Below, piece after piece: positions 1-64,000 of a stretch of DNA of 64,000 nucleotides (position 1 is its first letter; each line of letters begins with the position of its first letter). A program made the position numbers and the translations under genes. The notes beneath the pieces are model-generated. The model searched no databases, had not been told where the DNA came from, and saw only the letters and a list, made by a program, of their open reading frames with translations. Source of the DNA: Oleisolibacter albus (GTDB lineage: Bacteria; Pseudomonadota; Alphaproteobacteria; Azospirillales; Azospirillaceae); NCBI RefSeq assembly GCF_003336875.1, contig NZ_QGNJ01000002.1:1-64000 (forward strand), read 5' to 3'.

Positions 1-108
1 CCATAGCGAGGGCCATTACACCCGATCCCATCCCGAACTCGGCCGTGAAATCCCTCCGCGCCTATGGTACTGCGTCTCAAGACGTGGGAGAGTCGGTCGC
101 CGCCAGGT
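1..108 (+). rRNA. rrf: 5S ribosomal RNA, 5' end cut by window edge
   Basis: This is the body and 3' half of a 5S rRNA. The conserved loop segment CCCGATCCCATCCCGAACTC is at about 22-41, and the 3' strand ends in GTCGCCGCCAGG near 108. The first few bases, which pair with the 3' end, lie before the window. It is followed 54 bases later by tRNA-fMet and a terminator, so this is the distal end of an rRNA operon. Confidence 0.95.
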
Positions 109-162
109 CCGCTCAGCGCACTGGAAACCCATCCTCCACACATCCTCACCCCTACCCTCTCC

Positions 163-239
<77 letters not shown>

Positions 240-244
240 AATAC

Positions 245-281
245 AAAAGCCCGCATGGCAGCTCTGCCATGCGGGCTTTTT
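245..281 (+). terminator. rho-independent terminator of the rRNA operon
   Basis: AAAGCCCGCATGGCAG pairs with CTGCCATGCGGGCTTT across a very short loop, followed by a T run. It lies six bases after the tRNA-fMet CCA end. Confidence 0.93.
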
Positions 282-313
282 GCTGCCCGCAAAGACCGCC
301 CAAAACAGAACCC

Positions 314-360
314 AGTGAACTGGCCCCGTTTGGCCGGACAGTAAGGCGCTTCCACGATAG
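314..360. mobile_element. possible relic of an IS3-type insertion-sequence end
   Basis: TGAACTGGCCCC followed by a GGACAGTAAGG segment resembles, from memory, the terminal repeats of IS3-family elements found in alphaproteobacteria. No transposase coding and no second end are visible. The SulP fragment stops abruptly about 30 bases away, which would fit an old insertion or deletion. The call rests on memory of IS ends and is weak. Confidence 0.3.
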
Positions 361-390
361 GCCCTCATGAACCCGCGGGGCGGGCGCATT

Positions 391-637
391 TTAAGGCCGG
401 AATGTGGCCGCGGCCAGGACGGCGATGCCGGTTTCCTGCACCAGGGCGATGCTGTTCGCATGCCCGCTGCAAGGCGATGGCCAGCGCGGTCACGGCCCCG
501 CTGAGCAGGATGACGCCCATGCCCAGACCGGCGGACAGGCCGGCAGGGAACAGCAGGGCGGCGAAGGCGATGCCGGCGCCGAGAGTGTCCAACCCGGCGA
601 TCAGCCCGACCAGGGCGGGGGCGAGCAGGCGCTTCAT
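391..637 (-). pseudogene. SulP-family anion transporter, N-terminal fragment with frameshift
   Basis: From ATG at 637 the minus strand reads MKRLLAPALVGLIAGL and continues through two hydrophobic stretches rich in Ala, Gly and Leu, as at the start of SulP permeases. Near 455-475 the frame changes. In the next frame the sequence continues as SIALVQETGIAVLAAA, the segment expected in SulP proteins, then hits TAA at 391-393. A full SulP transporter has 10-14 membrane segments; only the first two or three remain. It is a truncated, frameshifted relic. The family call is by eye. Confidence 0.6.
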
Positions 638-932
638 GCCCCGCCACCCCGGTATGCGCCGCGTAGATGCGCCCGGCTCCAGATCCTTGCACGCGAAGGC
701 GGGTGTCCTGTCGATGTCATCGGGCGGGGTCCGGGGGAGGCCGATCAGAGCCGCGGGTGAGAAGCGCCAAGCCATAGCGTCCGCCCGCCCCTCCCGCTCG
801 CCACCGGTGCAATGGGCGGCGGCCTGAACCCGCTGCCCCACGGGCGCTGCTTGTCTTTGTTCTTGACCTGTTCCCATGTGGGGCCGGCTCGGCTAGCATG
901 CGCGCACCTGCCCGTCCCCCGGAGTGTGCCCC

Positions 933-2438
933 GTGGATACCCCCTTCGCTTTCGATCCCGCCTCGCTTCTGCTGGGTGCCGCCCTGGCGGCGGCGCTGGT
1001 CTTCGCGGCCATGCGCCAGGCCACCGCCCGCAGCCTGGGCGGGCTGGAGGCCGAGCGGGCCGCCCTGCTGGCGGAAAAGGAGTTCGCGCTGCACCAGCTG
1101 GAGGAGGCGCGGGGCGAGATGATCGAGCGCGACCAGCTATTGGCCGACCTCAACCGTCAGCTGGCCGATGCCCGCGCCGGCCGTGCCGCGGCGGAGACCA
1201 CGGCGGCGCGCGTGCCCGAGCTGGAGCGCCGGCTGGAGTCGCTGCGCACGGCCCTGGCCACCGAGACGGCCCGCGTCGAGCGGCTGAGCGCCGACCAGGA
1301 CGGGCTGCAGCAGCGGCTGACGGAGAACCGCGCGCTGCTGGCCCAGGCCGAAGCCCGCTTCCGCGAGGCGTTCCAGGCCCTGTCGGCCGATGCCCTGGCC
1401 GCCAACAACCGCAGTTTCCTGGCCCTGGCCCAGGCGCAGCTGGAGAAGTTCCAGGAGGCGGCCAAGGGCGATCTGGAGAAGCGGCAGCAGGCCATCGGCG
1501 AGATCGTGGCCCCGGTGCGCGACCGGCTGGAGCGCTTCGACCATGCGCTGCAGCAGATGGAGCAGGCCCGCGTCGGCGCCTATGTCGAGCTGAAGACCCA
1601 GGTGGCCGGGCTGATGGAGACGCAGAGCCAGCTGCGGGCCGAGACGGGCAATCTGGTCCGCGCCCTGCGCAGCCCCGCCGCCCGTGGCCGCTGGGGCGAG
1701 ATCCAGCTGCGCCGGGTGGTGGAGATGGCCGGCATGCTGGACCATTGCGATTTCTTCGAGCAGGCCAGCCTGGATGGCGGCGAGCAAGGCCGGCTGCGGC
1801 CGGACCTGCTGGTGCGCCTGCCCGGCGGCAAGACCATCATCGTCGATGCCAAGGCGCCGCTGGAGGCCTTCCTTGACGCGGCCAATGCCAGCGACGATGC
1901 CGTGCGCCAGACCCAGATGGCCCGCCACGCCCGCCATGTGCGCGACCATATGAAGGGGCTGGGGGAGAAGCGCTATTGGAGCCAGTTCGAACAGGCGCCG
2001 GAATTCGTCGTCATGTTCCTGCCCGGCGAGAACTTCTTCTCCGCCGCGCTGGAGCAGGATCCGGCCCTGATCGAGGCCGGTATCGACCAGTCGGTGATCC
2101 CGGCCACGCCGACGACGCTGATCGCGCTGCTGCGCGCCGTCTCCTATGGCTGGCGGCAGGAGCGGCTGGCCCGCAACGCCCGTGAGATCAGCGATCTGGG
2201 CCGGGATCTGTATGAGCGGCTGGCGGTCATGGCCGACCATATGGCCCGGCTGGGCAAGGGGCTGGGCGGCGCCGTGGAGTGCTACAACCGGGCCGTGGCC
2301 AGCCTGGAAAGCCGGGTGCTGGTCACTGCCCGCAAATTCAAGGAGCTGAAGGCCGTGCCGGAGCAGGCCGAACTGGGCGAACTGGCGCCGCTGGAGCAGG
2401 TGCCGCGCAGCCTGCAGACGCCGGAGATCCAGCCCTGA
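933..2438 (+). CDS. rmuC: DNA recombination protein RmuC
   Basis: RmuC proteins limit DNA inversion and recombination at repeats and carry a nuclease-like fold; their exact reaction is unsettled. This 501-aa protein has one N-terminal membrane helix (about residues 7-26), then a long Glu/Arg/Ala-rich coiled coil to about 180, then the RmuC domain. Recognisable blocks are [15 protein letters not shown] near residue 305 and [18 protein letters not shown] near 365. GTG at 933 is preferred because GGAG ends eight bases upstream; GTG at 924 is an alternative that adds three residues. def follows 131 bp downstream on the same strand. Confidence 0.93.
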
Positions 2439-2569
2439 CGGCCCCTTCCCACCCGGCCCTGCCATGAGTGGCTTGACGCCGGCGCGGGCTGGCTCTATCT
2501 GCCAGCTATGATCTCCGGGCGCCGTCCGCCCCGGTCATTCCCCCGTGATTCTGCCGGAAGTCCGCCCGC

Positions 2570-3082
2570 ATGTCGCTGTTGCCGATCCTGACCATCCCCG
2601 ACACCCGCCTGAAGCAGACCTGTACGCCGCTGACCGGGGTGGATGGCCGCGTGGCGCAGCTGATGGATGACATGCTGGAGACCATGTACAAGGCGCCGGG
2701 CATCGGTCTGGCCGCGCCGCAGGTGGGCGTGCTGGAGCGGATCATCGTCGTCGACGTCACCGATCACAAGACCGAGACGCCGGCACCGCTGGCCATGGCC
2801 AATCCGGAGCTGGTCTGGAGCGGCGACGAGATGCAGGTGGTGCAGGAAGGCTGCCTGTCGATCCCGGAGATCTATGCCGACGTCACCCGGCCGCGTCAGA
2901 TCCGCGTGCGCTATGTGGACCGCAACGGCGAGGTGCAGGAGATGGATGCCGAGGGGCTGCTGTCCACCTGCATCCAGCATGAGATCGACCATCTCAACGG
3001 CGTGCTGTTCATCGACCACCTGTCCAGCCTCAAGCGCAACATGCTGCTGCGCAAGTACAACAAGCAGCGCAAGGCGGGCTGA
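2570..3082 (+). CDS. def: peptide deformylase
   Basis: The enzyme removes the formyl group from the N-terminal methionine of nascent proteins using a bound metal. At 170 aa it has the usual length. All three signature motifs are present: [10 protein letters not shown] near residue 45, EGCLSIP near 92 (Cys is a metal ligand), and HEIDHLNG near 138 (two His ligands and the catalytic Glu). fmt begins two bases after its stop, so the enzymes that add and remove the formyl group are co-transcribed. Confidence 0.98.
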
Positions 3083-3084
3083 GC

Positions 3085-4011
3085 ATGGCCCTGCGTCTGG
3101 CCTTCATGGGCACGCCGGACTTCTCGGTGCCCGTCCTGGATGCGCTGGTGGCGGCGGGCCATGACGTGGTCTGCGTCTACAGCCAGCCGCCGCGCCCGGC
3201 CGGGCGCGGCCACCAGCTGCAGGCCAGCCCGGTGCAGCGCCGGGCCGAGGCGCTGGGCATCCCCGTCCGTCACCCCAGGGGCCTGCGCAAACCGGAACCG
3301 CAGGCGGAGTTCGCTGCCCTCGATCTGGACTGCGCCGTGGTCGCGGCCTATGGGCTGATCCTGCCGAAGCCGATCCTGGAGGCACCGCGGCTGGGCTGCC
3401 TCAATGTCCATGCCTCGCTGCTGCCGCGCTGGCGCGGGGCGGCCCCCATCCAGCGGGCCATCCTGGCCGGCGACACCGAAAGCGGCGTCACCATCATGCA
3501 GATGGATGAGGGGCTGGACACCGGGGCCATGCTGCTGACCGGCACGGTGCCCATCGGTCCGCGCATGACCGCCAGCGACCTGCACGACGCGCTGTCGGCC
3601 CAGGGCGCCGAGCTGATCGTCCGCGCCCTGGCGGGGGTGGCCGCCGGCACGCTGCCCCCGCGGCCGCAGCCGCAGGAGGGCGTCACCTACGCCGCCAAGC
3701 TGACCAAGGAGGAGGGGCGGCTGGATTTCGGCCGCCCGGCGGTGGAGCTGGACCGGCAGGTGCGCGGGCTGACACCCTGGCCCGGCTGCTGGTTCGAGAC
3801 GGCGGCGGGCGAGAAGATCAAGGTGCTGGCGGGCGCGCCGGTGGCGGGCACCGGTGCGCCCGGCACGCTGCTGGATGCGGATCTGACCCTGGGCTGCGGC
3901 AGTGGTGCCCTCCGGCTGCTGCGGGTGCAGCGGCCGGGCAAGGGGCCGGTCAGCGGCGCCGACTTCCTGCGCGGCTTCCCCCATACGCTCGGGGCGGCGC
4001 TGGCGGTGTAA
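3085..4011 (+). CDS. fmt: methionyl-tRNA formyltransferase
   Basis: It formylates Met-tRNA-fMet with 10-formyl-tetrahydrofolate, working with the initiator tRNA encoded at 163-239. At 308 aa it has the expected length. The N-terminal domain begins [19 protein letters not shown], and the catalytic region [20 protein letters not shown] contains the conserved Asn, His and nearby Asp motif. The C-terminal tRNA-binding domain starts around residue 205. It is two bases from def and probably translated from the same mRNA. Confidence 0.98.
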
Positions 4012-4099
4012 GGGCCGCGGCCAGGCCGGCACGCGCATCACACCCGTGGTGACCGCGCCCGCAGCGGCGACCGGATACGGGCCTGGGCGCCCTGGTGCC

Positions 4100-5119
4100 T
4101 CACGGCCCGGATCCGCCGCGCAGAAGGGCGTCCGGCGTCAGGCCGGGTGACCCCCGGCCGGCGGCTTCGGCCGCCTTCACCGCGGCATGGACACGACGGT
4201 TGACCGGTGCCTCCAGCCCCGCGCGCCCGGCCAGATCCACCACGGCCCCCTGCAGCCAGTCCACCTCGGTCGGGCGGCGGAAATGCAGATCCTCCCACAT
4301 GGATGAGCGCGCCTCGGGATCGATGCGCAGCATGCGCCCGGCCAGCAGGCGGAACAGCGGATCGGGCAGATCCAGCAGCCGGGGCAGCAGCGATGGGCGC
4401 ACGGCCCCGATCCGGGCCGGGCGGATGCCGGCCGCCGCCAGGGCCGCCAGGGCTTCCCGCTGTTGCGCCGCCAGCAGCCGGCGCCAGCGCCGGTCGGCCA
4501 GTTCCGCGCGCAGGGGCAGGCCGCAGAGCGCATTCAGGGCGTTGTTGAGGTTCAGCAACAGCTTGCCCCACTGCACCGCCGGCATGTCCGCCGCCGCCGC
4601 CAGCGGCAGGCCCGGCACGGCCAGGATGTCGGTCAGACGATCCCCGGTCGCTTCCACCAGCACCGGCCCGCCGGTGGCGCGGTGGAACCGCCCCTGGCCG
4701 GCCTGGACCACGTTGAAGGGCACGGTGCCGGCCAGCACGCGGCGGCCCGGCAGGGCGCGGGCCAGAATGTCGGCGTTGCCGACGCCGTTCTGCAGGCTGA
4801 GGATGGTGGTGCCGGCCGGGCAATGGGCCGCCAGCAGGGCGGCCATGGCGGCGGTATCGCCGCTCTTCACCGTCACCAGCACCAGATCGGCGCCGCCCAG
4901 CACCGTGGCCGCGTCGGTGGACAGGGCCAGCGCCTCCGCCGGCAGGCGCCGGTCAGTGCCGTCGAGATCGGTGAGGTGCAGCCCGTGCCGGGTCAGCTCG
5001 TCGCACAGCCGTGGCCGCAGCAGGAACCGGACCTCGCGCCCGGCCAGGGCCAGACAGCCGCCGACATAACAGCCGATGCTGCCCGCACCGGCAATGGCGA
5101 TGCGGCGGGCGGGCGACAT
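4100..5119 (-). CDS. panE: 2-dehydropantoate 2-reductase family protein
   Basis: PanE reduces ketopantoate to pantoate with NADPH in pantothenate synthesis. The N terminus RRIAIAGAGSIGCYVGGCLA is the Rossmann GxGxxG loop. LLLNLNNALNALCG near residue 180 and the C-terminal helical domain match ApbA/PanE proteins, including the catalytic Lys in WGKLLLNLNN. The length of 339 aa is somewhat above the usual 300-310. Alphaproteobacteria often carry several paralogs acting on other ketoacids, so the substrate is less certain than the family. It lies 29 bp downstream of the Mpo1-like gene on the same strand. Confidence 0.87.
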   Translation of the reverse strand: MSPARRIAIAGAGSIGCYVGGCLALAGREVRFLLRPRLCDELTRHGLHLTDLDGTDRRLPAEALALSTDAATVLGGADLVLVTVKSGDTAAMAALLAAHCPAGTTILSLQNGVGNADILARALPGRRVLAGTVPFNVVQAGQGRFHRATGGPVLVEATGDRLTDILAVPGLPLAAAADMPAVQWGKLLLNLNNALNALCGLPLRAELADRRWRRLLAAQQREALAALAAAGIRPARIGAVRPSLLPRLLDLPDPLFRLLAGRMLRIDPEARSSMWEDLHFRRPTEVDWLQGAVVDLAGRAGLEAPVNRRVHAAVKAAEAAGRGSPGLTPDALLRGGSGP

Positions 5120-5148
5120 CAGGGGGCCGGGCGGGAATGCAGGCGGGA

Positions 5149-5664
5149 TCAGGCGCGGACGCCGCCGATGCCGCCGGCCACCAACCGGTCCACCTCGCCC
5201 TCCAGCTGCTTGCGCAGGCCCAGGGCGAAGAACAGTTCCGTGGTCAGGAACAGGGGCGCCACGAAGATCTGGAAGATGTTCTGCAGCAGGGCGGGCTTGT
5301 TGCCTTCGAACTTGTGGCCGAGAAGCTGGATGGCCCAGCCGATGACGAAGGCGGCGACACCGATGCCGACGGCCGTTCCCGTCTCCATCTGCGAGACCAG
5401 ATCGGCCAGCCAGAGGAAGGGCAGGGTCAGCAGACCCACGGTGACGCCGATCAGCGCGTCCAGGCTGATGTAATAGACGGTCATCACGGCGACGAAGGCC
5501 ATGGCCAGCGTCACAGGCTGGCCGGCCACCTCCATCCGCAGCGCGCTCATCGCCAGCAGCAGGCTGAACACGATGGTGGGGACACCAAAGAAGTGCGTCA
5601 GCTTGTTGTGCGGGTGACGGTGATAGGCGGCGTAGAAGGCCATGTGGCCGGCCAGCTTGCTCAT
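5149..5664 (-). CDS. Mpo1-like membrane protein (DUF962)
   Basis: This 171-aa protein has four to five membrane segments. It carries the family signature near the N terminus, YHRHPHNKLTHFFGVP, and a second His-containing block LLGHKFEGNKPALLQN near residue 130. Yeast Mpo1 of this family is an iron-dependent dioxygenase in alpha-oxidation of hydroxy fatty acids; bacterial members are mostly untested. ATG at 5664 is preferred over the longer reading from 5769, because the family normally begins MSKLxxH and the upstream part overlaps an operator-like palindrome. It may be co-transcribed with the panE-like gene. Confidence 0.85.
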   Translation of the reverse strand: MSKLAGHMAFYAAYHRHPHNKLTHFFGVPTIVFSLLLAMSALRMEVAGQPVTLAMAFVAVMTVYYISLDALIGVTVGLLTLPFLWLADLVSQMETGTAVGIGVAAFVIGWAIQLLGHKFEGNKPALLQNIFQIFVAPLFLTTELFFALGLRKQLEGEVDRLVAGGIGGVRA

Positions 5665-5721
5665 GGGCGTTTCCTCGGTTCCCAGACAGATGGGCCTGCT
5701 CGGGCTCTGCGGCCCTCTTAT

Positions 5722-5743
5722 AAACAGACCAATCGGTTTGTTT
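5722..5743. promoter_or_regulatory. TetR-type operator-like inverted repeat
   Basis: AAACAGACC, AATC, GGTTTGTTT form a 9-bp inverted repeat with one mismatch. It closely resembles boxes bound by TetR/AcrR-type repressors. It lies 58 bp upstream of the ATG of the Mpo1-like gene. No TetR gene is adjacent; the two TetR genes in the window are 16 and 24 kb away. Confidence 0.5.
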
Positions 5744-5764
5744 TTAGATTGGCCGGCGAATGAT

Positions 5765-6096
5765 GGCAAGAGGTTTTCGTTTCATGCGGTACGATAGACA
5801 CCGGCATCGGCCTGCCGAGAGCCGTCCGGGGTGTTCGGCGGCAGGCACCCGCCGGCGGCGCAGCCCAGAGTCGCGCCGGCCGGGTCGATGCGCGGCTTTA
5901 ACCACGGGCGTCCCGGCTTCATTCTATGGGCATGAGGGGGACGGGGTCCCGCGGGGCGGTTCTGGACAGGGTCGGCCCGCGCGGCTAAGACACTCGGCTG
6001 GGATCAGCGGCGTTTCGGTTGTTGCGCCGGCTGCCCCCGTCCGGGCCATCTTCCGTTCCCGATCCGCCGGTTTCCCTGCCAGTTCAGGATGCAGCA
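5765..6096. other. leader region before ileS without a gene
   Basis: About 330 bp between the operator-like repeat and the ileS start. I see no T-box features, no tRNA-like element and no convincing hairpin. It presumably holds the ileS promoter, but none stands out. Confidence 0.4.
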
Positions 6097-9000
6097 ATGA
6101 CGACGCCTTCCGAGCCGTTCCGCCCCTATCCCGCCGCCGAGCCCAATCCGGACTTCCCCCGGATCGAGGAGGAGGTGCAGGAGACCTGGAAGCGCGAGCG
6201 GATCTTCGCGGAATCCGTCGACTTCCGCCCGGCGGACGCCCAGGGCCGGAGCAACGAATATGTCTTCTATGACGGCCCGCCCTTCGCCAACGGCCTGCCC
6301 CATTACGGGCATCTGGTCACCGGCTTCGTGAAGGATCTGGTGCCGCGCTACCAGACCATGCGTGGCCACAAGGTGCAGCGCCGCTTCGGCTGGGACTGCC
6401 ATGGCCTGCCGGCCGAGCTGCAGTCGGAGAAGGAACTGGGCGTCAGCGGCCGCCACGACATCCTGGCCTACGGCATCGACAAGTTCAACGAGCACTGCAA
6501 GGTCTCGGTCCTGCGCTTCACCCACGAGTGGGAGTACTACGTCACCCGCCAGGGCCGCTGGGTCGATTTCCAGAACGACTACAAGACCATGGACCTCTCC
6601 TTCATGGAGAGCGTGATGTGGGCGTTCAAGCAGCTCTGGGACAAGGGGCTGGTCTATGAGGGCTACCGCGTGGTGCCCTACAGCTGGGCCGTGCAGTCGC
6701 CGCTGTCGAACTTCGAGACGCGGCTGGACAATTCCTACCGCGAGCGGCAGGACCCGGCGCTGACGGTGAAGTTCCGCCTGGACCCGCGCGACGGCGACCC
6801 CGGCCCGGTGGACATGCTGGCCTGGACCACCACGCCCTGGACGCTGCCCAGCAATCTGGCGCTGGCCGTGGGGCCGGAGATCGACTACGCCCTGGTTCGG
6901 CTGGGCGACAGCCATCTGATCCTGGCCGAGGCGGCGCTGGGCAAGTACGCCAAGGAGCTGGAGGGCCATGAGGTCGTCCGCACCCTGAAGGGCGCGGAGC
7001 TGGCCGGGCGCACCTATCAGCCGCTGTTCCCCTTCTTCGCCGACAAGGCCAAGGAGGGCGCCTTCCGCGTGCTGGCGGCCGATTTCGTCGCCACCGGCGA
7101 CGGCGTGGGCATCGTCCATATGGCGCCGGGCTTCGGCGAGGACGACCTGAACACCTGCGTCGCCAACGACATCCCCGTGGTGGTGCCGGTGGATGTGGCC
7201 GGCAAGTTCACCAGCGAGGTGCCGCCCTATGAAGGCGTCAACGTCATCGAGGCCAATCCCCAGGTCATCAAGGATCTGAAGGCCCGGGGCGTGGTGCTGC
7301 GGCACGAGACCATCGTCCACAATTATCCGCATTGCTGGCGCACCGACACGCCGCTGATCTACAAGGCCGTCAACAGCTGGTATGTGGAGGTCAGCCGGTT
7401 CAAGGACCGGATGGTCGAGCTGAACAAGCAGATCAACTGGATCCCCGGCCATGTGAAGGACGGGCTGTTCGGCAACTGGCTGGAGAATGCCCGCGACTGG
7501 AACATCAGCCGCAACCGCTTCTGGGGTGCCCCCATCCCGGTGTGGAAGAGCGACGACCCGCGCTATCCCCGCCTGGACGTCTATGGCAGCCTGGAGGAGA
7601 TCGAGCGCGACTTCGGCGTGAAGCCGGCCGATCTGCACCGCCCCGGCATCGACCAGCTGGTACGCCCGAACCCCGACGATCCCACCGGCAAGTCGATGAT
7701 GCGCCGGGTGGAGGATGTGCTGGACTGCTGGTTCGAAAGCGGCTCCATGCCCTTCGCCCAGCTCCATTACCCCTTCGAGAACAAGGCCCGGTTCGAGCAG
7801 AACTTCCCGGCCGACTTCATCGTGGAGTATGTGGCCCAGACCCGCGGCTGGTTCTACACGCTGATGGTGCTGTCCACGGCGCTGTTCGACAGCATCCCGT
7901 TCAAGAACGTGATCTGCCACGGCGTGGTGCTGGACGAGCATAAGCAGAAGCTGTCCAAGCGCCTGCGCAACTATCCCGACCCGCAGGAGGTGCTGAACAC
8001 CCAGGGGGCCGACGCGCTGCGCTGGTATCTGGTGTCGTCGCCGCTGATGGTGGGCGGTGACCTGGCCATGCCCAAGGACGCCCGCGGCATCGCCCAGGCG
8101 CTGCGCCAGGGCGTGCTGCCGCTGTGGAACGCCTACAGCTTCTTCACCCTCTACGCCAACATCGACGGCATCCGCGGCCGGATGCGGACCGAGTCCGCCG
8201 AGACCGCCTCGACCCGGGATCAGGCCGGCGTTCTGGACCGCTACATCCTGGCCAAGACGCGGGAACTGGTGGAGGGGCTGGCCGAACGGCTGGACGCCTA
8301 CGACCTGCCCGGTGCCTACGCGCTGGTGCCCGGCTATTACGATGCGCTGAACAACTGGTACATCCGCCTGTGCCGCCCGCGCTTCTGGCGCGGGGCGGAG
8401 GGGGACGCCCAGGACAAGCGCAACGCCTATGACACGCTCTATACCTGTCTGGTCACGGTGGCCAAGGCGCTGGCGCCGCTGCTGCCGCATGTGACCGAGC
8501 GCATCCATGCGGCGCTGACCGGGGAGAAGAGCGTGCATCTGGCCGACTGGCCCGATGTGTCGGCCCTGCCCAGCGACCATACGCTGGTGGCGGAGATGGA
8601 TCTGGTGCGCGAGATCTGCGCCGCCGGCCTGTCCATCCGCGAGTCCAAGAAGCTGCGCACCCGCCTGCCGCTGCGCGAGGTGACCATCATTCACCCCGAT
8701 GCCGGTTTCCTCGACCCCTATCTGGGGCTGATCAAGCAGGAGCTGAACGTCAAGGGTTCGACCCTGACCACCGACATCGCCAAGGCCGGCACCCGCCAGC
8801 TGGCGGTCAATGCCGCCATTGTCGGCCCCAAGGTCGGCCCGGCCATGAAGGCGGTCATGGCCGCCTCGAAGCAGGGGCAATGGACCGACCGCGGCGATGG
8901 CACGGTGGAGGTGGCCGGCCAGATCCTGGGGCCGGGCGAGTTCGACATCCGCATCCAGACCAGGGAAGGGCTGAGCGCCGCCCGTTTCGCCGCCGGCAAG

Positions 9001-9300
9001 GGCGTGGTGGTGCTGGACACCCAGGTGGATGCCGAGCTGGAGAAGGAGGGCTGGGCCCGCGACTTCGTCCGCGCCGTGCAGCAGACCCGCAAGGATGCCG
9101 GCTTCCAGGTCACCGACCGCATCCGCATCGCCGCCACGGTGCCGGCGGAGGTGGCCGAGGCCCTGGCCGCCCATGCCGAGACGGTGAAGCGCGAGACGCT
9201 GGCCGTGGAGCTGGCGGTCAATGATGGCGGCCTGACCGGGGCCTGCACCCAGGTCGACCTGTCCGGCACCAGCATCCAGCTGGCCATCACCAAGGCCTGA
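6097..9300 (+). CDS. ileS: isoleucyl-tRNA synthetase, type 2 (eukaryote-like)
   Basis: It charges tRNA-Ile. The 1067-aa length and sequence match the IleRS2 clade rather than the E. coli type. PFANGLPHYGHLVTG near residue 58 is the HIGH motif in the form HYGH. The editing domain has TTPWTLPSNLALAVG near 245. The KMSKS motif appears as KLSKRLRNYP near 622. The C-terminal half has the anticodon-binding domain and the extension typical of type 2. ATG at 6097 is chosen because MTTPSEPFRPYP leads directly into the family start; the longer reading from 6019 adds an unconserved segment. IleRS2 enzymes are generally insensitive to mupirocin. A tRNA-Ile(GAT) gene faces it downstream. Confidence 0.97.
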   Translation: MTTPSEPFRPYPAAEPNPDFPRIEEEVQETWKRERIFAESVDFRPADAQGRSNEYVFYDGPPFANGLPHYGHLVTGFVKDLVPRYQTMRGHKVQRRFGWDCHGLPAELQSEKELGVSGRHDILAYGIDKFNEHCKVSVLRFTHEWEYYVTRQGRWVDFQNDYKTMDLSFMESVMWAFKQLWDKGLVYEGYRVVPYSWAVQSPLSNFETRLDNSYRERQDPALTVKFRLDPRDGDPGPVDMLAWTTTPWTLPSNLALAVGPEIDYALVRLGDSHLILAEAALGKYAKELEGHEVVRTLKGAELAGRTYQPLFPFFADKAKEGAFRVLAADFVATGDGVGIVHMAPGFGEDDLNTCVANDIPVVVPVDVAGKFTSEVPPYEGVNVIEANPQVIKDLKARGVVLRHETIVHNYPHCWRTDTPLIYKAVNSWYVEVSRFKDRMVELNKQINWIPGHVKDGLFGNWLENARDWNISRNRFWGAPIPVWKSDDPRYPRLDVYGSLEEIERDFGVKPADLHRPGIDQLVRPNPDDPTGKSMMRRVEDVLDCWFESGSMPFAQLHYPFENKARFEQNFPADFIVEYVAQTRGWFYTLMVLSTALFDSIPFKNVICHGVVLDEHKQKLSKRLRNYPDPQEVLNTQGADALRWYLVSSPLMVGGDLAMPKDARGIAQALRQGVLPLWNAYSFFTLYANIDGIRGRMRTESAETASTRDQAGVLDRYILAKTRELVEGLAERLDAYDLPGAYALVPGYYDALNNWYIRLCRPRFWRGAEGDAQDKRNAYDTLYTCLVTVAKALAPLLPHVTERIHAALTGEKSVHLADWPDVSALPSDHTLVAEMDLVREICAAGLSIRESKKLRTRLPLREVTIIHPDAGFLDPYLGLIKQELNVKGSTLTTDIAKAGTRQLAVNAAIVGPKVGPAMKAVMAASKQGQWTDRGDGTVEVAGQILGPGEFDIRIQTREGLSAARFAAGKGVVVLDTQVDAELEKEGWARDFVRAVQQTRKDAGFQVTDRIRIAATVPAEVAEALAAHAETVKRETLAVELAVNDGGLTGACTQVDLSGTSIQLAITKA

Positions 9301-9415
9301 CGCAACCGGTCACCCGCCGCTCCGCATCCGGGGCGGCGGGGCGCGCCGGCCAAGGGCGCCGCCAGGCGCGGTGCCGGTCGCGGCACGGCCGGATATCCAA
9401 GGCCTGAAAAACAAG

Positions 9416-9445
9416 AAAGCCGGCCCAAAGGGCCGGCTTTTCTTT
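9416..9445. terminator. rho-independent terminator after ileS
   Basis: AAAGCCGGCCC, loop AAA, GGGCCGGCTTTTCTTT. It lies between convergent ileS and tRNA-Ile and may serve both strands, though the T run is best for the plus strand. Confidence 0.88.
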
Positions 9446-9481
9446 GCGGCGATCACGTCGGCGGAAGTGATCGGGACGGGA

Positions 9482-9557
9482 TGGTGGGCGCGGGTGGAAT
9501 CGAACCACCGACCTCTCGCTTATCAGGCGAGTGCTCTAACCCCTGAGCTACGCGCCC
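9482..9557 (-). tRNA. tRNA-Ile (GAT)
   Basis: The minus-strand 76-nt cloverleaf has acceptor GGGCGCG pairing CGCGCCC, D arm AGCTCAGGGGTTAGAGC, anticodon stem CTCGC/GCGAG with loop CTGATAA (anticodon GAT), T arm GGTTCGATTCC and encoded CCA. In this group tRNA-Ile(GAT) is normally in the 16S-23S spacer, so a lone copy next to ileS is unusual. Confidence 0.95.
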
Positions 9558-9780
9558 GTCCGTGGGGCGCTGAGATAGACAGGCTGGCGCGACCTGTCAA
9601 GCGCTTTCGTTGATTTTGTGATGATGCGGTTACAGACGGGGCGCCGGCGGCCGGTTCTTCCGGCCGGTCCGGGCACTCCGCCGCCCGTGTCCGGGCCGCC
9701 TTCGCCATTGGGGGAAGCTGGTCCGGCCCCGGCCCGGCCCCATATGCCGGAATGGGAACCATGCACCGGGGGAGGGGATC

Positions 9781-10383
9781 ATGGGTTGGGCACGGGCCGT
9801 GGGGATGGCGGCGATGATCGGCGGGCTGTGGCTGGGCGGGTCGTCTGTGGCGTGGGCCGAACCGCAGCGCTTCGATGTCGATCCCGACCATGCCAGCATC
9901 GGCTTCCTGGTCAGCCATGCGGGCTTCGCCAGGGTGCTGGGCCAGTTCCTTGAGGTGGAAGGCGGCTTCACCTTCGACGAGCCGTCGGGGACCGTGTCCG
10001 ATATCCGCATCGCGGTGGAGACCGACAGTGTCTTCACCGGGCACAAGGCCCGCGATGCCCATCTGCGCAAGAAGGACTTCCTCTGGGCCGATGAGCATCC
10101 GACCATGATCTTCGTCGGCCGCCGTGCCGAGCGGACCGGGGAGCGCACGGGGCGGATCGAGGGCGACCTGACCCTGCGCGGCGTCACCCGGCCGGTGACC
10201 TTGGATGTGACCCTGAACCGCACCGGCCCCTATCCCTTCGGCGATCGCCATTACGCCGTCGGTATCTCCGCCCGCGGCAGCATCCGCCGCAGCGATTTCG
10301 GCATGAATTATGGCGTGGCCGACGGTCTGGTGGGCGACGTGGTGGAGATCCTGGTGGAGATGGAAGGAAAGCGGCAGCCCTGA
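9781..10383 (+). CDS. YceI family periplasmic lipid-binding protein
   Basis: YceI proteins are secreted lipocalin-like barrels that bind isoprenoid or fatty-acid lipids. The 200-aa product starts with a signal peptide (cleavage likely after SVAWA, residue 26). Then come FDVDPDHASIGFLVSHAGF, the conserved HLRKKDFLWADEHPTMIF region and TLRGVTRPVTLDV. A SIRRSDFGMNYGV block near the C terminus is also typical. A purine-rich GGGGGAGGGG precedes ATG 9781. Its ligand is not predictable. Confidence 0.92.
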   Translation: MGWARAVGMAAMIGGLWLGGSSVAWAEPQRFDVDPDHASIGFLVSHAGFARVLGQFLEVEGGFTFDEPSGTVSDIRIAVETDSVFTGHKARDAHLRKKDFLWADEHPTMIFVGRRAERTGERTGRIEGDLTLRGVTRPVTLDVTLNRTGPYPFGDRHYAVGISARGSIRRSDFGMNYGVADGLVGDVVEILVEMEGKRQP

Positions 10384-10507
10384 CCCGGCAGGTCGGGTTC
10401 CTTTCGCCCATGCTCGATTGCGCCAGCGTCTTTCCGGGCAGGGCGTTTGCCACCCTGGCAGGAAGGGGGTATCAAGACACAATGGCGCAATCGGGCGGGT
10501 TTCCAGC

Positions 10508-13500
10508 ATGTGTGGCGTAGCGGGCTTTCTGTCGAATCAGACCTGGCGGGATGCCGTGGATCTGTCCTGGCTGACGGCGGCCTGTGCCGCCGTTGAGCAG
10601 GTGTCCGCGACCGACCCGGCTGCCATGGCTGCGGCGCTGGACGCGCTGGCCGCCCGCTTCGGCGATCTGATGGCCTTCGGGACCCATGCGGCCCTGCTGG
10701 CCGATGCCGGCCTGCGCCAGCAGGTGACGGACGCAGCCACCGGGCTGGAGCGTCTGGAGCAGGCGGTGCGCCAGGGGCCGCAGGCCCGCGAGCCGGCACA
10801 GGAGCGTCTGGCCGAGCGGCTGCGCGACTATGCCTGGCAGCTGCGCCACGAGCTGGTGGACAATCTCGGCCGCTGCCAGGCCCTGCTGGCCGCTGTGGAC
10901 GGCCCGGTGCGGCCGCAGCAGTTCGTGGCCTGGGGCATCGAGCAGGTGCTGGAGAATCTCGACCGGCTGGAGGTGCGGGGCCGCGACAGCGCCGGCATCG
11001 CCGTGCAGATCCATCTCGACCGGTTGGATGACACGGATGCCGCGGCCATCGGCGCGTGCATCGCCGCCGGCCGCGGCGGTTTCGACCGCGACGGTTCGGT
11101 GGTGCTGCACCGGCTGGCCGATGGCGGCGCCACCGTGCGTTTCGCCTACAAGACGGCCCAGCTGATCGGCCGGCTCGGCGACAATGGCGCCGCGATCCGG
11201 GCCCGCATCGCCGGTGACAGGCTGCTGTGGTCGGTTGCGGCCCAGGCGGCGGCGCTGACTGCCCTCGCCCATACGCGCTGGGCCAGCCATGGCGCCATCA
11301 CCCTGCCCAACTGCCATCCGCTGAACGGGCGTCTGGCCGGCGACAATGCCCCGGCCCTGTCGGGCGATGCCGACACCATGGCCGTGCTCAATGGCGACGT
11401 GGACAATTACCGCGGCCTCAAGGAAGCCCTGGTGGAGGCGTCCGGGCAGGCCATCGAGGCCGAGGTGACCACCGACGCCAAGATCATCCCCGTGGTCTTC
11501 CGCCTGATCCCCGGCTCCGGCACGGCGGAGCGGGTGCTGTCGACCCTGCGCCGGCTGGAAGGCTCGGTCGCCATCGCCCTGATGCATCCGGAGGAGCCGG
11601 GACGCCTGCATCTGGGCCAGAAGGGGTCAGGACAGAGCCTGTTCGTGGCCACTGTGGCTGACGGTCTGATCCTGGCGTCGGAGAATTACGGGCTGGCGCC
11701 GCGCGCCCGCGCCTCGGTGCCGCTGGCCAAGGTGGAACAGGGCGGGCTGTCGGTGGTGCTGTCCACCCGTCCCGGCGAACCCGCCCTGTCGGCCCGCACC
11801 ATCGATGATGGCGCTCCGGCCACGCTGAAGGCGGAGAGCATCGAGATCTTCAGCCGCGACATCTTCCGCGGCGCGTTCGAGCACTTCTTCGAGAAGGAGG
11901 TGCATGAAAGCGCCGACAGCGTGCGCAAGACACTGGTGGGCCGCTACCGCCGGCAGGGCCGGCGGGTGGACTTCCAGACGGCGGAGGCCGGCGAGGCGGG
12001 GCTGTGGGCCGCGCTGCGCGGCCGGCTGACCGATCCGGGCCGCCCGGCCGTCCGCCGCATCTATGTCACCGGGCAGGGGACGGCGGCCATCGCCGGCACC
12101 GGCATCGCCCATCTGCTGCGTCAGGCCCTGGCCGGCACCGCCATCCATGTGGAGGCCGCCAAGGCCTCGGAACTGTCCTCCGATCTGGAGGGGCGGCGCC
12201 TGGAGGACACGCTGGTCATCGCCATCAGCCAGTCCGGCACCACCACCGACACCAACCGCACGGTCGATCTGGCCCGCGCCGCCGGCGCCTGGATCCATGC
12301 CATCGTCAACCGGCGCAACAGCCCGCTGGTGCGCAAGGCCGACAGCCACCTGTTCACCAGCGACGGCCGCGACATCGAGATGGCCGTGGCCTCGACCAAG
12401 GCCTTCTACAGCCAGGTGGCGGCGGGCAAGCTGACGGCGCTGTGCATGGCCGATGTGCTGGGGACCCTGTCACCGGGGCAGATCCAGGAGGAGCTGGTGG
12501 CGCTGGAGGGGCTGCCGGCGCGCATCCGCGAGGTGCTGGCGGACGAGGCTTCCATCGCCGCCTGTGCCGAGCGCTACGCCCCGTGCAACCGCTACTGGGC
12601 CGTGGTCGGAAACGGCCCCAACAAGATCGCGGCGGAGGAGATCCGCATCAAACTGTCGGAGCTCTGCTACAAGTCGATCCCGGTGGACTATACCGAGGAC
12701 AAGAAGCACATCGACCTGTCCACCGAGCCGCTGACCCTGGTGGTGGCCAACGACCTGCCGCCCGCCCTGGCCCAGGACACCGCCAAGGAAGTGGCCATCT
12801 TCAAGGCCCACGCCGGCAAGCCCATCGTCATCGCCGCCAAGGGCGAGACCTGCTTCGACAGCTATGCCGAGGCGGTGATCCGCGTGCCGTCCGCCGGAGC
12901 GGGGCTGGATTTCGTGCTGGCCACCGTGGCCGGTCATCTCTGGGGGTTCCACGCCGCCCGCGCCATCGACCGCCGCTCGGCCCCGTTCAAGGCGATGGGG
13001 GTGGCGCTGGAACAGATGCTCGTTGCCGCCGGCAAGGACGGCCCGGTCGATGGGCTGGTGGATTCTGCCGCCTGCGCCGGTCTGGCGGAACAGGTGGAGG
13101 CGGAACTGGTCCGCATCGCCGCGGGTGAGCTGGACGCGGCCCTGCCGCCCCGTGCCGTGGCCGGTCTGGCCCGGCTGGGGCAGGCCCTGCGTGGCGGTGG
13201 CAGCCTGACCCCGGCCAAGCAGAGGGAGCTGCTGACTGCCGGCCCCGGCCTGCTGCGGACCCTGTTCGAGGAGACCAGCCGCCCCATCGACACCATCCGC
13301 CATCAGGCCAAGACGGTGACGGTGGGCATTTCCCGGCCGGGCCGCGAGTTGAGCCCGCTGCTGCTGGCCGTCCTGGCCGATCTGGGGATCGCGCCGGCCG
13401 CCCTGGCCGAGCATGACCGGCAGACGCTGCTGGCCCTGTCGCCGGTGCTGACGGCGGTGCCGTCGGGCATGCTCTACCATGTCCGCGGCGATGGGGTGGA

Positions 13501-13909
13501 GACGTTGCTGCAGGCCGGGCCGCGGTCCGGACAGGCTGTGGGCGTGCCGTCGGGCTATGACCGGGCCAAGCCGGCGGCGGGCAGCAAGCGCCGCGCCCTG
13601 CGCCTGGGCCGGGCCGTGCTGTCCAGCGGTCCGCAGGGCCGGGAGAATCTGCTGCTGCTGCCGATCTTCGCCGGGGCCGACTGGACGCTGCAGGGGTTGG
13701 CGCTGCTGCATGTGGAGTTGCTGGCCCAGGCCAGCCTGCAGCAGAAGGCCGCCCTGCTGAAGGAGCTGCGGCTCTATGAGGATCTGGTGGACGCCTATAA
13801 CGAGGCCGTCCATGGCGAGGCACGCGATGTCATGGCCTTCATCGCCGCGCAGTCCCCGCGCGACCTGGTCTTCGCGGCGCCGCAGGAGCTGCTGCGCGGG
13901 GTCCTGTGA
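10508..13909 (+). CDS. giant GlmS-like glutamine amidotransferase/SIS-domain protein
   Basis: This 1133-aa protein is built like glucosamine-6-phosphate synthase but much larger (GlmS is about 610 aa). It begins MCGVAGF, giving the Ntn-type catalytic Cys2 after Met removal. The conserved RGRDSAGIAV block, at residue 25 or so in GlmS, is here near 157 because of a helical insertion of about 130 residues. HTRWASHGAITLPNCHPL and LNGDVDNYRGLKEAL complete the glutaminase. Two SIS domains follow, from about 516 (ISQSGTTTDTN near 577) and about 698 (AEEIRIKLSELCYKS). The final 200 residues after about 920 look GAF-like and replace the usual GlmS tail. The start is the only one giving Cys2. Product and substrate are unknown. 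Confidence 0.75.
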   Translation: MCGVAGFLSNQTWRDAVDLSWLTAACAAVEQVSATDPAAMAAALDALAARFGDLMAFGTHAALLADAGLRQQVTDAATGLERLEQAVRQGPQAREPAQERLAERLRDYAWQLRHELVDNLGRCQALLAAVDGPVRPQQFVAWGIEQVLENLDRLEVRGRDSAGIAVQIHLDRLDDTDAAAIGACIAAGRGGFDRDGSVVLHRLADGGATVRFAYKTAQLIGRLGDNGAAIRARIAGDRLLWSVAAQAAALTALAHTRWASHGAITLPNCHPLNGRLAGDNAPALSGDADTMAVLNGDVDNYRGLKEALVEASGQAIEAEVTTDAKIIPVVFRLIPGSGTAERVLSTLRRLEGSVAIALMHPEEPGRLHLGQKGSGQSLFVATVADGLILASENYGLAPRARASVPLAKVEQGGLSVVLSTRPGEPALSARTIDDGAPATLKAESIEIFSRDIFRGAFEHFFEKEVHESADSVRKTLVGRYRRQGRRVDFQTAEAGEAGLWAALRGRLTDPGRPAVRRIYVTGQGTAAIAGTGIAHLLRQALAGTAIHVEAAKASELSSDLEGRRLEDTLVIAISQSGTTTDTNRTVDLARAAGAWIHAIVNRRNSPLVRKADSHLFTSDGRDIEMAVASTKAFYSQVAAGKLTALCMADVLGTLSPGQIQEELVALEGLPARIREVLADEASIAACAERYAPCNRYWAVVGNGPNKIAAEEIRIKLSELCYKSIPVDYTEDKKHIDLSTEPLTLVVANDLPPALAQDTAKEVAIFKAHAGKPIVIAAKGETCFDSYAEAVIRVPSAGAGLDFVLATVAGHLWGFHAARAIDRRSAPFKAMGVALEQMLVAAGKDGPVDGLVDSAACAGLAEQVEAELVRIAAGELDAALPPRAVAGLARLGQALRGGGSLTPAKQRELLTAGPGLLRTLFEETSRPIDTIRHQAKTVTVGISRPGRELSPLLLAVLADLGIAPAALAEHDRQTLLALSPVLTAVPSGMLYHVRGDGVETLLQAGPRSGQAVGVPSGYDRAKPAAGSKRRALRLGRAVLSSGPQGRENLLLLPIFAGADWTLQGLALLHVELLAQASLQQKAALLKELRLYEDLVDAYNEAVHGEARDVMAFIAAQSPRDLVFAAPQELLRGVL

Positions 13910-14016
13910 TCTCTCCTGCGTGACAAAACAGGCTGGAACGGCTTGATCGGGCGGGATCGTTAACCAGCCGGAAAGTTCCGGCGCCGCATGCTGTCCCCGG
14001 TTCCCGGAGGATGGTC

Positions 14017-14640
14017 ATGCGGTCTGCCGTCATCGCCCTGCTGCTGTTCCTGCTGCCCCAGCCGGGCAGGGCCGATGAGCAGGCCGGTCCGGCGGCGCTG
14101 CCGGATCTGCCGTCGGCCAGCCTGACGGCCGGGCAGCAGGGCGACGCGGCGGTCCTGACCATCGATGGCATCATCACGCCGGAGCTGGCCCGGCGGTTCG
14201 ATGCCGCCATGGCGGCACTGCCGCCGGGCCAGCCGCTGCTGCTGGATCTGTCCAGCCCCGGCGGCTACACCGAGGCCGGCTATGCCATGATCGACCGGCT
14301 GCTGGCGGAGCGGACGGCCGGCCGCCAGGTGGCCACCTTCGTGCGCGGCGGCCATGCCTGCGAGAGCATGTGCGTCGGCCTCTATATGGCGGGACAGACC
14401 CGCTATGCCGCGCCGGATGCCACTTTCATGGTCCATGCGCCACGCGGTCTGAACAGTGGCACCGTCACGGTGAAATCCACAGGCCGCATGATCGCCCGGC
14501 TGCTGGATCTGGGCGCGTCGGCCGCCTGGATCGACCGGGTGAAGCAGGACGGCGGCTTCAGTGGCCGCAAGGACTTCCGCGGCACGGCCGCGATGCTGGT
14601 GGCCGACGGCAGCAACGTGGTGACGGTGCTGCTGCCCTGA
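14017..14640 (+). CDS. secreted ClpP/crotonase-fold protease-like protein
   Basis: A 207-aa protein with an N-terminal signal peptide (MRSAVIALLLFLL, cleavage near GRADE). The rest resembles periplasmic ClpP-like proteins. LLLDLSSPGGYTEAG near residue 75 matches the oxyanion-hole loop. HACESMCVG holds a likely nucleophile Ser117, and FMVHAPRG holds His140, a spacing close to that in ClpP. No Clp ATPase partner could reach it outside the cytoplasm. Start: GGAGG lies directly against ATG 14011, so ATG 14017, six bases further on, is better placed. Substrate unknown. Confidence 0.72.
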   Translation: MRSAVIALLLFLLPQPGRADEQAGPAALPDLPSASLTAGQQGDAAVLTIDGIITPELARRFDAAMAALPPGQPLLLDLSSPGGYTEAGYAMIDRLLAERTAGRQVATFVRGGHACESMCVGLYMAGQTRYAAPDATFMVHAPRGLNSGTVTVKSTGRMIARLLDLGASAAWIDRVKQDGGFSGRKDFRGTAAMLVADGSNVVTVLLP

Positions 14641-14711
14641 GCGGCGGCTTGCCGCCAGCCCACAGCCCTGACAGACTGTCATCGTTGTGTCTTTCAGCCT
14701 GTGGTGGCGGT

Positions 14712-17375
14712 GTGGATCTTCTGCTCCTCCAGGCCGGTCTGGATGCCGTATCGGACGGGGTTGCCCTGTTCGATCCCGATGCGCGTCTGGTGCTGGCCAA
14801 TAGCCGGTTCTGCGCGCTTTTTCCCGGCAGCGCCGCATCCATCATGCCCGGCCAGACCTATGAGGTGCTGCTGCGGCGGGCGGTGGAGGCCGGTGACATC
14901 CTCTATCCCGTCGATCTGGACGCCGACGGTTATGTGCGGCAGCAGTTGGCAGGATTCCGCGCGCCGGGGCCACCGTTCGAATTCCGCCTGCGGGACGGCC
15001 GCATCATCCGCGGGCTGGACCGGCGCCAGTCCGATGGCAGCACCGTCTGTATCCGCAGCGATCTCAGCGCGCTGCGGCGCTGCGAACAGGGGCTGGCCGA
15101 TTCCGATGCCCGCCACCGCCAGCTGCTGGAGCTGTCGCCGGGTGGCATCATCATCCATGACCAGCGCGGGATCGGCCGCTTCATCAACCGGGCCGGGCGG
15201 CGCATGCTGGGTCTGGACGAGGCGGACAATATCGGCCGCCTGACCCTGCTGCATTTCACCCCGCCGGAAACCCGCCCGCTGGTGGAGGCGTTGCTGCGGC
15301 GGGTGCTGACCGGGGAGGTGATCCGGCAGCGCCGGCTGCCCATGCGCCGCCGGGACGGAACCGTCATCACGCTGGAGCTGTCCTTCGTTCCCTTCTTCGC
15401 CGAAGGGGAGCGGCAGGTTCTGGTGCTGTTCCTGGACATCACGGCGGAGACGGCGGCCCATCTGCGCCTGCGTGAAAGCGAAGCCAGGGCCCGCAGCATC
15501 CTGGACACGGCGCTGGATTGCATCGTCAGCATCGATGCCGACGGGCTGATCCAGGAGTTCAACCCGGCGGCCGAGCGTATTCTAGGGTGGCGCCGGGTCG
15601 AGGCCGTGGGCCGGTCCCTGGTGGCCCTGATCGCGCCGCCGGGGCAGGCGGCGGACCATGTGCTGTCGCCGGAGCGGCTGCGGTCCGATGATACGGTCCT
15701 GGGCCGCCGGGTCGAGCTGGAGGTGATGCACCGGGACGGTCACCGGCTGCCGGTCGAGCTGGCCGTCACCGCCGTGCCGCTGGGGCCGGGGCGGCGCTAC
15801 ACCGCCTATCTGCGCGATCTCAGCGAGGCCAAGCGCATCCGCCGCGAGGTGGAGGACAAGACGCGCATCCTGGAAGCGATGATGGAGAGCGTCGGCATCG
15901 GGATCGAGGTCTATGACGCCGAGGGACAATTGCTGCTGGCCAACCGCCGTCTGGCGGAGCTGCTGGATCTTCCGCCCGACATGCTGCGGCCCGGCATGCG
16001 CGACATCGAGGTGCTGCGCTGGCTGGCCGAGCATGGCGAATATCCCGGCGAGACCGTGGAGGAAAGCCTGGCCGACTATGACCGGCTGAAGCGCGCCGGT
16101 GTCTGTTTTTCCGAGCGGCGCCGGCCCACCGGCCAATGGCTGCAGGTCCGGCATTTTCCCATGGCCGGGGGCGGCTATGTCGCCCTGTTCGCCGACGTCA
16201 CCGAGCAGAAGGCGCTGGAGACCCAGTTGCAGCAATCCCAGAAGATGGAGGCGCTGGGGCAGCTGGCCGGGGGCATCGCCCATGATTTCAACAATCTGCT
16301 GTCCGTCATCGGCGGGTATGCCGGCATGGCCCGTCAGGCGGCGGGCGGTGACGGGCCGGTCCCCACCTATCTCGGCAAGATCCAGCGGGGGGTGGATCGG
16401 GCGGCGGCGCTGACCCGCGAATTGTTGGCCTTCTCGCGCCAGAAGGGGGGGCAGGCCCGGGTCGTCGATCTGGCCGCGGTGGTGCGCGACCAGGAATTCC
16501 TGCTGAAGCCGCTGCTGGGGGCCGGTATCCGCCTGACGGTGACCGTGCCCGCGCGGCCGGTCTGGGTGGCGGTCGATCCCGATCTGGCGGCACAGGCGCT
16601 GGTCAATCTGGCCATCAACGGCCGCGACGCCATGGCCGGGGATGGACCGCTGGCGGTGCGTCTGGAGATCGTCGGATCGGGGCCGCCGGGGCTGGAGGAC
16701 CGCACCTGCGCCCTGTTGGCGGTGGAGGATCGCGGCTGCGGCATGGATGAGGTGGTCAAGGCCCGGATCTTCGATCCCTTCTTCACCACCAAACCACCGG
16801 GCCAGGGGACCGGGCTGGGGCTGTCCATGGTCTATGGCGTGCTGAAGCAGGCCAACGGTGCCGTGACCGTGGAGAGCGCGCCGGGCACGGGCGCCTGTTT
16901 CCGCTTGTGGTTCCCGCTGGCGGCGGAACCGGATGCCGACCCGGCCGGGATCGCGCCGGAATCCGCCGGGATCGATGGCGGCGGTGCCTGCCTTCTGGTG
17001 GCCGAGGATGAACCCGATCTGCTGGAGATCATCCGGACCTGCCTGGAAGCGGCCGGATACCGCGTCCGCTGCGCCACCGACGGGGTGGAGGCACTGGAAC
17101 GGCTGGAGGAGGGCGGGGTCGATCTGCTGCTGAGCGATCTGGTCATGCCCAATCTGGGGGGCTTGCGCCTGACGCAACTGGTTCGGGAGCTCTATCCCGA
17201 CCTGCCGGTGGTGCTGATGACGGGCTATGCCGGCCGGAGCGGTGGTGGCGGACCGATTGACCTCCCGCAAAACGTGCCGATGATCTATAAACCCTTCGAG
17301 CCTTCCCATCTGTCGGAGCTCATCGCCCGGACCCTGGCCGGGCAGACGCCGTGCCGGACGGAGCCGCTTGCATGA
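14712..17375 (+). CDS. PAS-domain hybrid sensor histidine kinase
   Basis: A soluble sensor kinase of about 887 aa with no membrane segment. Several PAS domains occupy residues 1-500 (for example DAVSDGVALFDPDARLVLAN at the start and MMESVGIGIEVYDAEGQLLLAN near 395). The HisKA box MEALGQLAGGIAHDFNNLLS has phospho-acceptor His524 and is of the HDFNN class. A HATPase domain follows (LALVNLAINGRDAM, GTGLGLSMVYG). The C-terminal receiver has LLLSDLVMP with Asp809. The reading frame extends upstream to 14370 inside the previous gene. I chose GTG 14712 because the PAS homology begins there; TTG 14685 is an alternative, and neither has a clear ribosome-binding site. A response regulator overlaps its stop codon. 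Confidence 0.88.
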   Translation: MDLLLLQAGLDAVSDGVALFDPDARLVLANSRFCALFPGSAASIMPGQTYEVLLRRAVEAGDILYPVDLDADGYVRQQLAGFRAPGPPFEFRLRDGRIIRGLDRRQSDGSTVCIRSDLSALRRCEQGLADSDARHRQLLELSPGGIIIHDQRGIGRFINRAGRRMLGLDEADNIGRLTLLHFTPPETRPLVEALLRRVLTGEVIRQRRLPMRRRDGTVITLELSFVPFFAEGERQVLVLFLDITAETAAHLRLRESEARARSILDTALDCIVSIDADGLIQEFNPAAERILGWRRVEAVGRSLVALIAPPGQAADHVLSPERLRSDDTVLGRRVELEVMHRDGHRLPVELAVTAVPLGPGRRYTAYLRDLSEAKRIRREVEDKTRILEAMMESVGIGIEVYDAEGQLLLANRRLAELLDLPPDMLRPGMRDIEVLRWLAEHGEYPGETVEESLADYDRLKRAGVCFSERRRPTGQWLQVRHFPMAGGGYVALFADVTEQKALETQLQQSQKMEALGQLAGGIAHDFNNLLSVIGGYAGMARQAAGGDGPVPTYLGKIQRGVDRAAALTRELLAFSRQKGGQARVVDLAAVVRDQEFLLKPLLGAGIRLTVTVPARPVWVAVDPDLAAQALVNLAINGRDAMAGDGPLAVRLEIVGSGPPGLEDRTCALLAVEDRGCGMDEVVKARIFDPFFTTKPPGQGTGLGLSMVYGVLKQANGAVTVESAPGTGACFRLWFPLAAEPDADPAGIAPESAGIDGGGACLLVAEDEPDLLEIIRTCLEAAGYRVRCATDGVEALERLEEGGVDLLLSDLVMPNLGGLRLTQLVRELYPDLPVVLMTGYAGRSGGGGPIDLPQNVPMIYKPFEPSHLSELIARTLAGQTPCRTEPLA

Positions 17376-17806
17376 CCCGCCTTTACATTCCCGAAGATCC
17401 GATCCGCAGCCTGCGGGTCCTGGTCGTCGAGGATCAGATGCAGACCCGGGGCTGGATCGTCGACATGCTGCGGGTCATGGGCATCCGCGAGGTGCTGGCC
17501 GCGGCCGATGGCGTCGATGCGCTGCGCCTGGTCAAGGAACAGGTGCGCATGATCGATCTCATCATCTGTGACTGGGCCATGCCGCGCATGACGGGCATCG
17601 ATCTGCTGGCCGCGGTGCGTCAGATCGAGCCGGAGATGCCCTTCATCATGGAAACCGGACATGGCACCCGCGACCATGTCATGGCCGCGCGCCAGCACGG
17701 GGTGACCGCCTTCATCGTCAAGCCCTTCTCCGCCGCACAGCTGGAGGCGAAGGTCCGGATGGTGGCCAAGGGCCGCCCGCCGCGGATGATCGCCGGCTCC
17801 TACTGA
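17372..17806 (+). CDS. CheY-like single-domain response regulator
   Basis: A 144-aa receiver domain without an output domain. LRVLVVEDQ holds the acidic pair, LIICDWAMPRMTG has the phosphorylation site Asp67, and AFIVKPFS has the conserved Lys. ATG 17372 overlaps the TGA of the hybrid kinase (ATGA), implying translational coupling, so it is probably a downstream relay partner of that kinase. In the receiver the usual Thr/Ser-Gly motif appears as METGHG. Confidence 0.92.
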   Translation: MTRLYIPEDPIRSLRVLVVEDQMQTRGWIVDMLRVMGIREVLAAADGVDALRLVKEQVRMIDLIICDWAMPRMTGIDLLAAVRQIEPEMPFIMETGHGTRDHVMAARQHGVTAFIVKPFSAAQLEAKVRMVAKGRPPRMIAGSY

Positions 17807-17931
17807 CCGGTGCATCTGCCGCAACAGTCCGTCGCCATATCGGCGGATTATCCTGTGCCTGCCCGTGTGGAACAGTGGTCCGTAGCGAAGCCGGCCTGTC
17901 AGGGCCGGCCGATCTGCCGAGGACCCGCCCG

Positions 17932-18708
17932 ATGACCGCACTTCCCGCCCTGTTCCTGTCCCATGGTTCGCCGATGCTGGTGGTGGAGGACGGGCCGGCC
18001 CACCGTTTTCTTGGTCATCTGGGCGCCGCCTTGCCCCGGCCCCGCGCCATCCTGGCGGTGTCGGCCCATTGGAGCACGGCCCAGCCCGTGCTGTCCGCCG
18101 CGGCCCAGCCGGACACCATCCACGATTTCGGCGGCTTTCCGCCGCTGCTCTACCAGATGCGCTACCCGGCCCCGGGCGCACCGGATCTGGCCGTGGCCGT
18201 GGCGCAGCGTCTGACCGCCGCCGGGCTGCCGGCGGCCCTGCATGCCGATCGCGGCCTCGACCATGGAGCCTGGGTGCCGTTGACACTCATCTATCCCGGG
18301 GCCGACATCCCGGTGCTGCAACTGTCGATCCAGCGGCACCGCGATCCGGCCCATCATCTGGCCCTGGGTGAGGCCTTGCGGCCCCTGCGGGACGAGGGTG
18401 TGCTGATCCTGGCGTCCGGCGCCCTGACCCACAATCTGGGCGAGATCACCGGCCGTGGCGCGGTGGCGCCGGCCTGGGTGCAGTCCTTCGCCGACTGGAT
18501 GGGGACAGCGTTGCTGGAGGGACGGCGGGCCGATCTGCTGGCGTACCGGGCGCGGGCGCCGCATGCCGCCCGCAACCATCCCACCGATGAGCATCTGCTG
18601 CCGCTGTTCACCGCGCTGGGCGCGGGAACGCCGGGCGTCCCGCCCCGCGTCCTGCATCGCAGCACCACCTATGGCGTGCTGGCCATGGACGCCTTCGCCT
18701 TCGCGTGA
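17932..18708 (+). CDS. DODA-type extradiol aromatic ring-opening dioxygenase (LigB family)
   Basis: Members of this class III extradiol dioxygenase family, such as E. coli YgiD, open catechol rings like DOPA using non-haem Fe or Zn. The 258-aa protein has FLSHGSPM near residue 9 (metal His), VSAHW near 44, DRGLDHGAWVPL near 108 and SGALTHNLGE near 163, covering the expected metal and catalytic His residues. The start at ATG 17932 follows GAGGA by eight bases. It faces the DUF1178 gene across a 12-bp gap. The natural substrate is unknown. Confidence 0.92.
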   Translation: MTALPALFLSHGSPMLVVEDGPAHRFLGHLGAALPRPRAILAVSAHWSTAQPVLSAAAQPDTIHDFGGFPPLLYQMRYPAPGAPDLAVAVAQRLTAAGLPAALHADRGLDHGAWVPLTLIYPGADIPVLQLSIQRHRDPAHHLALGEALRPLRDEGVLILASGALTHNLGEITGRGAVAPAWVQSFADWMGTALLEGRRADLLAYRARAPHAARNHPTDEHLLPLFTALGAGTPGVPPRVLHRSTTYGVLAMDAFAFA

Positions 18709-18720
18709 GGCCGATGCCGG

Positions 18721-19170
18721 TCAGTTGCCGGTGGGGACCCAGGGGATGCGGGCCACGGGCACGCCCTCGTCGCGCAGCCGCTCGGCCTCGTCGCTGCTGG
18801 TCTCACCATAGATGGCGCGGGCGTCCGTCTCGCCATAATGGATGCGCCGCGCTTCCTCGGCGAAGCGCTCGCCCACATAATCGGCGGACTCCTCGACCTT
18901 GCGGCGCAGTTCCCGCAGCTGCGTCAGGATCTCCGCCTGCTGTGCCTTGTCCCCGGCACCATCGCCGCCGCTGCCCGGGATGGCGGCCGCTGCCGGCTCG
19001 GGCCGGCCCTTGGCGATGCGCGGCGCCATCGGCGCCTTGTCGATGCCGCTGTCGCCGCAGACCGGGCAGGTGATGGCCTGCGCCGCCGCCTGGGCCTCAT
19101 AGGCCGCGCCATTGCGGAACCAGCCCTCGAAGCGGTGGCCATGGCTGCATTTCAGTTCAAACAGGATCAT
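18721..19170 (-). CDS. DUF1178 family protein with CxxC zinc site
   Basis: A 149-aa cytosolic protein beginning MILFELKCSHGHRFEGWF, the hallmark of DUF1178. One Cys is in KCSHGH and a CPVCG pair lies near residue 38, giving a probable rubredoxin-like zinc knuckle. The C-terminal half is charged and helical and ends VARIPWVPTGN, again typical. The family is widespread in alphaproteobacteria and of unknown function. The start at 19170 is fixed by the family N terminus. Confidence 0.9.
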   Translation of the reverse strand: MILFELKCSHGHRFEGWFRNGAAYEAQAAAQAITCPVCGDSGIDKAPMAPRIAKGRPEPAAAAIPGSGGDGAGDKAQQAEILTQLRELRRKVEESADYVGERFAEEARRIHYGETDARAIYGETSSDEAERLRDEGVPVARIPWVPTGN

Positions 19171-19287
19171 CGTCGCGGTCCGCCGCCCGGGTCCTCGGAA
19201 TCTCGGCAACAGAGGTGTCACATCCACTGCACAATGTGGTAGGGCAAAGCGGTTCAGCAAGCCGCATCCTTGCAGGGAAGCCGTGCC

Positions 19288-19890
19288 ATGACGCCAGCCG
19301 TTCCACCCGCGGTCCCGCATCCGCTGGCCGGCCCGCCCGCGGCCTGGGTGGCGCGCTTCGCGCCGCTGCTGCGGCCGGGTGGGACGGTGCTGGACCTGGC
19401 CTGCGGCGCCGGGCGGCATCTGCGCCTGTTCCGCGACCGCGGCCATCCCGTCACCGGTGTGGATCGGGATCTGCGGGGCGTGGCGGACCTGCGCGATCAG
19501 CCGATGGTCACGCTGGTCGAGGCGGATCTGGAGAACGGCAATCCCTGGCCGCTGACCGGGCGGTTCGCCGGCATCGTGGTGACCAATTACCTGTACCGTC
19601 CCCTGTTCCCGGCCCTGCTGGACAGTCTGGAGCCGGGGGGCGTGCTGCTGTACGAGACCTTCGCCCAGGGCAACCAGCGCTTCGGCCGGCCGTCCAGCCC
19701 GGCCTTCCTGTTGCGCAGCGGCGAGTTGCTGGACCTGGTCCGTGGCCGGCTCCAGGTCGTGGCCTATGAGCATGGCGAGGTCGCCAGCCCCAAGGCCGCC
19801 GTGGTCCAGCGTCTGTGCGCCGTGCAGGACCGGACGGCAGTGCCCGATCTCGGCGGGGATCCCGAACCGCGGCCGCTGCCGGCGGTCTGA
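19288..19890 (+). CDS. class I SAM-dependent methyltransferase
   Basis: A 200-aa Rossmann methyltransferase. Motif I is VLDLACGAGRHLRLF near residue 38, the acidic end of strand 2 is VTGVDRD, and TNYLYRPLFP near 100 takes the place of the catalytic loop, followed by LEPGGVLLYETF. It is similar to TehB-like small methyltransferases, whose substrate cannot be inferred. CAGGGA precedes ATG 19288. It ends 104 bp before the ethylene-receptor-like kinase, but the intervening DNA is AT-rich and likely holds a separate promoter. Confidence 0.88.
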   Translation: MTPAVPPAVPHPLAGPPAAWVARFAPLLRPGGTVLDLACGAGRHLRLFRDRGHPVTGVDRDLRGVADLRDQPMVTLVEADLENGNPWPLTGRFAGIVVTNYLYRPLFPALLDSLEPGGVLLYETFAQGNQRFGRPSSPAFLLRSGELLDLVRGRLQVVAYEHGEVASPKAAVVQRLCAVQDRTAVPDLGGDPEPRPLPAV

Positions 19891-19994
19891 GCCTGTCGTT
19901 GGATTGTTATAGTCCATATGGTTTGTTCGCCAGAACCATAAGAATGCATATAAACTCCCTGCCCGCCGGATAGGCGCCGGGAGGACAGGGAGAC
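19891..19994 (+). promoter_or_regulatory. AT-rich promoter region of the ethylene-type kinase
   Basis: Unusually AT-rich for this genome. TATGGTT (19917-19923) and AACCATA (19934-19940) form a 7-bp inverted repeat, and ATGCATATAAAC near 19944-19955 offers a -10-like TATAAA. An operator overlapping a promoter is plausible; no transcription start is proven. Confidence 0.4.
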
Positions 19995-21599
19995 ATGGAC
20001 GCTCTACGCTTCGTCATCGATCCGGCCCCCTTCATGCCGCATGGCATGTGCCTGCTGTGGGACCCGGTGCTGATCTGGCTGCATCTGCTGTCCGACGGTG
20101 CCATCGGGCTGGCCTATTTCTCCATTCCGGTGGCACTGGTGGTCTTCGCCCGCCGCCGCCGCGATCTGGCGTACAAATGGATGTTCCTGCTGTTCGGCGC
20201 CTTCATCTTCGCCTGCGGCACCACCCATTTCTTCGGGGCCTGGACCCTGTGGAACGCCAATTACGTGGCGGAGGGACTGGTGAAGGGCTTCACCGCCATC
20301 GTCTCCATCGCCACGGCCACCCTGCTGTGGCCGCTGATCCCCCGCGCCCTGGCGCTGCCCAGCCCGGCGGCCCTGCGCCAGGCCAATGCCGCCCTGTCGG
20401 CCCAGATCGCCGAACGCATCCGGGCCGAGGAGGATGTGCGCCACAGCAATGCCCGGCTGAACGAGGCCATCAAGGCGCTGCGGGCCAGCGAGGCGCGCTA
20501 CGCCGGCATCGTCAACAATGCGGCCGACGCCATTTTCGTGCTGGCGGTGGAGCCGGACGGCAGTCTGCGCTATGCGGCGGCCAACCCGGTGCTGCTGCGG
20601 CTGCTGGAGCGCGGCGAAAGCGGGGTCATCGGGGCGGTCCCAGGCGATATCCTGTCGGCGGAAGCCAGCGCCATGCTGGAGCGGCAGGCCGGCGCCGCCA
20701 TCCGCACCCGGGCGCCGGTGCAGTTCGAAACACAGGACGAGATATCGGGCCGGCGGCAGGTGTTCCAGACGCTGCTGGCCCCGGTGCTGGAGCCGGAAAG
20801 CGGTACCGTGGTGCAGATCATCGGCACCGTCCGCGATCTCACCGCCTATCGGGCGCTGCAGCAGGACCTGGCGCAGGCGGCCAAGCTGGCGACCCTGGGC
20901 ACCATGGCCGCCGGTGTCGCCCACGAGGTGAGCCAGCCGCTGAACGCCATCCGCATCACCGCCACCGACTGCGTCGAGGTGCTGGCCGAGACGGCGCCCG
21001 ACCTGGACTATGTCCGCGAGGGGCTGGTCACCATCCGCGACCAGTCGGCGCGCATGGGCGGCATCGTCGATCAGATGCGGCAGTTCGGCCGCCGCGAGAC
21101 GCGCGAACCGGCCGCTTTCGACCCGGCGGAGCCGGTGCGCCGGGCGGTGTCCCTGCTGGAGCGTTCCTTTGCCAGCGAGGATGTGGCGCTGACGCTGGCC
21201 ATGCCGGACAGCCTGCCCCCGGTGCAGGGTCAGCCCAACCGGCTGGAACAGGTGGTCATCAATCTGCTGACCAATGCCCGCGACGCCATTGGCGAGCGGC
21301 GGCAGGCCGATCCCGCCGCTCCCCCCGGACGCATCCATCTGTCCGCGGCGGCGGAGGGGGCGGCCGTGCGCATCCTGGTGGAAGACAACGGCACCGGACT
21401 GTCGCCGGAGGCGGCGGCCCATCTGTTCGATCCCTTTTTCACCACCAAGGATGGCGACAAGGGCATGGGGCTGGGTCTGTCGATCTGCGCCAGCATCATC
21501 GGCGGCATGGGGGGCCGGATCGAGGGCCACTCCCGGCCCGGCGGGGCCAGTTTCAGCATCACCCTGCCGCAGCGGCAGGACCCGGGAGGACATCCATGA
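19995..21599 (+). CDS. ethylene-receptor-like membrane histidine kinase
   Basis: A 534-aa kinase whose N terminus matches the copper-dependent ethylene-binding domain of plant ETR1. Three membrane helices lie at about 22-50, 62-82 and 92-112. Helix 1 has SDGAIGLAYFSIP and helix 2 has FIFACGTTHFFGAW. With a constant offset of nine, ETR1 Asp25, Tyr32, Ile35, Pro36, Ile62, Cys65 and His69 correspond to Asp34, Tyr41, Ile44, Pro45, Ile71, Cys74 and His78 here, all identical. A PAS domain (about 160-285), HisKA with His310 in VAHEVSQPLNAIRI and a HATPase (GLGLSICASIIGG) follow. A receiver gene overlaps the stop. Cu(I) and ethylene binding are inferred from homology. Confidence 0.9.
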   Translation: MDALRFVIDPAPFMPHGMCLLWDPVLIWLHLLSDGAIGLAYFSIPVALVVFARRRRDLAYKWMFLLFGAFIFACGTTHFFGAWTLWNANYVAEGLVKGFTAIVSIATATLLWPLIPRALALPSPAALRQANAALSAQIAERIRAEEDVRHSNARLNEAIKALRASEARYAGIVNNAADAIFVLAVEPDGSLRYAAANPVLLRLLERGESGVIGAVPGDILSAEASAMLERQAGAAIRTRAPVQFETQDEISGRRQVFQTLLAPVLEPESGTVVQIIGTVRDLTAYRALQQDLAQAAKLATLGTMAAGVAHEVSQPLNAIRITATDCVEVLAETAPDLDYVREGLVTIRDQSARMGGIVDQMRQFGRRETREPAAFDPAEPVRRAVSLLERSFASEDVALTLAMPDSLPPVQGQPNRLEQVVINLLTNARDAIGERRQADPAAPPGRIHLSAAAEGAAVRILVEDNGTGLSPEAAAHLFDPFFTTKDGDKGMGLGLSICASIIGGMGGRIEGHSRPGGASFSITLPQRQDPGGHP

Positions 21600-21988
21600 C
21601 GGAGGCGGCCATGACCGACACGGCACCCGTCCACCTGCTGCTGGTGGATGACGAAGCCATCAGCGCCCTGGCGCTCGAACGGTTCCTGAAGCGCCGGGGC
21701 TTCCGCGTCAGCCTGGCCCATGACGGGCTGCGGGCGCTGGAACTGGCCGAGGCCGATCCGCCGGCCCTGCTGGTCACCGACATGCGCATGCCCCGCCTTG
21801 GCGGCGCCGATCTGGTCCGCCGCCTGCGGACGGCCCGGCCCGACCTGCCCGTGGTGGTGGTCACCGGCTACATGTCCAGCGATCCCGAGGCGGAAGGATT
21901 GTCGGGACCAGGGACAACGGTCATGACCAAGCCCCTGGACCCCGAGGCGCTGCTGCGCACGGTGCGCGGCCTGCTGGGGATCGGTTGA
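21596..21988 (+). CDS. single-domain response regulator, partner of the ethylene-type kinase
   Basis: A 130-aa receiver only. LLLVDDEAIS holds the acidic pair, LLVTDMRMPRLGG the phospho-acceptor Asp62, VVTGYM the Thr and TVMTKPL the Lys. ATG 21596 overlaps the kinase TGA as ATGA, and GGGAGGA sits five bases upstream inside the kinase gene. With no output domain it must act through protein contacts. Confidence 0.92.
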   Translation: MTEAAMTDTAPVHLLLVDDEAISALALERFLKRRGFRVSLAHDGLRALELAEADPPALLVTDMRMPRLGGADLVRRLRTARPDLPVVVVTGYMSSDPEAEGLSGPGTTVMTKPLDPEALLRTVRGLLGIG

Positions 21989-22012
21989 GACAGTTCCCCC
22001 GGTCGGGAGCGC

Positions 22013-22672
22013 TCACTGTGACCCGGCGGCAAGGCGGTCGCGCATCATCGTTACCCACAGCCGGCGCAGGGCCCGGTGCTCTGTGGCGCTGCCGCCGCCG
22101 GTGGCGACCTCCTGGATGGACATGCCGCGCAGCAGATAGACGCTCATGGTCATCAGCTCGCCCAGGCGGGCCGGGGACAGGTCGGTCTGCCCCAGCGAGG
22201 CGCCCCAGCTTTCGCCGACGGCGGCGATGAAGGCGCGGAACACGGGGGCCAGCCGGGATTGCAGGTCGGCGTCGGTACGGCAGGCCAGCGCCACCTCGAA
22301 CAGCACGTCGCGGTGGCGGCCCTGGTAGAAGCGCGACCAGGCCGCCTCCAGCAGCAGGTCCAGCCGGTCCTGGCCGGGGTCCGGCGCCATGGCCGCCACG
22401 CTGCGGGCGGCGGCGACGGACTGGAACAGCATGTCCTCCGCTGCCAGGGCCACCAGCTCGCCCTTGCTGGCGAAATGATGGGCCCAGGCCCCGCGGGACA
22501 CGCCGGCCCGGCCCAGGATGTCGGAGAGGGAGGCCCCGGCATACCCGTTGGCCGACAGGCTGTCGAGGGTGGCCTCCACCAGCCGCCGGCGCATGTCGCG
22601 CCGCCGCTGGTCCTGGGATCGCCGCTGCGGCCGCCCGGCGGCCTCCGACGGGGAAGGAGGGGTCTCGACCAT
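22013..22672 (-). CDS. TetR family transcriptional regulator
   Basis: A 219-aa regulator. After an Arg-rich start, the DNA-binding domain reads LVEATLDSLSANGYAGASL, then DILGRAGVSRGAWAHHF, a typical TetR helix-turn-helix, near residues 30-70. The C-terminal ligand domain is not assignable. It lies 56 bp downstream of ilvD on the same strand. ATG 22672 fits the domain best; the longer reading to 22855 runs into ilvD. Confidence 0.87.
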   Translation of the reverse strand: MVETPPSPSEAAGRPQRRSQDQRRRDMRRRLVEATLDSLSANGYAGASLSDILGRAGVSRGAWAHHFASKGELVALAAEDMLFQSVAAARSVAAMAPDPGQDRLDLLLEAAWSRFYQGRHRDVLFEVALACRTDADLQSRLAPVFRAFIAAVGESWGASLGQTDLSPARLGELMTMSVYLLRGMSIQEVATGGGSATEHRALRRLWVTMMRDRLAAGSQ

Positions 22673-22728
22673 TCCTGTTGCTAGGCCGGCCCGGCCCGAC
22701 GGGTCAAGGCCCGTCCGGCCCTTTCCGC

Positions 22729-24594
22729 TCACCCCCGGCGGGCGCGGGTCAGCTGGCCGACATCGCGCACCGCCCCGCGGGACGCGGAGGTGGTCAGGGC
22801 GGCATAGGCCTGCAGCGCCGCCGACACGTGCCGGTCGCGGCTGGCCGGCCGCCACGCGGCCTCGCCCCTGGCCTCCATGGCGGCGCGGCGCCTGGCCAGT
22901 TCCCCGTCATCGACGGCCAGCCGGATGCTGCGGGCGGGAATGTCGATCTCGATGCGGTCGCCCTCCTCCACCAGACCGATGGCGCCCCCCTCCGCCGCTT
23001 CGGGCGAGGCATGGCCGATGGACAGGCCGGAGGTGCCGCCGGAAAAGCGCCCGTCGGTGACCAGGGCGCAGGCCTTGCCCAGCCCCTTCGACTTCAGATA
23101 GCTGGTGGGATACAGCATCTCCTGCATGCCGGGGCCGCCCCTGGGGCCTTCATAGCGGATCACCACCACGTCGCCGGCCTCGACGCGGTTGCCCAGGATG
23201 GCGGAGACGGCATCCTCCTGGCTTTCGAACACGCGGGCGCGGCCGGTGAAGCGCAGGATGGACTGGTCCACCCCGGCCGTCTTCACGATGCAGCCCTCCT
23301 CGGCGATGTTGCCGAACAGCACAGCCAGACCGCCATCCTGGCTGAAGGCATGGGCCTTGTCGCGGATGACGCCGCCCGTGCGGTCCAGGTCCAGCTCCGC
23401 CCAGCGCGCCGACTGGCTGAACGCCTCCTGCGACGGCACGCCGCCGGGGCCGGCGCGGAAGAACCGGTGCACGTCGGGATCGCGGGTGCGGGCCACGTCC
23501 CAGCGGTCCAGCGCCGCGCCCAGGGTGGGGCTGTGGACCGTGCCGACATCGGTGTGCAGCAGCCCGGCCCGGTCCAGCTCGCCCAGGATCGACATGATGC
23601 CGCCGGCCCGGTGCACATCCTCGATATGCACATGGGAGACGGCGGGCGCCACCTTGCACAGGTTGGGCACGCGGCGGGACAGCCGGTCGATGTCGGCCAT
23701 GGTGAAGGGTACGCCCCCCTCCTGCGCCGCGGCCAGCAGATGCAGCACCGTGTTGGTGGAGCCGCCCATGGCGATGTCCAGCGACATGGCGTTCTCGAAC
23801 GCCTTGAAGCCGGCGATGGAGCGGGGCAGCACGCTTTCGTCGTCCTGCTCGTAATAGCGCCGGGCGATGCGCACGGCGGTGCGCGCCGCCTCCAGGAACA
23901 GCTCCCGGCGGTCGGCATGGGTGGCCACCACCGTGCCGTTGCCGGGTAGGGACAGGCCCAGCGCCTCGGTCAGGCAGTTCATGGAATTGGCGGTGAACAT
24001 GCCGGAGCAGGAGCCGCAGGTGGGGCAGGCCGAGCGTTCGGTCCGCGCCACATCCTCGTCCGACACGCGGTCGTCGGCGGCCATGACCATGGCGTCGATC
24101 AGGTCCAGCGCCTTGGTCTGGCCGTCGCCCAGCACCACCTTGCCCGCCTCCATCGGCCCGCCGGAGACGAAGACCGCCGGGATGTTCAGCCGCATGGCCG
24201 CCATCAGCATGCCGGGCGTGATCTTGTCGCAATTGGAGATGCAGACCAGCGCATCGGCGCAGTGGGCATTGACCATGTACTCCACCGCATCGGCGATCAG
24301 CTCGCGCGAGGGCAGGCTGTACAGCATGCCGGCGTGGCCCATGGCGATGCCGTCATCCACGGCGATGGTGTTGAACTCCTTGGCCACGCCGCCGGCCGCC
24401 GCCACCTCCGCCGCCACCAGCTGACCCAGATCCTTCAGATGCACATGGCCGGGCACGAACTGGGTGAAGGAGTTGGCGATGGCGATGATGGGCTTGCCGA
24501 AATCGCCATCCTTCATCCCGGTGGCGCGCCAGAGGGCGCGGGCGCCGGCCATGTTGCGGCCATGGGTCGAGGTGCGGGAACGGAGCTGCGGCAC
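22729..24594 (-). CDS. ilvD: dihydroxy-acid dehydratase
   Basis: It dehydrates 2,3-dihydroxy-isovalerate and its methylvalerate analogue in valine, leucine and isoleucine synthesis, using an iron-sulfur cluster. The 621-aa length is close to E. coli IlvD (616). Signature residues include [20 protein letters not shown] at the start, [13 protein letters not shown] near 120, and [19 protein letters not shown] near 195. GTG 24594 is chosen as start because it falls where the family normally begins (MPxxRS); the frame extends further but with no conserved sequence. Confidence 0.97.
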
Positions 24595-24700
24595 GGTACG
24601 GGGCCTCGTGTAAGAAATGGCGGAAAAGAATGTGCAACTTGATAAGGATATTACATTTAGGCCGCTGCGGCGGGCATGACAATGCTGCAACGGCGTCCAC
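24595..24700 (-). promoter_or_regulatory. AT-rich ilvD upstream region
   Basis: Between divergent ilvD and pyrF there is an AT-rich patch at about 24608-24660. On the minus strand it reads AAATGTAATATCCTTATC followed by AAGTTGCACATTC, giving TAATAT as a possible -10. No well-spaced -35 or attenuator is visible. Confidence 0.3.
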
Positions 24701-24864
24701 CGTCCCGGTTCCGCCGCGGCAGACTGCCGCCGCCGGTCCGGGCAGCGTCCCCGCCCGCTGCCGGGCAGGGGTGACCCGCGGGTGTGCGCCCTTTCTCCCG
24801 GGCGGCATCCGCGCTACATCGGGGGAACCCGCCGCCCCTTTCCGCCCGACGACCGGAGTCCGCC

Positions 24865-25632
24865 ATGACCGCCATCCCCCCCGCTTCCAGCCCCGCCAGC
24901 GCCGGGACCGGCCCGCTGACGCCGGGCGGCCGCGTCTTCGTCGCCCTGGACATGCCCGATGTGGAAGGGGCGCGGGCCATGGCGGCCAGGGTGGCCGGCC
25001 ATGTCGGCGGGGTGAAGCTGGGGCTGGAGTTCTTCCTGGCCCAGGGGCCGGCCGGCATCCGCGCGGCCATGGCGGGCCTGGACCTGCCGCTGTTCCTGGA
25101 CCTGAAGCTGCACGACATTCCCAATACCGTGGCCGGGGCCGTGCGTTCGGCCGCAGCGCTGGCCCCCCGCTTCCTGACCGTGCATGCCGCCGGCGGGCCG
25201 GCCATGCTGCGGGCGGCGGCCACGGCGGCGCGGGAGGAGGCGGCCCGTCTGGGCAAGCCGCGCATGCGCATCCTGGCCGTCACCGTGCTGACCAGCCTGG
25301 GGGACGAGGATCTGGCCGCCGTCGGTCAGGCCGCTCCCGCCGCGGCGCAGGTGCGCCGGCTGGCCCTGCTGGCCCGCGACAGCGGTGTGGACGGCATCGT
25401 CTGTTCCCCGGCGGAGGTGGCGGCGCTGCGGCCGGAGCTGGGACCCGACGTCGCCCTGATGGTGCCGGGCATCCGCCCGGCCTGGGCCGCGGCCAACGAC
25501 CAGAAACGGGTGATGACGCCGCGCCAGGCGGTGGAGGCCGGGGCCGACCATCTGGTCATCGGCCGTCCCATCACCGGCGATGCCGATCCGGCCGCCGCCG
25601 CCGCCCGCATCGCCGCGGAGCTGGGGGCATGA
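24865..25632 (+). CDS. pyrF: orotidine 5'-phosphate decarboxylase
   Basis: It makes UMP from OMP, the last step of pyrimidine synthesis. The 255-aa TIM barrel has FVALDMPD near residue 30, the catalytic LDLKLHDIPNT (Asp-Lys-x-x-Asp) near 80, and the phosphate-binding VPGIRP and HLVIGRPI near the end. An N-terminal Ala/Pro/Ser-rich leader of about 25 residues is extra. ATG 24865 has CGGAG eight bases upstream. The stop overlaps the trpF start. Confidence 0.97.
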   Translation: MTAIPPASSPASAGTGPLTPGGRVFVALDMPDVEGARAMAARVAGHVGGVKLGLEFFLAQGPAGIRAAMAGLDLPLFLDLKLHDIPNTVAGAVRSAAALAPRFLTVHAAGGPAMLRAAATAAREEAARLGKPRMRILAVTVLTSLGDEDLAAVGQAAPAAAQVRRLALLARDSGVDGIVCSPAEVAALRPELGPDVALMVPGIRPAWAAANDQKRVMTPRQAVEAGADHLVIGRPITGDADPAAAAARIAAELGA

Positions 25633-26282
25633 GCGTCCAGGTCAAGATCTGCGGCATCACCGAACCGGTGGCCATGGCCGCCGCCGTCGAGGGCGGCGCC
25701 CGCTATGTCGGGCTGGTGTTCTATCCGCGCTCGCCCCGCTGCGTGACGGTGCCGACGGCGGCGGAGCTGGCGCGCATGGCCCCCACCGGCATGCGGCTGG
25801 TCGGCCTGTTCGTCGATCCCGACGACGCGCTGCTGCGGCAGGTGGTCGGCAGCGTGCCGCTGGACCTGATCCAGCTGCACGGGGAGGAGACGCCGGCGCG
25901 GGTCAAGGCCGTCCGCGACTCCTTCGCCATCGAGGTGATGAAGGCGGTCAAGGTGGCCGACGGCGCCGATCTGGACGCGGCCGCCGCCTATGAGGATGTG
26001 GCCGACCGGCTGCTGTTCGATGCCAAGCCGCCGAAGAACGTGGCCGCCCTGCCCGGCGGCAACGGCCTGTCCTTCGACTGGTCGCTGCTGGCCGGCCGTT
26101 CCTGGCGCCGGCCCTGGATGCTGTCGGGCGGGCTGACGCCGGAAACGGTGGCCGACGCCGTGCGGGCCACCGGCGCCCCGGCCGTGGATGTCTCCTCCGG
26201 TGTCGAGGACCGGCCCGGCCACAAGGACCCGGCGCGCATCCTGGCCTTCCTGCGGGCCGCCCGCGGAGCCACGCCCGGCTGA
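25629..26282 (+). CDS. trpF: phosphoribosylanthranilate isomerase
   Basis: It isomerises phosphoribosylanthranilate in tryptophan synthesis. The 217-aa barrel has VKICGIT near residue 5 (catalytic Cys), YVGLVFYPRSPR, IQLHGEE near 80, LLFDAKPP near 135 (catalytic Asp), MLSGGLTPE near 165 and DVSSGVE near 188. It overlaps pyrF by ATGA. No trpB or trpA follows, so the usual trpFBA order is broken here or lies elsewhere. Confidence 0.97.
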   Translation: MSVQVKICGITEPVAMAAAVEGGARYVGLVFYPRSPRCVTVPTAAELARMAPTGMRLVGLFVDPDDALLRQVVGSVPLDLIQLHGEETPARVKAVRDSFAIEVMKAVKVADGADLDAAAAYEDVADRLLFDAKPPKNVAALPGGNGLSFDWSLLAGRSWRRPWMLSGGLTPETVADAVRATGAPAVDVSSGVEDRPGHKDPARILAFLRAARGATPG

Positions 26283-26349
26283 AGCCGCGATCGGCTGAGA
26301 CCGCGATCGGCCCCCCCCCGGCGGGAACGTGCCCCCGGGCGGGAACGGG

Positions 26350-26592
26350 TCAGACCAGGATGTCCATGAACATGCCGCGGCGGTAGCGGGCCGGCAGGCG
26401 CAGGATGCCGTCCACCATCAGGGCCGCCAGTTCCAGCGGATTGGGCCAGCGGTTGCCGGCGCGGCCGGGGGCCGGCATGCGTCCCGCGGGCCGGGCCGGG
26501 GTGGTGCCGCGGCCTTCGCCGCTGCCGATGACGGGGCCGCCGCCGAAGGGGGCGCTGGGGCCGCCCGCCCCGGTCCGCCGTGTCTCAACCAT
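26350..26592 (-). CDS. small hypothetical protein, 80 aa
   Basis: Not recognised. The frame has almost exclusively G or C in third positions, as the real genes here do. The C-terminal half, WPNPLELAALMVDGILRLP followed by ARYRRGMFMDILV, looks like a folded or membrane-associated helix, while the N-terminal half is Gly/Pro/Arg-rich. A GAGG precedes ATG 26592. It faces away from the RluA-type gene and is convergent with trpF. Conservation has not been tested. Confidence 0.5.
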   Translation of the reverse strand: MVETRRTGAGGPSAPFGGGPVIGSGEGRGTTPARPAGRMPAPGRAGNRWPNPLELAALMVDGILRLPARYRRGMFMDILV

Positions 26593-26821
26593 GACCCCGC
26601 CTCATCTCTGCCGGTCCGCCGTCCTCTCCCCTTCTACAGCAGATGGCGGCGCGGCGCACGGGGCAAGGGTGGGGAGCGCCCCTGTCCATCCGGATGCAGG
26701 CCCAACCGCCGGGGCCGGCGGGGTGGTCCGCTTTTCCAGCGGCAGCGGCGCCGACAGTTCCACCGGGCGCCCGGGGGCGCTATACCGGGCGCCTGATCCC
26801 TTTCGCATCTGGTCCGGCCCC

Positions 26822-27613
26822 ATGACCCCGCTCGATCTCGAATCCCGCCTGCTGCACCGTGACGGGCTGATGCTGATCCTGGACAAGCCGGCCGGTGTGG
26901 CCGTGCATGCCGGGCCGGGAGGCGGCGACAATCTGGAACGGCATTTCGAGGCGCTGCGCTTCGGCCTGCCACGGCCGCCGGCCCTGGCGCACCGGCTGGA
27001 CCGCGACACCTCGGGCTGTCTGGTGCTGGGGCGGCATCCCAAGGCCCTGCGCAAGCTGGGCATCCTGTTCCAGGACGGGCGGGTGAAGAAGACCTACTGG
27101 GCCGCGGTGCTGGGCGGCCCCGCCGGCGATGGCGGCAGCGTCGATGCGGCCCTGGCCAAGCGCAGCGACGCCAGGCGCGGCTGGCGCATGATCGTGGCCG
27201 AGGACGGGCAGAAGGCGGTGACGGAGTGGCGGGTGCTGGGCCGCGCCAGCCTGCCGGGCATCGGTCCCATCGCCTTCCTGGAACTGAACCCGCTGACCGG
27301 GCGCACCCATCAGATCCGCGTCCACTGCCAACTGCTGGGCTGCCCGGTGCTGGGTGATCCCGTCTATGGCGGCAAGCCGCAGACGCCCGAAGGGCAGGCG
27401 CTGGCCCTGCACCTGCACAGCCGCAGCATCACCGTGCCGATCCAGGCCAGCAAGCCGCCGGTGACGGCGGTGGCCCCGGTGCCGCCGCACATGCGGGCGG
27501 CCCTGGCCGCCTGCGGCTGGGCGGGGGAAGCGGTGTCCACGGCCGATGCCCCGGCCGATGCCCCGGTCAGTCCTCCGGCCACGCCGGCCGCATCTCCAGC
27601 GCCCGGCGCGTGA
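26822..27613 (+). CDS. RluA family pseudouridine synthase
   Basis: It isomerises uridine in rRNA or tRNA. In the 263-aa protein LILDKPAGVAVHAGPGG begins the catalytic domain, HRLDRDTSGCLVLGR near residue 58 holds the catalytic Asp, and LNPLTGRTHQIRVHC near 160 is the RluA/RsuA motif. There is no S4 domain. The C-terminal 30 residues are a low-complexity Ala/Pro tail that overlaps the 3' end of the convergent gene. The target nucleotide is unknown. The start follows the family; upstream sequence in the frame is unconserved. Confidence 0.93.
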   Translation: MTPLDLESRLLHRDGLMLILDKPAGVAVHAGPGGGDNLERHFEALRFGLPRPPALAHRLDRDTSGCLVLGRHPKALRKLGILFQDGRVKKTYWAAVLGGPAGDGGSVDAALAKRSDARRGWRMIVAEDGQKAVTEWRVLGRASLPGIGPIAFLELNPLTGRTHQIRVHCQLLGCPVLGDPVYGGKPQTPEGQALALHLHSRSITVPIQASKPPVTAVAPVPPHMRAALAACGWAGEAVSTADAPADAPVSPPATPAASPAPGA

Positions 27614-27890
27614 CGGTGCCGTCGGGCAGGCTGTCCAGCCAGTGTTTCCAGGCCTGGAAGTGCGGGCTGGCGAAATGGGCCTCCAGCGCCGCCGGGTCGC
27701 GGAACTCTTCCCACAGATAGAAGATGGCGGGACCGCCGGGCCGCTCCTCCTCGGGCGAGCGGCCGATACGGAACTGCACGCAGCCCGGCTCGGCGCGGCT
27801 GCCGGCCACATTGGTCCGTTGCCGGTCCAGGAAGCTCTCCAGAACCGGGGGCTGCACCTCCAGCCGGATCAGGCGGACGAGACGGGACAT
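27567..27890 (-). CDS. antibiotic biosynthesis monooxygenase (ABM) domain protein
   Basis: A 107-aa single ABM-domain protein like YgiN quinol monooxygenase. It begins MSRLVRLIRLEVQP and has SRAEPGCVQFRIGRS, then AIFYLWEEFRDPAALEAHFA and HFQAWKHWLDSLP, which are standard for the dimeric ferredoxin-like fold. Such proteins act on quinols or remove reactive aromatics. Its stop is 47 bases inside the convergent RluA-type gene. It is the last gene of a three-gene minus-strand cluster. Confidence 0.88.
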   Translation of the reverse strand: MSRLVRLIRLEVQPPVLESFLDRQRTNVAGSRAEPGCVQFRIGRSPEEERPGGPAIFYLWEEFRDPAALEAHFASPHFQAWKHWLDSLPDGTVTRRALEMRPAWPED

Positions 27891-27912
27891 GGCACTCTCC
27901 TCGGGCAGGGGA

Positions 27913-28407
27913 TCAGGGGGCGGCGATGGCCGGCGGGCCGAAATCCACGCGGCCGTCGCCATGGAAGAACACGCGCGTTGTGATCCGGGTCTCGCCCGCG
28001 CGCAGCAGCCGCTCGATCTCCGGCGCCTTGTCCTCCGGCAGGTACAGGCGGAAGGTCTGGCCGGGATCGCGCAGCGGATAGGGGCACCGGGCCAGGACCG
28101 CCGCGGCGCAGGACGGCAGCCGCCGCGGCAGGGGGCGCAGGGGATCGGCCCCGTCCGGGTCCAGGCAGACGCAGGCCGCGGCGCCGGCCGTGCCGCTGTC
28201 GGCCGCGCCACCGTCGCTCCCTTCGATCTCCGGCAGGTCCAGCCGGGCCGTCAGATAATGGCCGCGCAGCAGGTCGCGGGGATCGACGCCGCGCAGGGCG
28301 ATGTCCAGGAACGGGCGGCTGTCCCGCGTCAGGGCCAGGGTCGCGGCCCAGCCGCCCAGGATCAGGGTCGGCAGCAGAAGCAGCAGGGCCGGCAGCGCGC
28401 GGCGCAT
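27913..28407 (-). CDS. GDYXXLXY domain membrane-anchored protein
   Basis: A 164-aa protein with an N-terminal membrane segment (ALPALLLLLPTLILGGWAA). Then comes LLRGHYLTARLDL, a version of the GDYxxLxY motif in which the acidic residue is His. FRLYLPEDKAPEIERLL is the second typical block. The family almost always accompanies DUF2157 proteins, as here, where the DUF2157 stop is four bases upstream. Function is unknown. Confidence 0.82.
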   Translation of the reverse strand: MRRALPALLLLLPTLILGGWAATLALTRDSRPFLDIALRGVDPRDLLRGHYLTARLDLPEIEGSDGGAADSGTAGAAACVCLDPDGADPLRPLPRRLPSCAAAVLARCPYPLRDPGQTFRLYLPEDKAPEIERLLRAGETRITTRVFFHGDGRVDFGPPAIAAP

Positions 28408-28411
28408 TGTC

Positions 28412-29584
28412 TCAGCCCTCCCCGGTCCGGATGCGCTGGCGCCCCCAGGCCATGGCCCGGCGCGCCGCCGCCCCCAGCAGGATCAGCACGGCGCCCGCCA
28501 GGATCAGCCCCAGGCCCGTGGTCATCAGCCCCGCGGCGGCGTCCAGAAAGACGATGAAGACGCGCAGCGCCACCAGCGTCACCGCCAGCCGGTACAGGCC
28601 GGGCCGCTGTGCGTGCAGCGACAAAGCGGCCACGGTGATCCACAGCAGGCAGAACAGCATGGCCTGCGCCAGCCCGTGGCCCGGCAGCGCGATCAGCCCC
28701 GGCAGGGCGGCCAGGGCGGGGCACAGGCCCAGCAGCAGGGCCAGGGGCCAGCGCCGCCGCCGGTCCGCCGATCCCGTCGTCGGTCCCGCCGCCAGCTCCG
28801 CCGCCAGCAGCAGGATTCCGGCACCGGCCATGACCAGCAGCCCTTGGCCGGTGCCGTCCGGCAGGTCGTGGGGCGAGAAGCCGTCGGTCAGCAGCAGCAG
28901 GCTGGGCAGGGCCAGGGCGGACGCCCGGCCCAGGGCCGCGGCCTGGTCCGCCCAGCCGTGGTCCAGCCGGGCCAGGGGGATCCGGGCGGCCAGGACCACG
29001 GCCATGGGCAGCACCAGGGCAGCGCCGAACAGGTGGTGTGCCGCCAGTCGGTCGGCATGGTCCGACAGGGCGGACCCCAGGAACAGCAGCAGCCCCAGGG
29101 TCCACAGGCCCCGGTGCAGCCCATGCCGGGCCAGGGCCAGGGTGAAGGGGGTGACCAGCAGCAGCCAGCCGCCCAGAAGCCCGGTCGGGCCGCCCTGCAG
29201 ATGGAAACTCTGGCCGATATGGCCGATCAGGGCCAGGGTGGAGGCGGACAGCAGCAGCAGCACGGCCTCCAGCCGCAGGCTGCCCTTCTGCTCGGCCCAG
29301 ATCCAGGCGGCGGCGCCCAGTCCCAGATTGAGCAGCAGATGCGTGCCCAGCTTCAGCCAGACCGGGATGGCGTCCCAGTTCGCCGAAATGATGGCCACCA
29401 GCCCCAAGGCCATGGCGAAACTGCCCAGCACGGCCAGCCCGTGCGACAGGCCCGGCCGCGCCTGCCCGGCCTCGAAGGCGCGGATGCGCGCGGCCGTGGC
29501 GGCATCGATCAGCCCGGCCTCGGTCCAGGCCGTCAGGCGGCGATCCATTGTTCCGGCAACGTAAGGACGGTTGAGAAGAGCCAT
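28412..29584 (-). CDS. DUF2157 polytopic membrane protein
   Basis: About 390 aa with roughly ten membrane helices. The cytosolic start RRLTAWTEAGLIDAATAARI and the following SHGLAVLGSFAMALGLVAII, then ISANWDAIP, are DUF2157 hallmarks. ATG 29584 has AGGA at good distance; ATG 29548 (MDRRL) is closer to the usual family start and is a fair alternative. It forms a tight operon with the GDYXXLXY and ABM genes. Function is unknown. Confidence 0.83.
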   Translation of the reverse strand: MALLNRPYVAGTMDRRLTAWTEAGLIDAATAARIRAFEAGQARPGLSHGLAVLGSFAMALGLVAIISANWDAIPVWLKLGTHLLLNLGLGAAAWIWAEQKGSLRLEAVLLLLSASTLALIGHIGQSFHLQGGPTGLLGGWLLLVTPFTLALARHGLHRGLWTLGLLLFLGSALSDHADRLAAHHLFGAALVLPMAVVLAARIPLARLDHGWADQAAALGRASALALPSLLLLTDGFSPHDLPDGTGQGLLVMAGAGILLLAAELAAGPTTGSADRRRRWPLALLLGLCPALAALPGLIALPGHGLAQAMLFCLLWITVAALSLHAQRPGLYRLAVTLVALRVFIVFLDAAAGLMTTGLGLILAGAVLILLGAAARRAMAWGRQRIRTGEG

Positions 29585-29657
29585 TCCCGGTCCTGGCACG
29601 CTTCGCGTTCGCGGCATCCTATCATGACGCGGACTATTGCGGAGGTGATGCGGGGCG

Positions 29658-30218
29658 TCAGGTTCCGCATTCCAGACGGAAGGCCTGGCGCAGATGCTGT
29701 TCCGCCTGCCCGGCGCCCAGATGGCCGATGCCGGCCAGCAACAGGCCAGCCAAGCCGTCATGCAGGGCGCCAAGGCGCTGGGCCGTCGCTTCCGCGTCGG
29801 GCAGCCGCCAATAACCAGATGTCATGCCCTGGCGCAACAGGGCGGTCAGGCCGGCGTCGAGGTCGGCCTGTGCCTGCGCCACCGCAGCCCGCATGGCGGG
29901 ATCGCTGGTCGCCAGGTCCACCGCCTCGGTCCACAGCTTCCAATAGATGGCCGCGTCCGGGGCGAAGGCCTTGGCGAAGTACCGCTCCAGCGCGATGTCG
30001 GCCTCCGCGTCTGCTGGAAACTGCTCTGCCGTGACGGCGGCGAAGATCGCGGCCCAGGCGGCCGCCCGCAGATCCGGCCAGCGGTAATAATGGTTCAGCA
30101 GACCGGTGCCGACACCGGCCCGCTCGGTGACGGCACGGGTGGTCGTGGCCAGCCCCTGTTCCAGCATCAGGTCAATGGTGGCCGCCAGGATGCGGTCGCG
30201 CCGGCTGGTGGTTGTCAT
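29658..30218 (-). CDS. TetR family regulator
   Basis: A 186-aa regulator with the N-terminal helix-turn-helix DRILAATIDLMLEQGLATTT followed by RAVTERAGVGTGLLNHYY, resembling BetI/AcrR types. The divergent DUF418 gene starts 121 bp away, and between them lies a pair of palindromes (30287-30325) fitting TetR operators. Autorepression with control of the DUF418 gene is the likely arrangement. Its inducer is unknown. Confidence 0.9.
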   Translation of the reverse strand: MTTTSRRDRILAATIDLMLEQGLATTTRAVTERAGVGTGLLNHYYRWPDLRAAAWAAIFAAVTAEQFPADAEADIALERYFAKAFAPDAAIYWKLWTEAVDLATSDPAMRAAVAQAQADLDAGLTALLRQGMTSGYWRLPDAEATAQRLGALHDGLAGLLLAGIGHLGAGQAEQHLRQAFRLECGT

Positions 30219-30277
30219 CTCCGCATCTCCCCGTTCCGGATCGCGCCCGCCCTGCCGCTATGCCGGGCAAGGGCGGC

Positions 30278-30325
30278 TTGACAATATTGAGCGTTTGCTC
30301 AAATGCTGTTTGAGCAAACGCTCAA
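30278..30325. promoter_or_regulatory. double TetR operator over a promoter
   Basis: TTGAGCGTTTGCTCAAA (30287-30303) and its exact reverse complement (30309-30325) flank TGCTG. Each half contains its own imperfect dyad TTGAGC-n4-GCTCAA, so two operator copies are present. A TTGACA (-35-like) at 30278-30283 directly abuts them. Location between divergent tetR and DUF418 genes supports repression of both. Confidence 0.8.
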
Positions 30326-30338
30326 CACGAGTCATACC

Positions 30339-31457
30339 ATGGCCGCCTCACATCGCAATGGCGCTGTTGATACCATCCGTACCCTGTCGCTGATCGGGAT
30401 CTGTCTGGTGAACATGCCGTTCCTTGGCCTGTCGACGGAACAGGCGATGTCACCGCCACCGGCCCTGCTCGACCGCAGCGCCGCCTTCGCCGTCGAAGCC
30501 CTGTTCCAGATGAAGTTCTTCCTGCTGTTCTCCTTTCTGTTCGGCTGGGGCATGCATATCCAGGATCTTGCCGCGCAGAAAGCCGGGGTTGCCTTCGCCG
30601 GCCGCTATGGCCGCCGGTTGGCGGGGCTGGCCCTGCTGGGCATCCTGCACGGGGTGCTGGTGTTCACCGGCGACATCCTGCTGCTCTATGCCGTGGCCGG
30701 TCTGTTGATCTGGCCCGCACGCGGTCTTCCGCCACGGCGTCTGCTGCAGCTGGCGGCGGCGATGATTCCCCTGGCGGTGGTGCTGACCCTCGCCCTGCTG
30801 CTGATCCCGGCGGGGCCGGGCGGTGTGCCGCCGACGGCCGGGTTGGGGGACAGCTATTCCGCGGCCCTCGCCGTTCGCCTGCGGGATTGGCCGCCGACCG
30901 TGCTGATGCTGATGCTGCTCCAGGGGCCGCTCGTGTTGGCGGCATTCGCGGCCGGTCTGGCCGCGGCCCGGACGACGTTCCTGACCCCCGGCAGTGCCGG
31001 GCGCCAGCGGCTGGCGGCTGCCCAGCCCGTCCTGCTCGCCATCGGCGTACCGTTGAACCTGCTCTATGCCGCCACCACCAGCGGGATGGCGGCGGTGGCG
31101 GATGGCTGGCCGGCCCTGCTGGCCGTCACCTCCATCACGCTGGGGGCGCCAGCCCTGGCCGCCGTCTATCTGCACCTGATCCTGCGGCTGTCGGACCGGA
31201 TGACGCTGCCGCCTCTCCTGGAGCGGGCCGGGCGCAATTCGCTTTCCGCCTATGTGCTTCAGGGCGTGCTGGCCGGCTTTGTCTTCGGGGGCTATGGGCT
31301 GGGCCTGTTCGGGCAGGTCGGACAGGCGGGGCTGGCCGTCATTGGCCTGCTGGTGGCGGTGGCCGCCATGCTGATCGTCGGCGTGCTGGCCGGCCGTCTT
31401 GGCCGGGGACCGCTGGAGATTCTCCTGCGCCGCATCACCTATGGTGCCGCCGGCTGA
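30339..31457 (+). CDS. DUF418 family membrane protein
   Basis: A 372-aa protein with about eight to ten membrane helices. RTLSLIGICLVNMPFLG near residue 10 and FFLLFSFLFGWGMHIQ near 65 are typical of DUF418, and AGRNSLSAYVLQGVLAG near 300 is the C-terminal DUF418 block. The family includes YeiB and its role is unknown, with an acyltransferase-like fold suggested. ATG 30339 is preferred to 30303, since the latter lies inside the operator. Expected to be controlled by the divergent TetR protein. Confidence 0.88.
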   Translation: MAASHRNGAVDTIRTLSLIGICLVNMPFLGLSTEQAMSPPPALLDRSAAFAVEALFQMKFFLLFSFLFGWGMHIQDLAAQKAGVAFAGRYGRRLAGLALLGILHGVLVFTGDILLLYAVAGLLIWPARGLPPRRLLQLAAAMIPLAVVLTLALLLIPAGPGGVPPTAGLGDSYSAALAVRLRDWPPTVLMLMLLQGPLVLAAFAAGLAAARTTFLTPGSAGRQRLAAAQPVLLAIGVPLNLLYAATTSGMAAVADGWPALLAVTSITLGAPALAAVYLHLILRLSDRMTLPPLLERAGRNSLSAYVLQGVLAGFVFGGYGLGLFGQVGQAGLAVIGLLVAVAAMLIVGVLAGRLGRGPLEILLRRITYGAAG

Positions 31458-31626
31458 CAGACATCACCGGCCGGGGGCCTTCTCCCGGGGAGGCCCGGAG
31501 CGCAAGGGGGGCCGTGGCCGCGACCGGGGGCAATCGGCACGGTTCCCGGTCCATCGCAACAATCGGGTCGTTCTGCCCGCGCCGATCCCGTATCTGCCCT
31601 TCCACCATCACGGAGGATTTTCGACC

Positions 31627-32379
31627 ATGCAGATGACGGGCAAGACAATCATCGTGACCGGCGCCAGCAGCGGAATCGGCGAGGCCACCGCCAGGCTTCT
31701 GGCGCAGCAGGGGGCCAATGTGGTGCTGGGCGCGCGCCGCGCCGGGCTGCTCGACCAGCATGTGGCCCGCATCACGGCCGATGGCGGCACGGCTGTCGCC
31801 GTTGCCGGGGATGTCGAGCAGGAAGCCTATCACGCGACCCTGGTGCAACAGGCGCTCGACCGGTTCGGACGGCTTGATGGCGCCTTCAACAACGCCGGCA
31901 TCACCGGGGACCTCGGCCCCATCCCCGAGATGGACAGCGCCACCTGGCACAAGGTGATCGGGGTCAACCTGACATCGGCCTTCTATGCGGCCAAGCATCA
32001 GATTCCGGCCATGCTCTCCGCGGGCGGCGGCTCGGTCGTGTTCACGTCCTCCTTCGTGGGCCATACGATCGGCCTGCCGGGCATGGGCGCCTATGCTGCG
32101 GCGAAGGCCGGACTCATCGGTCTTGTGCAGGTGCTGGCCGCCGAGCACGGGCCGGCGGGACTGCGCGCCAACGCCCTTCTGCCCGGCGGCACGCTGACGC
32201 CGATGGCCGGGGACGATCCCGGTTTCCACGCGGTCGTGCGGGCCATGCATGCCCTGAAGCGCATGGCCGCACCGGAAGAGATCGCCCGTGCCGCCCTGTT
32301 CCTGCTGTCCGACGCCGCCTCCTTCATCACGGGCACGGCGCTGCTGGCCGATGGCGGGAACTCGATCACCAAGCTCTAG
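31627..32379 (+). CDS. short-chain dehydrogenase/reductase
   Basis: A 250-aa classical SDR. TGASSGIG near residue 11 binds NAD(P), NNAGITGD near 87, catalytic Ser in FTSSFVG near 139, and Tyr/Lys in YAAAKAG near 154. The C-terminal FITGTALLADGGNS is standard. GGAGG precedes ATG 31627 by about ten bases. Substrate is unknown. It is convergent with the AraC-type regulator and 169 bp after the DUF418 gene. Confidence 0.92.
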   Translation: MQMTGKTIIVTGASSGIGEATARLLAQQGANVVLGARRAGLLDQHVARITADGGTAVAVAGDVEQEAYHATLVQQALDRFGRLDGAFNNAGITGDLGPIPEMDSATWHKVIGVNLTSAFYAAKHQIPAMLSAGGGSVVFTSSFVGHTIGLPGMGAYAAAKAGLIGLVQVLAAEHGPAGLRANALLPGGTLTPMAGDDPGFHAVVRAMHALKRMAAPEEIARAALFLLSDAASFITGTALLADGGNSITKL

Positions 32380-32421
32380 CTGTGCCAATCAATGGGCCAC
32401 TATCGGGCATTGCGCGCAGGG

Positions 32422-33435
32422 TCAGCGCAAGCTGCGGGGCGGAGCGCCGAACCAGCGCCGGACCGCCCGGCTCAGAATCGCCTGGTCGGCATAGCCGAGA
32501 TGATAGGTGATGGCACCGAGGGACTGCCGTCCGTCCGCCAGAAGCGCCTTTGCCCGCTCCCGTCGCATATCGTCCAAAATCCGGGCGAAGCTCGTGCCTT
32601 CCGCAGTCAGCGCCCGCTGCAGGGAGCGTTGGGAAATCCCCAGATGCTTCGCGATCGTCGCCAGCGGCGGCGGTCCGCCCGCCAGATTGGCGTCCAGGAC
32701 GGCGCGGACCCGGTCGCAGAGGCGGTCGCACGGCGGCAGGGCGGCGACATAGTGCGCGGCGGCACCTTCGAGATGCGAAAGCAGGCGTGTCTCCGGCGCC
32801 TTGTGCAGCCCTCGCAATGCCGCAATGGCGAAATGGAGTCCAGGCTGGGCCGCCTCGAAGTCGATCGAGGGGCCGAAGACCGGTTGCAGCATGGTCATGT
32901 CCGTGGGCGGACTGCCGGGCAGCGTGGCCCGCTCCGGGAGAACCCCGGTACCGAATAAGCGGCCGGGTAGAAGTGCGAGATGGGCGAGAGACCAGATGAT
33001 GCCCGCCTCCAGCCCGGCCTGATCTGTGCCGGCCTGCAATCTGCCTTCGTAGGAAAGGCGCAAATGCCCGGCTGTGCGGGTCTGTCCGATGCGCGCACGC
33101 TGGTTCAGGAGCCGGCTGAACCGGGCCACCTGATCGAACGCCTCGGCCGGTGTTGCTGCATGGGAAATCACCTCGCCCAGCAGACCGAGTTTGTCGACGG
33201 GCACCTGCAGAGCCAGAATCGCCCCGATGTCACTGCCGCCATGACGCAGGGCAAGAAGCGACCAGAGGTGCAGCAGGACGCGCTCGTTGAGGCGGGCCGA
33301 AACGGGTTGATCGGCCAGCGCCCCGCTTATCGTCCGGACGTCGCTTCTGGAAACGAGGCCGGCCCGCAGCGCGGCTGCGGAAATGGTATCGAAAAGTTCG
33401 CGCGCGGCTGTCACGCCGGGACATAACGTCAGCAT
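32422..33435 (-). CDS. AraC family transcriptional regulator
   Basis: A 337-aa regulator with an N-terminal effector domain of the arabinose-binding-like type (PVDKLGLLGEVISHAATPAE, then FDQVARFSRLLNQRA). The C-terminal AraC domain has IAKHLGISQRSLQRALTAEG and LGAITYHLGYADQAILSRA as its two helix-turn-helix motifs. ATG 33435 is chosen because an upstream reading would include the operator-like repeats. It is divergent from the alpha/beta hydrolase gene and probably activates it. Closest analogues (OruR/ArgR type) respond to small metabolites. Confidence 0.9.
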   Translation of the reverse strand: MLTLCPGVTAARELFDTISAAALRAGLVSRSDVRTISGALADQPVSARLNERVLLHLWSLLALRHGGSDIGAILALQVPVDKLGLLGEVISHAATPAEAFDQVARFSRLLNQRARIGQTRTAGHLRLSYEGRLQAGTDQAGLEAGIIWSLAHLALLPGRLFGTGVLPERATLPGSPPTDMTMLQPVFGPSIDFEAAQPGLHFAIAALRGLHKAPETRLLSHLEGAAAHYVAALPPCDRLCDRVRAVLDANLAGGPPPLATIAKHLGISQRSLQRALTAEGTSFARILDDMRRERAKALLADGRQSLGAITYHLGYADQAILSRAVRRWFGAPPRSLR

Positions 33436-33441
33436 GGCGTC

Positions 33442-33479
33442 GAAAATCAAATGTTTGGCGCGGAAAATCAAATCCTTTG
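33442..33479. promoter_or_regulatory. AraC-type tandem operator half-sites
   Basis: GAAAATCAAAT occurs at 33442-33452 and again at 33463-33473, exactly 21 bp apart (two helical turns), each followed by a near-match to TTTG. Such direct repeats, facing the divergent hydrolase gene, are the usual binding pattern of AraC-type activators. Confidence 0.7.
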
Positions 33480-33533
33480 CCAGAAGTGCGCTAGGCTTCT
33501 GTCTCCGCAACCCACATCGCAGGAGGCCCGACC

Positions 33534-34706
33534 ATGACGGATCTCGCGACCCCCGCTGCCGTCACCGGCACCCGTCGCCTGTTTGGCGACCAGACCTTTC
33601 ATTTCCAGGCCTTGCGTGTTCTCAACGATGTCGCGGCCGGCGGGGCGGACGTGAACGAGGTGCTTGAGACCATCGCCCATATTCCCGAAGGGGATGCCGG
33701 TGCCTGGTATGATGCGTTCTCCGCCACGGCGCGGCGCAACGAAGACCGCGTGCGTGACAATCGTGATCCGATCAGCAGAGGACTCGGGCTGCAGCGTGCC
33801 CATACCTATTGGCGGACGGCCGAATTCCTGCTCCCGCCCGCCGATCCGCGCCGCGAGATTGCCTGGTCCGCCCAGATTGCCACCTTCGATGCCGGACTAC
33901 AGGCGCTCGGCGTTCCCTTCGAGCGGTTCGAGGTTCCTTATGAAAATGGCCGCCTGCGTGCGATTTTCTATCCGGCCCCGGGTGGCGACCAGCAGCCCCT
34001 CATCCTCTTTGTCGGCGGGTATGACAGCACACTGGAAGAACTCTATTTCATGCTGGCGAAGGACGCCAATGACAGGGGCTACAATGTCCTGACCTATGAA
34101 GGCCCCGGCCAGGGTGCTGCGCTGCGTCGTCATGGGCTGTCCTTTACCCACGCATGGGAAAAGCCGAACGGCGCCGTTCTCGACCATTTCCTGGCCCACT
34201 ATGCCAAGCCGCCGGGGATCGTTCTGGTCGGCATGAGCATGGGGGGCTATCTCGCACCGCGCGCGGCGGCGTTCGACGCGCGGATCGACGGTCTGGTCGC
34301 CTTTGACGTGCTGTTCGATTTCGGTGCGCTGTGCCAGGCCTATGGCGCACTGGCTGCGGACCCGGTCAAAGGCCGGCTTCCGGGTGTGAAATGGGCCATG
34401 GAGAACGGCTGCTGGACCTTCGGGGTCGGCAGCGTTGCGGACTTGCTGGCGGCGAGTTCGGCTTACACGCTGGCGCCCGTTGCCCACAGGATCGGGGCAG
34501 ATGTTCTGGTTCTGGCCGGCGCCTCGGATCACTTCGTTCCCCTGTCGCAGGTCGATGCCTTCACCTCCGCGCTGAAACAGGCCCGTTCGGTCGAAATACA
34601 GGTCTACGATCAAGCCTCCGGCGGAGCCGAGCATTGCCAACTCGGGGCAACGACGCTGTGGCACGCCACGTTCTTCGACTGGATGCGCCGCCGTTTCGGT
34701 TCCTAA
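33534..34706 (+). CDS. alpha/beta hydrolase (FrsA/DUF1100-like)
   Basis: A 390-aa hydrolase with an N-terminal helical cap of about 150 residues (ISRGLGLQRAHTYWRTAEFL) followed by the fold LILFVGGYDSTLEEL. The nucleophile Ser235 is in GMSMGG. Asp is likely in AGASDHFVPL near 330, and His in GGAEHCQLGA near 364. Overall it resembles 2,6-dihydropseudooxynicotine hydrolase and related C-C bond hydrolases. GGAGG precedes ATG 33534. Third-position GC is lower than in the core genes, hinting at transfer. It is probably activated by the divergent AraC protein. Substrate unknown. Confidence 0.85.
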   Translation: MTDLATPAAVTGTRRLFGDQTFHFQALRVLNDVAAGGADVNEVLETIAHIPEGDAGAWYDAFSATARRNEDRVRDNRDPISRGLGLQRAHTYWRTAEFLLPPADPRREIAWSAQIATFDAGLQALGVPFERFEVPYENGRLRAIFYPAPGGDQQPLILFVGGYDSTLEELYFMLAKDANDRGYNVLTYEGPGQGAALRRHGLSFTHAWEKPNGAVLDHFLAHYAKPPGIVLVGMSMGGYLAPRAAAFDARIDGLVAFDVLFDFGALCQAYGALAADPVKGRLPGVKWAMENGCWTFGVGSVADLLAASSAYTLAPVAHRIGADVLVLAGASDHFVPLSQVDAFTSALKQARSVEIQVYDQASGGAEHCQLGATTLWHATFFDWMRRRFGS

Positions 34707-35162
34707 TTGGTGCACGACATATTATGTGCAACAGGACTGACGGTCGGATCCACCCCGGCCCATGTCACGGTGCCGGGGGAGCACAGGTGCTCGCCCTTAT
34801 GGAGGAGCGTCGCCGCCGCTTCCGTTCACAGGGGGCCGCTGGTTGATGCATGCGGCAGGGTGACCCGGCCGTTCGGGCCGTTCGATTCCGATGGAGACGC
34901 CCCACAGCGTCATGACGCCGTCCGGATCAGGTGTCGTCAATCTCCCCGGTCCGGTGCGAAAGTGCGAATCGTCGGTCTGCAATCGCTCCGCGATCACGCC
35001 CGCCCCGGTGCGCCGCCTCGCCGGCGTGACGCACCGGGGCGCCACCTGTCGGGGGAGACGGATGCGTGCGCACCGGCATTCGCAGGGAGAGCGGTTCCGC
35101 AAGCTGTCCACCGTTTCCGGAGGGAAATCGGCATCACCGCGATGCCCAGCTTGGGATTGAAA
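34707..35162. other. 455-bp gap with a strong hairpin
   Basis: No convincing gene in either strand. The only clear structure is a hairpin with perfect 11-bp arms, GCCCCGGTGCG (35002-35012) and CGCACCGGGGC (35030-35040), and a 17-nt loop. It lacks a T run, so it is not a classical terminator. The gap separates the accessory stretch from tRNA-Ser. Confidence 0.5.
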
Positions 35163-35253
35163 TGGCGGAGGGGATGAGATTCGAACTCACGATACGGTTT
35201 TGCCGTATACCCGCTTTCCAGGCGAGCGCCTTCAACCACTCGGCCACCCCTCC
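35163..35253 (-). tRNA. tRNA-Ser (GGA)
   Basis: A 91-nt minus-strand class II tRNA with acceptor GGAGGGG pairing CCCCTCC, the TGGCCGAGTGGTTGAAGG D region, an anticodon loop reading CTGGAAA (anticodon GGA), a long variable arm, T arm GAGTTCGAATCTC, and encoded CCA. Confidence 0.96.
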
Positions 35254-35354
35254 GCTGGAACGGAGGCGGACCCTAATCAAGCCGCTCCGTCCGGTCAAGC
35301 GCAGAATTTCCACCCCGTACCCTTTGTGGAACCAGCCCCGGGTCGGCCCGGGAG

Positions 35355-36062
35355 TCAGCCCTCCGCCGGCTGAGTCTGGCGGGCGCCGAAGATGCTGGTG
35401 CCCACGCGCACATGGCTGGCGCCCAGGCGCACCGCCACCTCGTAGTCGCCGCTCATGCCCATGGACAGGCCGGGCACGAAATGGCGCCTGGCCAGATCGG
35501 CCAGCAGGGCGAAGTGCAGGGCCGCTTCCTCCTCGGCGGGGGGAATGCACATCAGGCCGCTGACGGGAATGCCGTAGTCGGCCTTGCAGGCCGCCAGGAA
35601 GGCGCCGACCTCCGCCGGGGGGATGCCGGCCTTCTGCGGCTCCTCGCCGGTATTGACCTCGACGAAGAATTGCGGCCAGCGGTTCTGCTTGCGGCATTCG
35701 GCCGCCAGGGCCTGGGCCAGCTTGGGCCGGTCCACCGTCTGGATCACGTCGAACAGGGCCACCGCCTCCTTGACCTTGTTGGTCTGCAGCGGGCCGATCA
35801 GATGCAGCTCGACATCGGGATAGTCGGCCTTGAGATCGGTCCATTTGGCCTTGGCCTCCTGCACCCGGTTCTCCCCGAACACGCGCTGGCCGGCGACCAG
35901 GGCGGCCCGCAGCTTTTCCACCGGCTGCACCTTGCTGACGGCCACCAGGGTCACGCCCCGCGGGTCGCGCCCCACCTGCTCCGCCGCCGTGCCGATGCGG
36001 GCGCGGACCTCGGCCAGATTGGCGGCGACATCATCGGAGGGGGGAAGGGGGCTGTGCGACAT
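35355..36062 (-). CDS. YggS family pyridoxal phosphate homeostasis protein
   Basis: A 235-aa PLP-binding barrel. LVAVSKVQP near residue 38 has the PLP Lys, FGENRVQEAKAKW near 62, and ELHLIGPLQTNKVKEA near 85 are conserved. The C-terminal SMGMSGDYEVAVRLGASHVR is diagnostic. The family has no catalytic activity and buffers PLP for other enzymes. It starts at ATG 36062, divergent from the porin gene 160 bp away. Confidence 0.96.
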   Translation of the reverse strand: MSHSPLPPSDDVAANLAEVRARIGTAAEQVGRDPRGVTLVAVSKVQPVEKLRAALVAGQRVFGENRVQEAKAKWTDLKADYPDVELHLIGPLQTNKVKEAVALFDVIQTVDRPKLAQALAAECRKQNRWPQFFVEVNTGEEPQKAGIPPAEVGAFLAACKADYGIPVSGLMCIPPAEEEAALHFALLADLARRHFVPGLSMGMSGDYEVAVRLGASHVRVGTSIFGARQTQPAEG

Positions 36063-36222
36063 GGCGGGGCTTCCGGATCGGCTGAGGGTGGACAAAGTCG
36101 GCCGGGACGGCGACCTTTGCCATGGCCGGCGGCATGGGGGCTTGCCACCACCCCGCCGCCTGTGCCACAGCGCCCACCTAGTCCGTTTTCGCGTTCTCTT
36201 CAACTGCCGCCCGCGAGAGCCC

Positions 36223-37311
36223 ATGCGCCGTTCCCCGCTGCCGACGCTTTCCCTGCTGCCGGCCCCCCTGGTTCCGGTCCTGCTGCTGGCCGTCCCGATC
36301 CTGATGCCGCGGCCGGCGCTGGCCGCCGAGCAGGACTTCACCTGGCAGGCCGTGGGCCAGCTGGGCGGAGTCTACACCACGGACCCGGCGCGCGGCGGCG
36401 ACCGCTGGAGCGGCTATGCCGGCTATGGCGTGACCGGCGACTGGTCCATCACCACCGACAGCGGGCTGGTCTACGGCCTGTCGGGCACGCTGGGGTCCGG
36501 CGACTATGAGAAGAGCCTGGACCGGCCCGGCACCAATTCGAAATTCACCCTGAGCGAGGGGTATGTCTATGTGACCTCGGCCTGGGGACGGCTGAAGCTG
36601 GGTGACGAGGACGGGGCGGCCAAGCGCGCCGTGGACCTGCTGCCGACCCTGGTCGGCGGGGAGATGGACGGGTTCTGGACCCGGATCGCCGGCGCCGCGC
36701 CCCCCACCGGCCCACTGGGCCGCGACAGCGACGACGCCACCAAGATCCTGTATGAGACGCCGCGCCTGATGGGCCTGCGCGCCGGATTGTCCTGGTCCGG
36801 CGAGCGCAAGAGCCTGGTCGAGGAGATCCGCAAGGCCTCGGACCTGCCGGCGGAGGAGAATCTGTGGGAATTCGGCCTGAACTACCGCGGCGATGTGCGC
36901 GCCTGGTCCTATGAGCTGGCCGCCGGCTATGTGCTGGGCGACAGCCAGACGCCGGGGATCGAGGACACGCGCAGCCTGAAGCTGGCCGGTCTCGTCTATT
37001 ATGGCGGCTTCTCGCTCGGCGCCGTCTGGAGCGATGACGGCGACAGCGCCCGGCTGGACGGGCATGACACCGACGGGCTGACGGTCCAGGGCACCTACGA
37101 GAACGGTCCCTATGGCCTGACCCTGTTCTGGAACGACAGCCGGACCCGGCGCGAGCTGGATTACACCGCCTATGGGCTGGGTCTGTCCTGGCGCGTGCGC
37201 GAGCATCTGACCCTGGGGGTCGACGGGGTGCGCTACGATGCCGACCGCAAGGATGGCGGTGCCGACGGCAAAAGCTGGGTCGGCAGCCTGGTGGCGGAAG
37301 TCCGCTACTGA
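36223..37311 (+). CDS. outer-membrane porin
   Basis: A 362-aa protein with a signal peptide (LLPAPLVPVLLLAVPI, cleavage after ALAA near residue 32). The mature part is rich in alternating aromatic strands, such as GYGVTGDWSITTDSGLVYGL, YVYVTSAWGRLKLGDEDGA and LVYYGGFSLGAVWSDDG, and ends in VAEVRY with a terminal aromatic residue, as expected of a trimeric 16-strand porin. LKLGDEDG matches the general porin family of alphaproteobacteria. ATG 36223 is the start giving a complete signal peptide. Specificity is unknown. Confidence 0.87.
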   Translation: MRRSPLPTLSLLPAPLVPVLLLAVPILMPRPALAAEQDFTWQAVGQLGGVYTTDPARGGDRWSGYAGYGVTGDWSITTDSGLVYGLSGTLGSGDYEKSLDRPGTNSKFTLSEGYVYVTSAWGRLKLGDEDGAAKRAVDLLPTLVGGEMDGFWTRIAGAAPPTGPLGRDSDDATKILYETPRLMGLRAGLSWSGERKSLVEEIRKASDLPAEENLWEFGLNYRGDVRAWSYELAAGYVLGDSQTPGIEDTRSLKLAGLVYYGGFSLGAVWSDDGDSARLDGHDTDGLTVQGTYENGPYGLTLFWNDSRTRRELDYTAYGLGLSWRVREHLTLGVDGVRYDADRKDGGADGKSWVGSLVAEVRY

Positions 37312-37488
37312 TCCGGCTCCGATCGGGCGCAGCGGGCGGGGGGATGCGGTGGCGGCAGAGCCGTCCCCCGCCGGATACCCGTTGCAACCATGTAAAATTC
37401 GCCCATCTCCGGGCCTTGACAATGCGGGGCGGCGGTTCCCAAAGTCCGAACCCCTGTATTCTTCTGCCGTATCGCGAGGAAAACCATC

Positions 37489-39489
37489 ATGTCTTCGGCC
37501 GACGTGCCCGTTCTTGACGCCCAGGTTGCCATTACGCTGCCCGACGGCAGTGTGCGCACCGTGGCGCGGGGCACTACCGCGGCCGAGATCGCGGCCTCCA
37601 TCAGCAAGAGCCTGGCCAAGGCGGCCATCGCCGCCCGGATCGACGGCCAGCTCCGTGATCTGGCCCTGCCCATCGAGCAGGATGCCAGGCTGGAGATCGT
37701 CACCGACAAGAACGAGGCGGACGCCCTGGAGCTCATCCGCCACGACGCCGCCCATGTGATGGCCGAGGCGGTGCAGGAGCTGTATCCCGGCACCCAGGTG
37801 ACCATCGGTCCCGCCATCGCCACCGGCTTCTACTACGACTTCGCGCGGGACACGCCGTTCACGCCCGAGGATCTGGTGAAGATCGAAGAGAAGATGCACG
37901 AGATCGTGAACCGTAACACGCCCTTCACCCGCGAGGTGTGGGCGCGCGATGCGGCCATCGATCACTTCAAGTCGATCGGCGAGAACTACAAGGCCGAGAT
38001 CATCGAGGATCTGCCGGCCGATCAGACCATCACCATCTATCGCCAGGGCAAATGGTACGATCTGTGCCGCGGCCCGCACCTGCCCAGCACGGGCCGGGTC
38101 GGCCATGCCTTCAAGCTGATGAAGGTGGCGGGGGCCTATTGGCGCGGCGACAGCCGCAACGCCATGCTCCAGCGCATCTACGGCACCGCCTGGCGCACCG
38201 AGAAGGAACTGGCCGAGCATCTGCACCAGATCGAGGAGGCGGAGAAGCGGGACCACCGCAAGCTCGGCCGCGAGATGGGGCTGTTCCACCTGCAGGAGGA
38301 AGCGGCCGGCAGCGTGTTCTGGCACCCGAAGGGCTGGGCGCTGTACCGCGCCCTGGAACGCTATATGCGCGCCAAGCTGGACGCCGCCGGCTATGTGGAG
38401 GTGCGCACGCCGCAGCTCTACGACAGCAGCCTGTTCCGGGCCTCCGGTCACTGGGACATGTATGGCGACAACATGTTCAAGATCCGGGAGTCGGTGGCCG
38501 AGGACGGGACCGAGAAGTATCTGGGCGTGAAGCCCATGAACTGCCCGGCCCATGTGCAGATCTTCCGTCAGGGGCTGAAGAGCTACCGCGACCTGCCGCT
38601 GCGCATCGCCGAATTCGGCAATTGCCACCGCAACGAACCCTCGGGCGCGCTGCACGGCATCCTGCGCGTGCGCAACTTCACCCAGGACGACGCCCACATC
38701 TTCTGCACCGAGGATCAGATCCCGACGGAGGCGGCGGAGTATTTCAAGCTGCAGCTGGGCGTGTACAAGGATCTGGGCTTCGATAAGATCGACGTGAAGC
38801 TGGCCCTGCGGCCGGATGTGCGGGCCGGGGCCGACTCCGTCTGGGACAAGGCGGAGCAGGGGCTGCGTGACGCGCTGCGCGCCAACGGTCTGGCGTTCGA
38901 GGAGCTGCCGGGCGAGGGCGCCTTCTATGGCCCCAAGGTGGAATTCCACCTGACCGACGCCATCGGCCGGTCCTGGCAGTGCGGCACCCTGCAGCTGGAT
39001 TTCGTGCTGCCGGAACGGCTGGACGCCAGCTATGTCGGCCAGGACGGAGCCAAGCACCGGCCGGTGATGCTGCACCGGGCCATCCTGGGCAGCTTCGAGC
39101 GCTTCATCGGCATGATGATCGAGCATTATGCCGGCAAGTTCCCGCTGTGGCTGGCCCCGGTGCAGGTCGTGGTGGCCACCATCGTCTCCGACGCCGACGC
39201 CTATGCCGAGACGGTGGCGGCGGCTTGCCGCAAGGCAGGCCTGCGCGTCGAGGCCGATACCCGCAACGAGAAGATCAACCTCAAGGTCCGCGAACACAGC
39301 CTGTCCAAGGTGCCGGTCATGCTGGTGGTCGGGGCCCGCGAGGCCGAACAGGGCAGCGTGGCCATCCGCCGGCTGGGCTCGCAACAGCAGGAAGTGCTTG
39401 CCCTTGCCGACGCCATCGCTAAGTTGACGGCAGAGGCGCAGCCGCCGGCCGTGTCGCCGGTTGACGACTCGACCGATTCCGCGTTTTAG
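37489..39489 (+). CDS. thrS: threonyl-tRNA synthetase
   Basis: It charges tRNA-Thr. The 666-aa protein has the TGS domain (residues 10-70), the editing domain with [12 protein letters not shown] near 84 and [13 protein letters not shown] near 188, and the class II core with NCPAHVQIF (zinc Cys) near 350, [15 protein letters not shown] near 383 and the motif 3 [13 protein letters not shown] near 525. GAGGA precedes ATG 37489. infC follows 108 bp downstream, the classical order. Confidence 0.98.
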
Positions 39490-39590
39490 ACTATATCAGA
39501 CTGAGTGAAACTCTTTGCGTGAAACACTGGGCGCGCCGCCGCCCCGGCCAGGCCACGAGGCCCCCGGCGGCCGCCCCCATTCGAAGGAGA

Positions 39591-39659
39591 ATGTTCCATA
39601 GCCAGGCCTACCCCTCAGGACCGCGAACCGCAACGCGACGGTCCCCGCATCAATCGTGA
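39591..39659 (+). other. out-of-frame decoy ATG and short ORF overlapping the infC start
   Basis: ATG at 39591 begins directly at the end of the AAGGAGA ribosome-binding site and opens a 22-codon frame ending in TGA at 39657-39659. It overlaps infC in a different frame. It is too close to the AAGGAG to be an efficient start and is not considered a gene. Confidence 0.4.
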
Positions 39660-40137
39660 AATCAATGTCCGCGCCGTCCGTCTCGTCGATGCCAATGGCG
39701 AGATGGTGGGCGTCGTCAGTCTGCGCGATGCGCTCTACGCCGCCGAAGAGGCCGGCCTCGATCTGGTCGAGGTCAGCCCGAACGCGGACCCGCCTGTCTG
39801 CAAGATCCTCGACTATGGCAAGTACAAGTACGAGGCACAGAAAAAGGCCAACGAGGCCCGCAAGAAGCAGAAGGTCATCGAGGTCAAGGAAATCAAGCTC
39901 CGTCCCGGTATCGACGAGCATGACTACGAGATCAAGATGAAGGCCATGCGCCGCTTCCTGGAGGAGGGCGACAAGGTCAAGGTGACCATGCGCTTCCGCG
40001 GCCGCGAGATGGCGCACCAGGACATCGGCATGAATGTGCTGGTCAAGGTCCGCGATGCGCTGGAAGACCTGGGCAAGGTCGAACAGATGCCGCGCCTGGA
40101 AGGCAAGCAGATGATTATGGTGCTGGCGCCCCGCTGA
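39598..40137 (+). CDS. infC: translation initiation factor IF-3 with ATA start
   Basis: IF-3 controls start-codon choice and prevents early subunit joining. [10 protein letters not shown] leads into [20 protein letters not shown], then the linker and C domain ([17 protein letters not shown], and [20 protein letters not shown]). No in-frame ATG, GTG or TTG occurs at the expected start. ATA at 39598-39600 sits seven bases after AAGGAGA and gives 179 aa, the normal length. ATG 39703 would remove a third of the N domain. E. coli infC starts at AUU and is autoregulated because IF-3 rejects such starts, so the same is inferred here. Confidence 0.93.
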
Positions 40138-40196
40138 CGCGCCGCACCGGGCATCCGCACTGCCGCTGCCCTGCCGCCTGTGTTCATGGCGGCTGC

Positions 40197-40231
40197 AAAA
40201 TCCCCGCCCGGGCGACCGCGGCGGGGATTTC
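40197..40231 (+). terminator. terminator after infC
   Basis: AAATCCCCGCC (40198-40208) pairs with GGCGGGGATTT (40220-40230) around an 11-nt loop. The T run is short. rpmI and rplT, which usually follow infC, are absent downstream, consistent with the operon ending here. Confidence 0.75.
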
Positions 40232-40281
40232 GCGTTTCCGGCCCTTGCAGGCCGGGGGGACGGCGCCCACCTCAACGGGCC

Positions 40282-40707
40282 ATGATCCGCCGCCGTCTGT
40301 TCCATCGCCTGTTCAGCCTGCTGACCGCCCTGGCCCTGCTGGCCGGAACGGCGGTGCCGGTGCTGGCGGCGGTGCATCCGGTCCGCCCGGCTGCCGCGGC
40401 GGCGGCCGCTCCGGCGGGTGTGTTCCCCGCCGGTCCCGACTGCCATGGCATGGCCGCTCCCGCGGCCGCATCCGCGGGACGGGATAAGGCCCGCCTGGTC
40501 GTCGAACCCGGCCACATGAATCCGGACCAGATGGATGTGGATTGCCTGCGCCTGTGTCTGGGGCAGGTGATCCCGCCTGTTCCAGCCCTGTCTGTGGCTG
40601 TGCCCGTTCCCGTCCGCCTGTCCTTCGCCCGTCCGGTCCAGGATCGTGCCGCCGGCCGTGCGCCGCAGCCGGCCCATCGCCCGCCCCGGTGCTCCCTTCG
40701 CCGCTGA
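40282..40707 (+). CDS. small secreted Cys-containing hypothetical protein
   Basis: A 141-aa protein, not recognised. It has a signal peptide (RLFHRLFSLLTALALLAG, cleavage after VLAA near 29), an Ala/Pro-rich middle with DCHGMAA, and MDVDCLRLCLG near 95. The Cys, His and Met arrangement resembles small periplasmic copper-related proteins, a weak hint supported by the DUF305 gene 47 bp downstream on the same strand. The C-terminal 25 residues are low complexity. Confidence 0.6.
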   Translation: MIRRRLFHRLFSLLTALALLAGTAVPVLAAVHPVRPAAAAAAAPAGVFPAGPDCHGMAAPAAASAGRDKARLVVEPGHMNPDQMDVDCLRLCLGQVIPPVPALSVAVPVPVRLSFARPVQDRAAGRAPQPAHRPPRCSLRR

Positions 40708-40754
40708 CCGCATCGCCGCCTGCCGTCTTCCTGTTCGCGAAGGTTAACCGGACC

Positions 40755-41564
40755 ATGATGATCCGTTCCCCGATCCTGGCCGCGCCGCTGGCGCTCGTCC
40801 TCCTGTCGCTGCCCCTGGCAGCCGCCGCCCAGACCGCGGGCCATGGGCACCACCATCCCACCCCCGCCGCACCGGGCGGCACATCCGCTACCGCAACGGC
40901 ACCCTATGCCGGCCAATGGGCCGAGGATATGGCCCGCATGCATGCCGACATGGACATCCGCCTGTCCGGACAGGCCGACCTGGATTTCCTGCTGGGCATG
41001 ATCCCCCATCACCGCGGCGCCATCGCCATGGCGGAGCTGGCCCTGCGCCACGCCCGCGATCCCCAGGTCCGCGCCCTGGCCCAGAACATCCTCTGGGACC
41101 AGCAGCGGGAGATCCAGGATATGGAGGGGCTGGTGGTCTCACGCCATCTGGGGAACTGGCCCGGAGCCGCCCAGGCGGCGGCCAAGCCGGCCATGATGCT
41201 GCATGGGGGCGACCAGCATCATCACGCGGCCATGGATCACGTGGCCATGGATCATGCGTCGATGGATCATGGGGCCATGGATCAGGCATCCATGGGGCAC
41301 GGCCCGGGGGTGCCCTATGCCGCGGCCTGGGCCACGGTCATGGCCGACATGCATGCGGGCATGGACGTGCCCCTGACCGGGAATGCGGATATCGACTTTC
41401 TGCGCGGCATGATCCCCCATCATGCCGGAGCCCTGGACATGGCCAGGCTGGACCTGGCCTACGGGCGGGATGTCTTCGTGCAGGATCTGGCGCGGGAGAT
41501 CATCATCGCCCAGCAGGCGGAAATCGCGGCCATGCAGGCCATCCTGGCCCGTCTGGGCGGATGA
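40755..41564 (+). CDS. tandem DUF305 periplasmic protein
   Basis: A 269-aa exported protein with signal peptide (LAAPLALVLLSLPLAAAAQ) and a short HGHHH motif. Two DUF305 domains follow: RMHADMDIRLSGQADLDFLL with GMIPHHRGAIAMAE (about 58-125), and DMHAGMDVPLTGNADIDFLR with GMIPHHAGALDMAR (about 200-265). Each keeps the MIPHH motif. The linker contains HHHAAMDHVAMDHASMDHG, a run of Met-Asp-His repeats. DUF305 proteins often sit in copper-resistance loci, so copper binding is likely but inferred. A second ATG at 40758 is equally possible. Confidence 0.88.
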   Translation: MMIRSPILAAPLALVLLSLPLAAAAQTAGHGHHHPTPAAPGGTSATATAPYAGQWAEDMARMHADMDIRLSGQADLDFLLGMIPHHRGAIAMAELALRHARDPQVRALAQNILWDQQREIQDMEGLVVSRHLGNWPGAAQAAAKPAMMLHGGDQHHHAAMDHVAMDHASMDHGAMDQASMGHGPGVPYAAAWATVMADMHAGMDVPLTGNADIDFLRGMIPHHAGALDMARLDLAYGRDVFVQDLAREIIIAQQAEIAAMQAILARLGG

Positions 41565-41713
41565 GGGATCGCAGGCGTTTTACCGGCGGCTTTGACAATG
41601 GCTGCCGCCCGTGGCCCGGCGCCGATGACGTCCTGTGTCTCCTGCCCCCTCTCCGCTGCGGGAAAAGCGCGGTACGCGGACAGGATGGGAACCGCCCTAT
41701 CGCGCGGCTGGGC

Positions 41714-41745
41714 GGTCGCGGACAAGCGCTTGTCCGCGACCTTTT
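41714..41745. terminator. 28-bp perfect palindrome followed by T run
   Basis: GGTCGCGGACAAGC joined directly to its exact reverse complement, then TTTT. As RNA it would form a long hairpin with a four-base loop, 150 bases after the DUF305 stop; a terminator is the simplest reading. Being loopless in DNA, it could instead be a protein-binding dyad. Confidence 0.55.
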
Positions 41746-42157
41746 GTGCCTTCGCCGGAGCGTGGCCGCTTGCCGCCGCCCCGGACCGGACCCGGCCCCG
41801 CCGGCGCCGTCATTGTCGGCGCCGGCAGCGGCGGTGCGGCCCCTCTCGTCCCGGACCGGACCGCGCGGCTGCCGGCCGGCCCCCCTCGTTCATCCCGCCT
41901 GGCAATCGCGCTTGGAAAGGGGAGGTCGATCATGTTCTTGGCGGTCTTGGCTCATGCGCCGTCTCAGGGGCGAGGCTGTGGATAGCCTGGCCGGTTCGCC
42001 AGGTGGCGGTGGTGTCGCTGCCATCATCGCCCGCATGGGAGCCTTGCCGTGGAAGACGGGGTTCGGACCGCTGCGGGCTGCGCGCCGGCCCGGGGCCAGC
42101 CCGCTCCGGCCATTCTATCCGGCCATCGGGGTTGACTCGCGCCTTCTCCCCCGTGCC

Positions 42158-42166
42158 TGTGGATAA
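42158..42166 (-). promoter_or_regulatory. perfect DnaA box, single copy
   Basis: TGTGGATAA is the reverse complement of the consensus TTATCCACA, within an AT-richer segment ending in GTGTAAATTC. No further perfect copies were noticed nearby, so it is more likely a regulatory or titration site, or chance, than an origin. Confidence 0.35.
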
Positions 42167-42345
42167 GTCTGTGTAAATTCGCGGTCTGTTCCGGTGCGAG
42201 TCCAGGATTCTCGCCAGCGGCTACGGCTTGCCCAAATGTTGTGCAGCAGCGAAAGGGGTAGGGATTCCGCCACCGACTCGGGGAACCCGGATGTGGTGGC
42301 GGCGTTGCGGCCCTTCACGGCGGCACTGCCGGGAACCGGCGATGG

Positions 42346-43635
42346 TCAAAGCACCGCTCGGGTGACCTCGGTTCTCAGGCTGCGCAGCGCGGCCGTCACC
42401 TGAGTGACGTCACCGAAGCGATGTGTTTCCACCATCAAGGCCCTGGCCAGATGCAGGCACCGGGTCTCGCACAGGGCGCGGCGGTCGGGGTCGGCAATGG
42501 ACTCCAGGTCCATGTTGTGGGAAATGCCCAGGATGCGGCGGGTGATCTTGGCGCCGGCGAAGCCCAGCGCATCGGCGAAAACCCGGTCGAGATAGGCCTG
42601 CCGCTCGGCTTCCAGCGCCTGGGTGCCCGTGCTGTCCACGAACAGGGCGGCGGGATAGGCGTCGCCCGTGCCGCCGCCGCGCCAGCGGGCCAGGAAGCGG
42701 GTGCGGAAGCCGGTCCAGATCTCCTCCGCCGCGGTCAGGACGGCCTCCCGGCTGGCGTCGCGGGACGCCCCGGGGCCGGCATGCCCGTCCTGGGCCAGGG
42801 CGTTGAGCCAGAGATTGCCCAGCAGGGCGCCGATATCGAAGCCTATGGGGCCGAACAGACAGAATTCCGGGTCTATGACCCGGGTATCCTCCGCCGTGAC
42901 CATGATCGAGCCGGTGTGCAGGTCGCCATGCAGCAGCGCCTCCGGGCTGGCCAGGAATTTCAGCTTCAGCCGGCTGGCGGCCAGCTTCCAGTCCGTGTCG
43001 GCCCGCACGGCGGCGGCCACCCCATCCAGCTGGGGGCTGGTCCAGCGGTTATGCGGATGGACCATGTAGGGCTCGGTGAAGACAACGGTTTCGGTCAGGC
43101 CGCACATCTCCCAGTTCCCGGCGAAGAGGCCCAGCAGGTCCTTCTTCTCGCGCGCCGGCAGGGCCAGATCGCTGGTGCCGTACAGCGTCTCGGCCAGGAA
43201 GCGGCCCATCTGCGCCGCCAGGGCGGGATAGGTCAGCCCCTCGACCAGCCCGTAGCGCAGGATTCTGTGCGGGGTCAGTGCCTCCATGACGATGGCGAAC
43301 AGCATCTCGTCATAATGGATCAGGTGCGGCAGCCGGTCGGGGGCGAAGCGCGCCTGTACGCGCAGGGCCATCTGTTCGAACCAGGCCCGCTTCAGGCCCA
43401 GCGGCCAGCCCTCGCCGACCACCCGCAGATAGGGCAGGGCCTGCTTGACACAGACCGAGCCGGCGGGGCCATGAACCAGGAACACCTGGTTCATGTTGCC
43501 GTCCCCCACCTCCCGCGCCCGCCAATCGTCGGGGCCGCCACCCAGCCGCTCCGCCACGGTGGGAATGCCCGCCAGGAAGGCCGGGACCTGGGCCTCGGTC
43601 AGGATGCGGTATCCATCGGGCATGGCGAGCGGCAT
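42346..43635 (-). CDS. mtnK: S-methyl-5-thioribose kinase
   Basis: It phosphorylates methylthioribose in methionine salvage. The 429-aa protein has the APH-like fold: REVGDGNMNQVFLVHG near residue 41 (nucleotide loop), CVKQALPYLRVVGEGWPL near 62, LLHGDLHTGSIMV near 232 (catalytic Asp), and VIDPEFCLFGPIGFDIG near 252 (metal Asp). These match MtnK closely. No other mtn gene is adjacent. ATG 43635 or 43623 may be the start. Confidence 0.94.
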   Translation of the reverse strand: MPLAMPDGYRILTEAQVPAFLAGIPTVAERLGGGPDDWRAREVGDGNMNQVFLVHGPAGSVCVKQALPYLRVVGEGWPLGLKRAWFEQMALRVQARFAPDRLPHLIHYDEMLFAIVMEALTPHRILRYGLVEGLTYPALAAQMGRFLAETLYGTSDLALPAREKKDLLGLFAGNWEMCGLTETVVFTEPYMVHPHNRWTSPQLDGVAAAVRADTDWKLAASRLKLKFLASPEALLHGDLHTGSIMVTAEDTRVIDPEFCLFGPIGFDIGALLGNLWLNALAQDGHAGPGASRDASREAVLTAAEEIWTGFRTRFLARWRGGGTGDAYPAALFVDSTGTQALEAERQAYLDRVFADALGFAGAKITRRILGISHNMDLESIADPDRRALCETRCLHLARALMVETHRFGDVTQVTAALRSLRTEVTRAVL

Positions 43636-43856
43636 GGTGGTCTTCCTCTTCGACAGGGCTTTGGCCCTACTCTACCGGCCAGCCGAACAGGAGAGGAAGG
43701 CAGGGAACCCGGATCAACCCCGGTTCCCGGTCACATCCGCGTGGGGTCCATCGGAAAGGGGGGGGCGGCAGGCCCTGCCGTTCCGGCGACATTTCCCCCA
43801 GGCTTATGCGATTTGAAAGCGAGCGAGGCCCGGCCCGGATGGAACAGGCCAACCGG

Positions 43857-44411
43857 TCAGTTGTCGACCTGTTCGTCCTTCTGCACGCCCCAGAACTCAT
43901 CCCGTCGCAGCCAGCCCTGATAGCCCTGAAGCTCGACCAGGCACCAATCGTTGCGGCATTTCAGCAGCTTGCCCATGACCCCGGGTTCCGCCTGGGCCAC
44001 AGCGGGGCTGCCGGCGGAATTGTCCTGCCGCAGGACGCGCATGGTCCCTGTCACCACCAGGGTGCGCCGACCGCTCAGCATGCTCTGATGCACCCAGCCC
44101 TGGGCGCCGTCCACATCGCGGATGCGGCGCCAGGTGTCGAACTCCGCCGTGATCTCCACCGGCATGCCGGGACGGGTGAACTTCCATTCGATGGGATAGG
44201 ACTTGCCGGGACCGGTGCGGACATTGACCTCGCCCGAACGCAGCGAGACGAAGCGGGGCACGGGCAGGCCGCTGCGGATGATGGCGTCGGGTTTGGGGTC
44301 GGCCTCCTGCGGCTCCTCGGCCAGGGCGCCGGTCGCGGCCGAGAGGGCGCCCGCCAGCAGCAACAGGGCCACCCTCACCGTGCGAGCAGATCGAAACCGC
44401 TGCATGACCAT
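43857..44411 (-). CDS. exported SH3-domain protein
   Basis: A 184-aa protein with a signal peptide (VRVALLLLAGALSAATG, cleavage near ALAEE). RFVSLRSGEVNVRTGPGKSY starts a bacterial SH3 domain that continues through WRRIRDVDGAQGWVHQSML; a second copy ends in WCLVELQGYQGWLRRDEFWG. Such proteins bind or sense peptidoglycan in the periplasm. It is divergent from the hydroxyacid dehydrogenase, a pairing I recall as common in alphaproteobacteria. ATG 44405 is an alternative start. Confidence 0.86.
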   Translation of the reverse strand: MVMQRFRSARTVRVALLLLAGALSAATGALAEEPQEADPKPDAIIRSGLPVPRFVSLRSGEVNVRTGPGKSYPIEWKFTRPGMPVEITAEFDTWRRIRDVDGAQGWVHQSMLSGRRTLVVTGTMRVLRQDNSAGSPAVAQAEPGVMGKLLKCRNDWCLVELQGYQGWLRRDEFWGVQKDEQVDN

Positions 44412-44602
44412 TGTCGCCCAAGACCTTGTCCGGAAAGCACAGCGGCGCCTCACCCGGCGCCGTTTGTCTTTGTGCCGCCCCCCTGGCGGCCGGTCAAGGG
44501 CAGCGGTCCCGGCGGATTGTCCCCTGCGCGGCGGGCCGCCGTCTGGACAAGGCGCGTCCACCCTTGTTACTTCATGCAAAAGTCCCAGGGAGGATCACGG
44601 GC

Positions 44603-45592
44603 ATGGCCGAACGCAAGAAGCCGCTGATCATCGTCACGCGCAAGCTGCCGGACATGATCGAGACCCGGATGATGGAGCTGTTCACGGCACGGCTGAACCT
44701 GGACGACCATCCCTTGTCACGGGACGAGCTGGTCCAGGCGGTGCAGACGGCCGACGTGCTGGTGCCGACGGTCACCGACCGCATTGACGAGGCGCTGATC
44801 CGCGCCGCCGGGCCGCAATTGAAGCTGATCGCCAATTTCGGCAACGGCGTCGACCATATCGACCTCAAGGTCGCGCGCGAACGCGGCATCGCCGTCACCA
44901 ACACGCCCGGCGTGCTGACCGAGGACACCGCCGACATGACCATGGCCCTGATCCTGGCCACGGCGCGGCGACTGACCGAGGGCGAGCGGCTGGTCCGCTC
45001 CGGCCGCTGGACCGGCTGGGGGCCGACCACCATGCTGGGGTCGCGTCTGGGGGGCAAGCGGCTGGGCATCATCGGCATGGGCCGCATCGGTCAGGCCTTG
45101 GCGCGGCGGGCCAAGGGCTTCGGCCTGTCGATCCACTATCACAACCGCAAGCAACTGCATCCCGAGATCGAGGCGGAACTGGACGCCACCTATTGGGAAA
45201 GTCTGGACCAGATGCTGGCCCGGATGGACGTCATCTCCATCAACTGTCCGCGCACCCCGGCCACCTACCATCTGCTGAATGCCCGCCGGCTGCAGTTGCT
45301 GAAGCCCAGCGCCATCATCGTCAACACCAGCCGCGGCGAAGCCATCGACGAGGCCACCCTGGCCCGCATGCTCCAGCGCAAGGAGATCGCGGGGGCCGGG
45401 CTGGATGTGTTCGAGCAGGAGCCCTCGGTCGATCCCAAGCTGCTGAAGCTGGAAAACGTGGTCCTATTGCCGCACCTGGGCTCCGCCACCTACGAGAGCC
45501 GGGTGGAGATGGGCGAGAAGGTCATCATCAACATCAAAAGCTTCGTCGACGGTCACGCCCCGCCGGACCGCGTGCTGGACCTGCTGTTCTGA
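44603..45592 (+). CDS. D-2-hydroxyacid dehydrogenase (glyoxylate/hydroxypyruvate reductase type)
   Basis: A 329-aa NAD(P)-dependent enzyme. LIANFGNGVDHIDL near residue 75 is in the substrate domain, LGIIGMGRIGQALARRAKGF near 152 is the Rossmann loop, IVNTSRGEAIDE holds the catalytic Arg near 242, DVFEQEP the Glu near 271, and LLPHLGSAT the His near 290. It best resembles GyaR-type glyoxylate reductases. GGGAGGATC precedes ATG 44603. Confidence 0.93.
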   Translation: MAERKKPLIIVTRKLPDMIETRMMELFTARLNLDDHPLSRDELVQAVQTADVLVPTVTDRIDEALIRAAGPQLKLIANFGNGVDHIDLKVARERGIAVTNTPGVLTEDTADMTMALILATARRLTEGERLVRSGRWTGWGPTTMLGSRLGGKRLGIIGMGRIGQALARRAKGFGLSIHYHNRKQLHPEIEAELDATYWESLDQMLARMDVISINCPRTPATYHLLNARRLQLLKPSAIIVNTSRGEAIDEATLARMLQRKEIAGAGLDVFEQEPSVDPKLLKLENVVLLPHLGSATYESRVEMGEKVIINIKSFVDGHAPPDRVLDLLF

Positions 45593-45771
45593 CGGCGCGC
45601 CGGGCGCTTCAGGCTATCCGGGTTCCCCGCCGGAGCGGTGGGGATGGGCACGCCGCCATGACGGTTTGATGATGCGAACATGACAGAGCGTTAAGGAAGC
45701 CGCCATCAATCGGTCACGGATGGCGTGGTTGGCTGCCGGCCGATTCCGTTCGTGCCGTCAGGGAGTTCGTC

Positions 45772-47589
45772 ATGCGGCGCCTCGCCCTTCTTCTCGCCCT
45801 GTCCTGCCTCGTCGCCCCTGCGGCCCTGGCGGCAGCCCCCACCACCGCCGGGTCCCGGCCCCACAATGTCATCCTGTTCGTGCCCGACGGGCTGCGTGCG
45901 GCCATCGTGCGGCCGGACACGGCGCCGGCCCTGGCCGATTTGCGTGACAGGGGCGTGAACCTGGCCAACAGCCACTCGCTCTATCCCACCTTCACCACGC
46001 CCAACGCCTCGGCCCTGGCCACCGGCCATTATCTCGGCGACACCGGCGATTTCGGCAACGCCCTCTATACCGGCGTGCCCATCGCTGCGGCCACCGGCAG
46101 CGTCACTCCCTTCATCGAGGATGACGCCGTGCTGGAGGAGCTGGACGAGAAGTATGGCGGCAATTTCCTGAACGAGAGCACGCTGCTGCATGCGGCCCGG
46201 CAGGCCGGCCTGTCCACCGCCGCCGTCGGCAAGCTGGGGCCGACCAAGATCCAGGATGTCTCCGAGCCGTCCACCGGCCGCACCACCCTGGTCTTCGACG
46301 ACCAGACCGGCACCGACAAGGGCGTGGCGCTGCCGCCGGACGTGCTGGCGGCGTTGCAGGCAGCCGGGCTGCCGGCCAAGGCGCCGGGCCGGGGCGAGAA
46401 CGGCAAGACCAATCCCGGAACCCAGGTGGCCAATGTGGAGCAGCAGCGCTGGTTCACCGATGTGGTCACCCAGGTGCTGCTGCCCCGCTTCCGTCAGGCG
46501 GACAAGCCCTTCTTCCTGGTCTACTGGTCGCGTGATCCCGACGGGACCCAGCACAATCAGGGTGACAGCCCCGGCAGCCTGACCCCCGGCATCAACGGCC
46601 CGACCTCGCTGGCGGCCATCCGCAATGCCGACGACAATCTGGCCCGTCTGCGTCAGGCGCTGAAGGCGCAGGGTCTGGAGGACAGCACCGACATCCTGGT
46701 GGCCGCCGACCACGGCTTCTCCACCATCGCCAAGGAGAGCGCCACCAGTCCGGCGGCCAAGGGCAGCTATCCCGATACGCCGGCCGGCCAGCTTCCGTCC
46801 GGCTTCCTGGCGCTGGATCTGGCCAAGGCGCTGAATCTGCCGCTGTTCGACCCGGACAAGGGCAATGCGCCGGTGCCGGCCGGCGGACATCCCTCGCGCG
46901 GCAACGGGCTGATCGGCCCCGATCCGGCCAAGCCGGTGCTGATCGTCGCCGCCAATGGCGGGTCCGACCTGCTGTATCTGCTGGACGATGCCACGGCCAA
47001 GCCGGCGGCCGAGACCGTGGTCACGGCGCTGCTGGCCCAGGACTATGTCAGCGGTGTCTTCGCCGATCAGGCGCGGCTGGGGGCCATCCCCGGCACCCTG
47101 CCGATCGAGGCCATCAATCTGGTGGGGTCGGCCAAGCTGCCGCGCCCGGCCCTGGCGGTCAGCTTCCGCAGCTGGAGCACCGGCTGCGACACGCCGGAGC
47201 TGTGCGCGGTGGAGATCGCCGACACCGGCCTGCAGCAGGGCCAGGGCATGCATGGCAGCTTCAGCCGGGCCGACACCCACAATTTCCAGGCCGCCATCGG
47301 CCCGGACTTCAAGGCCGGCTTCGTCGATGCCGCCCCCAGCAGCAACGCCGATATCGGCCGCACCATCGCCCATCTGCTGAAGCTCAAGATCGAGGACAAG
47401 GGGCATCTGGTCGGGCGGGTCCTGACCGAGGCCATGCCCGGCGGTGTGCTGCCGTCGGTGCAGAGCCACCGCATGATGGCCCGCCCCGGTGCTGACGGTC
47501 TGGCGACGGAGCTGCGCTGGCAGTCCGTCGGCGACACCCACTATTTCGATGCCGCCGGCTTCAAGGGGCGGACGGTCGGCCTTGAGTAA
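45772..47589 (+). CDS. periplasmic alkaline-phosphatase superfamily phosphodiesterase
   Basis: A 605-aa exported enzyme (signal peptide RLALLLALSCLVAPAALA). VILFVPDGLRA near residue 35 supplies a metal Asp, PTFTTPNASALATGHYLGD near 74 the Thr nucleophile, VYWSRDPDGTQHNQGD near 250 further metal Asp and His, VAADHGFST near 310 the DH pair, and MHGSFSRADTHNF near 497 a final His. This is the nucleotide pyrophosphatase or sulfatase-like fold. The substrate (phosphodiester, nucleotide or phospholipid) is unknown. Confidence 0.85.
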   Translation: MRRLALLLALSCLVAPAALAAAPTTAGSRPHNVILFVPDGLRAAIVRPDTAPALADLRDRGVNLANSHSLYPTFTTPNASALATGHYLGDTGDFGNALYTGVPIAAATGSVTPFIEDDAVLEELDEKYGGNFLNESTLLHAARQAGLSTAAVGKLGPTKIQDVSEPSTGRTTLVFDDQTGTDKGVALPPDVLAALQAAGLPAKAPGRGENGKTNPGTQVANVEQQRWFTDVVTQVLLPRFRQADKPFFLVYWSRDPDGTQHNQGDSPGSLTPGINGPTSLAAIRNADDNLARLRQALKAQGLEDSTDILVAADHGFSTIAKESATSPAAKGSYPDTPAGQLPSGFLALDLAKALNLPLFDPDKGNAPVPAGGHPSRGNGLIGPDPAKPVLIVAANGGSDLLYLLDDATAKPAAETVVTALLAQDYVSGVFADQARLGAIPGTLPIEAINLVGSAKLPRPALAVSFRSWSTGCDTPELCAVEIADTGLQQGQGMHGSFSRADTHNFQAAIGPDFKAGFVDAAPSSNADIGRTIAHLLKLKIEDKGHLVGRVLTEAMPGGVLPSVQSHRMMARPGADGLATELRWQSVGDTHYFDAAGFKGRTVGLE

Positions 47590-47659
47590 GGACTGACCGC
47601 CCTTTATTCCTGCATGGAAAACCTCCGCACGGGGCGGTGGGGGAAGGGGGCGGATCGGC

Positions 47660-49237
47660 ATGGGCTGGTGGAACCGTTGGGCAATGGCCGGGCTGCTGGT
47701 GCCGTTGCTCGCTGCCGCGCCCGTGCGGGCGGATCAGGTCCTGCAGGTGGGCAATGGGGATGAACCGGGGACTCTGGACCCGCAGAAGTCCCTCGACGTT
47801 CCCGGCGGGCGCATCCTGTTCTCCCTGTGTGAGGGGCTGGTCGGCATGGATGCCGCCGGCCGCCCCATCCCTGGCGCCGCCGAACACTGGCACATCAGCG
47901 CCGATGGCCGCACCTGGGTCTTCACCCTGCGGGCCGGTGCGCGCTGGTCGGACGGGCGGGCCATGTCGGCGGAAGACTGGGTCTGGTCCTGGCGTCGGGC
48001 CGTGACGCCCGCAATCCGGGTAGGGCTGCCCGAGGTGCTGGCCCCGATCCGGCATGCCGAGGCCATCATGGCCGGACGCCTGCCTCCCGATATGCTGGGG
48101 GTCCGGGCGCTGGATGCGCGGACGCTGGAGGTGGAGCTGGAACGCAACAGCCCGGAATTCCTCTACAACATGTCGGAGCGGGCGGCCATGCCCGTGCCGC
48201 GGCATGTCATCGAGGTCAAGGGCGATGCCTGGACCCGGCCCGGAACCATGGTCTGCAACGGCCCCTTCACCCTGACCGAGCAGGTGCCGCATGCCTATGT
48301 GCGCGCCGTGCGCAACCCCTATTTCCATGATGCGGCGTCGGTTGCCCTGGACGCGGTGGTCTGGCACGCCAGCGAGGACAATCAGACCGAGCTGAAGCGG
48401 TTCCGCACCGGCGAGCTGCATGTGACCGATACGGTTCCCAGCGCACAGCTGGATTGGACGCGCGACCATCTGGCCCAGGCCCTGCGGGTCGCCCCCTATG
48501 CCGCCACCGTGTTCCTTGTGCCGAATCTGACGCGGGAACCCTGGGCGTCCAGCCCCGGGCTGCGCCGCGCCCTGGCGCTGGCCATTGATCGGGACATGCT
48601 GGTGTCGCGCATCACCCGGGCGGGGGAGCGGCCGGCCTACACGCTTGTGCCGCCGGGCCTGGGGGGGATCGCGGGGGGACCGGACTGGGCGGCATGGCCG
48701 CAGGAGCGCCGTGATGCCGAGGCGCGCCGGCTGATGCGGGACGCCGGCTATGGTCCGGAGCGGCCGCTGTCGCTGGAACTGACCTACAATGGCAACGACA
48801 CCAACGACCGCATCGTCGTGGCCGTGGCTGCCATGTGGCAGGCCAAACTGGGGGTGCAGACCGTTTTCCGTGCCGAGGATCTGAAGCAGCAGGTCGCGCG
48901 GATGCGCAGCAGGAACTGGACCGACCTGATCCGCATCAGCTGGGCCTGGAACCGTGCCCGCGGCTATCTGGCTCCCATGCTGCCGGGCGCGTCGAACTGG
49001 AACGGCTATGACAGCCCAGCCTTCCGGACGGCCATGCTCCAGGCCGACATGGCCCGGGACGAGAAGGCCTATGCCGCCCTGCTGGGCACGGCCCAGCTGA
49101 CGGCCCTGGCCGACATGCCGGTAATCCCCCTCTATCATCAGACCAGCCGCCATCTGGTCAGCCCCCGCGTGCGGGGCTGGACCGACAATGTCATCGACCT
49201 GCATCTGCCACGCTGGCTGTCGCTGGCCGATCAGTAG
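47660..49237 (+). CDS. peptide ABC transporter substrate-binding protein (OppA-like)
   Basis: A 525-aa periplasmic protein with signal peptide (MAGLLVPLLAAAPVRA). NGDEPGTLDPQKSLDVPGG near residue 33 and LCEGLVGMDAAGRPIPGAA are diagnostic for family 5 solute-binding proteins, as is WVFTLRAGARWSDGRAMSAE. It resembles the OppA group for oligopeptides. No permease or ATPase genes are adjacent, so it is an orphan component. GGGGAAGGGGG precedes ATG 47660. Confidence 0.92.
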   Translation: MGWWNRWAMAGLLVPLLAAAPVRADQVLQVGNGDEPGTLDPQKSLDVPGGRILFSLCEGLVGMDAAGRPIPGAAEHWHISADGRTWVFTLRAGARWSDGRAMSAEDWVWSWRRAVTPAIRVGLPEVLAPIRHAEAIMAGRLPPDMLGVRALDARTLEVELERNSPEFLYNMSERAAMPVPRHVIEVKGDAWTRPGTMVCNGPFTLTEQVPHAYVRAVRNPYFHDAASVALDAVVWHASEDNQTELKRFRTGELHVTDTVPSAQLDWTRDHLAQALRVAPYAATVFLVPNLTREPWASSPGLRRALALAIDRDMLVSRITRAGERPAYTLVPPGLGGIAGGPDWAAWPQERRDAEARRLMRDAGYGPERPLSLELTYNGNDTNDRIVVAVAAMWQAKLGVQTVFRAEDLKQQVARMRSRNWTDLIRISWAWNRARGYLAPMLPGASNWNGYDSPAFRTAMLQADMARDEKAYAALLGTAQLTALADMPVIPLYHQTSRHLVSPRVRGWTDNVIDLHLPRWLSLADQ

Positions 49238-49317
49238 CGCCGCCCCGCAGGGCGTGCAGACCCCGCCTGTCACGGCAGCCTTTGACTCCGCGCCCATTCT
49301 GCCCCATCTAGCGGGCC

Positions 49318-50520
49318 ATGGGTGCAGAACATCACAGCAAAGCCTTCGCGCCGGCGCCGCGGGCGGACGGGCGTATCAATCTGGTCGGTCTTTCCCGCGA
49401 GGAGCTGGAGGCCACGCTGACGGCTGCCGGGCTGGAGAAATTCCGGGCGCGGCAGGTCTGGCACTGGATCTATTACCGCGGCGTGACCGACTTCGCCGCC
49501 ATGACCACGCTGGCCAAGCCGGCGCGGGAGAAGCTGGCCGAGCATTTCGTCGTCGACCGGCCTGTGGCGGTGAAGGATCTGCAGTCGGAGGACGGCACGC
49601 GCAAATGGCTGTGCCGCTTCCATGACGGGCAGGAGGTGGAGGCCGTCCATATCCCCGAGGAGGACCGCGGCACGCTCTGCGTCTCCTCGCAGGTGGGCTG
49701 CACCCTGACCTGCCGCTTCTGCCACACAGGAACCCAGCTGCTGGTGCGCAACCTGCGGGCCGACGAGATCGTCTCCCAGGTCATGCTGGCGCGCGATGCG
49801 CTGGGCGAATGGCCCAGCCCGCCCGAGGGGCGCATGCTGTCGAACATCGTGATGATGGGCATGGGCGAGCCGCTGTTCAATTACGACAATGTGGCCAAGG
49901 CTCTGAAGATCGTCATGGATGGCGAGGGCATCGCCATCTCCAAGCGGCGCATCACGCTGTCCACCTCGGGCGTGGTGCCGATGATGAAGCGCTGCGGCGC
50001 CGAGCTGGGTGTCAATCTGGCCGTGTCGCTGCATGCGGTGAACGACGAGCTGCGCAGCCGCATCGTCCCCATCAACCGCAAATACCCGCTGGCCGAACTG
50101 ATGGAGGCCGTGCGCACCTATCCCGGCCTCAACAACGCCCGCCGCGTGACCTGGGAATATGTCATGCTGAAGGGCGTCAACGACAGCCTGGCCGATGCGC
50201 GCGAGCTGGTGCGGCTGATCCGCGGCATCCCGTCGAAGATCAACCTGATCCCGTTCAATCCCTGGCCCGGCGCCCCGTTCGAGTGCAGCGACTGGTCCCA
50301 GATCCAGCGCTTCTCCGACTTCGTCAACGAGGCCGGCTATGCCAGCCCGATCCGCACCCCGCGCGGCAAGGACATCCTGGCCGCCTGCGGCCAGCTGAAG
50401 AGCGAAAGCCAGCGGCCCACGGCGTCGCAGCGCGCCGCCCAGATGGAGGTCCACAAGGCCCTGGCCGCCGAATACGCCGCCCGCGTGGCCGAAAAGGAAG
50501 CGGCCCTGTCACTGGGATAG
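49318..50520 (+). CDS. rlmN: 23S rRNA/tRNA adenine C2-methyltransferase RlmN
   Basis: A radical-SAM enzyme that methylates A2503 of 23S rRNA and A37 of some tRNAs. The 400-aa protein has [17 protein letters not shown] near residue 43, the cluster motif [11 protein letters not shown] near 128, [12 protein letters not shown] near 181, [10 protein letters not shown] near 218, and the acceptor Cys in [15 protein letters not shown] near 355. The sequence is full length. Confidence 0.97.
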
Positions 50521-50598
50521 GCCAGGGGTCGGGCGACGTCCGTCGCCCTGATGCGCGCCGGCATGGGACGGCGTGCCGACAGGAGGCCGAAAAGACGG

Positions 50599-50629
50599 AA
50601 GGCGCAGGGTCACCCCTGCGCCTTCGTCC
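50599..50629. terminator. bidirectional terminator between rlmN and the iron ADH
   Basis: AAGGCGCAGGG (50599-50609) pairs with CCCTGCGCCTT (50614-50624) across a four-base loop between two convergent genes. Both flanks have short A or T runs. Confidence 0.8.
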
Positions 50630-50651
50630 TATCCGTGGGAGGCGTGCGTGC

Positions 50652-51800
50652 TCAGAAGGCGGCCAGGAACACCTGTTCCAGATCCTCCTGGGTGGCGCGG
50701 CGCGGGTTGGTCAGGCCGCAGACATCCTTCATGGCGTTGGCGGCCAGGGTGGGGACGTCCTCCTTCTTGGCGCCCAGATCGCTCAGCCCGGCGGGGATGT
50801 TGACATCCTTGGCCAGGGCGCGGATGGCGGCGATGCAGGCTTCGGCGCCGGCGGCGTCATCCTTTCCGGTCACATCCAGACCCATGGCAGCCGCCACGTC
50901 CCGCAGGCGGGCGGCGGCGACCGGGGCGTTGAAGCTCTGCACATGCGGCAGCAGCACCGCGTTGCAGACACCGTGCGGCAGGTCGTAGAAACCGCCCAGC
51001 TGGTGCGCCATGGCATGGACATAGCCCAGCGAGGCGTTGTTGAAGGCCATGCCGGCCAGGAACTGCGCATAGGCCATGGCCTCGCGCGCGGCCACGTTCT
51101 TGCCGTCCTTCACCGCGGTGCGCAGGTTGCTGACGATCAGCGTCACCGCCTTCAGGGCGCAGGCATCGGTGATCGGGGTGGCGGCGGTGGAGACATAGGC
51201 CTCCACGGCGTGGGTCAGGGCGTCCATGCCGGTGGCGGCGGTCAGGGCCGGCGGCATGCCCAGCATCAGCTCGGGGTCGTTGACCGACAGCATCGGGGTG
51301 ACATGGCGATCGACGATGGCCATCTTCACATGCCGCGCCTCGTCGGTGATGATGCTGAAGCGCGTCATCTCGCTGGCGGTGCCGGCCGTGGTGTTGATGG
51401 AGATCAGCGGCAGCTGCGGCTTGGCCGAGCGGTCCAGACCTTCGTAATCGCTGATATGGCCGCCATTGGTGGCGCAGAGCGCGATGCCCTTGGCGCAGTC
51501 GTGGGGCGAGCCGCCGCCCAGCGAGATCACGCAGTCGCAGCCGGCTTCGCGCAGCTTGGCCAGACCGGCTTCCACATTGCCGACGGTCGGGTTCGGCTTG
51601 GCCCCGTCATAGAGGGTGACCATGATGCCGCCCTCGTTCATCAGATCGATCACCTTCTGCGCCAGGCCGGATTTCGCCAGTCCGGCGTCGGTGACCAGCA
51701 GGGCATTGTTCAGCCCGCGGTCAGCGATGGCCTTGACCGCCTCGGACAGGCAGCCCGCGCCCATGATGTTGATGGCGGGGATAAAGAAGGTGCTGCTCAT
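50652..51800 (-). CDS. iron-containing alcohol dehydrogenase
   Basis: A 382-aa group III metal ADH, similar to YiaY and Adh[19 protein letters not shown]-like nucleotide loop ([15 protein letters not shown]) near residue 93, [14 protein letters not shown] near 137, and metal His residues in [19 protein letters not shown] near 260-280 are intact. The enzyme interconverts alcohols and aldehydes; the substrate is unpredictable. The promoter side (51801-52021) shows no clear operator. Confidence 0.93.
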
Positions 51801-52021
51801 GGTACTCTCCCTTGGCGGAAGCGCGGCTTGCGGTGCCGCGACGTTTCAGTCGATCCGCACGCTAGGGCGTCATCTCCATCGGGACCTTGATCTGTGTCAG
51901 GCCTATCCGTTGGGATGGGCAATAGCTTCGGGCCGACGCTGTTCCATCGGCGTGGGACCGGCCGGCGTGGGGTCGGCCGGCAAGGGATTGGCCCGGCGGG
52001 GTGCGCCCGGCCCGCTGCGCC

Positions 52022-54949
52022 TCAATGCGCCTCGGCCCAGCTGCGGCCGGTGCCGGCCTCGGCCACCAGGGGGACGCCCAGGCTGGCAGACCCCTCCATG
52101 ACCCGGCGGACCAGGGCCGCCGTCTCTTCGGCTTGATCCGCAGGCACTTCGAACAGCAGTTCGTCATGCACCTGCAGCAGCATGCGGGCGTCGAGCTTGG
52201 CCGCCGTCAGCGCGCCGGGCAGGCGGGCCATAGCGCGCTTGATGATGTCGGCGGCCGTGCCCTGCACGGGCGCGTTGATGGCCTGGCGCTCGGCATAGGC
52301 ACGGCGGGCGGCGTTCTTCTCCTGGATGCCGGGGATCCAGCATTTGCGGCCCCACAGTGTCCGCACATAGCCGTGCGCGCGGGCGAAGGCCTTGGTCGTT
52401 TCCATGAAGCTCTGCAGCTCGGGGAAGCGCTCGAAATAGGCCTTGATGAAGGCGCCGGCCTCGCCGGGCATGATGCCCAGCTGGCGCGACAGGCCGAAGC
52501 TGCTGATGCCGTAGATGATGCCGAAATTGATGGCCTTGGCCCGGCGACGGATCTCCGGCGTCATCGCGGCCAGCGGCACGCCGAACACCTGGCTCGCCGT
52601 CATGGCGTGAATGTCGATGCCCTCGTTGAAGGCCTGCTTCAGGGCGGGGATGTCCGCCATCTCCGCCACCAGCCGCAGCTCGATCTGGCTGTAGTCCACC
52701 GACAGCAGCACATGGCCCGGCGCCGCCACGAAGGCGCGGCGGATCTTGCGCCCCTCCTCGGTGCGGATGGGGATGTTCTGCAGATTGGGGTCGGTGGAGG
52801 ACAGCCGGCCGGTGGAGGTGATGGCCATGGCGAAGCTGGTATGGACCCGGCCGGTGCCGGCGTCGATCTGCTCGGCCAAGGCGTCGGTATAAGTGGATTT
52901 CAGCTTGGCGAACTGACGCCAGTCCAGCACCTTCTGGGCGATTTCCACCCCGCGCTCGGCCAGGTCCTCCAGCACGGCGCTGTCGGTGGACCAGGCCCCG
53001 GTCTTGCTGCTCTTCTTGCCGCCGGGCAGTGTCATCTCCTCGAACAGGATCTCGCCCAGCTGCTTGGGGCTGCCCACGTTGAAGCTGCGGCCGGCGGCGG
53101 CCTGGATCTCGGCCTCCATCACCGCCATGCGCTCGGCGAAGTCGCCGGACAGCTGGCGCAGCACGGCCCGGTCCACCAGCACACCGGCCATTTCCATATC
53201 GGCCACCACCCCGACCAGGGGCCGTTCGATGGTCTCATAGACCGTGACCATGCGGTCGGCCAGCAGGTCGTGCTTCAGCACATGCCACAGCCGCAGGGTG
53301 ATATCGGCATCCTCCGCGGCATAGGCCGTGGCCTTGTCCAGCGGCACCCGGTCGAAGGTGATGCGGGCCTTGCCGGTGCCGGTGACGGCATCATAGCTGA
53401 TGCAGCTGTGTCCCAGATGCAGCAGCGCCAGCTCGTCCATGCCGTGGCCGTGCTTGCCGCCGGCCAGCACATAGGACATCAGCATGGTGTCGTCGATGGG
53501 GGCGACGCGGATGCCGGCCTTGGCGAACATCTGCGCGTCGAACTTGATGTTGTGCCCGATCTTCAGCACGCCGGGATGTTCCAGCAGCGGCTTCAGCAGG
53601 GCCAGGGCCTGATCCACCGGGATCTGTGCCGGCGGCGGCGGCGCGGTGCCGAAATCCAGGCCGCCGGACGGCTCCTTGGGCGAGGCCGGGTCCACATGGC
53701 GCAGCGGGATGTAGCAGGCCCGGCCGGGGCGGGTGGCCAGCGAGATGCCGACCAGATTGGCCCGCACCGGGGTCAGCCCGTCGGTTTCCGTGTCGACGGC
53801 CACGGCGCCGGCCTCCAGCGCCTCCTCGATCCAGGCGGCGAGGTCCTCCGCCGAGGTCACACAGGCATAGTCCACGGTCTCCGGCCGCGGGATATGGGCA
53901 TCGCCGCGCGCCATCGCGGCTTCCGCCGGGGCCTGTGGGGCATAGCTGCGGCTGTCCAGCCGTGTCCGTGTCTCGGCCCCCGCCGGCTCCCGCGCCGGGG
54001 CGTCGGGGCCGTCGATCAGCCGGCCGTCGCCGGCCATCTCGGCCTCCACCTTGTGGATGATGGAGCGGAAGCCCTGCTGCTTCAGCCAGCCGATCAGCTT
54101 GGCATGGTCGGGCTCGCGGACCTGTAGATCCTCCACCGGCACCGGCACCGGCACCTGCGGGTCCAGCGTCACCAGCCGCTTGGAGATGCGGGCCAGCTCG
54201 GCATTCTCCAGCAGCTTCTGCCGGCGGCCGGCCTGCTTGATCTCGCCGGCCCGCTCCAGCAGCGCCTCCAGCGAACCGTATTCGGTGATGAGCTGGGCCG
54301 CCGTCTTGACGCCGATGCCGGGCACGCCCGGCACATTGTCGACGCTGTCGCCGGCCAGCGCCTGGACATCCACCACCTTCTCCGGCGGGACGCCGAACTT
54401 CTCCGCCACCTCCTCCGGCCCGATCAGCTTGCCCTTCATCGGGTCCATCAGCCGCACGCCGTCCTGCACCAGTTGCATCAGATCCTTGTCGGAGCTGACG
54501 ATGGTCACCGGGCGGCCCCGTTCCCGCGCCTGGCGGGCATAGGTGGCGATCAGGTCGTCGGCCTCGTACCCCTCCAGCTCCAGGCAGGGCAGGCAGAAGG
54601 CCTCCACCGCCTCGCGGATCAGGGCGAACTGCGGGCGCAGATCCTCCGGCGGCTCGGGCCGGTGGGCCTTGTAGTCCGGATAGAACTCGTTGCGGAAATT
54701 CAGGCGCTTGGCATCGAAGATGACGGCCACCGCCTCCGCTTTCAGCTCGGCCAGCAGCTTCATCAGCATGTTGGTGAAGCCCAGCACGGCGTTGACGGGG
54801 GTGCCGTCCGGCCGGTTCAGCGGCGGCAGGGCATGATAGGCCCGGAAGATGAAACCCGACCCGTCCACCAGATAGAGCGGGCTGCCCGCGGCGCCGGCCG
54901 GATCGGCGGCGGCAGGGGCGGGGGCGTCAGTGCTGGTGTCGCTGGTCAT
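52022..54949 (-). CDS. polA: DNA polymerase I
   Basis: A 975-aa enzyme for repair and Okazaki fragment processing. The 5'-nuclease domain (residues 20-300) has YLVDGSGFIFRAYHA, GYEADDLIATYA and DSVDNVPGVPGIGVKTAA. The 3'-5' exonuclease is intact, with VAVDTETDG and HNIKFDAQMF. The polymerase has motif A DYSQIELRLVAEM, motif B RRRAKAINFGIIYG and motif C LLQVHDELLFEVP. ATG 54949 is used; the frame runs open upstream into non-conserved sequence. Confidence 0.97.
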   Translation of the reverse strand: MTSDTSTDAPAPAAADPAGAAGSPLYLVDGSGFIFRAYHALPPLNRPDGTPVNAVLGFTNMLMKLLAELKAEAVAVIFDAKRLNFRNEFYPDYKAHRPEPPEDLRPQFALIREAVEAFCLPCLELEGYEADDLIATYARQARERGRPVTIVSSDKDLMQLVQDGVRLMDPMKGKLIGPEEVAEKFGVPPEKVVDVQALAGDSVDNVPGVPGIGVKTAAQLITEYGSLEALLERAGEIKQAGRRQKLLENAELARISKRLVTLDPQVPVPVPVEDLQVREPDHAKLIGWLKQQGFRSIIHKVEAEMAGDGRLIDGPDAPAREPAGAETRTRLDSRSYAPQAPAEAAMARGDAHIPRPETVDYACVTSAEDLAAWIEEALEAGAVAVDTETDGLTPVRANLVGISLATRPGRACYIPLRHVDPASPKEPSGGLDFGTAPPPPAQIPVDQALALLKPLLEHPGVLKIGHNIKFDAQMFAKAGIRVAPIDDTMLMSYVLAGGKHGHGMDELALLHLGHSCISYDAVTGTGKARITFDRVPLDKATAYAAEDADITLRLWHVLKHDLLADRMVTVYETIERPLVGVVADMEMAGVLVDRAVLRQLSGDFAERMAVMEAEIQAAAGRSFNVGSPKQLGEILFEEMTLPGGKKSSKTGAWSTDSAVLEDLAERGVEIAQKVLDWRQFAKLKSTYTDALAEQIDAGTGRVHTSFAMAITSTGRLSSTDPNLQNIPIRTEEGRKIRRAFVAAPGHVLLSVDYSQIELRLVAEMADIPALKQAFNEGIDIHAMTASQVFGVPLAAMTPEIRRRAKAINFGIIYGISSFGLSRQLGIMPGEAGAFIKAYFERFPELQSFMETTKAFARAHGYVRTLWGRKCWIPGIQEKNAARRAYAERQAINAPVQGTAADIIKRAMARLPGALTAAKLDARMLLQVHDELLFEVPADQAEETAALVRRVMEGSASLGVPLVAEAGTGRSWAEAH

Positions 54950-55132
54950 CGGGCGTGTCCGCTGTTCCGGAAGCGTTCGTGGCGGCGAACATGGCCCAGG
55001 ACGGCGCGGGAGTCGAGGGGCTGCCCGGAGAACACAGGTCCCGTGCCGCCGGCCATAGTGCGCCGTGGCTGGCGGCCCGGCCTCGGTCGCGCCTATACTT
55101 CGCCTGTCCCTGTTCCCGCGCCCGGACGTCCC

Positions 55133-56686
55133 GTGACCGTCATCCCGTCCCGCTTCCGCCAACTGGGGACCGCCCTTCTGGGGCTTCTCCTGCTGCTGAC
55201 CGCGCCGCCCCTGGCCGCCCCGGTCCTGGCCGCCGAAGGGGGGACGCTGCCCATGACCCTGCTGTTCGTCGCCCGCACCGGCGATCCCGAGGGGTGGGAG
55301 GGACAGGGCGGTCTGGCGCGCCTGGCCACGCTGCTGGCGCGGGAACGCTCCGGCAGCCGGCCCACCCTGCTGCTGCATGGCGGGGACGTGCTCAGTCAGG
55401 GGCCCCTGTCCGCCTTCGACCAGGGTGCGCACCAGATCGACCTGCTGAACCGGCTGCGTGTCGATGTCATGGGGGTGCAGGCGCTGGACTTCAACCATGG
55501 CGAGGACATCATCAGCCGCCGGGCGCAGGAGGCCGTGTTCGCCGTCGTCGCCAGCAATGTGCAGGATGCGCGCAGCAACCGGCCGCTGGACGGGCTGGAG
55601 CGGTCGGTGCTGCTGAAGGCCGGCGGCGTGGCCGTGGGCGTGGTGTCACTGCTGGGGCCGGAGGATCTGTCGCGGACCACGGCCCGGGACAGCCGGGTTC
55701 TGGACCCGCTGGAGGCGCTGCGGGTCCAGGCGGCGGCCCTGCGCGGCCGTGGCGCGCGGCTGGTGGTGGCGCTGACCAGCGACCGCGGTGATCTCGACCA
55801 TGCCGTGGCCGCCAGCGGCCTGGCCGATATCGTCGCCACGGTCCAGCGCGCCAGCGAAAAACCGGGCAGCCGCCAGGACGGTGCCGTGCTGACCGTGGTT
55901 CCGGGGACGGCGGGCACCAGCGTCATCGCCGTCGATCTGGAGTTTCGCGCCGGGGATGCGGGGCCGGCACGCTCTGCCGTGCGCGTGCTGAGTACCGCCG
56001 GTCTGCCGCCCGATCCGGCCATGGCTGCGCTGGTCGATGCGTATGTCCAGCGCCTGGCACCCCGCCGCGCGGCGCCGGTGCTGGCCCTGACCGCCGCCGC
56101 CGATACCCGCGTCGGCCCCATCCGTCAGGCCGAGAACGGTCTGGGCAATCTGGTGGCGGATACGGTGCGGCGGACCGTGCGGGCCGATGTGGCCCTGATC
56201 AATGGCGGGTCCTTCCGCAGCTTCCGGACCTATGAGGCCGGCACGGTCCTGACCCGGCAGGACATCATGGAGCTGCTGCCCTTCCGCAACCGCATCCTGC
56301 TGCTGCGGGTCAGCGGTCAGCAGCTGCGCGCCGCGCTGGAGAACGGCGTCTCCACCCTGGGCCTCGCCGATCCGCCGGACGGACGCTTTCCCCATGTGTC
56401 CAATCTGCGGCTGCGGATTGACGCCACGCGCCCGCCGGGACAGCGTGTCCTGGCCGTCAGCATCGGCGGCGAAGCGCTGGAGAATGACCGCCTGTACCGT
56501 CTGGCCGTGCCCGATTTCCTGGCCGACGGTGGCGACGGCTACCGCATGCTGGCCGATGCGCCCCGGCTGCTGGGGCCGGCGGAAGCCGATCTGCTGTCCA
56601 CCATCCTGATGGCGGAGTGGGGCAATCTCGGTCATGCCGCGCCCGAGATCGATGGCCGGCTGCAACTGGAACATGCTGTGCCGTGA
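55133..56686 (+). CDS. 5'-nucleotidase-like exported protein with degenerate phosphatase domain
   Basis: A 517-aa protein (GTG start, signal peptide LLGLLLLLTAPPLAAPVLAA). The layout is that of UshA-type nucleotidases: metallophosphatase then 5'-nucleotidase C-terminal domain. The C-terminal block NGLGNLVADTVRRTVRADVA with LINGGSFRSF is intact. The metal domain is not: the first Asp-x-His is replaced (LLFVARTGDPEG), GNHEFD reads ALDFNHGED, and the later His is missing (VALTSDRGD). Only LHGGDVLSQGPLS and VASNV remain near consensus. It may have lost phosphatase activity. It is divergent from polA. Confidence 0.75.
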   Translation: MTVIPSRFRQLGTALLGLLLLLTAPPLAAPVLAAEGGTLPMTLLFVARTGDPEGWEGQGGLARLATLLARERSGSRPTLLLHGGDVLSQGPLSAFDQGAHQIDLLNRLRVDVMGVQALDFNHGEDIISRRAQEAVFAVVASNVQDARSNRPLDGLERSVLLKAGGVAVGVVSLLGPEDLSRTTARDSRVLDPLEALRVQAAALRGRGARLVVALTSDRGDLDHAVAASGLADIVATVQRASEKPGSRQDGAVLTVVPGTAGTSVIAVDLEFRAGDAGPARSAVRVLSTAGLPPDPAMAALVDAYVQRLAPRRAAPVLALTAAADTRVGPIRQAENGLGNLVADTVRRTVRADVALINGGSFRSFRTYEAGTVLTRQDIMELLPFRNRILLLRVSGQQLRAALENGVSTLGLADPPDGRFPHVSNLRLRIDATRPPGQRVLAVSIGGEALENDRLYRLAVPDFLADGGDGYRMLADAPRLLGPAEADLLSTILMAEWGNLGHAAPEIDGRLQLEHAVP

Positions 56687-56805
56687 CCCTGGGCCGCCGA
56701 TCATGCTAGTCTGAAAGGATGGTGGGCCGGTGCGGCCCCAGGATGACGTCCGGACAGCAGCATGCCCGCGGCAGCGCCGCCCCCTGATCCACGCTTCCCT
56801 CACCG

Positions 56806-56865
56806 ACGCGTCTCCGGCCAACGCGTCTCCGGCCAACGCGTCTCCGGCCAACGCGTCCCCGGCCC
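56806..56865. repeat. 15-bp tandem repeat, four copies
   Basis: ACGCGTCTCCGGCCA is repeated head to tail at 56806, 56821, 56836 and 56851, the last copy with two changes. It ends 42 bp before the start of the hybrid kinase. The unit is a multiple of three but lies in a different frame from the kinase. It is likely to vary by slippage. Confidence 0.9.
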
Positions 56866-56907
56866 GCGCCGCGCCTGTGCCGGGGCACGGATGGAGAGGC
56901 GGCGCTG

Positions 56908-60795
<3,888 letters not shown>

Positions 60796-60851
60796 GCAGG
60801 GCCTGCCGTCCTGCGGACGAGGGTCTCCGGCTCTCTTCTGATGCGGCCGGA

Positions 60852-61913
60852 TCAGCCCGTGCTTTGCCGCTCCACAAGGGTGAACCCGATATCGACGACC
60901 CGTTCGGGGGAGGGGGTGCCGCCCAGTTCCGCCAGGATGAGGTCGGCTGCAAGCTCGCCGATTTTCCGCCGGTCGAAGCTGATGGTGGACAGGGACGGGT
61001 GGATGTGGGGGCTGAACGAGAAATTGCCGAAGCCCATGACCGCCAGATCTCCCGGGACGTCCAGCCCGCGCACCTGTGCCTCGATAATGGCCCCCTGGGC
61101 CAGAGGATCGACCGTGCAGAACACGGAGTCCGGCTGAACCCCGCCGTTCAGCAGATCCGCGAGCGCCTCCCGACCGCGCTCCAGACTGCCGGGGGTCTCC
61201 GTCAGCCGCAGCGCAACGTCGGTTCTTCCCGTCTCGGCCAGATGTTTCAGGAACCCGTCGCGCCGCTGGAGCGCCCGCTTGTCGGAGGCCGAGATGACGG
61301 CGATGCGGTCGTACCCTTTTTCCAGAAAATGCTTCGCGGCGGCACGGCCGGCATTCTCATGGGAAAAGCCGATCGCGATATCGATGGGATTGGGCGTCAG
61401 GTCCCAGCTTTCGACAACGGGGATGCCGGCGGCCAGCAGCTGCTGGCGTGCGCGTGCCGAATGGTCGATGCCGGTAAGGAAGATCGCATCCGGTTTCCGG
61501 CTCAACACCGCCGACAGAATTCGGTCCTCACGCGATTGGGCAAAGCCGGACAGTCCGAGGAGAACCTCATATCCGGCGTCGCTCAGACGGTCCGTCAGCG
61601 CTTCGACGGCCTCGGCGAACATGGATGTTCCGATGCTGGGAACGATGGCCGCCACGAGCCGGCTTTGGCTCGACTTCAGGCCGCCGGCCAGCAGGTTCGG
61701 CACATAGCCCAGCTGCTCGATCGCCTTGCGGACAGAGGTCAAGGTCTCCTCTGAGACGACATCCGGCTGATTGATGGCGCGCGACACCGTGATGGCGGAA
61801 ACACCTGCGAGGCGGGCGACATCCTTGAGCGTAACGGCACTGGCGTCCTTGCCGCGTTTTCGCCGCTGGTGCTGGGGGGGCGGGAGTATCTGGGGAGCCA
61901 TCTGTCCATCCAT
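60852..61913 (-). CDS. LacI family repressor (GntR/gluconate type)
   Basis: A 353-aa repressor. The N-terminal domain is TLKDVARLAGVSAITVSRAI, then NQPDVVSEET and the hinge LGYVPNLLAGGLKSSQS; an Arg/Lys-rich segment precedes it. The periplasmic-binding-type sensor follows (LVAAIVPSIGTSMFAEAVEA, DAIFLTGIDHS). It is divergent from the GudP-like transporter, with two TATCGATA-centred palindromes between them. ATG 61913 or 61901 may be the start. The ligand is probably a sugar acid, inferred from the neighbour. Confidence 0.92.
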   Translation of the reverse strand: MDGQMAPQILPPPQHQRRKRGKDASAVTLKDVARLAGVSAITVSRAINQPDVVSEETLTSVRKAIEQLGYVPNLLAGGLKSSQSRLVAAIVPSIGTSMFAEAVEALTDRLSDAGYEVLLGLSGFAQSREDRILSAVLSRKPDAIFLTGIDHSARARQQLLAAGIPVVESWDLTPNPIDIAIGFSHENAGRAAAKHFLEKGYDRIAVISASDKRALQRRDGFLKHLAETGRTDVALRLTETPGSLERGREALADLLNGGVQPDSVFCTVDPLAQGAIIEAQVRGLDVPGDLAVMGFGNFSFSPHIHPSLSTISFDRRKIGELAADLILAELGGTPSPERVVDIGFTLVERQSTG

Positions 61914-62111
61914 GGGCCGACACTCTTCATCCCATCGCCCGTGTTGAATGAGCAAGCACCAAAAGCGACGGCTTGTCGCCCTTTGTCCGTTGAGGTCCGC
62001 ACCTCCGCGATCACGAAATCTGCCGCGCCGCCGGCGACGGAGCACCGGTGCTGTCGGCTGGCCCCGCTGATTGTGGAATGGCCGCCACCCCCGCATCGGC
62101 TTCGGATGTAA

Positions 62112-62127
62112 ATGGTATCGATACCAT
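62112..62127. promoter_or_regulatory. LacI-type operator, copy 1
   Basis: ATGGTATCGATACCAT is a perfect 16-bp palindrome. It shares the core TATCGATA with the second palindrome at 62267 and lies close to the LacI gene start. Confidence 0.75.
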
Positions 62128-62606
62128 CATGGAGGGGTATGGGAGCGAATATGGGAAGTGTGTCTGGCAAAGGTCCGAATTCTCTGCATGTTTTCCAGCG
62201 GGTTACCGGAAAACGGACATGAATGTCGCATGGGGTCTCGCTGCGGAAATCGGCCTTGATAGCGCTATATGTTATCGATAACATATCCCCATCGGAGCCG
62301 CGGTGGATGCACCTGCCGCGGCCTGCGCAAGCGAAGGGGCTGTCGGCCGCGCGGGCAAGTTCCCCCGGCGTGGTTAACCGTCGGTCCAGTCTGTGAGGCG
62401 TTGCGGGCGTCGTGTCCGCCACCGTTCGCGGGCTGACCTGCTCTCGATTGAAGCGTCCTGACGCTTTTGCCAAACGGCGCGCCTCCGCGCCGTGAGGGGG
62501 AAGATCTGTCCGGCCTCCGCCATGGCCACCAACGCAAGATGCATCTGCACCGTATGCAGGGGCTGAGAAAGAAGCGGTTAACATAATAGTAAGAGGAGGA
62601 GCCCCA
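62128..62606. other. intergenic control region of the sugar-acid locus
   Basis: No gene. It carries the second operator (62267-62286). The part next to the transporter is unusually AT-rich, with AACATAATAGTAAGAGGAGG at 62580-62599 serving as the ribosome-binding site. Confidence 0.6.
62267..62286. promoter_or_regulatory. LacI-type operator, copy 2
   Basis: ATATGTTATCGATAACATAT is a perfect 20-bp palindrome. Its inner ATGTTATCGATAACAT is close to the gluconate GntR/IdnR-type operator pattern ATGTTACCGGTAACAT as I remember it. The centre is 157 bp from that of copy 1, so loop formation is possible. Confidence 0.8.
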
Positions 62607-63929
62607 ATGGCTCAAGCAAATGCCGTCATGGAGCGAACGCACGCGCGCTATGTAGTTCTGGCATTGATCTTCATTGTCACGACATTCAATTACGTGGACA
62701 GGGCAACGCTGTCCATTGCTGCGCCAGCAATGCGCAGTGAACTCGGATTTGATACAGTGACGATGGGTCTCGCCTTCTCCGCTTTCGGATGGGCCTATAC
62801 GGCCATGCAGCTGCCGGGCGGCTGGGTGCTGGACAAATACGGCGCGCGCTTGATCTACGGCCTTGGGCTGATCCTGTGGTCGATCTTCACCTTCATGCAG
62901 GGTTTCGTCGGCTACTTCGCCTCGGCCTTCGCCGTGCTGTTCGCGCTCCGCTTTCTCATGGGCATCGCGGAATCACCGGCTTTTCCAGCCAACAGCCGGC
63001 TGACGGTGATGTGGTTCCCGAACCACGAACGCGGCTTCGCCACGGCCATCTTCCAGTCGGCGCAGTATTTCGCCCTGGCCGCCTTCACGCCGCTGATGAC
63101 GTGGATTCTGCACGCCCATAGCTGGCATTACATCTTCTTCTGGACCGGCGGCATCGGCGTGGTTCTGGGGATCTTCTGGCTGCTGTATGTGCGTGAACCG
63201 CGCCAGCATCCCGGCGTCAACCAGGCGGAACTCGACTATATCGAGGCGGGTGGCGGGCTGCCGAACATGGGCGCCGAAAAGGCCGCGGTCGCATGGTCCG
63301 ACGTCAAGGCGCTGGTGTCCAACCGCATGCTGGTCGGCATCTATATCGGCCAGTTCTGCCTCACCACGATCACCTGGTTCTTTCTCACCTGGTTCCCGAC
63401 ATACCTGCTTGAAGCCAAGGGCATGTCGATCCTCAAGGTCGGCTTCGTTGCCGCCATCCCGGCGCTCGCCGGTTTCGTCGGCGGCATGGTGGGTGGTCTG
63501 TGGTCCGACTGGCTGATCAAGCGTGGTCACAGCCTGACCATGGCGCGCAAGCTGCCGATCGTCACCGGGCTTCTGTTCTCCAGCACGATCATTCTGGCCA
63601 ACTATTTCCAGTCGGATGTTCTCGTCATCGCCGTCATGAGCATCGCCTTTTTCGCCAAGGGCGTCGGCAATCTCGGCTGGTGCATCGTCGGTGACGTGTC
63701 GCCCAAGCAGATCATGGGCATCAGCGGCGGCATCTTCAATTTCTGCGGCAACATTGCCGGCATCGTCACCCCGATCGCCATCGGCATCATCGTCAAGGAA
63801 ATGGGGGCGTTCGACCTGGCGCTCGTCTATGTCGGTTCGCTCGCCCTGCTGGGGGCTTTCTCCTACCTGGTGATCGTTGGCCCGCTGAAGCGCCTGGAAC
63901 TTGGCGGGAGCCGGACCCGCGCGAACTGA
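62607..63929 (+). CDS. MFS transporter, D-glucarate/galactarate type (GudP-like)
   Basis: A 440-aa major facilitator with 12 predicted membrane helices, anion:cation symporter family. It matches the E. coli GudP pattern closely: ARYVVLALIFIVTTFNYVDR, then ATLSIA near the start, ESPAFPANSRLTVMWFP, HPGVNQAELDYIEAGGG near 203, MLVGIYIGQFCLTTITWFF near 235 and FCGNIAGIVTPIAIG near 377. Likely substrate is a hexarate or hexonate. AGGAGGA precedes ATG 62607. The two palindromes upstream suggest control by the LacI protein. Confidence 0.9.
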   Translation: MAQANAVMERTHARYVVLALIFIVTTFNYVDRATLSIAAPAMRSELGFDTVTMGLAFSAFGWAYTAMQLPGGWVLDKYGARLIYGLGLILWSIFTFMQGFVGYFASAFAVLFALRFLMGIAESPAFPANSRLTVMWFPNHERGFATAIFQSAQYFALAAFTPLMTWILHAHSWHYIFFWTGGIGVVLGIFWLLYVREPRQHPGVNQAELDYIEAGGGLPNMGAEKAAVAWSDVKALVSNRMLVGIYIGQFCLTTITWFFLTWFPTYLLEAKGMSILKVGFVAAIPALAGFVGGMVGGLWSDWLIKRGHSLTMARKLPIVTGLLFSSTIILANYFQSDVLVIAVMSIAFFAKGVGNLGWCIVGDVSPKQIMGISGGIFNFCGNIAGIVTPIAIGIIVKEMGAFDLALVYVGSLALLGAFSYLVIVGPLKRLELGGSRTRAN

Positions 63930-63984
63930 CCGCCGGTCTCTGCCGCATCCGATACACCATCGCTGCCAATCAAGGACTGACACC

Positions 63985-64000
63985 ATGTCTTCCCAGAAAG
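63985..64000 (+). CDS. start of next gene in the sugar-acid operon (partial)
   Basis: ATG at 63985 follows AAGGA by eight bases and starts MSSQK before the window ends. It is 55 bp after the transporter on the same strand, so probably co-transcribed, perhaps a sugar-acid enzyme. The sequence is too short to identify. Confidence 0.55.

Follow-up and report, generated by a model that had tools for sequence, protein, structure and literature searches.

The kinase and receiver genes

The window, i.e. the whole stretch of DNA analysed, comprises the first 64,000 nucleotides of contig NZ_QGNJ01000002.1 of Oleisolibacter albus. The locus of interest consists of a histidine kinase gene and a receiver gene with the following surroundings.

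18721..19170, minus strand: putative DUF1178 gene, 149 aa, conserved outer neighbour
19291..19890, plus strand: methyltransferase gene (Methyltransf_23), start uncertain, conserved upstream neighbour
19879-19902: weak terminator-like stem
19995..21599, plus strand: ethylene-receptor histidine kinase, AzoEtr1 orthologue, 534 aa, ATG start (ORF, Pfam, kinase tree, motifs); residues 26-121 ETR1_N, 174-285 PAS_4, 301-369 HisKA with His310, 413-527 HATPase_c
20070..20357, plus strand: ethylene-binding domain (EBD), three predicted membrane helices at residues 24-54, 58-83 and 90-111 (model, alignment)
21596..21988, plus strand: stand-alone receiver, AzoRR-etr1 orthologue, 130 aa, phospho-acceptor Asp62 by motif (ORF, Pfam, tree)
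22013..22675, minus strand: TetR-family regulator (Pfam), downstream boundary, also adjoining the pair in genomes G066 and G055

The first of these genes is named as a putative DUF1178 member outside the Pfam matches. The stem may separate the methyltransferase gene from the kinase gene. The window holds another kinase-receiver pair at 14697-17806, in which a PAS-rich hybrid kinase gene precedes the gene of a stand-alone receiver; by ORF coordinates, the receiver ATG at 17372 overlaps the kinase stop.

The draft genome (4.69 Mb, 44 contigs, completeness 100), in which a search for SSU rRNA gave no match, contains a single ETR1_N match, that of the window kinase. Its score of 133.8 bits (E 2.7e-39) against a cut-off of 27 is not a matter of chance. 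The protein combines this domain with PAS_4 (E 8.4e-10) and a complete histidine kinase, HisKA (E 9e-08) and HATPase_c (E 3.9e-23), as in the AzoEtr1 type. A GAF domain, which follows the membrane domain in the plant ETR1/SynEtr1 subtype, had no Pfam match at E 0.001, and PAS_4 is found there instead. The reading frame is intact, and the His box (His310) and the N, G1, F and G2 boxes are all present. These elements and the receiver residues presumably play the roles indicated by their motifs.

The ATGA shared by the kinase stop and the receiver start was confirmed at 21596-21599. A second ATG at 21611 offers an alternative receiver start; the overlapping one is favoured because the overlap is conserved across the family, as judged from longest-ORF starts. 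Response_reg (E 2.9e-21) is the only Pfam domain of the receiver, in which the motif residues Asp18, Asp19, Asp62, Thr90 and Lys112 are present. The original prediction was thus right that the receiver has no output domain, which is also the published AzoEtr1/AzoRR-etr1 layout. It is encoded by a separate, overlapping gene and is not fused to the kinase as in hybrid EBD kinases. The pair is real, intact and ordinary in kind, namely of the AzoEtr1 type.

A sigma-54 site has been proposed for AzoEtr1 in the paper describing it (PLoS Genet 2025, PMC11819568). Using one loose pattern, we found no such site upstream of the window kinase nor in eight of nine relatives, including Azospirillum brasilense (G005). 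The pattern may be too strict, since it misses A. brasilense as well. An inverted repeat at -78 of the window kinase has no same-sequence counterpart in the nine relatives scanned.

The binding pocket and orthology to AzoEtr1

The claim that all seven ETR1 pocket residues are matched at a constant offset of nine was borne out by alignment, with the numbering anchored on D, C and H. D34, Y41, I44, P45, I71, C74 and H78 of the window kinase correspond to ETR1 positions 25, 32, 35, 36, 62, 65 and 69, and they align with D35, Y42, I45, P46, I72, C75 and H79 of AzoEtr1. For the other four residues (Tyr32, Ile35, Pro36 and Ile62) the ETR1 numbers are those of the original prediction, and these positions were tied in by gapless alignment inside each helix. 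The equivalences D25=D35, C65=C75 and H69=H79 between ETR1 and AzoEtr1 are given in the AzoEtr1 paper (PMC11819568). K97 of the window kinase aligns with AzoEtr1 K98, the Lys linked to output. The window protein therefore has both the three-helix ETR1_N domain and the seven ethylene-binding residues.

A model of residues 1-139 based on a four-row alignment reached a mean pLDDT of 78, compared with 58-68 for four other models; a full-length kinase model made with no alignment (pLDDT 43) was too poor for use. Cys74 and His78 are four residues, or one turn, apart in modelled helix 58-83 and so would face the same side. No solved relatives were found by sequence, and none was significant by fold (best E 0.52).

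AzoEtr1 of A. brasilense is described as a 525-aa protein with three helices and the order EBD-PAS-HK, the gene of which has a small overlap with that of a 135-aa receiver lacking an output motif (PMC11819568). Its residues 1-130 showed saturable 14C-ethylene binding, the D35A and C75A variants did not rescue biofilm formation, and ethylene responses down to 1 ppb were reported (PMC11819568). Its authors call it the first such receptor described in a proteobacterium (PMC11819568). In the literature that we searched, AzoEtr1 was likewise the only proteobacterial receptor found with demonstrated ethylene binding. A Komagataeibacter study (PMC4686702) reportedly deals with ethylene effects on an acetic acid bacterium.

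We identified AzoEtr1 in genome G005 as a protein of 525 aa whose first residues are those encoded by the published primer, translated by hand. The window kinase is 56% identical to it in the ethylene-binding domain and 41% in the rest. A kinase tree of 52 rows was built from the proteins extracted, 28 of 63 from the family and 24 of 30 from the class, cut at 720 aa and rooted at the midpoint. The window kinase and AzoEtr1 fall together in one clade of 19 rows (support 100/100), apart from the remaining EBD kinases of the tree, which indicates common descent. Within this clade, the window kinase groups with that of G066 (100/98), then with those of G055 and G076, then with the presumed Skermanella group and finally with Azospirillum, including AzoEtr1. 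The window pair is thus an orthologue of AzoEtr1/AzoRR-etr1 and not a new kind of system. The original prediction, in which AzoEtr1 went unmentioned, overstated the novelty, and its observation itself holds. The receptor type was already known; what is new here is the history of the locus and the receiver subfamily.

Distribution, locus history and the receiver subfamily

Within the family, 62 of 82 genomes have ETR1_N, among them the window genome; in a sample of 385 genomes from the class it was found in 28. The complete seven-residue pocket is conserved in 62 of the 63 family domains examined (64 found), and in 20 of the 29 examined among the 33 found elsewhere in the class. Since the other nine of these 29 have at least one of the seven residues different or unaligned (two of them by Ile to Val alone), the fold by itself is no guarantee of ethylene binding. 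The copper-binding Cys of ETR1_N is replaced by G, G, T, Y and R in L175, L176, L182, L183 and L082, respectively, and these domains are perhaps not ethylene binders.

We searched the interval from 60 bases upstream to 400 bases downstream of the kinase stop for the start of receiver-like ORFs of 90 aa or more (E no higher than 1e-5). They flank 51 of 63 family kinases and none of the other 12. Forty-nine of these 51 are more closely related to the window receiver (E below 1e-25), and all but one of the 49 overlap the kinase gene when the longest ORF start is used. The overlap is of 4 nt in the window, G066, G055 and G076, and mostly of 8 nt in Azospirillum.

Other arrangements of the domain were encountered. 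In genus g11 it is carried by a longer protein at seven loci (L122, L129, L130, L132, L137, L140 and L143); ATGA occurs at the stop in all seven, and the next ORF has no or only a weak receiver match. At L130, the only g11 locus scanned, the domain is borne by a HisKA_2 kinase. L158, L161 and L165 (in G140, G213 and G316) are ORFs of 138-142 aa with little beyond the ethylene-binding domain, possibly coding for stand-alone binding proteins. Outside the family, G325 has an overlapping receiver of another kind.

The gene order DUF1178, methyltransferase, kinase, receiver is shared by the window, G066, G055 and the five genomes G077-G081 of the presumed Skermanella group. G076 has DUF1178, kinase and receiver, with no methyltransferase match. 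The TetR gene follows the pair in the window, G066 and G055. ETR1_N was not detected in nine of the 11 genomes belonging to the window's genus; these nine all have the methyltransferase gene. As measured from aligned ends, it is separated from the TetR gene by ~60 bp in G068 (L149) and ~113 bp in G075 (L156); these short gaps are best read as traces of the loss of the pair. The gap is ~1.3 kb in G071, and in the stretch read of the other six genomes, two of which are on short contigs, no TetR match was detected near the methyltransferase gene.

In an ilvD tree of 20 rows, eight of the nine receptor-less genomes form a clade (100/99); the ninth, G072, is missing from it as its sequence was not extracted. 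The clade excludes the window genome and G066, which lie in an open fork with genus g11, and a single loss at its base therefore suffices. The pair has other neighbours in A. brasilense, so it must have moved at least once. We infer this order of gain and loss from parsimony only. Horizontal gain in the window's lineage was also considered, and it is not favoured given the same locus order in the Skermanella group and G055.

To look at the output side, the window receiver was used as a query in 19 hand-picked genomes of the 82 in the family. In each of the eight receptor-bearing genomes the best match scores at least 99.6 bits; in the 11 receptor-less ones (of 20 in the family) it does not exceed 63.5 bits. 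In a receiver tree of 112 columns, whose finer forks are weak, 16 receivers form one clade (100/96), ten of them kinase-linked, including that of the window, plus six others. None of the best receivers of the 11 receptor-less genomes falls inside it. The subfamily is thus present in eight of eight receptor-bearing and none of 11 receptor-less genomes searched, which represent few independent cases because nine of the 11 belong to one genus.

Six of the eight receptor-bearing genomes have further matches, ten in all, scoring 79-103 bits; G055 and G076 have none. We inspected the neighbours of six of these ten matches. Receivers L309, L310, L311, L312, L313 and L314 are stand-alone members of the ethylene-partner subfamily that are found, among the 19 genomes searched, in receptor-bearing ones only. 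The paralogue of the window genome is the following.

G000:C43:159613-159951: stand-alone receiver L312

The extra receivers of G066 and G077 adjoin a PAS kinase with a LOV-like motif, and a receiver. That of G078 adjoins an MHYT-PAS kinase, MHYT being a possible copper or gas sensor, and it falls among the ethylene-linked receivers with weak support (88/58). A MerR gene lies near the extra receiver in both the window genome and G066. In the former, a HisKA_2 kinase gene is located ~1.2 kb downstream of L312 in the same orientation; a TPR-like ORF lies between them on the opposite strand. No kinase match was found within 1.5 kb of the extra receivers of G033 and G005. L312 groups with LOV-linked receivers in the larger tree versus Azospirillum partner receivers in the smaller one, and the window genome has no close counterpart of the LOV kinase (the best match reaching the PAS region is 33% identical).

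These associations suggest that a common set of receivers may take signals from several sensors. On a more tentative and rather doubtful view, the ethylene receptor would be one input of a network, in which EBD, light (LOV-like) and gas/copper (MHYT) kinases would share a receiver subfamily that persists only where the ethylene receptor does and that leads to a single common output, for example attachment or cyclic-di-GMP. The subfamily in any case provides concrete candidates for the output of the ethylene system.

Probable ethylene sensing and comparison with known systems

The pair very likely constitutes a two-component ethylene-sensing system of the AzoEtr1/AzoRR-etr1 type. By analogy with AzoEtr1 and ETR1, ethylene would be held by the N-terminal three-helix membrane domain through Cu(I) on Cys74 and His78. 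Its binding would lower autophosphorylation of His310 through the PAS linker, as is also predicted for AzoEtr1. Without ethylene, the kinase would phosphorylate Asp62 of the co-translated receiver, as the overlap and the intact motifs suggest. Having no output domain, the receiver would act by target binding or as a phosphorelay step. The claim that the organism senses ethylene is strongly supported by orthology to the ethylene-binding AzoEtr1, not by the pocket alone, and it is probably correct. Affinity and signalling direction may differ from those of AzoEtr1, given identities of 56% in the domain and 41% in the rest, and the PAS domain may respond to a different signal.

The membrane domain might instead bind Cu(I) to sense copper, redox state or another small gas, with ethylene binding being incidental. 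The pocket is indeed a copper site in ETR1 (PMC11819568), the host has no known plant contact, the orthologue also occurs in G076 (possibly Rhodospirillum centenum), and one receiver paralogue adjoins an MHYT-domain kinase. Nevertheless, all seven residues and the output-linked Lys are kept, the orthologue AzoEtr1 binds ethylene, with responses down to 1 ppb (PMC11819568), and microbes and photochemistry also supply ethylene in soil and water, which makes this reading unlikely. That the receptor is a relic that no longer signals and is under loss in the window's lineage could be argued from the absence of ETR1_N in nine of 11 genomes of the genus, the window genome being among the 11. We regard this as very improbable, as the pocket, kinase boxes, receiver residues, overlap and reading frame are all intact. 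Finally, the receiver might have split off from an EBD-PAS-HK-REC hybrid and hand its phosphate to an Hpt protein. Five of the ten EBD kinases scanned do have a fused receiver, all five outside the 19-row clade, but the fused receivers compared score at most 39 bits, versus 79 for an orphan receiver of the same genome, and the partner receivers form their own clade. Such a route is improbable, and we rejected a hybrid origin of the receiver because the receivers fused to EBD hybrids are no closer to it in score than unrelated ones.

A two-component ethylene-sensing system thus being the preferred reading, its link with plants deserves comment. Azospirillum, of the same family, is plant-associated, and putative receptors are reported in many plant-associated proteobacteria (PMC11819568). 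The suggestion that the window organism is plant-associated found no direct support. No nifH was detected in its genome above the cut-off (best 35.6 bits against 394, with equally weak matches in 14 of 14 controls). Reaction-centre genes gave no match in it and are present in eight of the 11 genomes of the genus. G076, which carries an orthologue, is possibly R. centenum, the sequenced strain of which came from hot spring mud (PMC2890560). Ethylene in soil and water is described as also coming from microbes and photochemistry (PMC11819568). Altogether, the data suggest that the AzoEtr1 system is old and largely inherited in this family, including in lineages with no demonstrated plant link, so that ethylene sensing may originally have served a purpose other than contact with plants. 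Within the window's genus, genomes that have the pair at this locus can be compared naturally with genomes that lack it.

Among known systems, AzoEtr1/AzoRR-etr1 is the closest: it matches the window pair in its domain order (EBD-PAS-HisKA-HATPase), in its pocket and in having an overlapping receiver with no output domain, is of similar length and falls in the same clade. It differs in its 8-nt overlap, compared with 4 nt in the window, and in its location on a plasmid with other neighbours (PMC11819568). Other alphaproteobacteria have hybrid EBD-PAS-HK-REC kinases, for example on a plasmid of Rhodovastum atsumiense; these share the membrane domain and kinase type, but their receiver is fused, not separate. 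Plant ETR1 shares the ethylene-binding domain with the seven residues; it carries a GAF domain and a fused receiver, both absent from the window kinase. Unlike the window system, plant receptors are reported to signal to a Ser/Thr kinase, mainly independently of His kinase activity (PMC11819568). SynEtr1 (Slr1212) of Synechocystis likewise has a bacterial ethylene-binding domain feeding a His-Asp pathway. However, it is described as also sensing light through a GAF domain and as signalling to Slr1213 and a small RNA, whereas the window kinase has PAS_4 and an output-less receiver.
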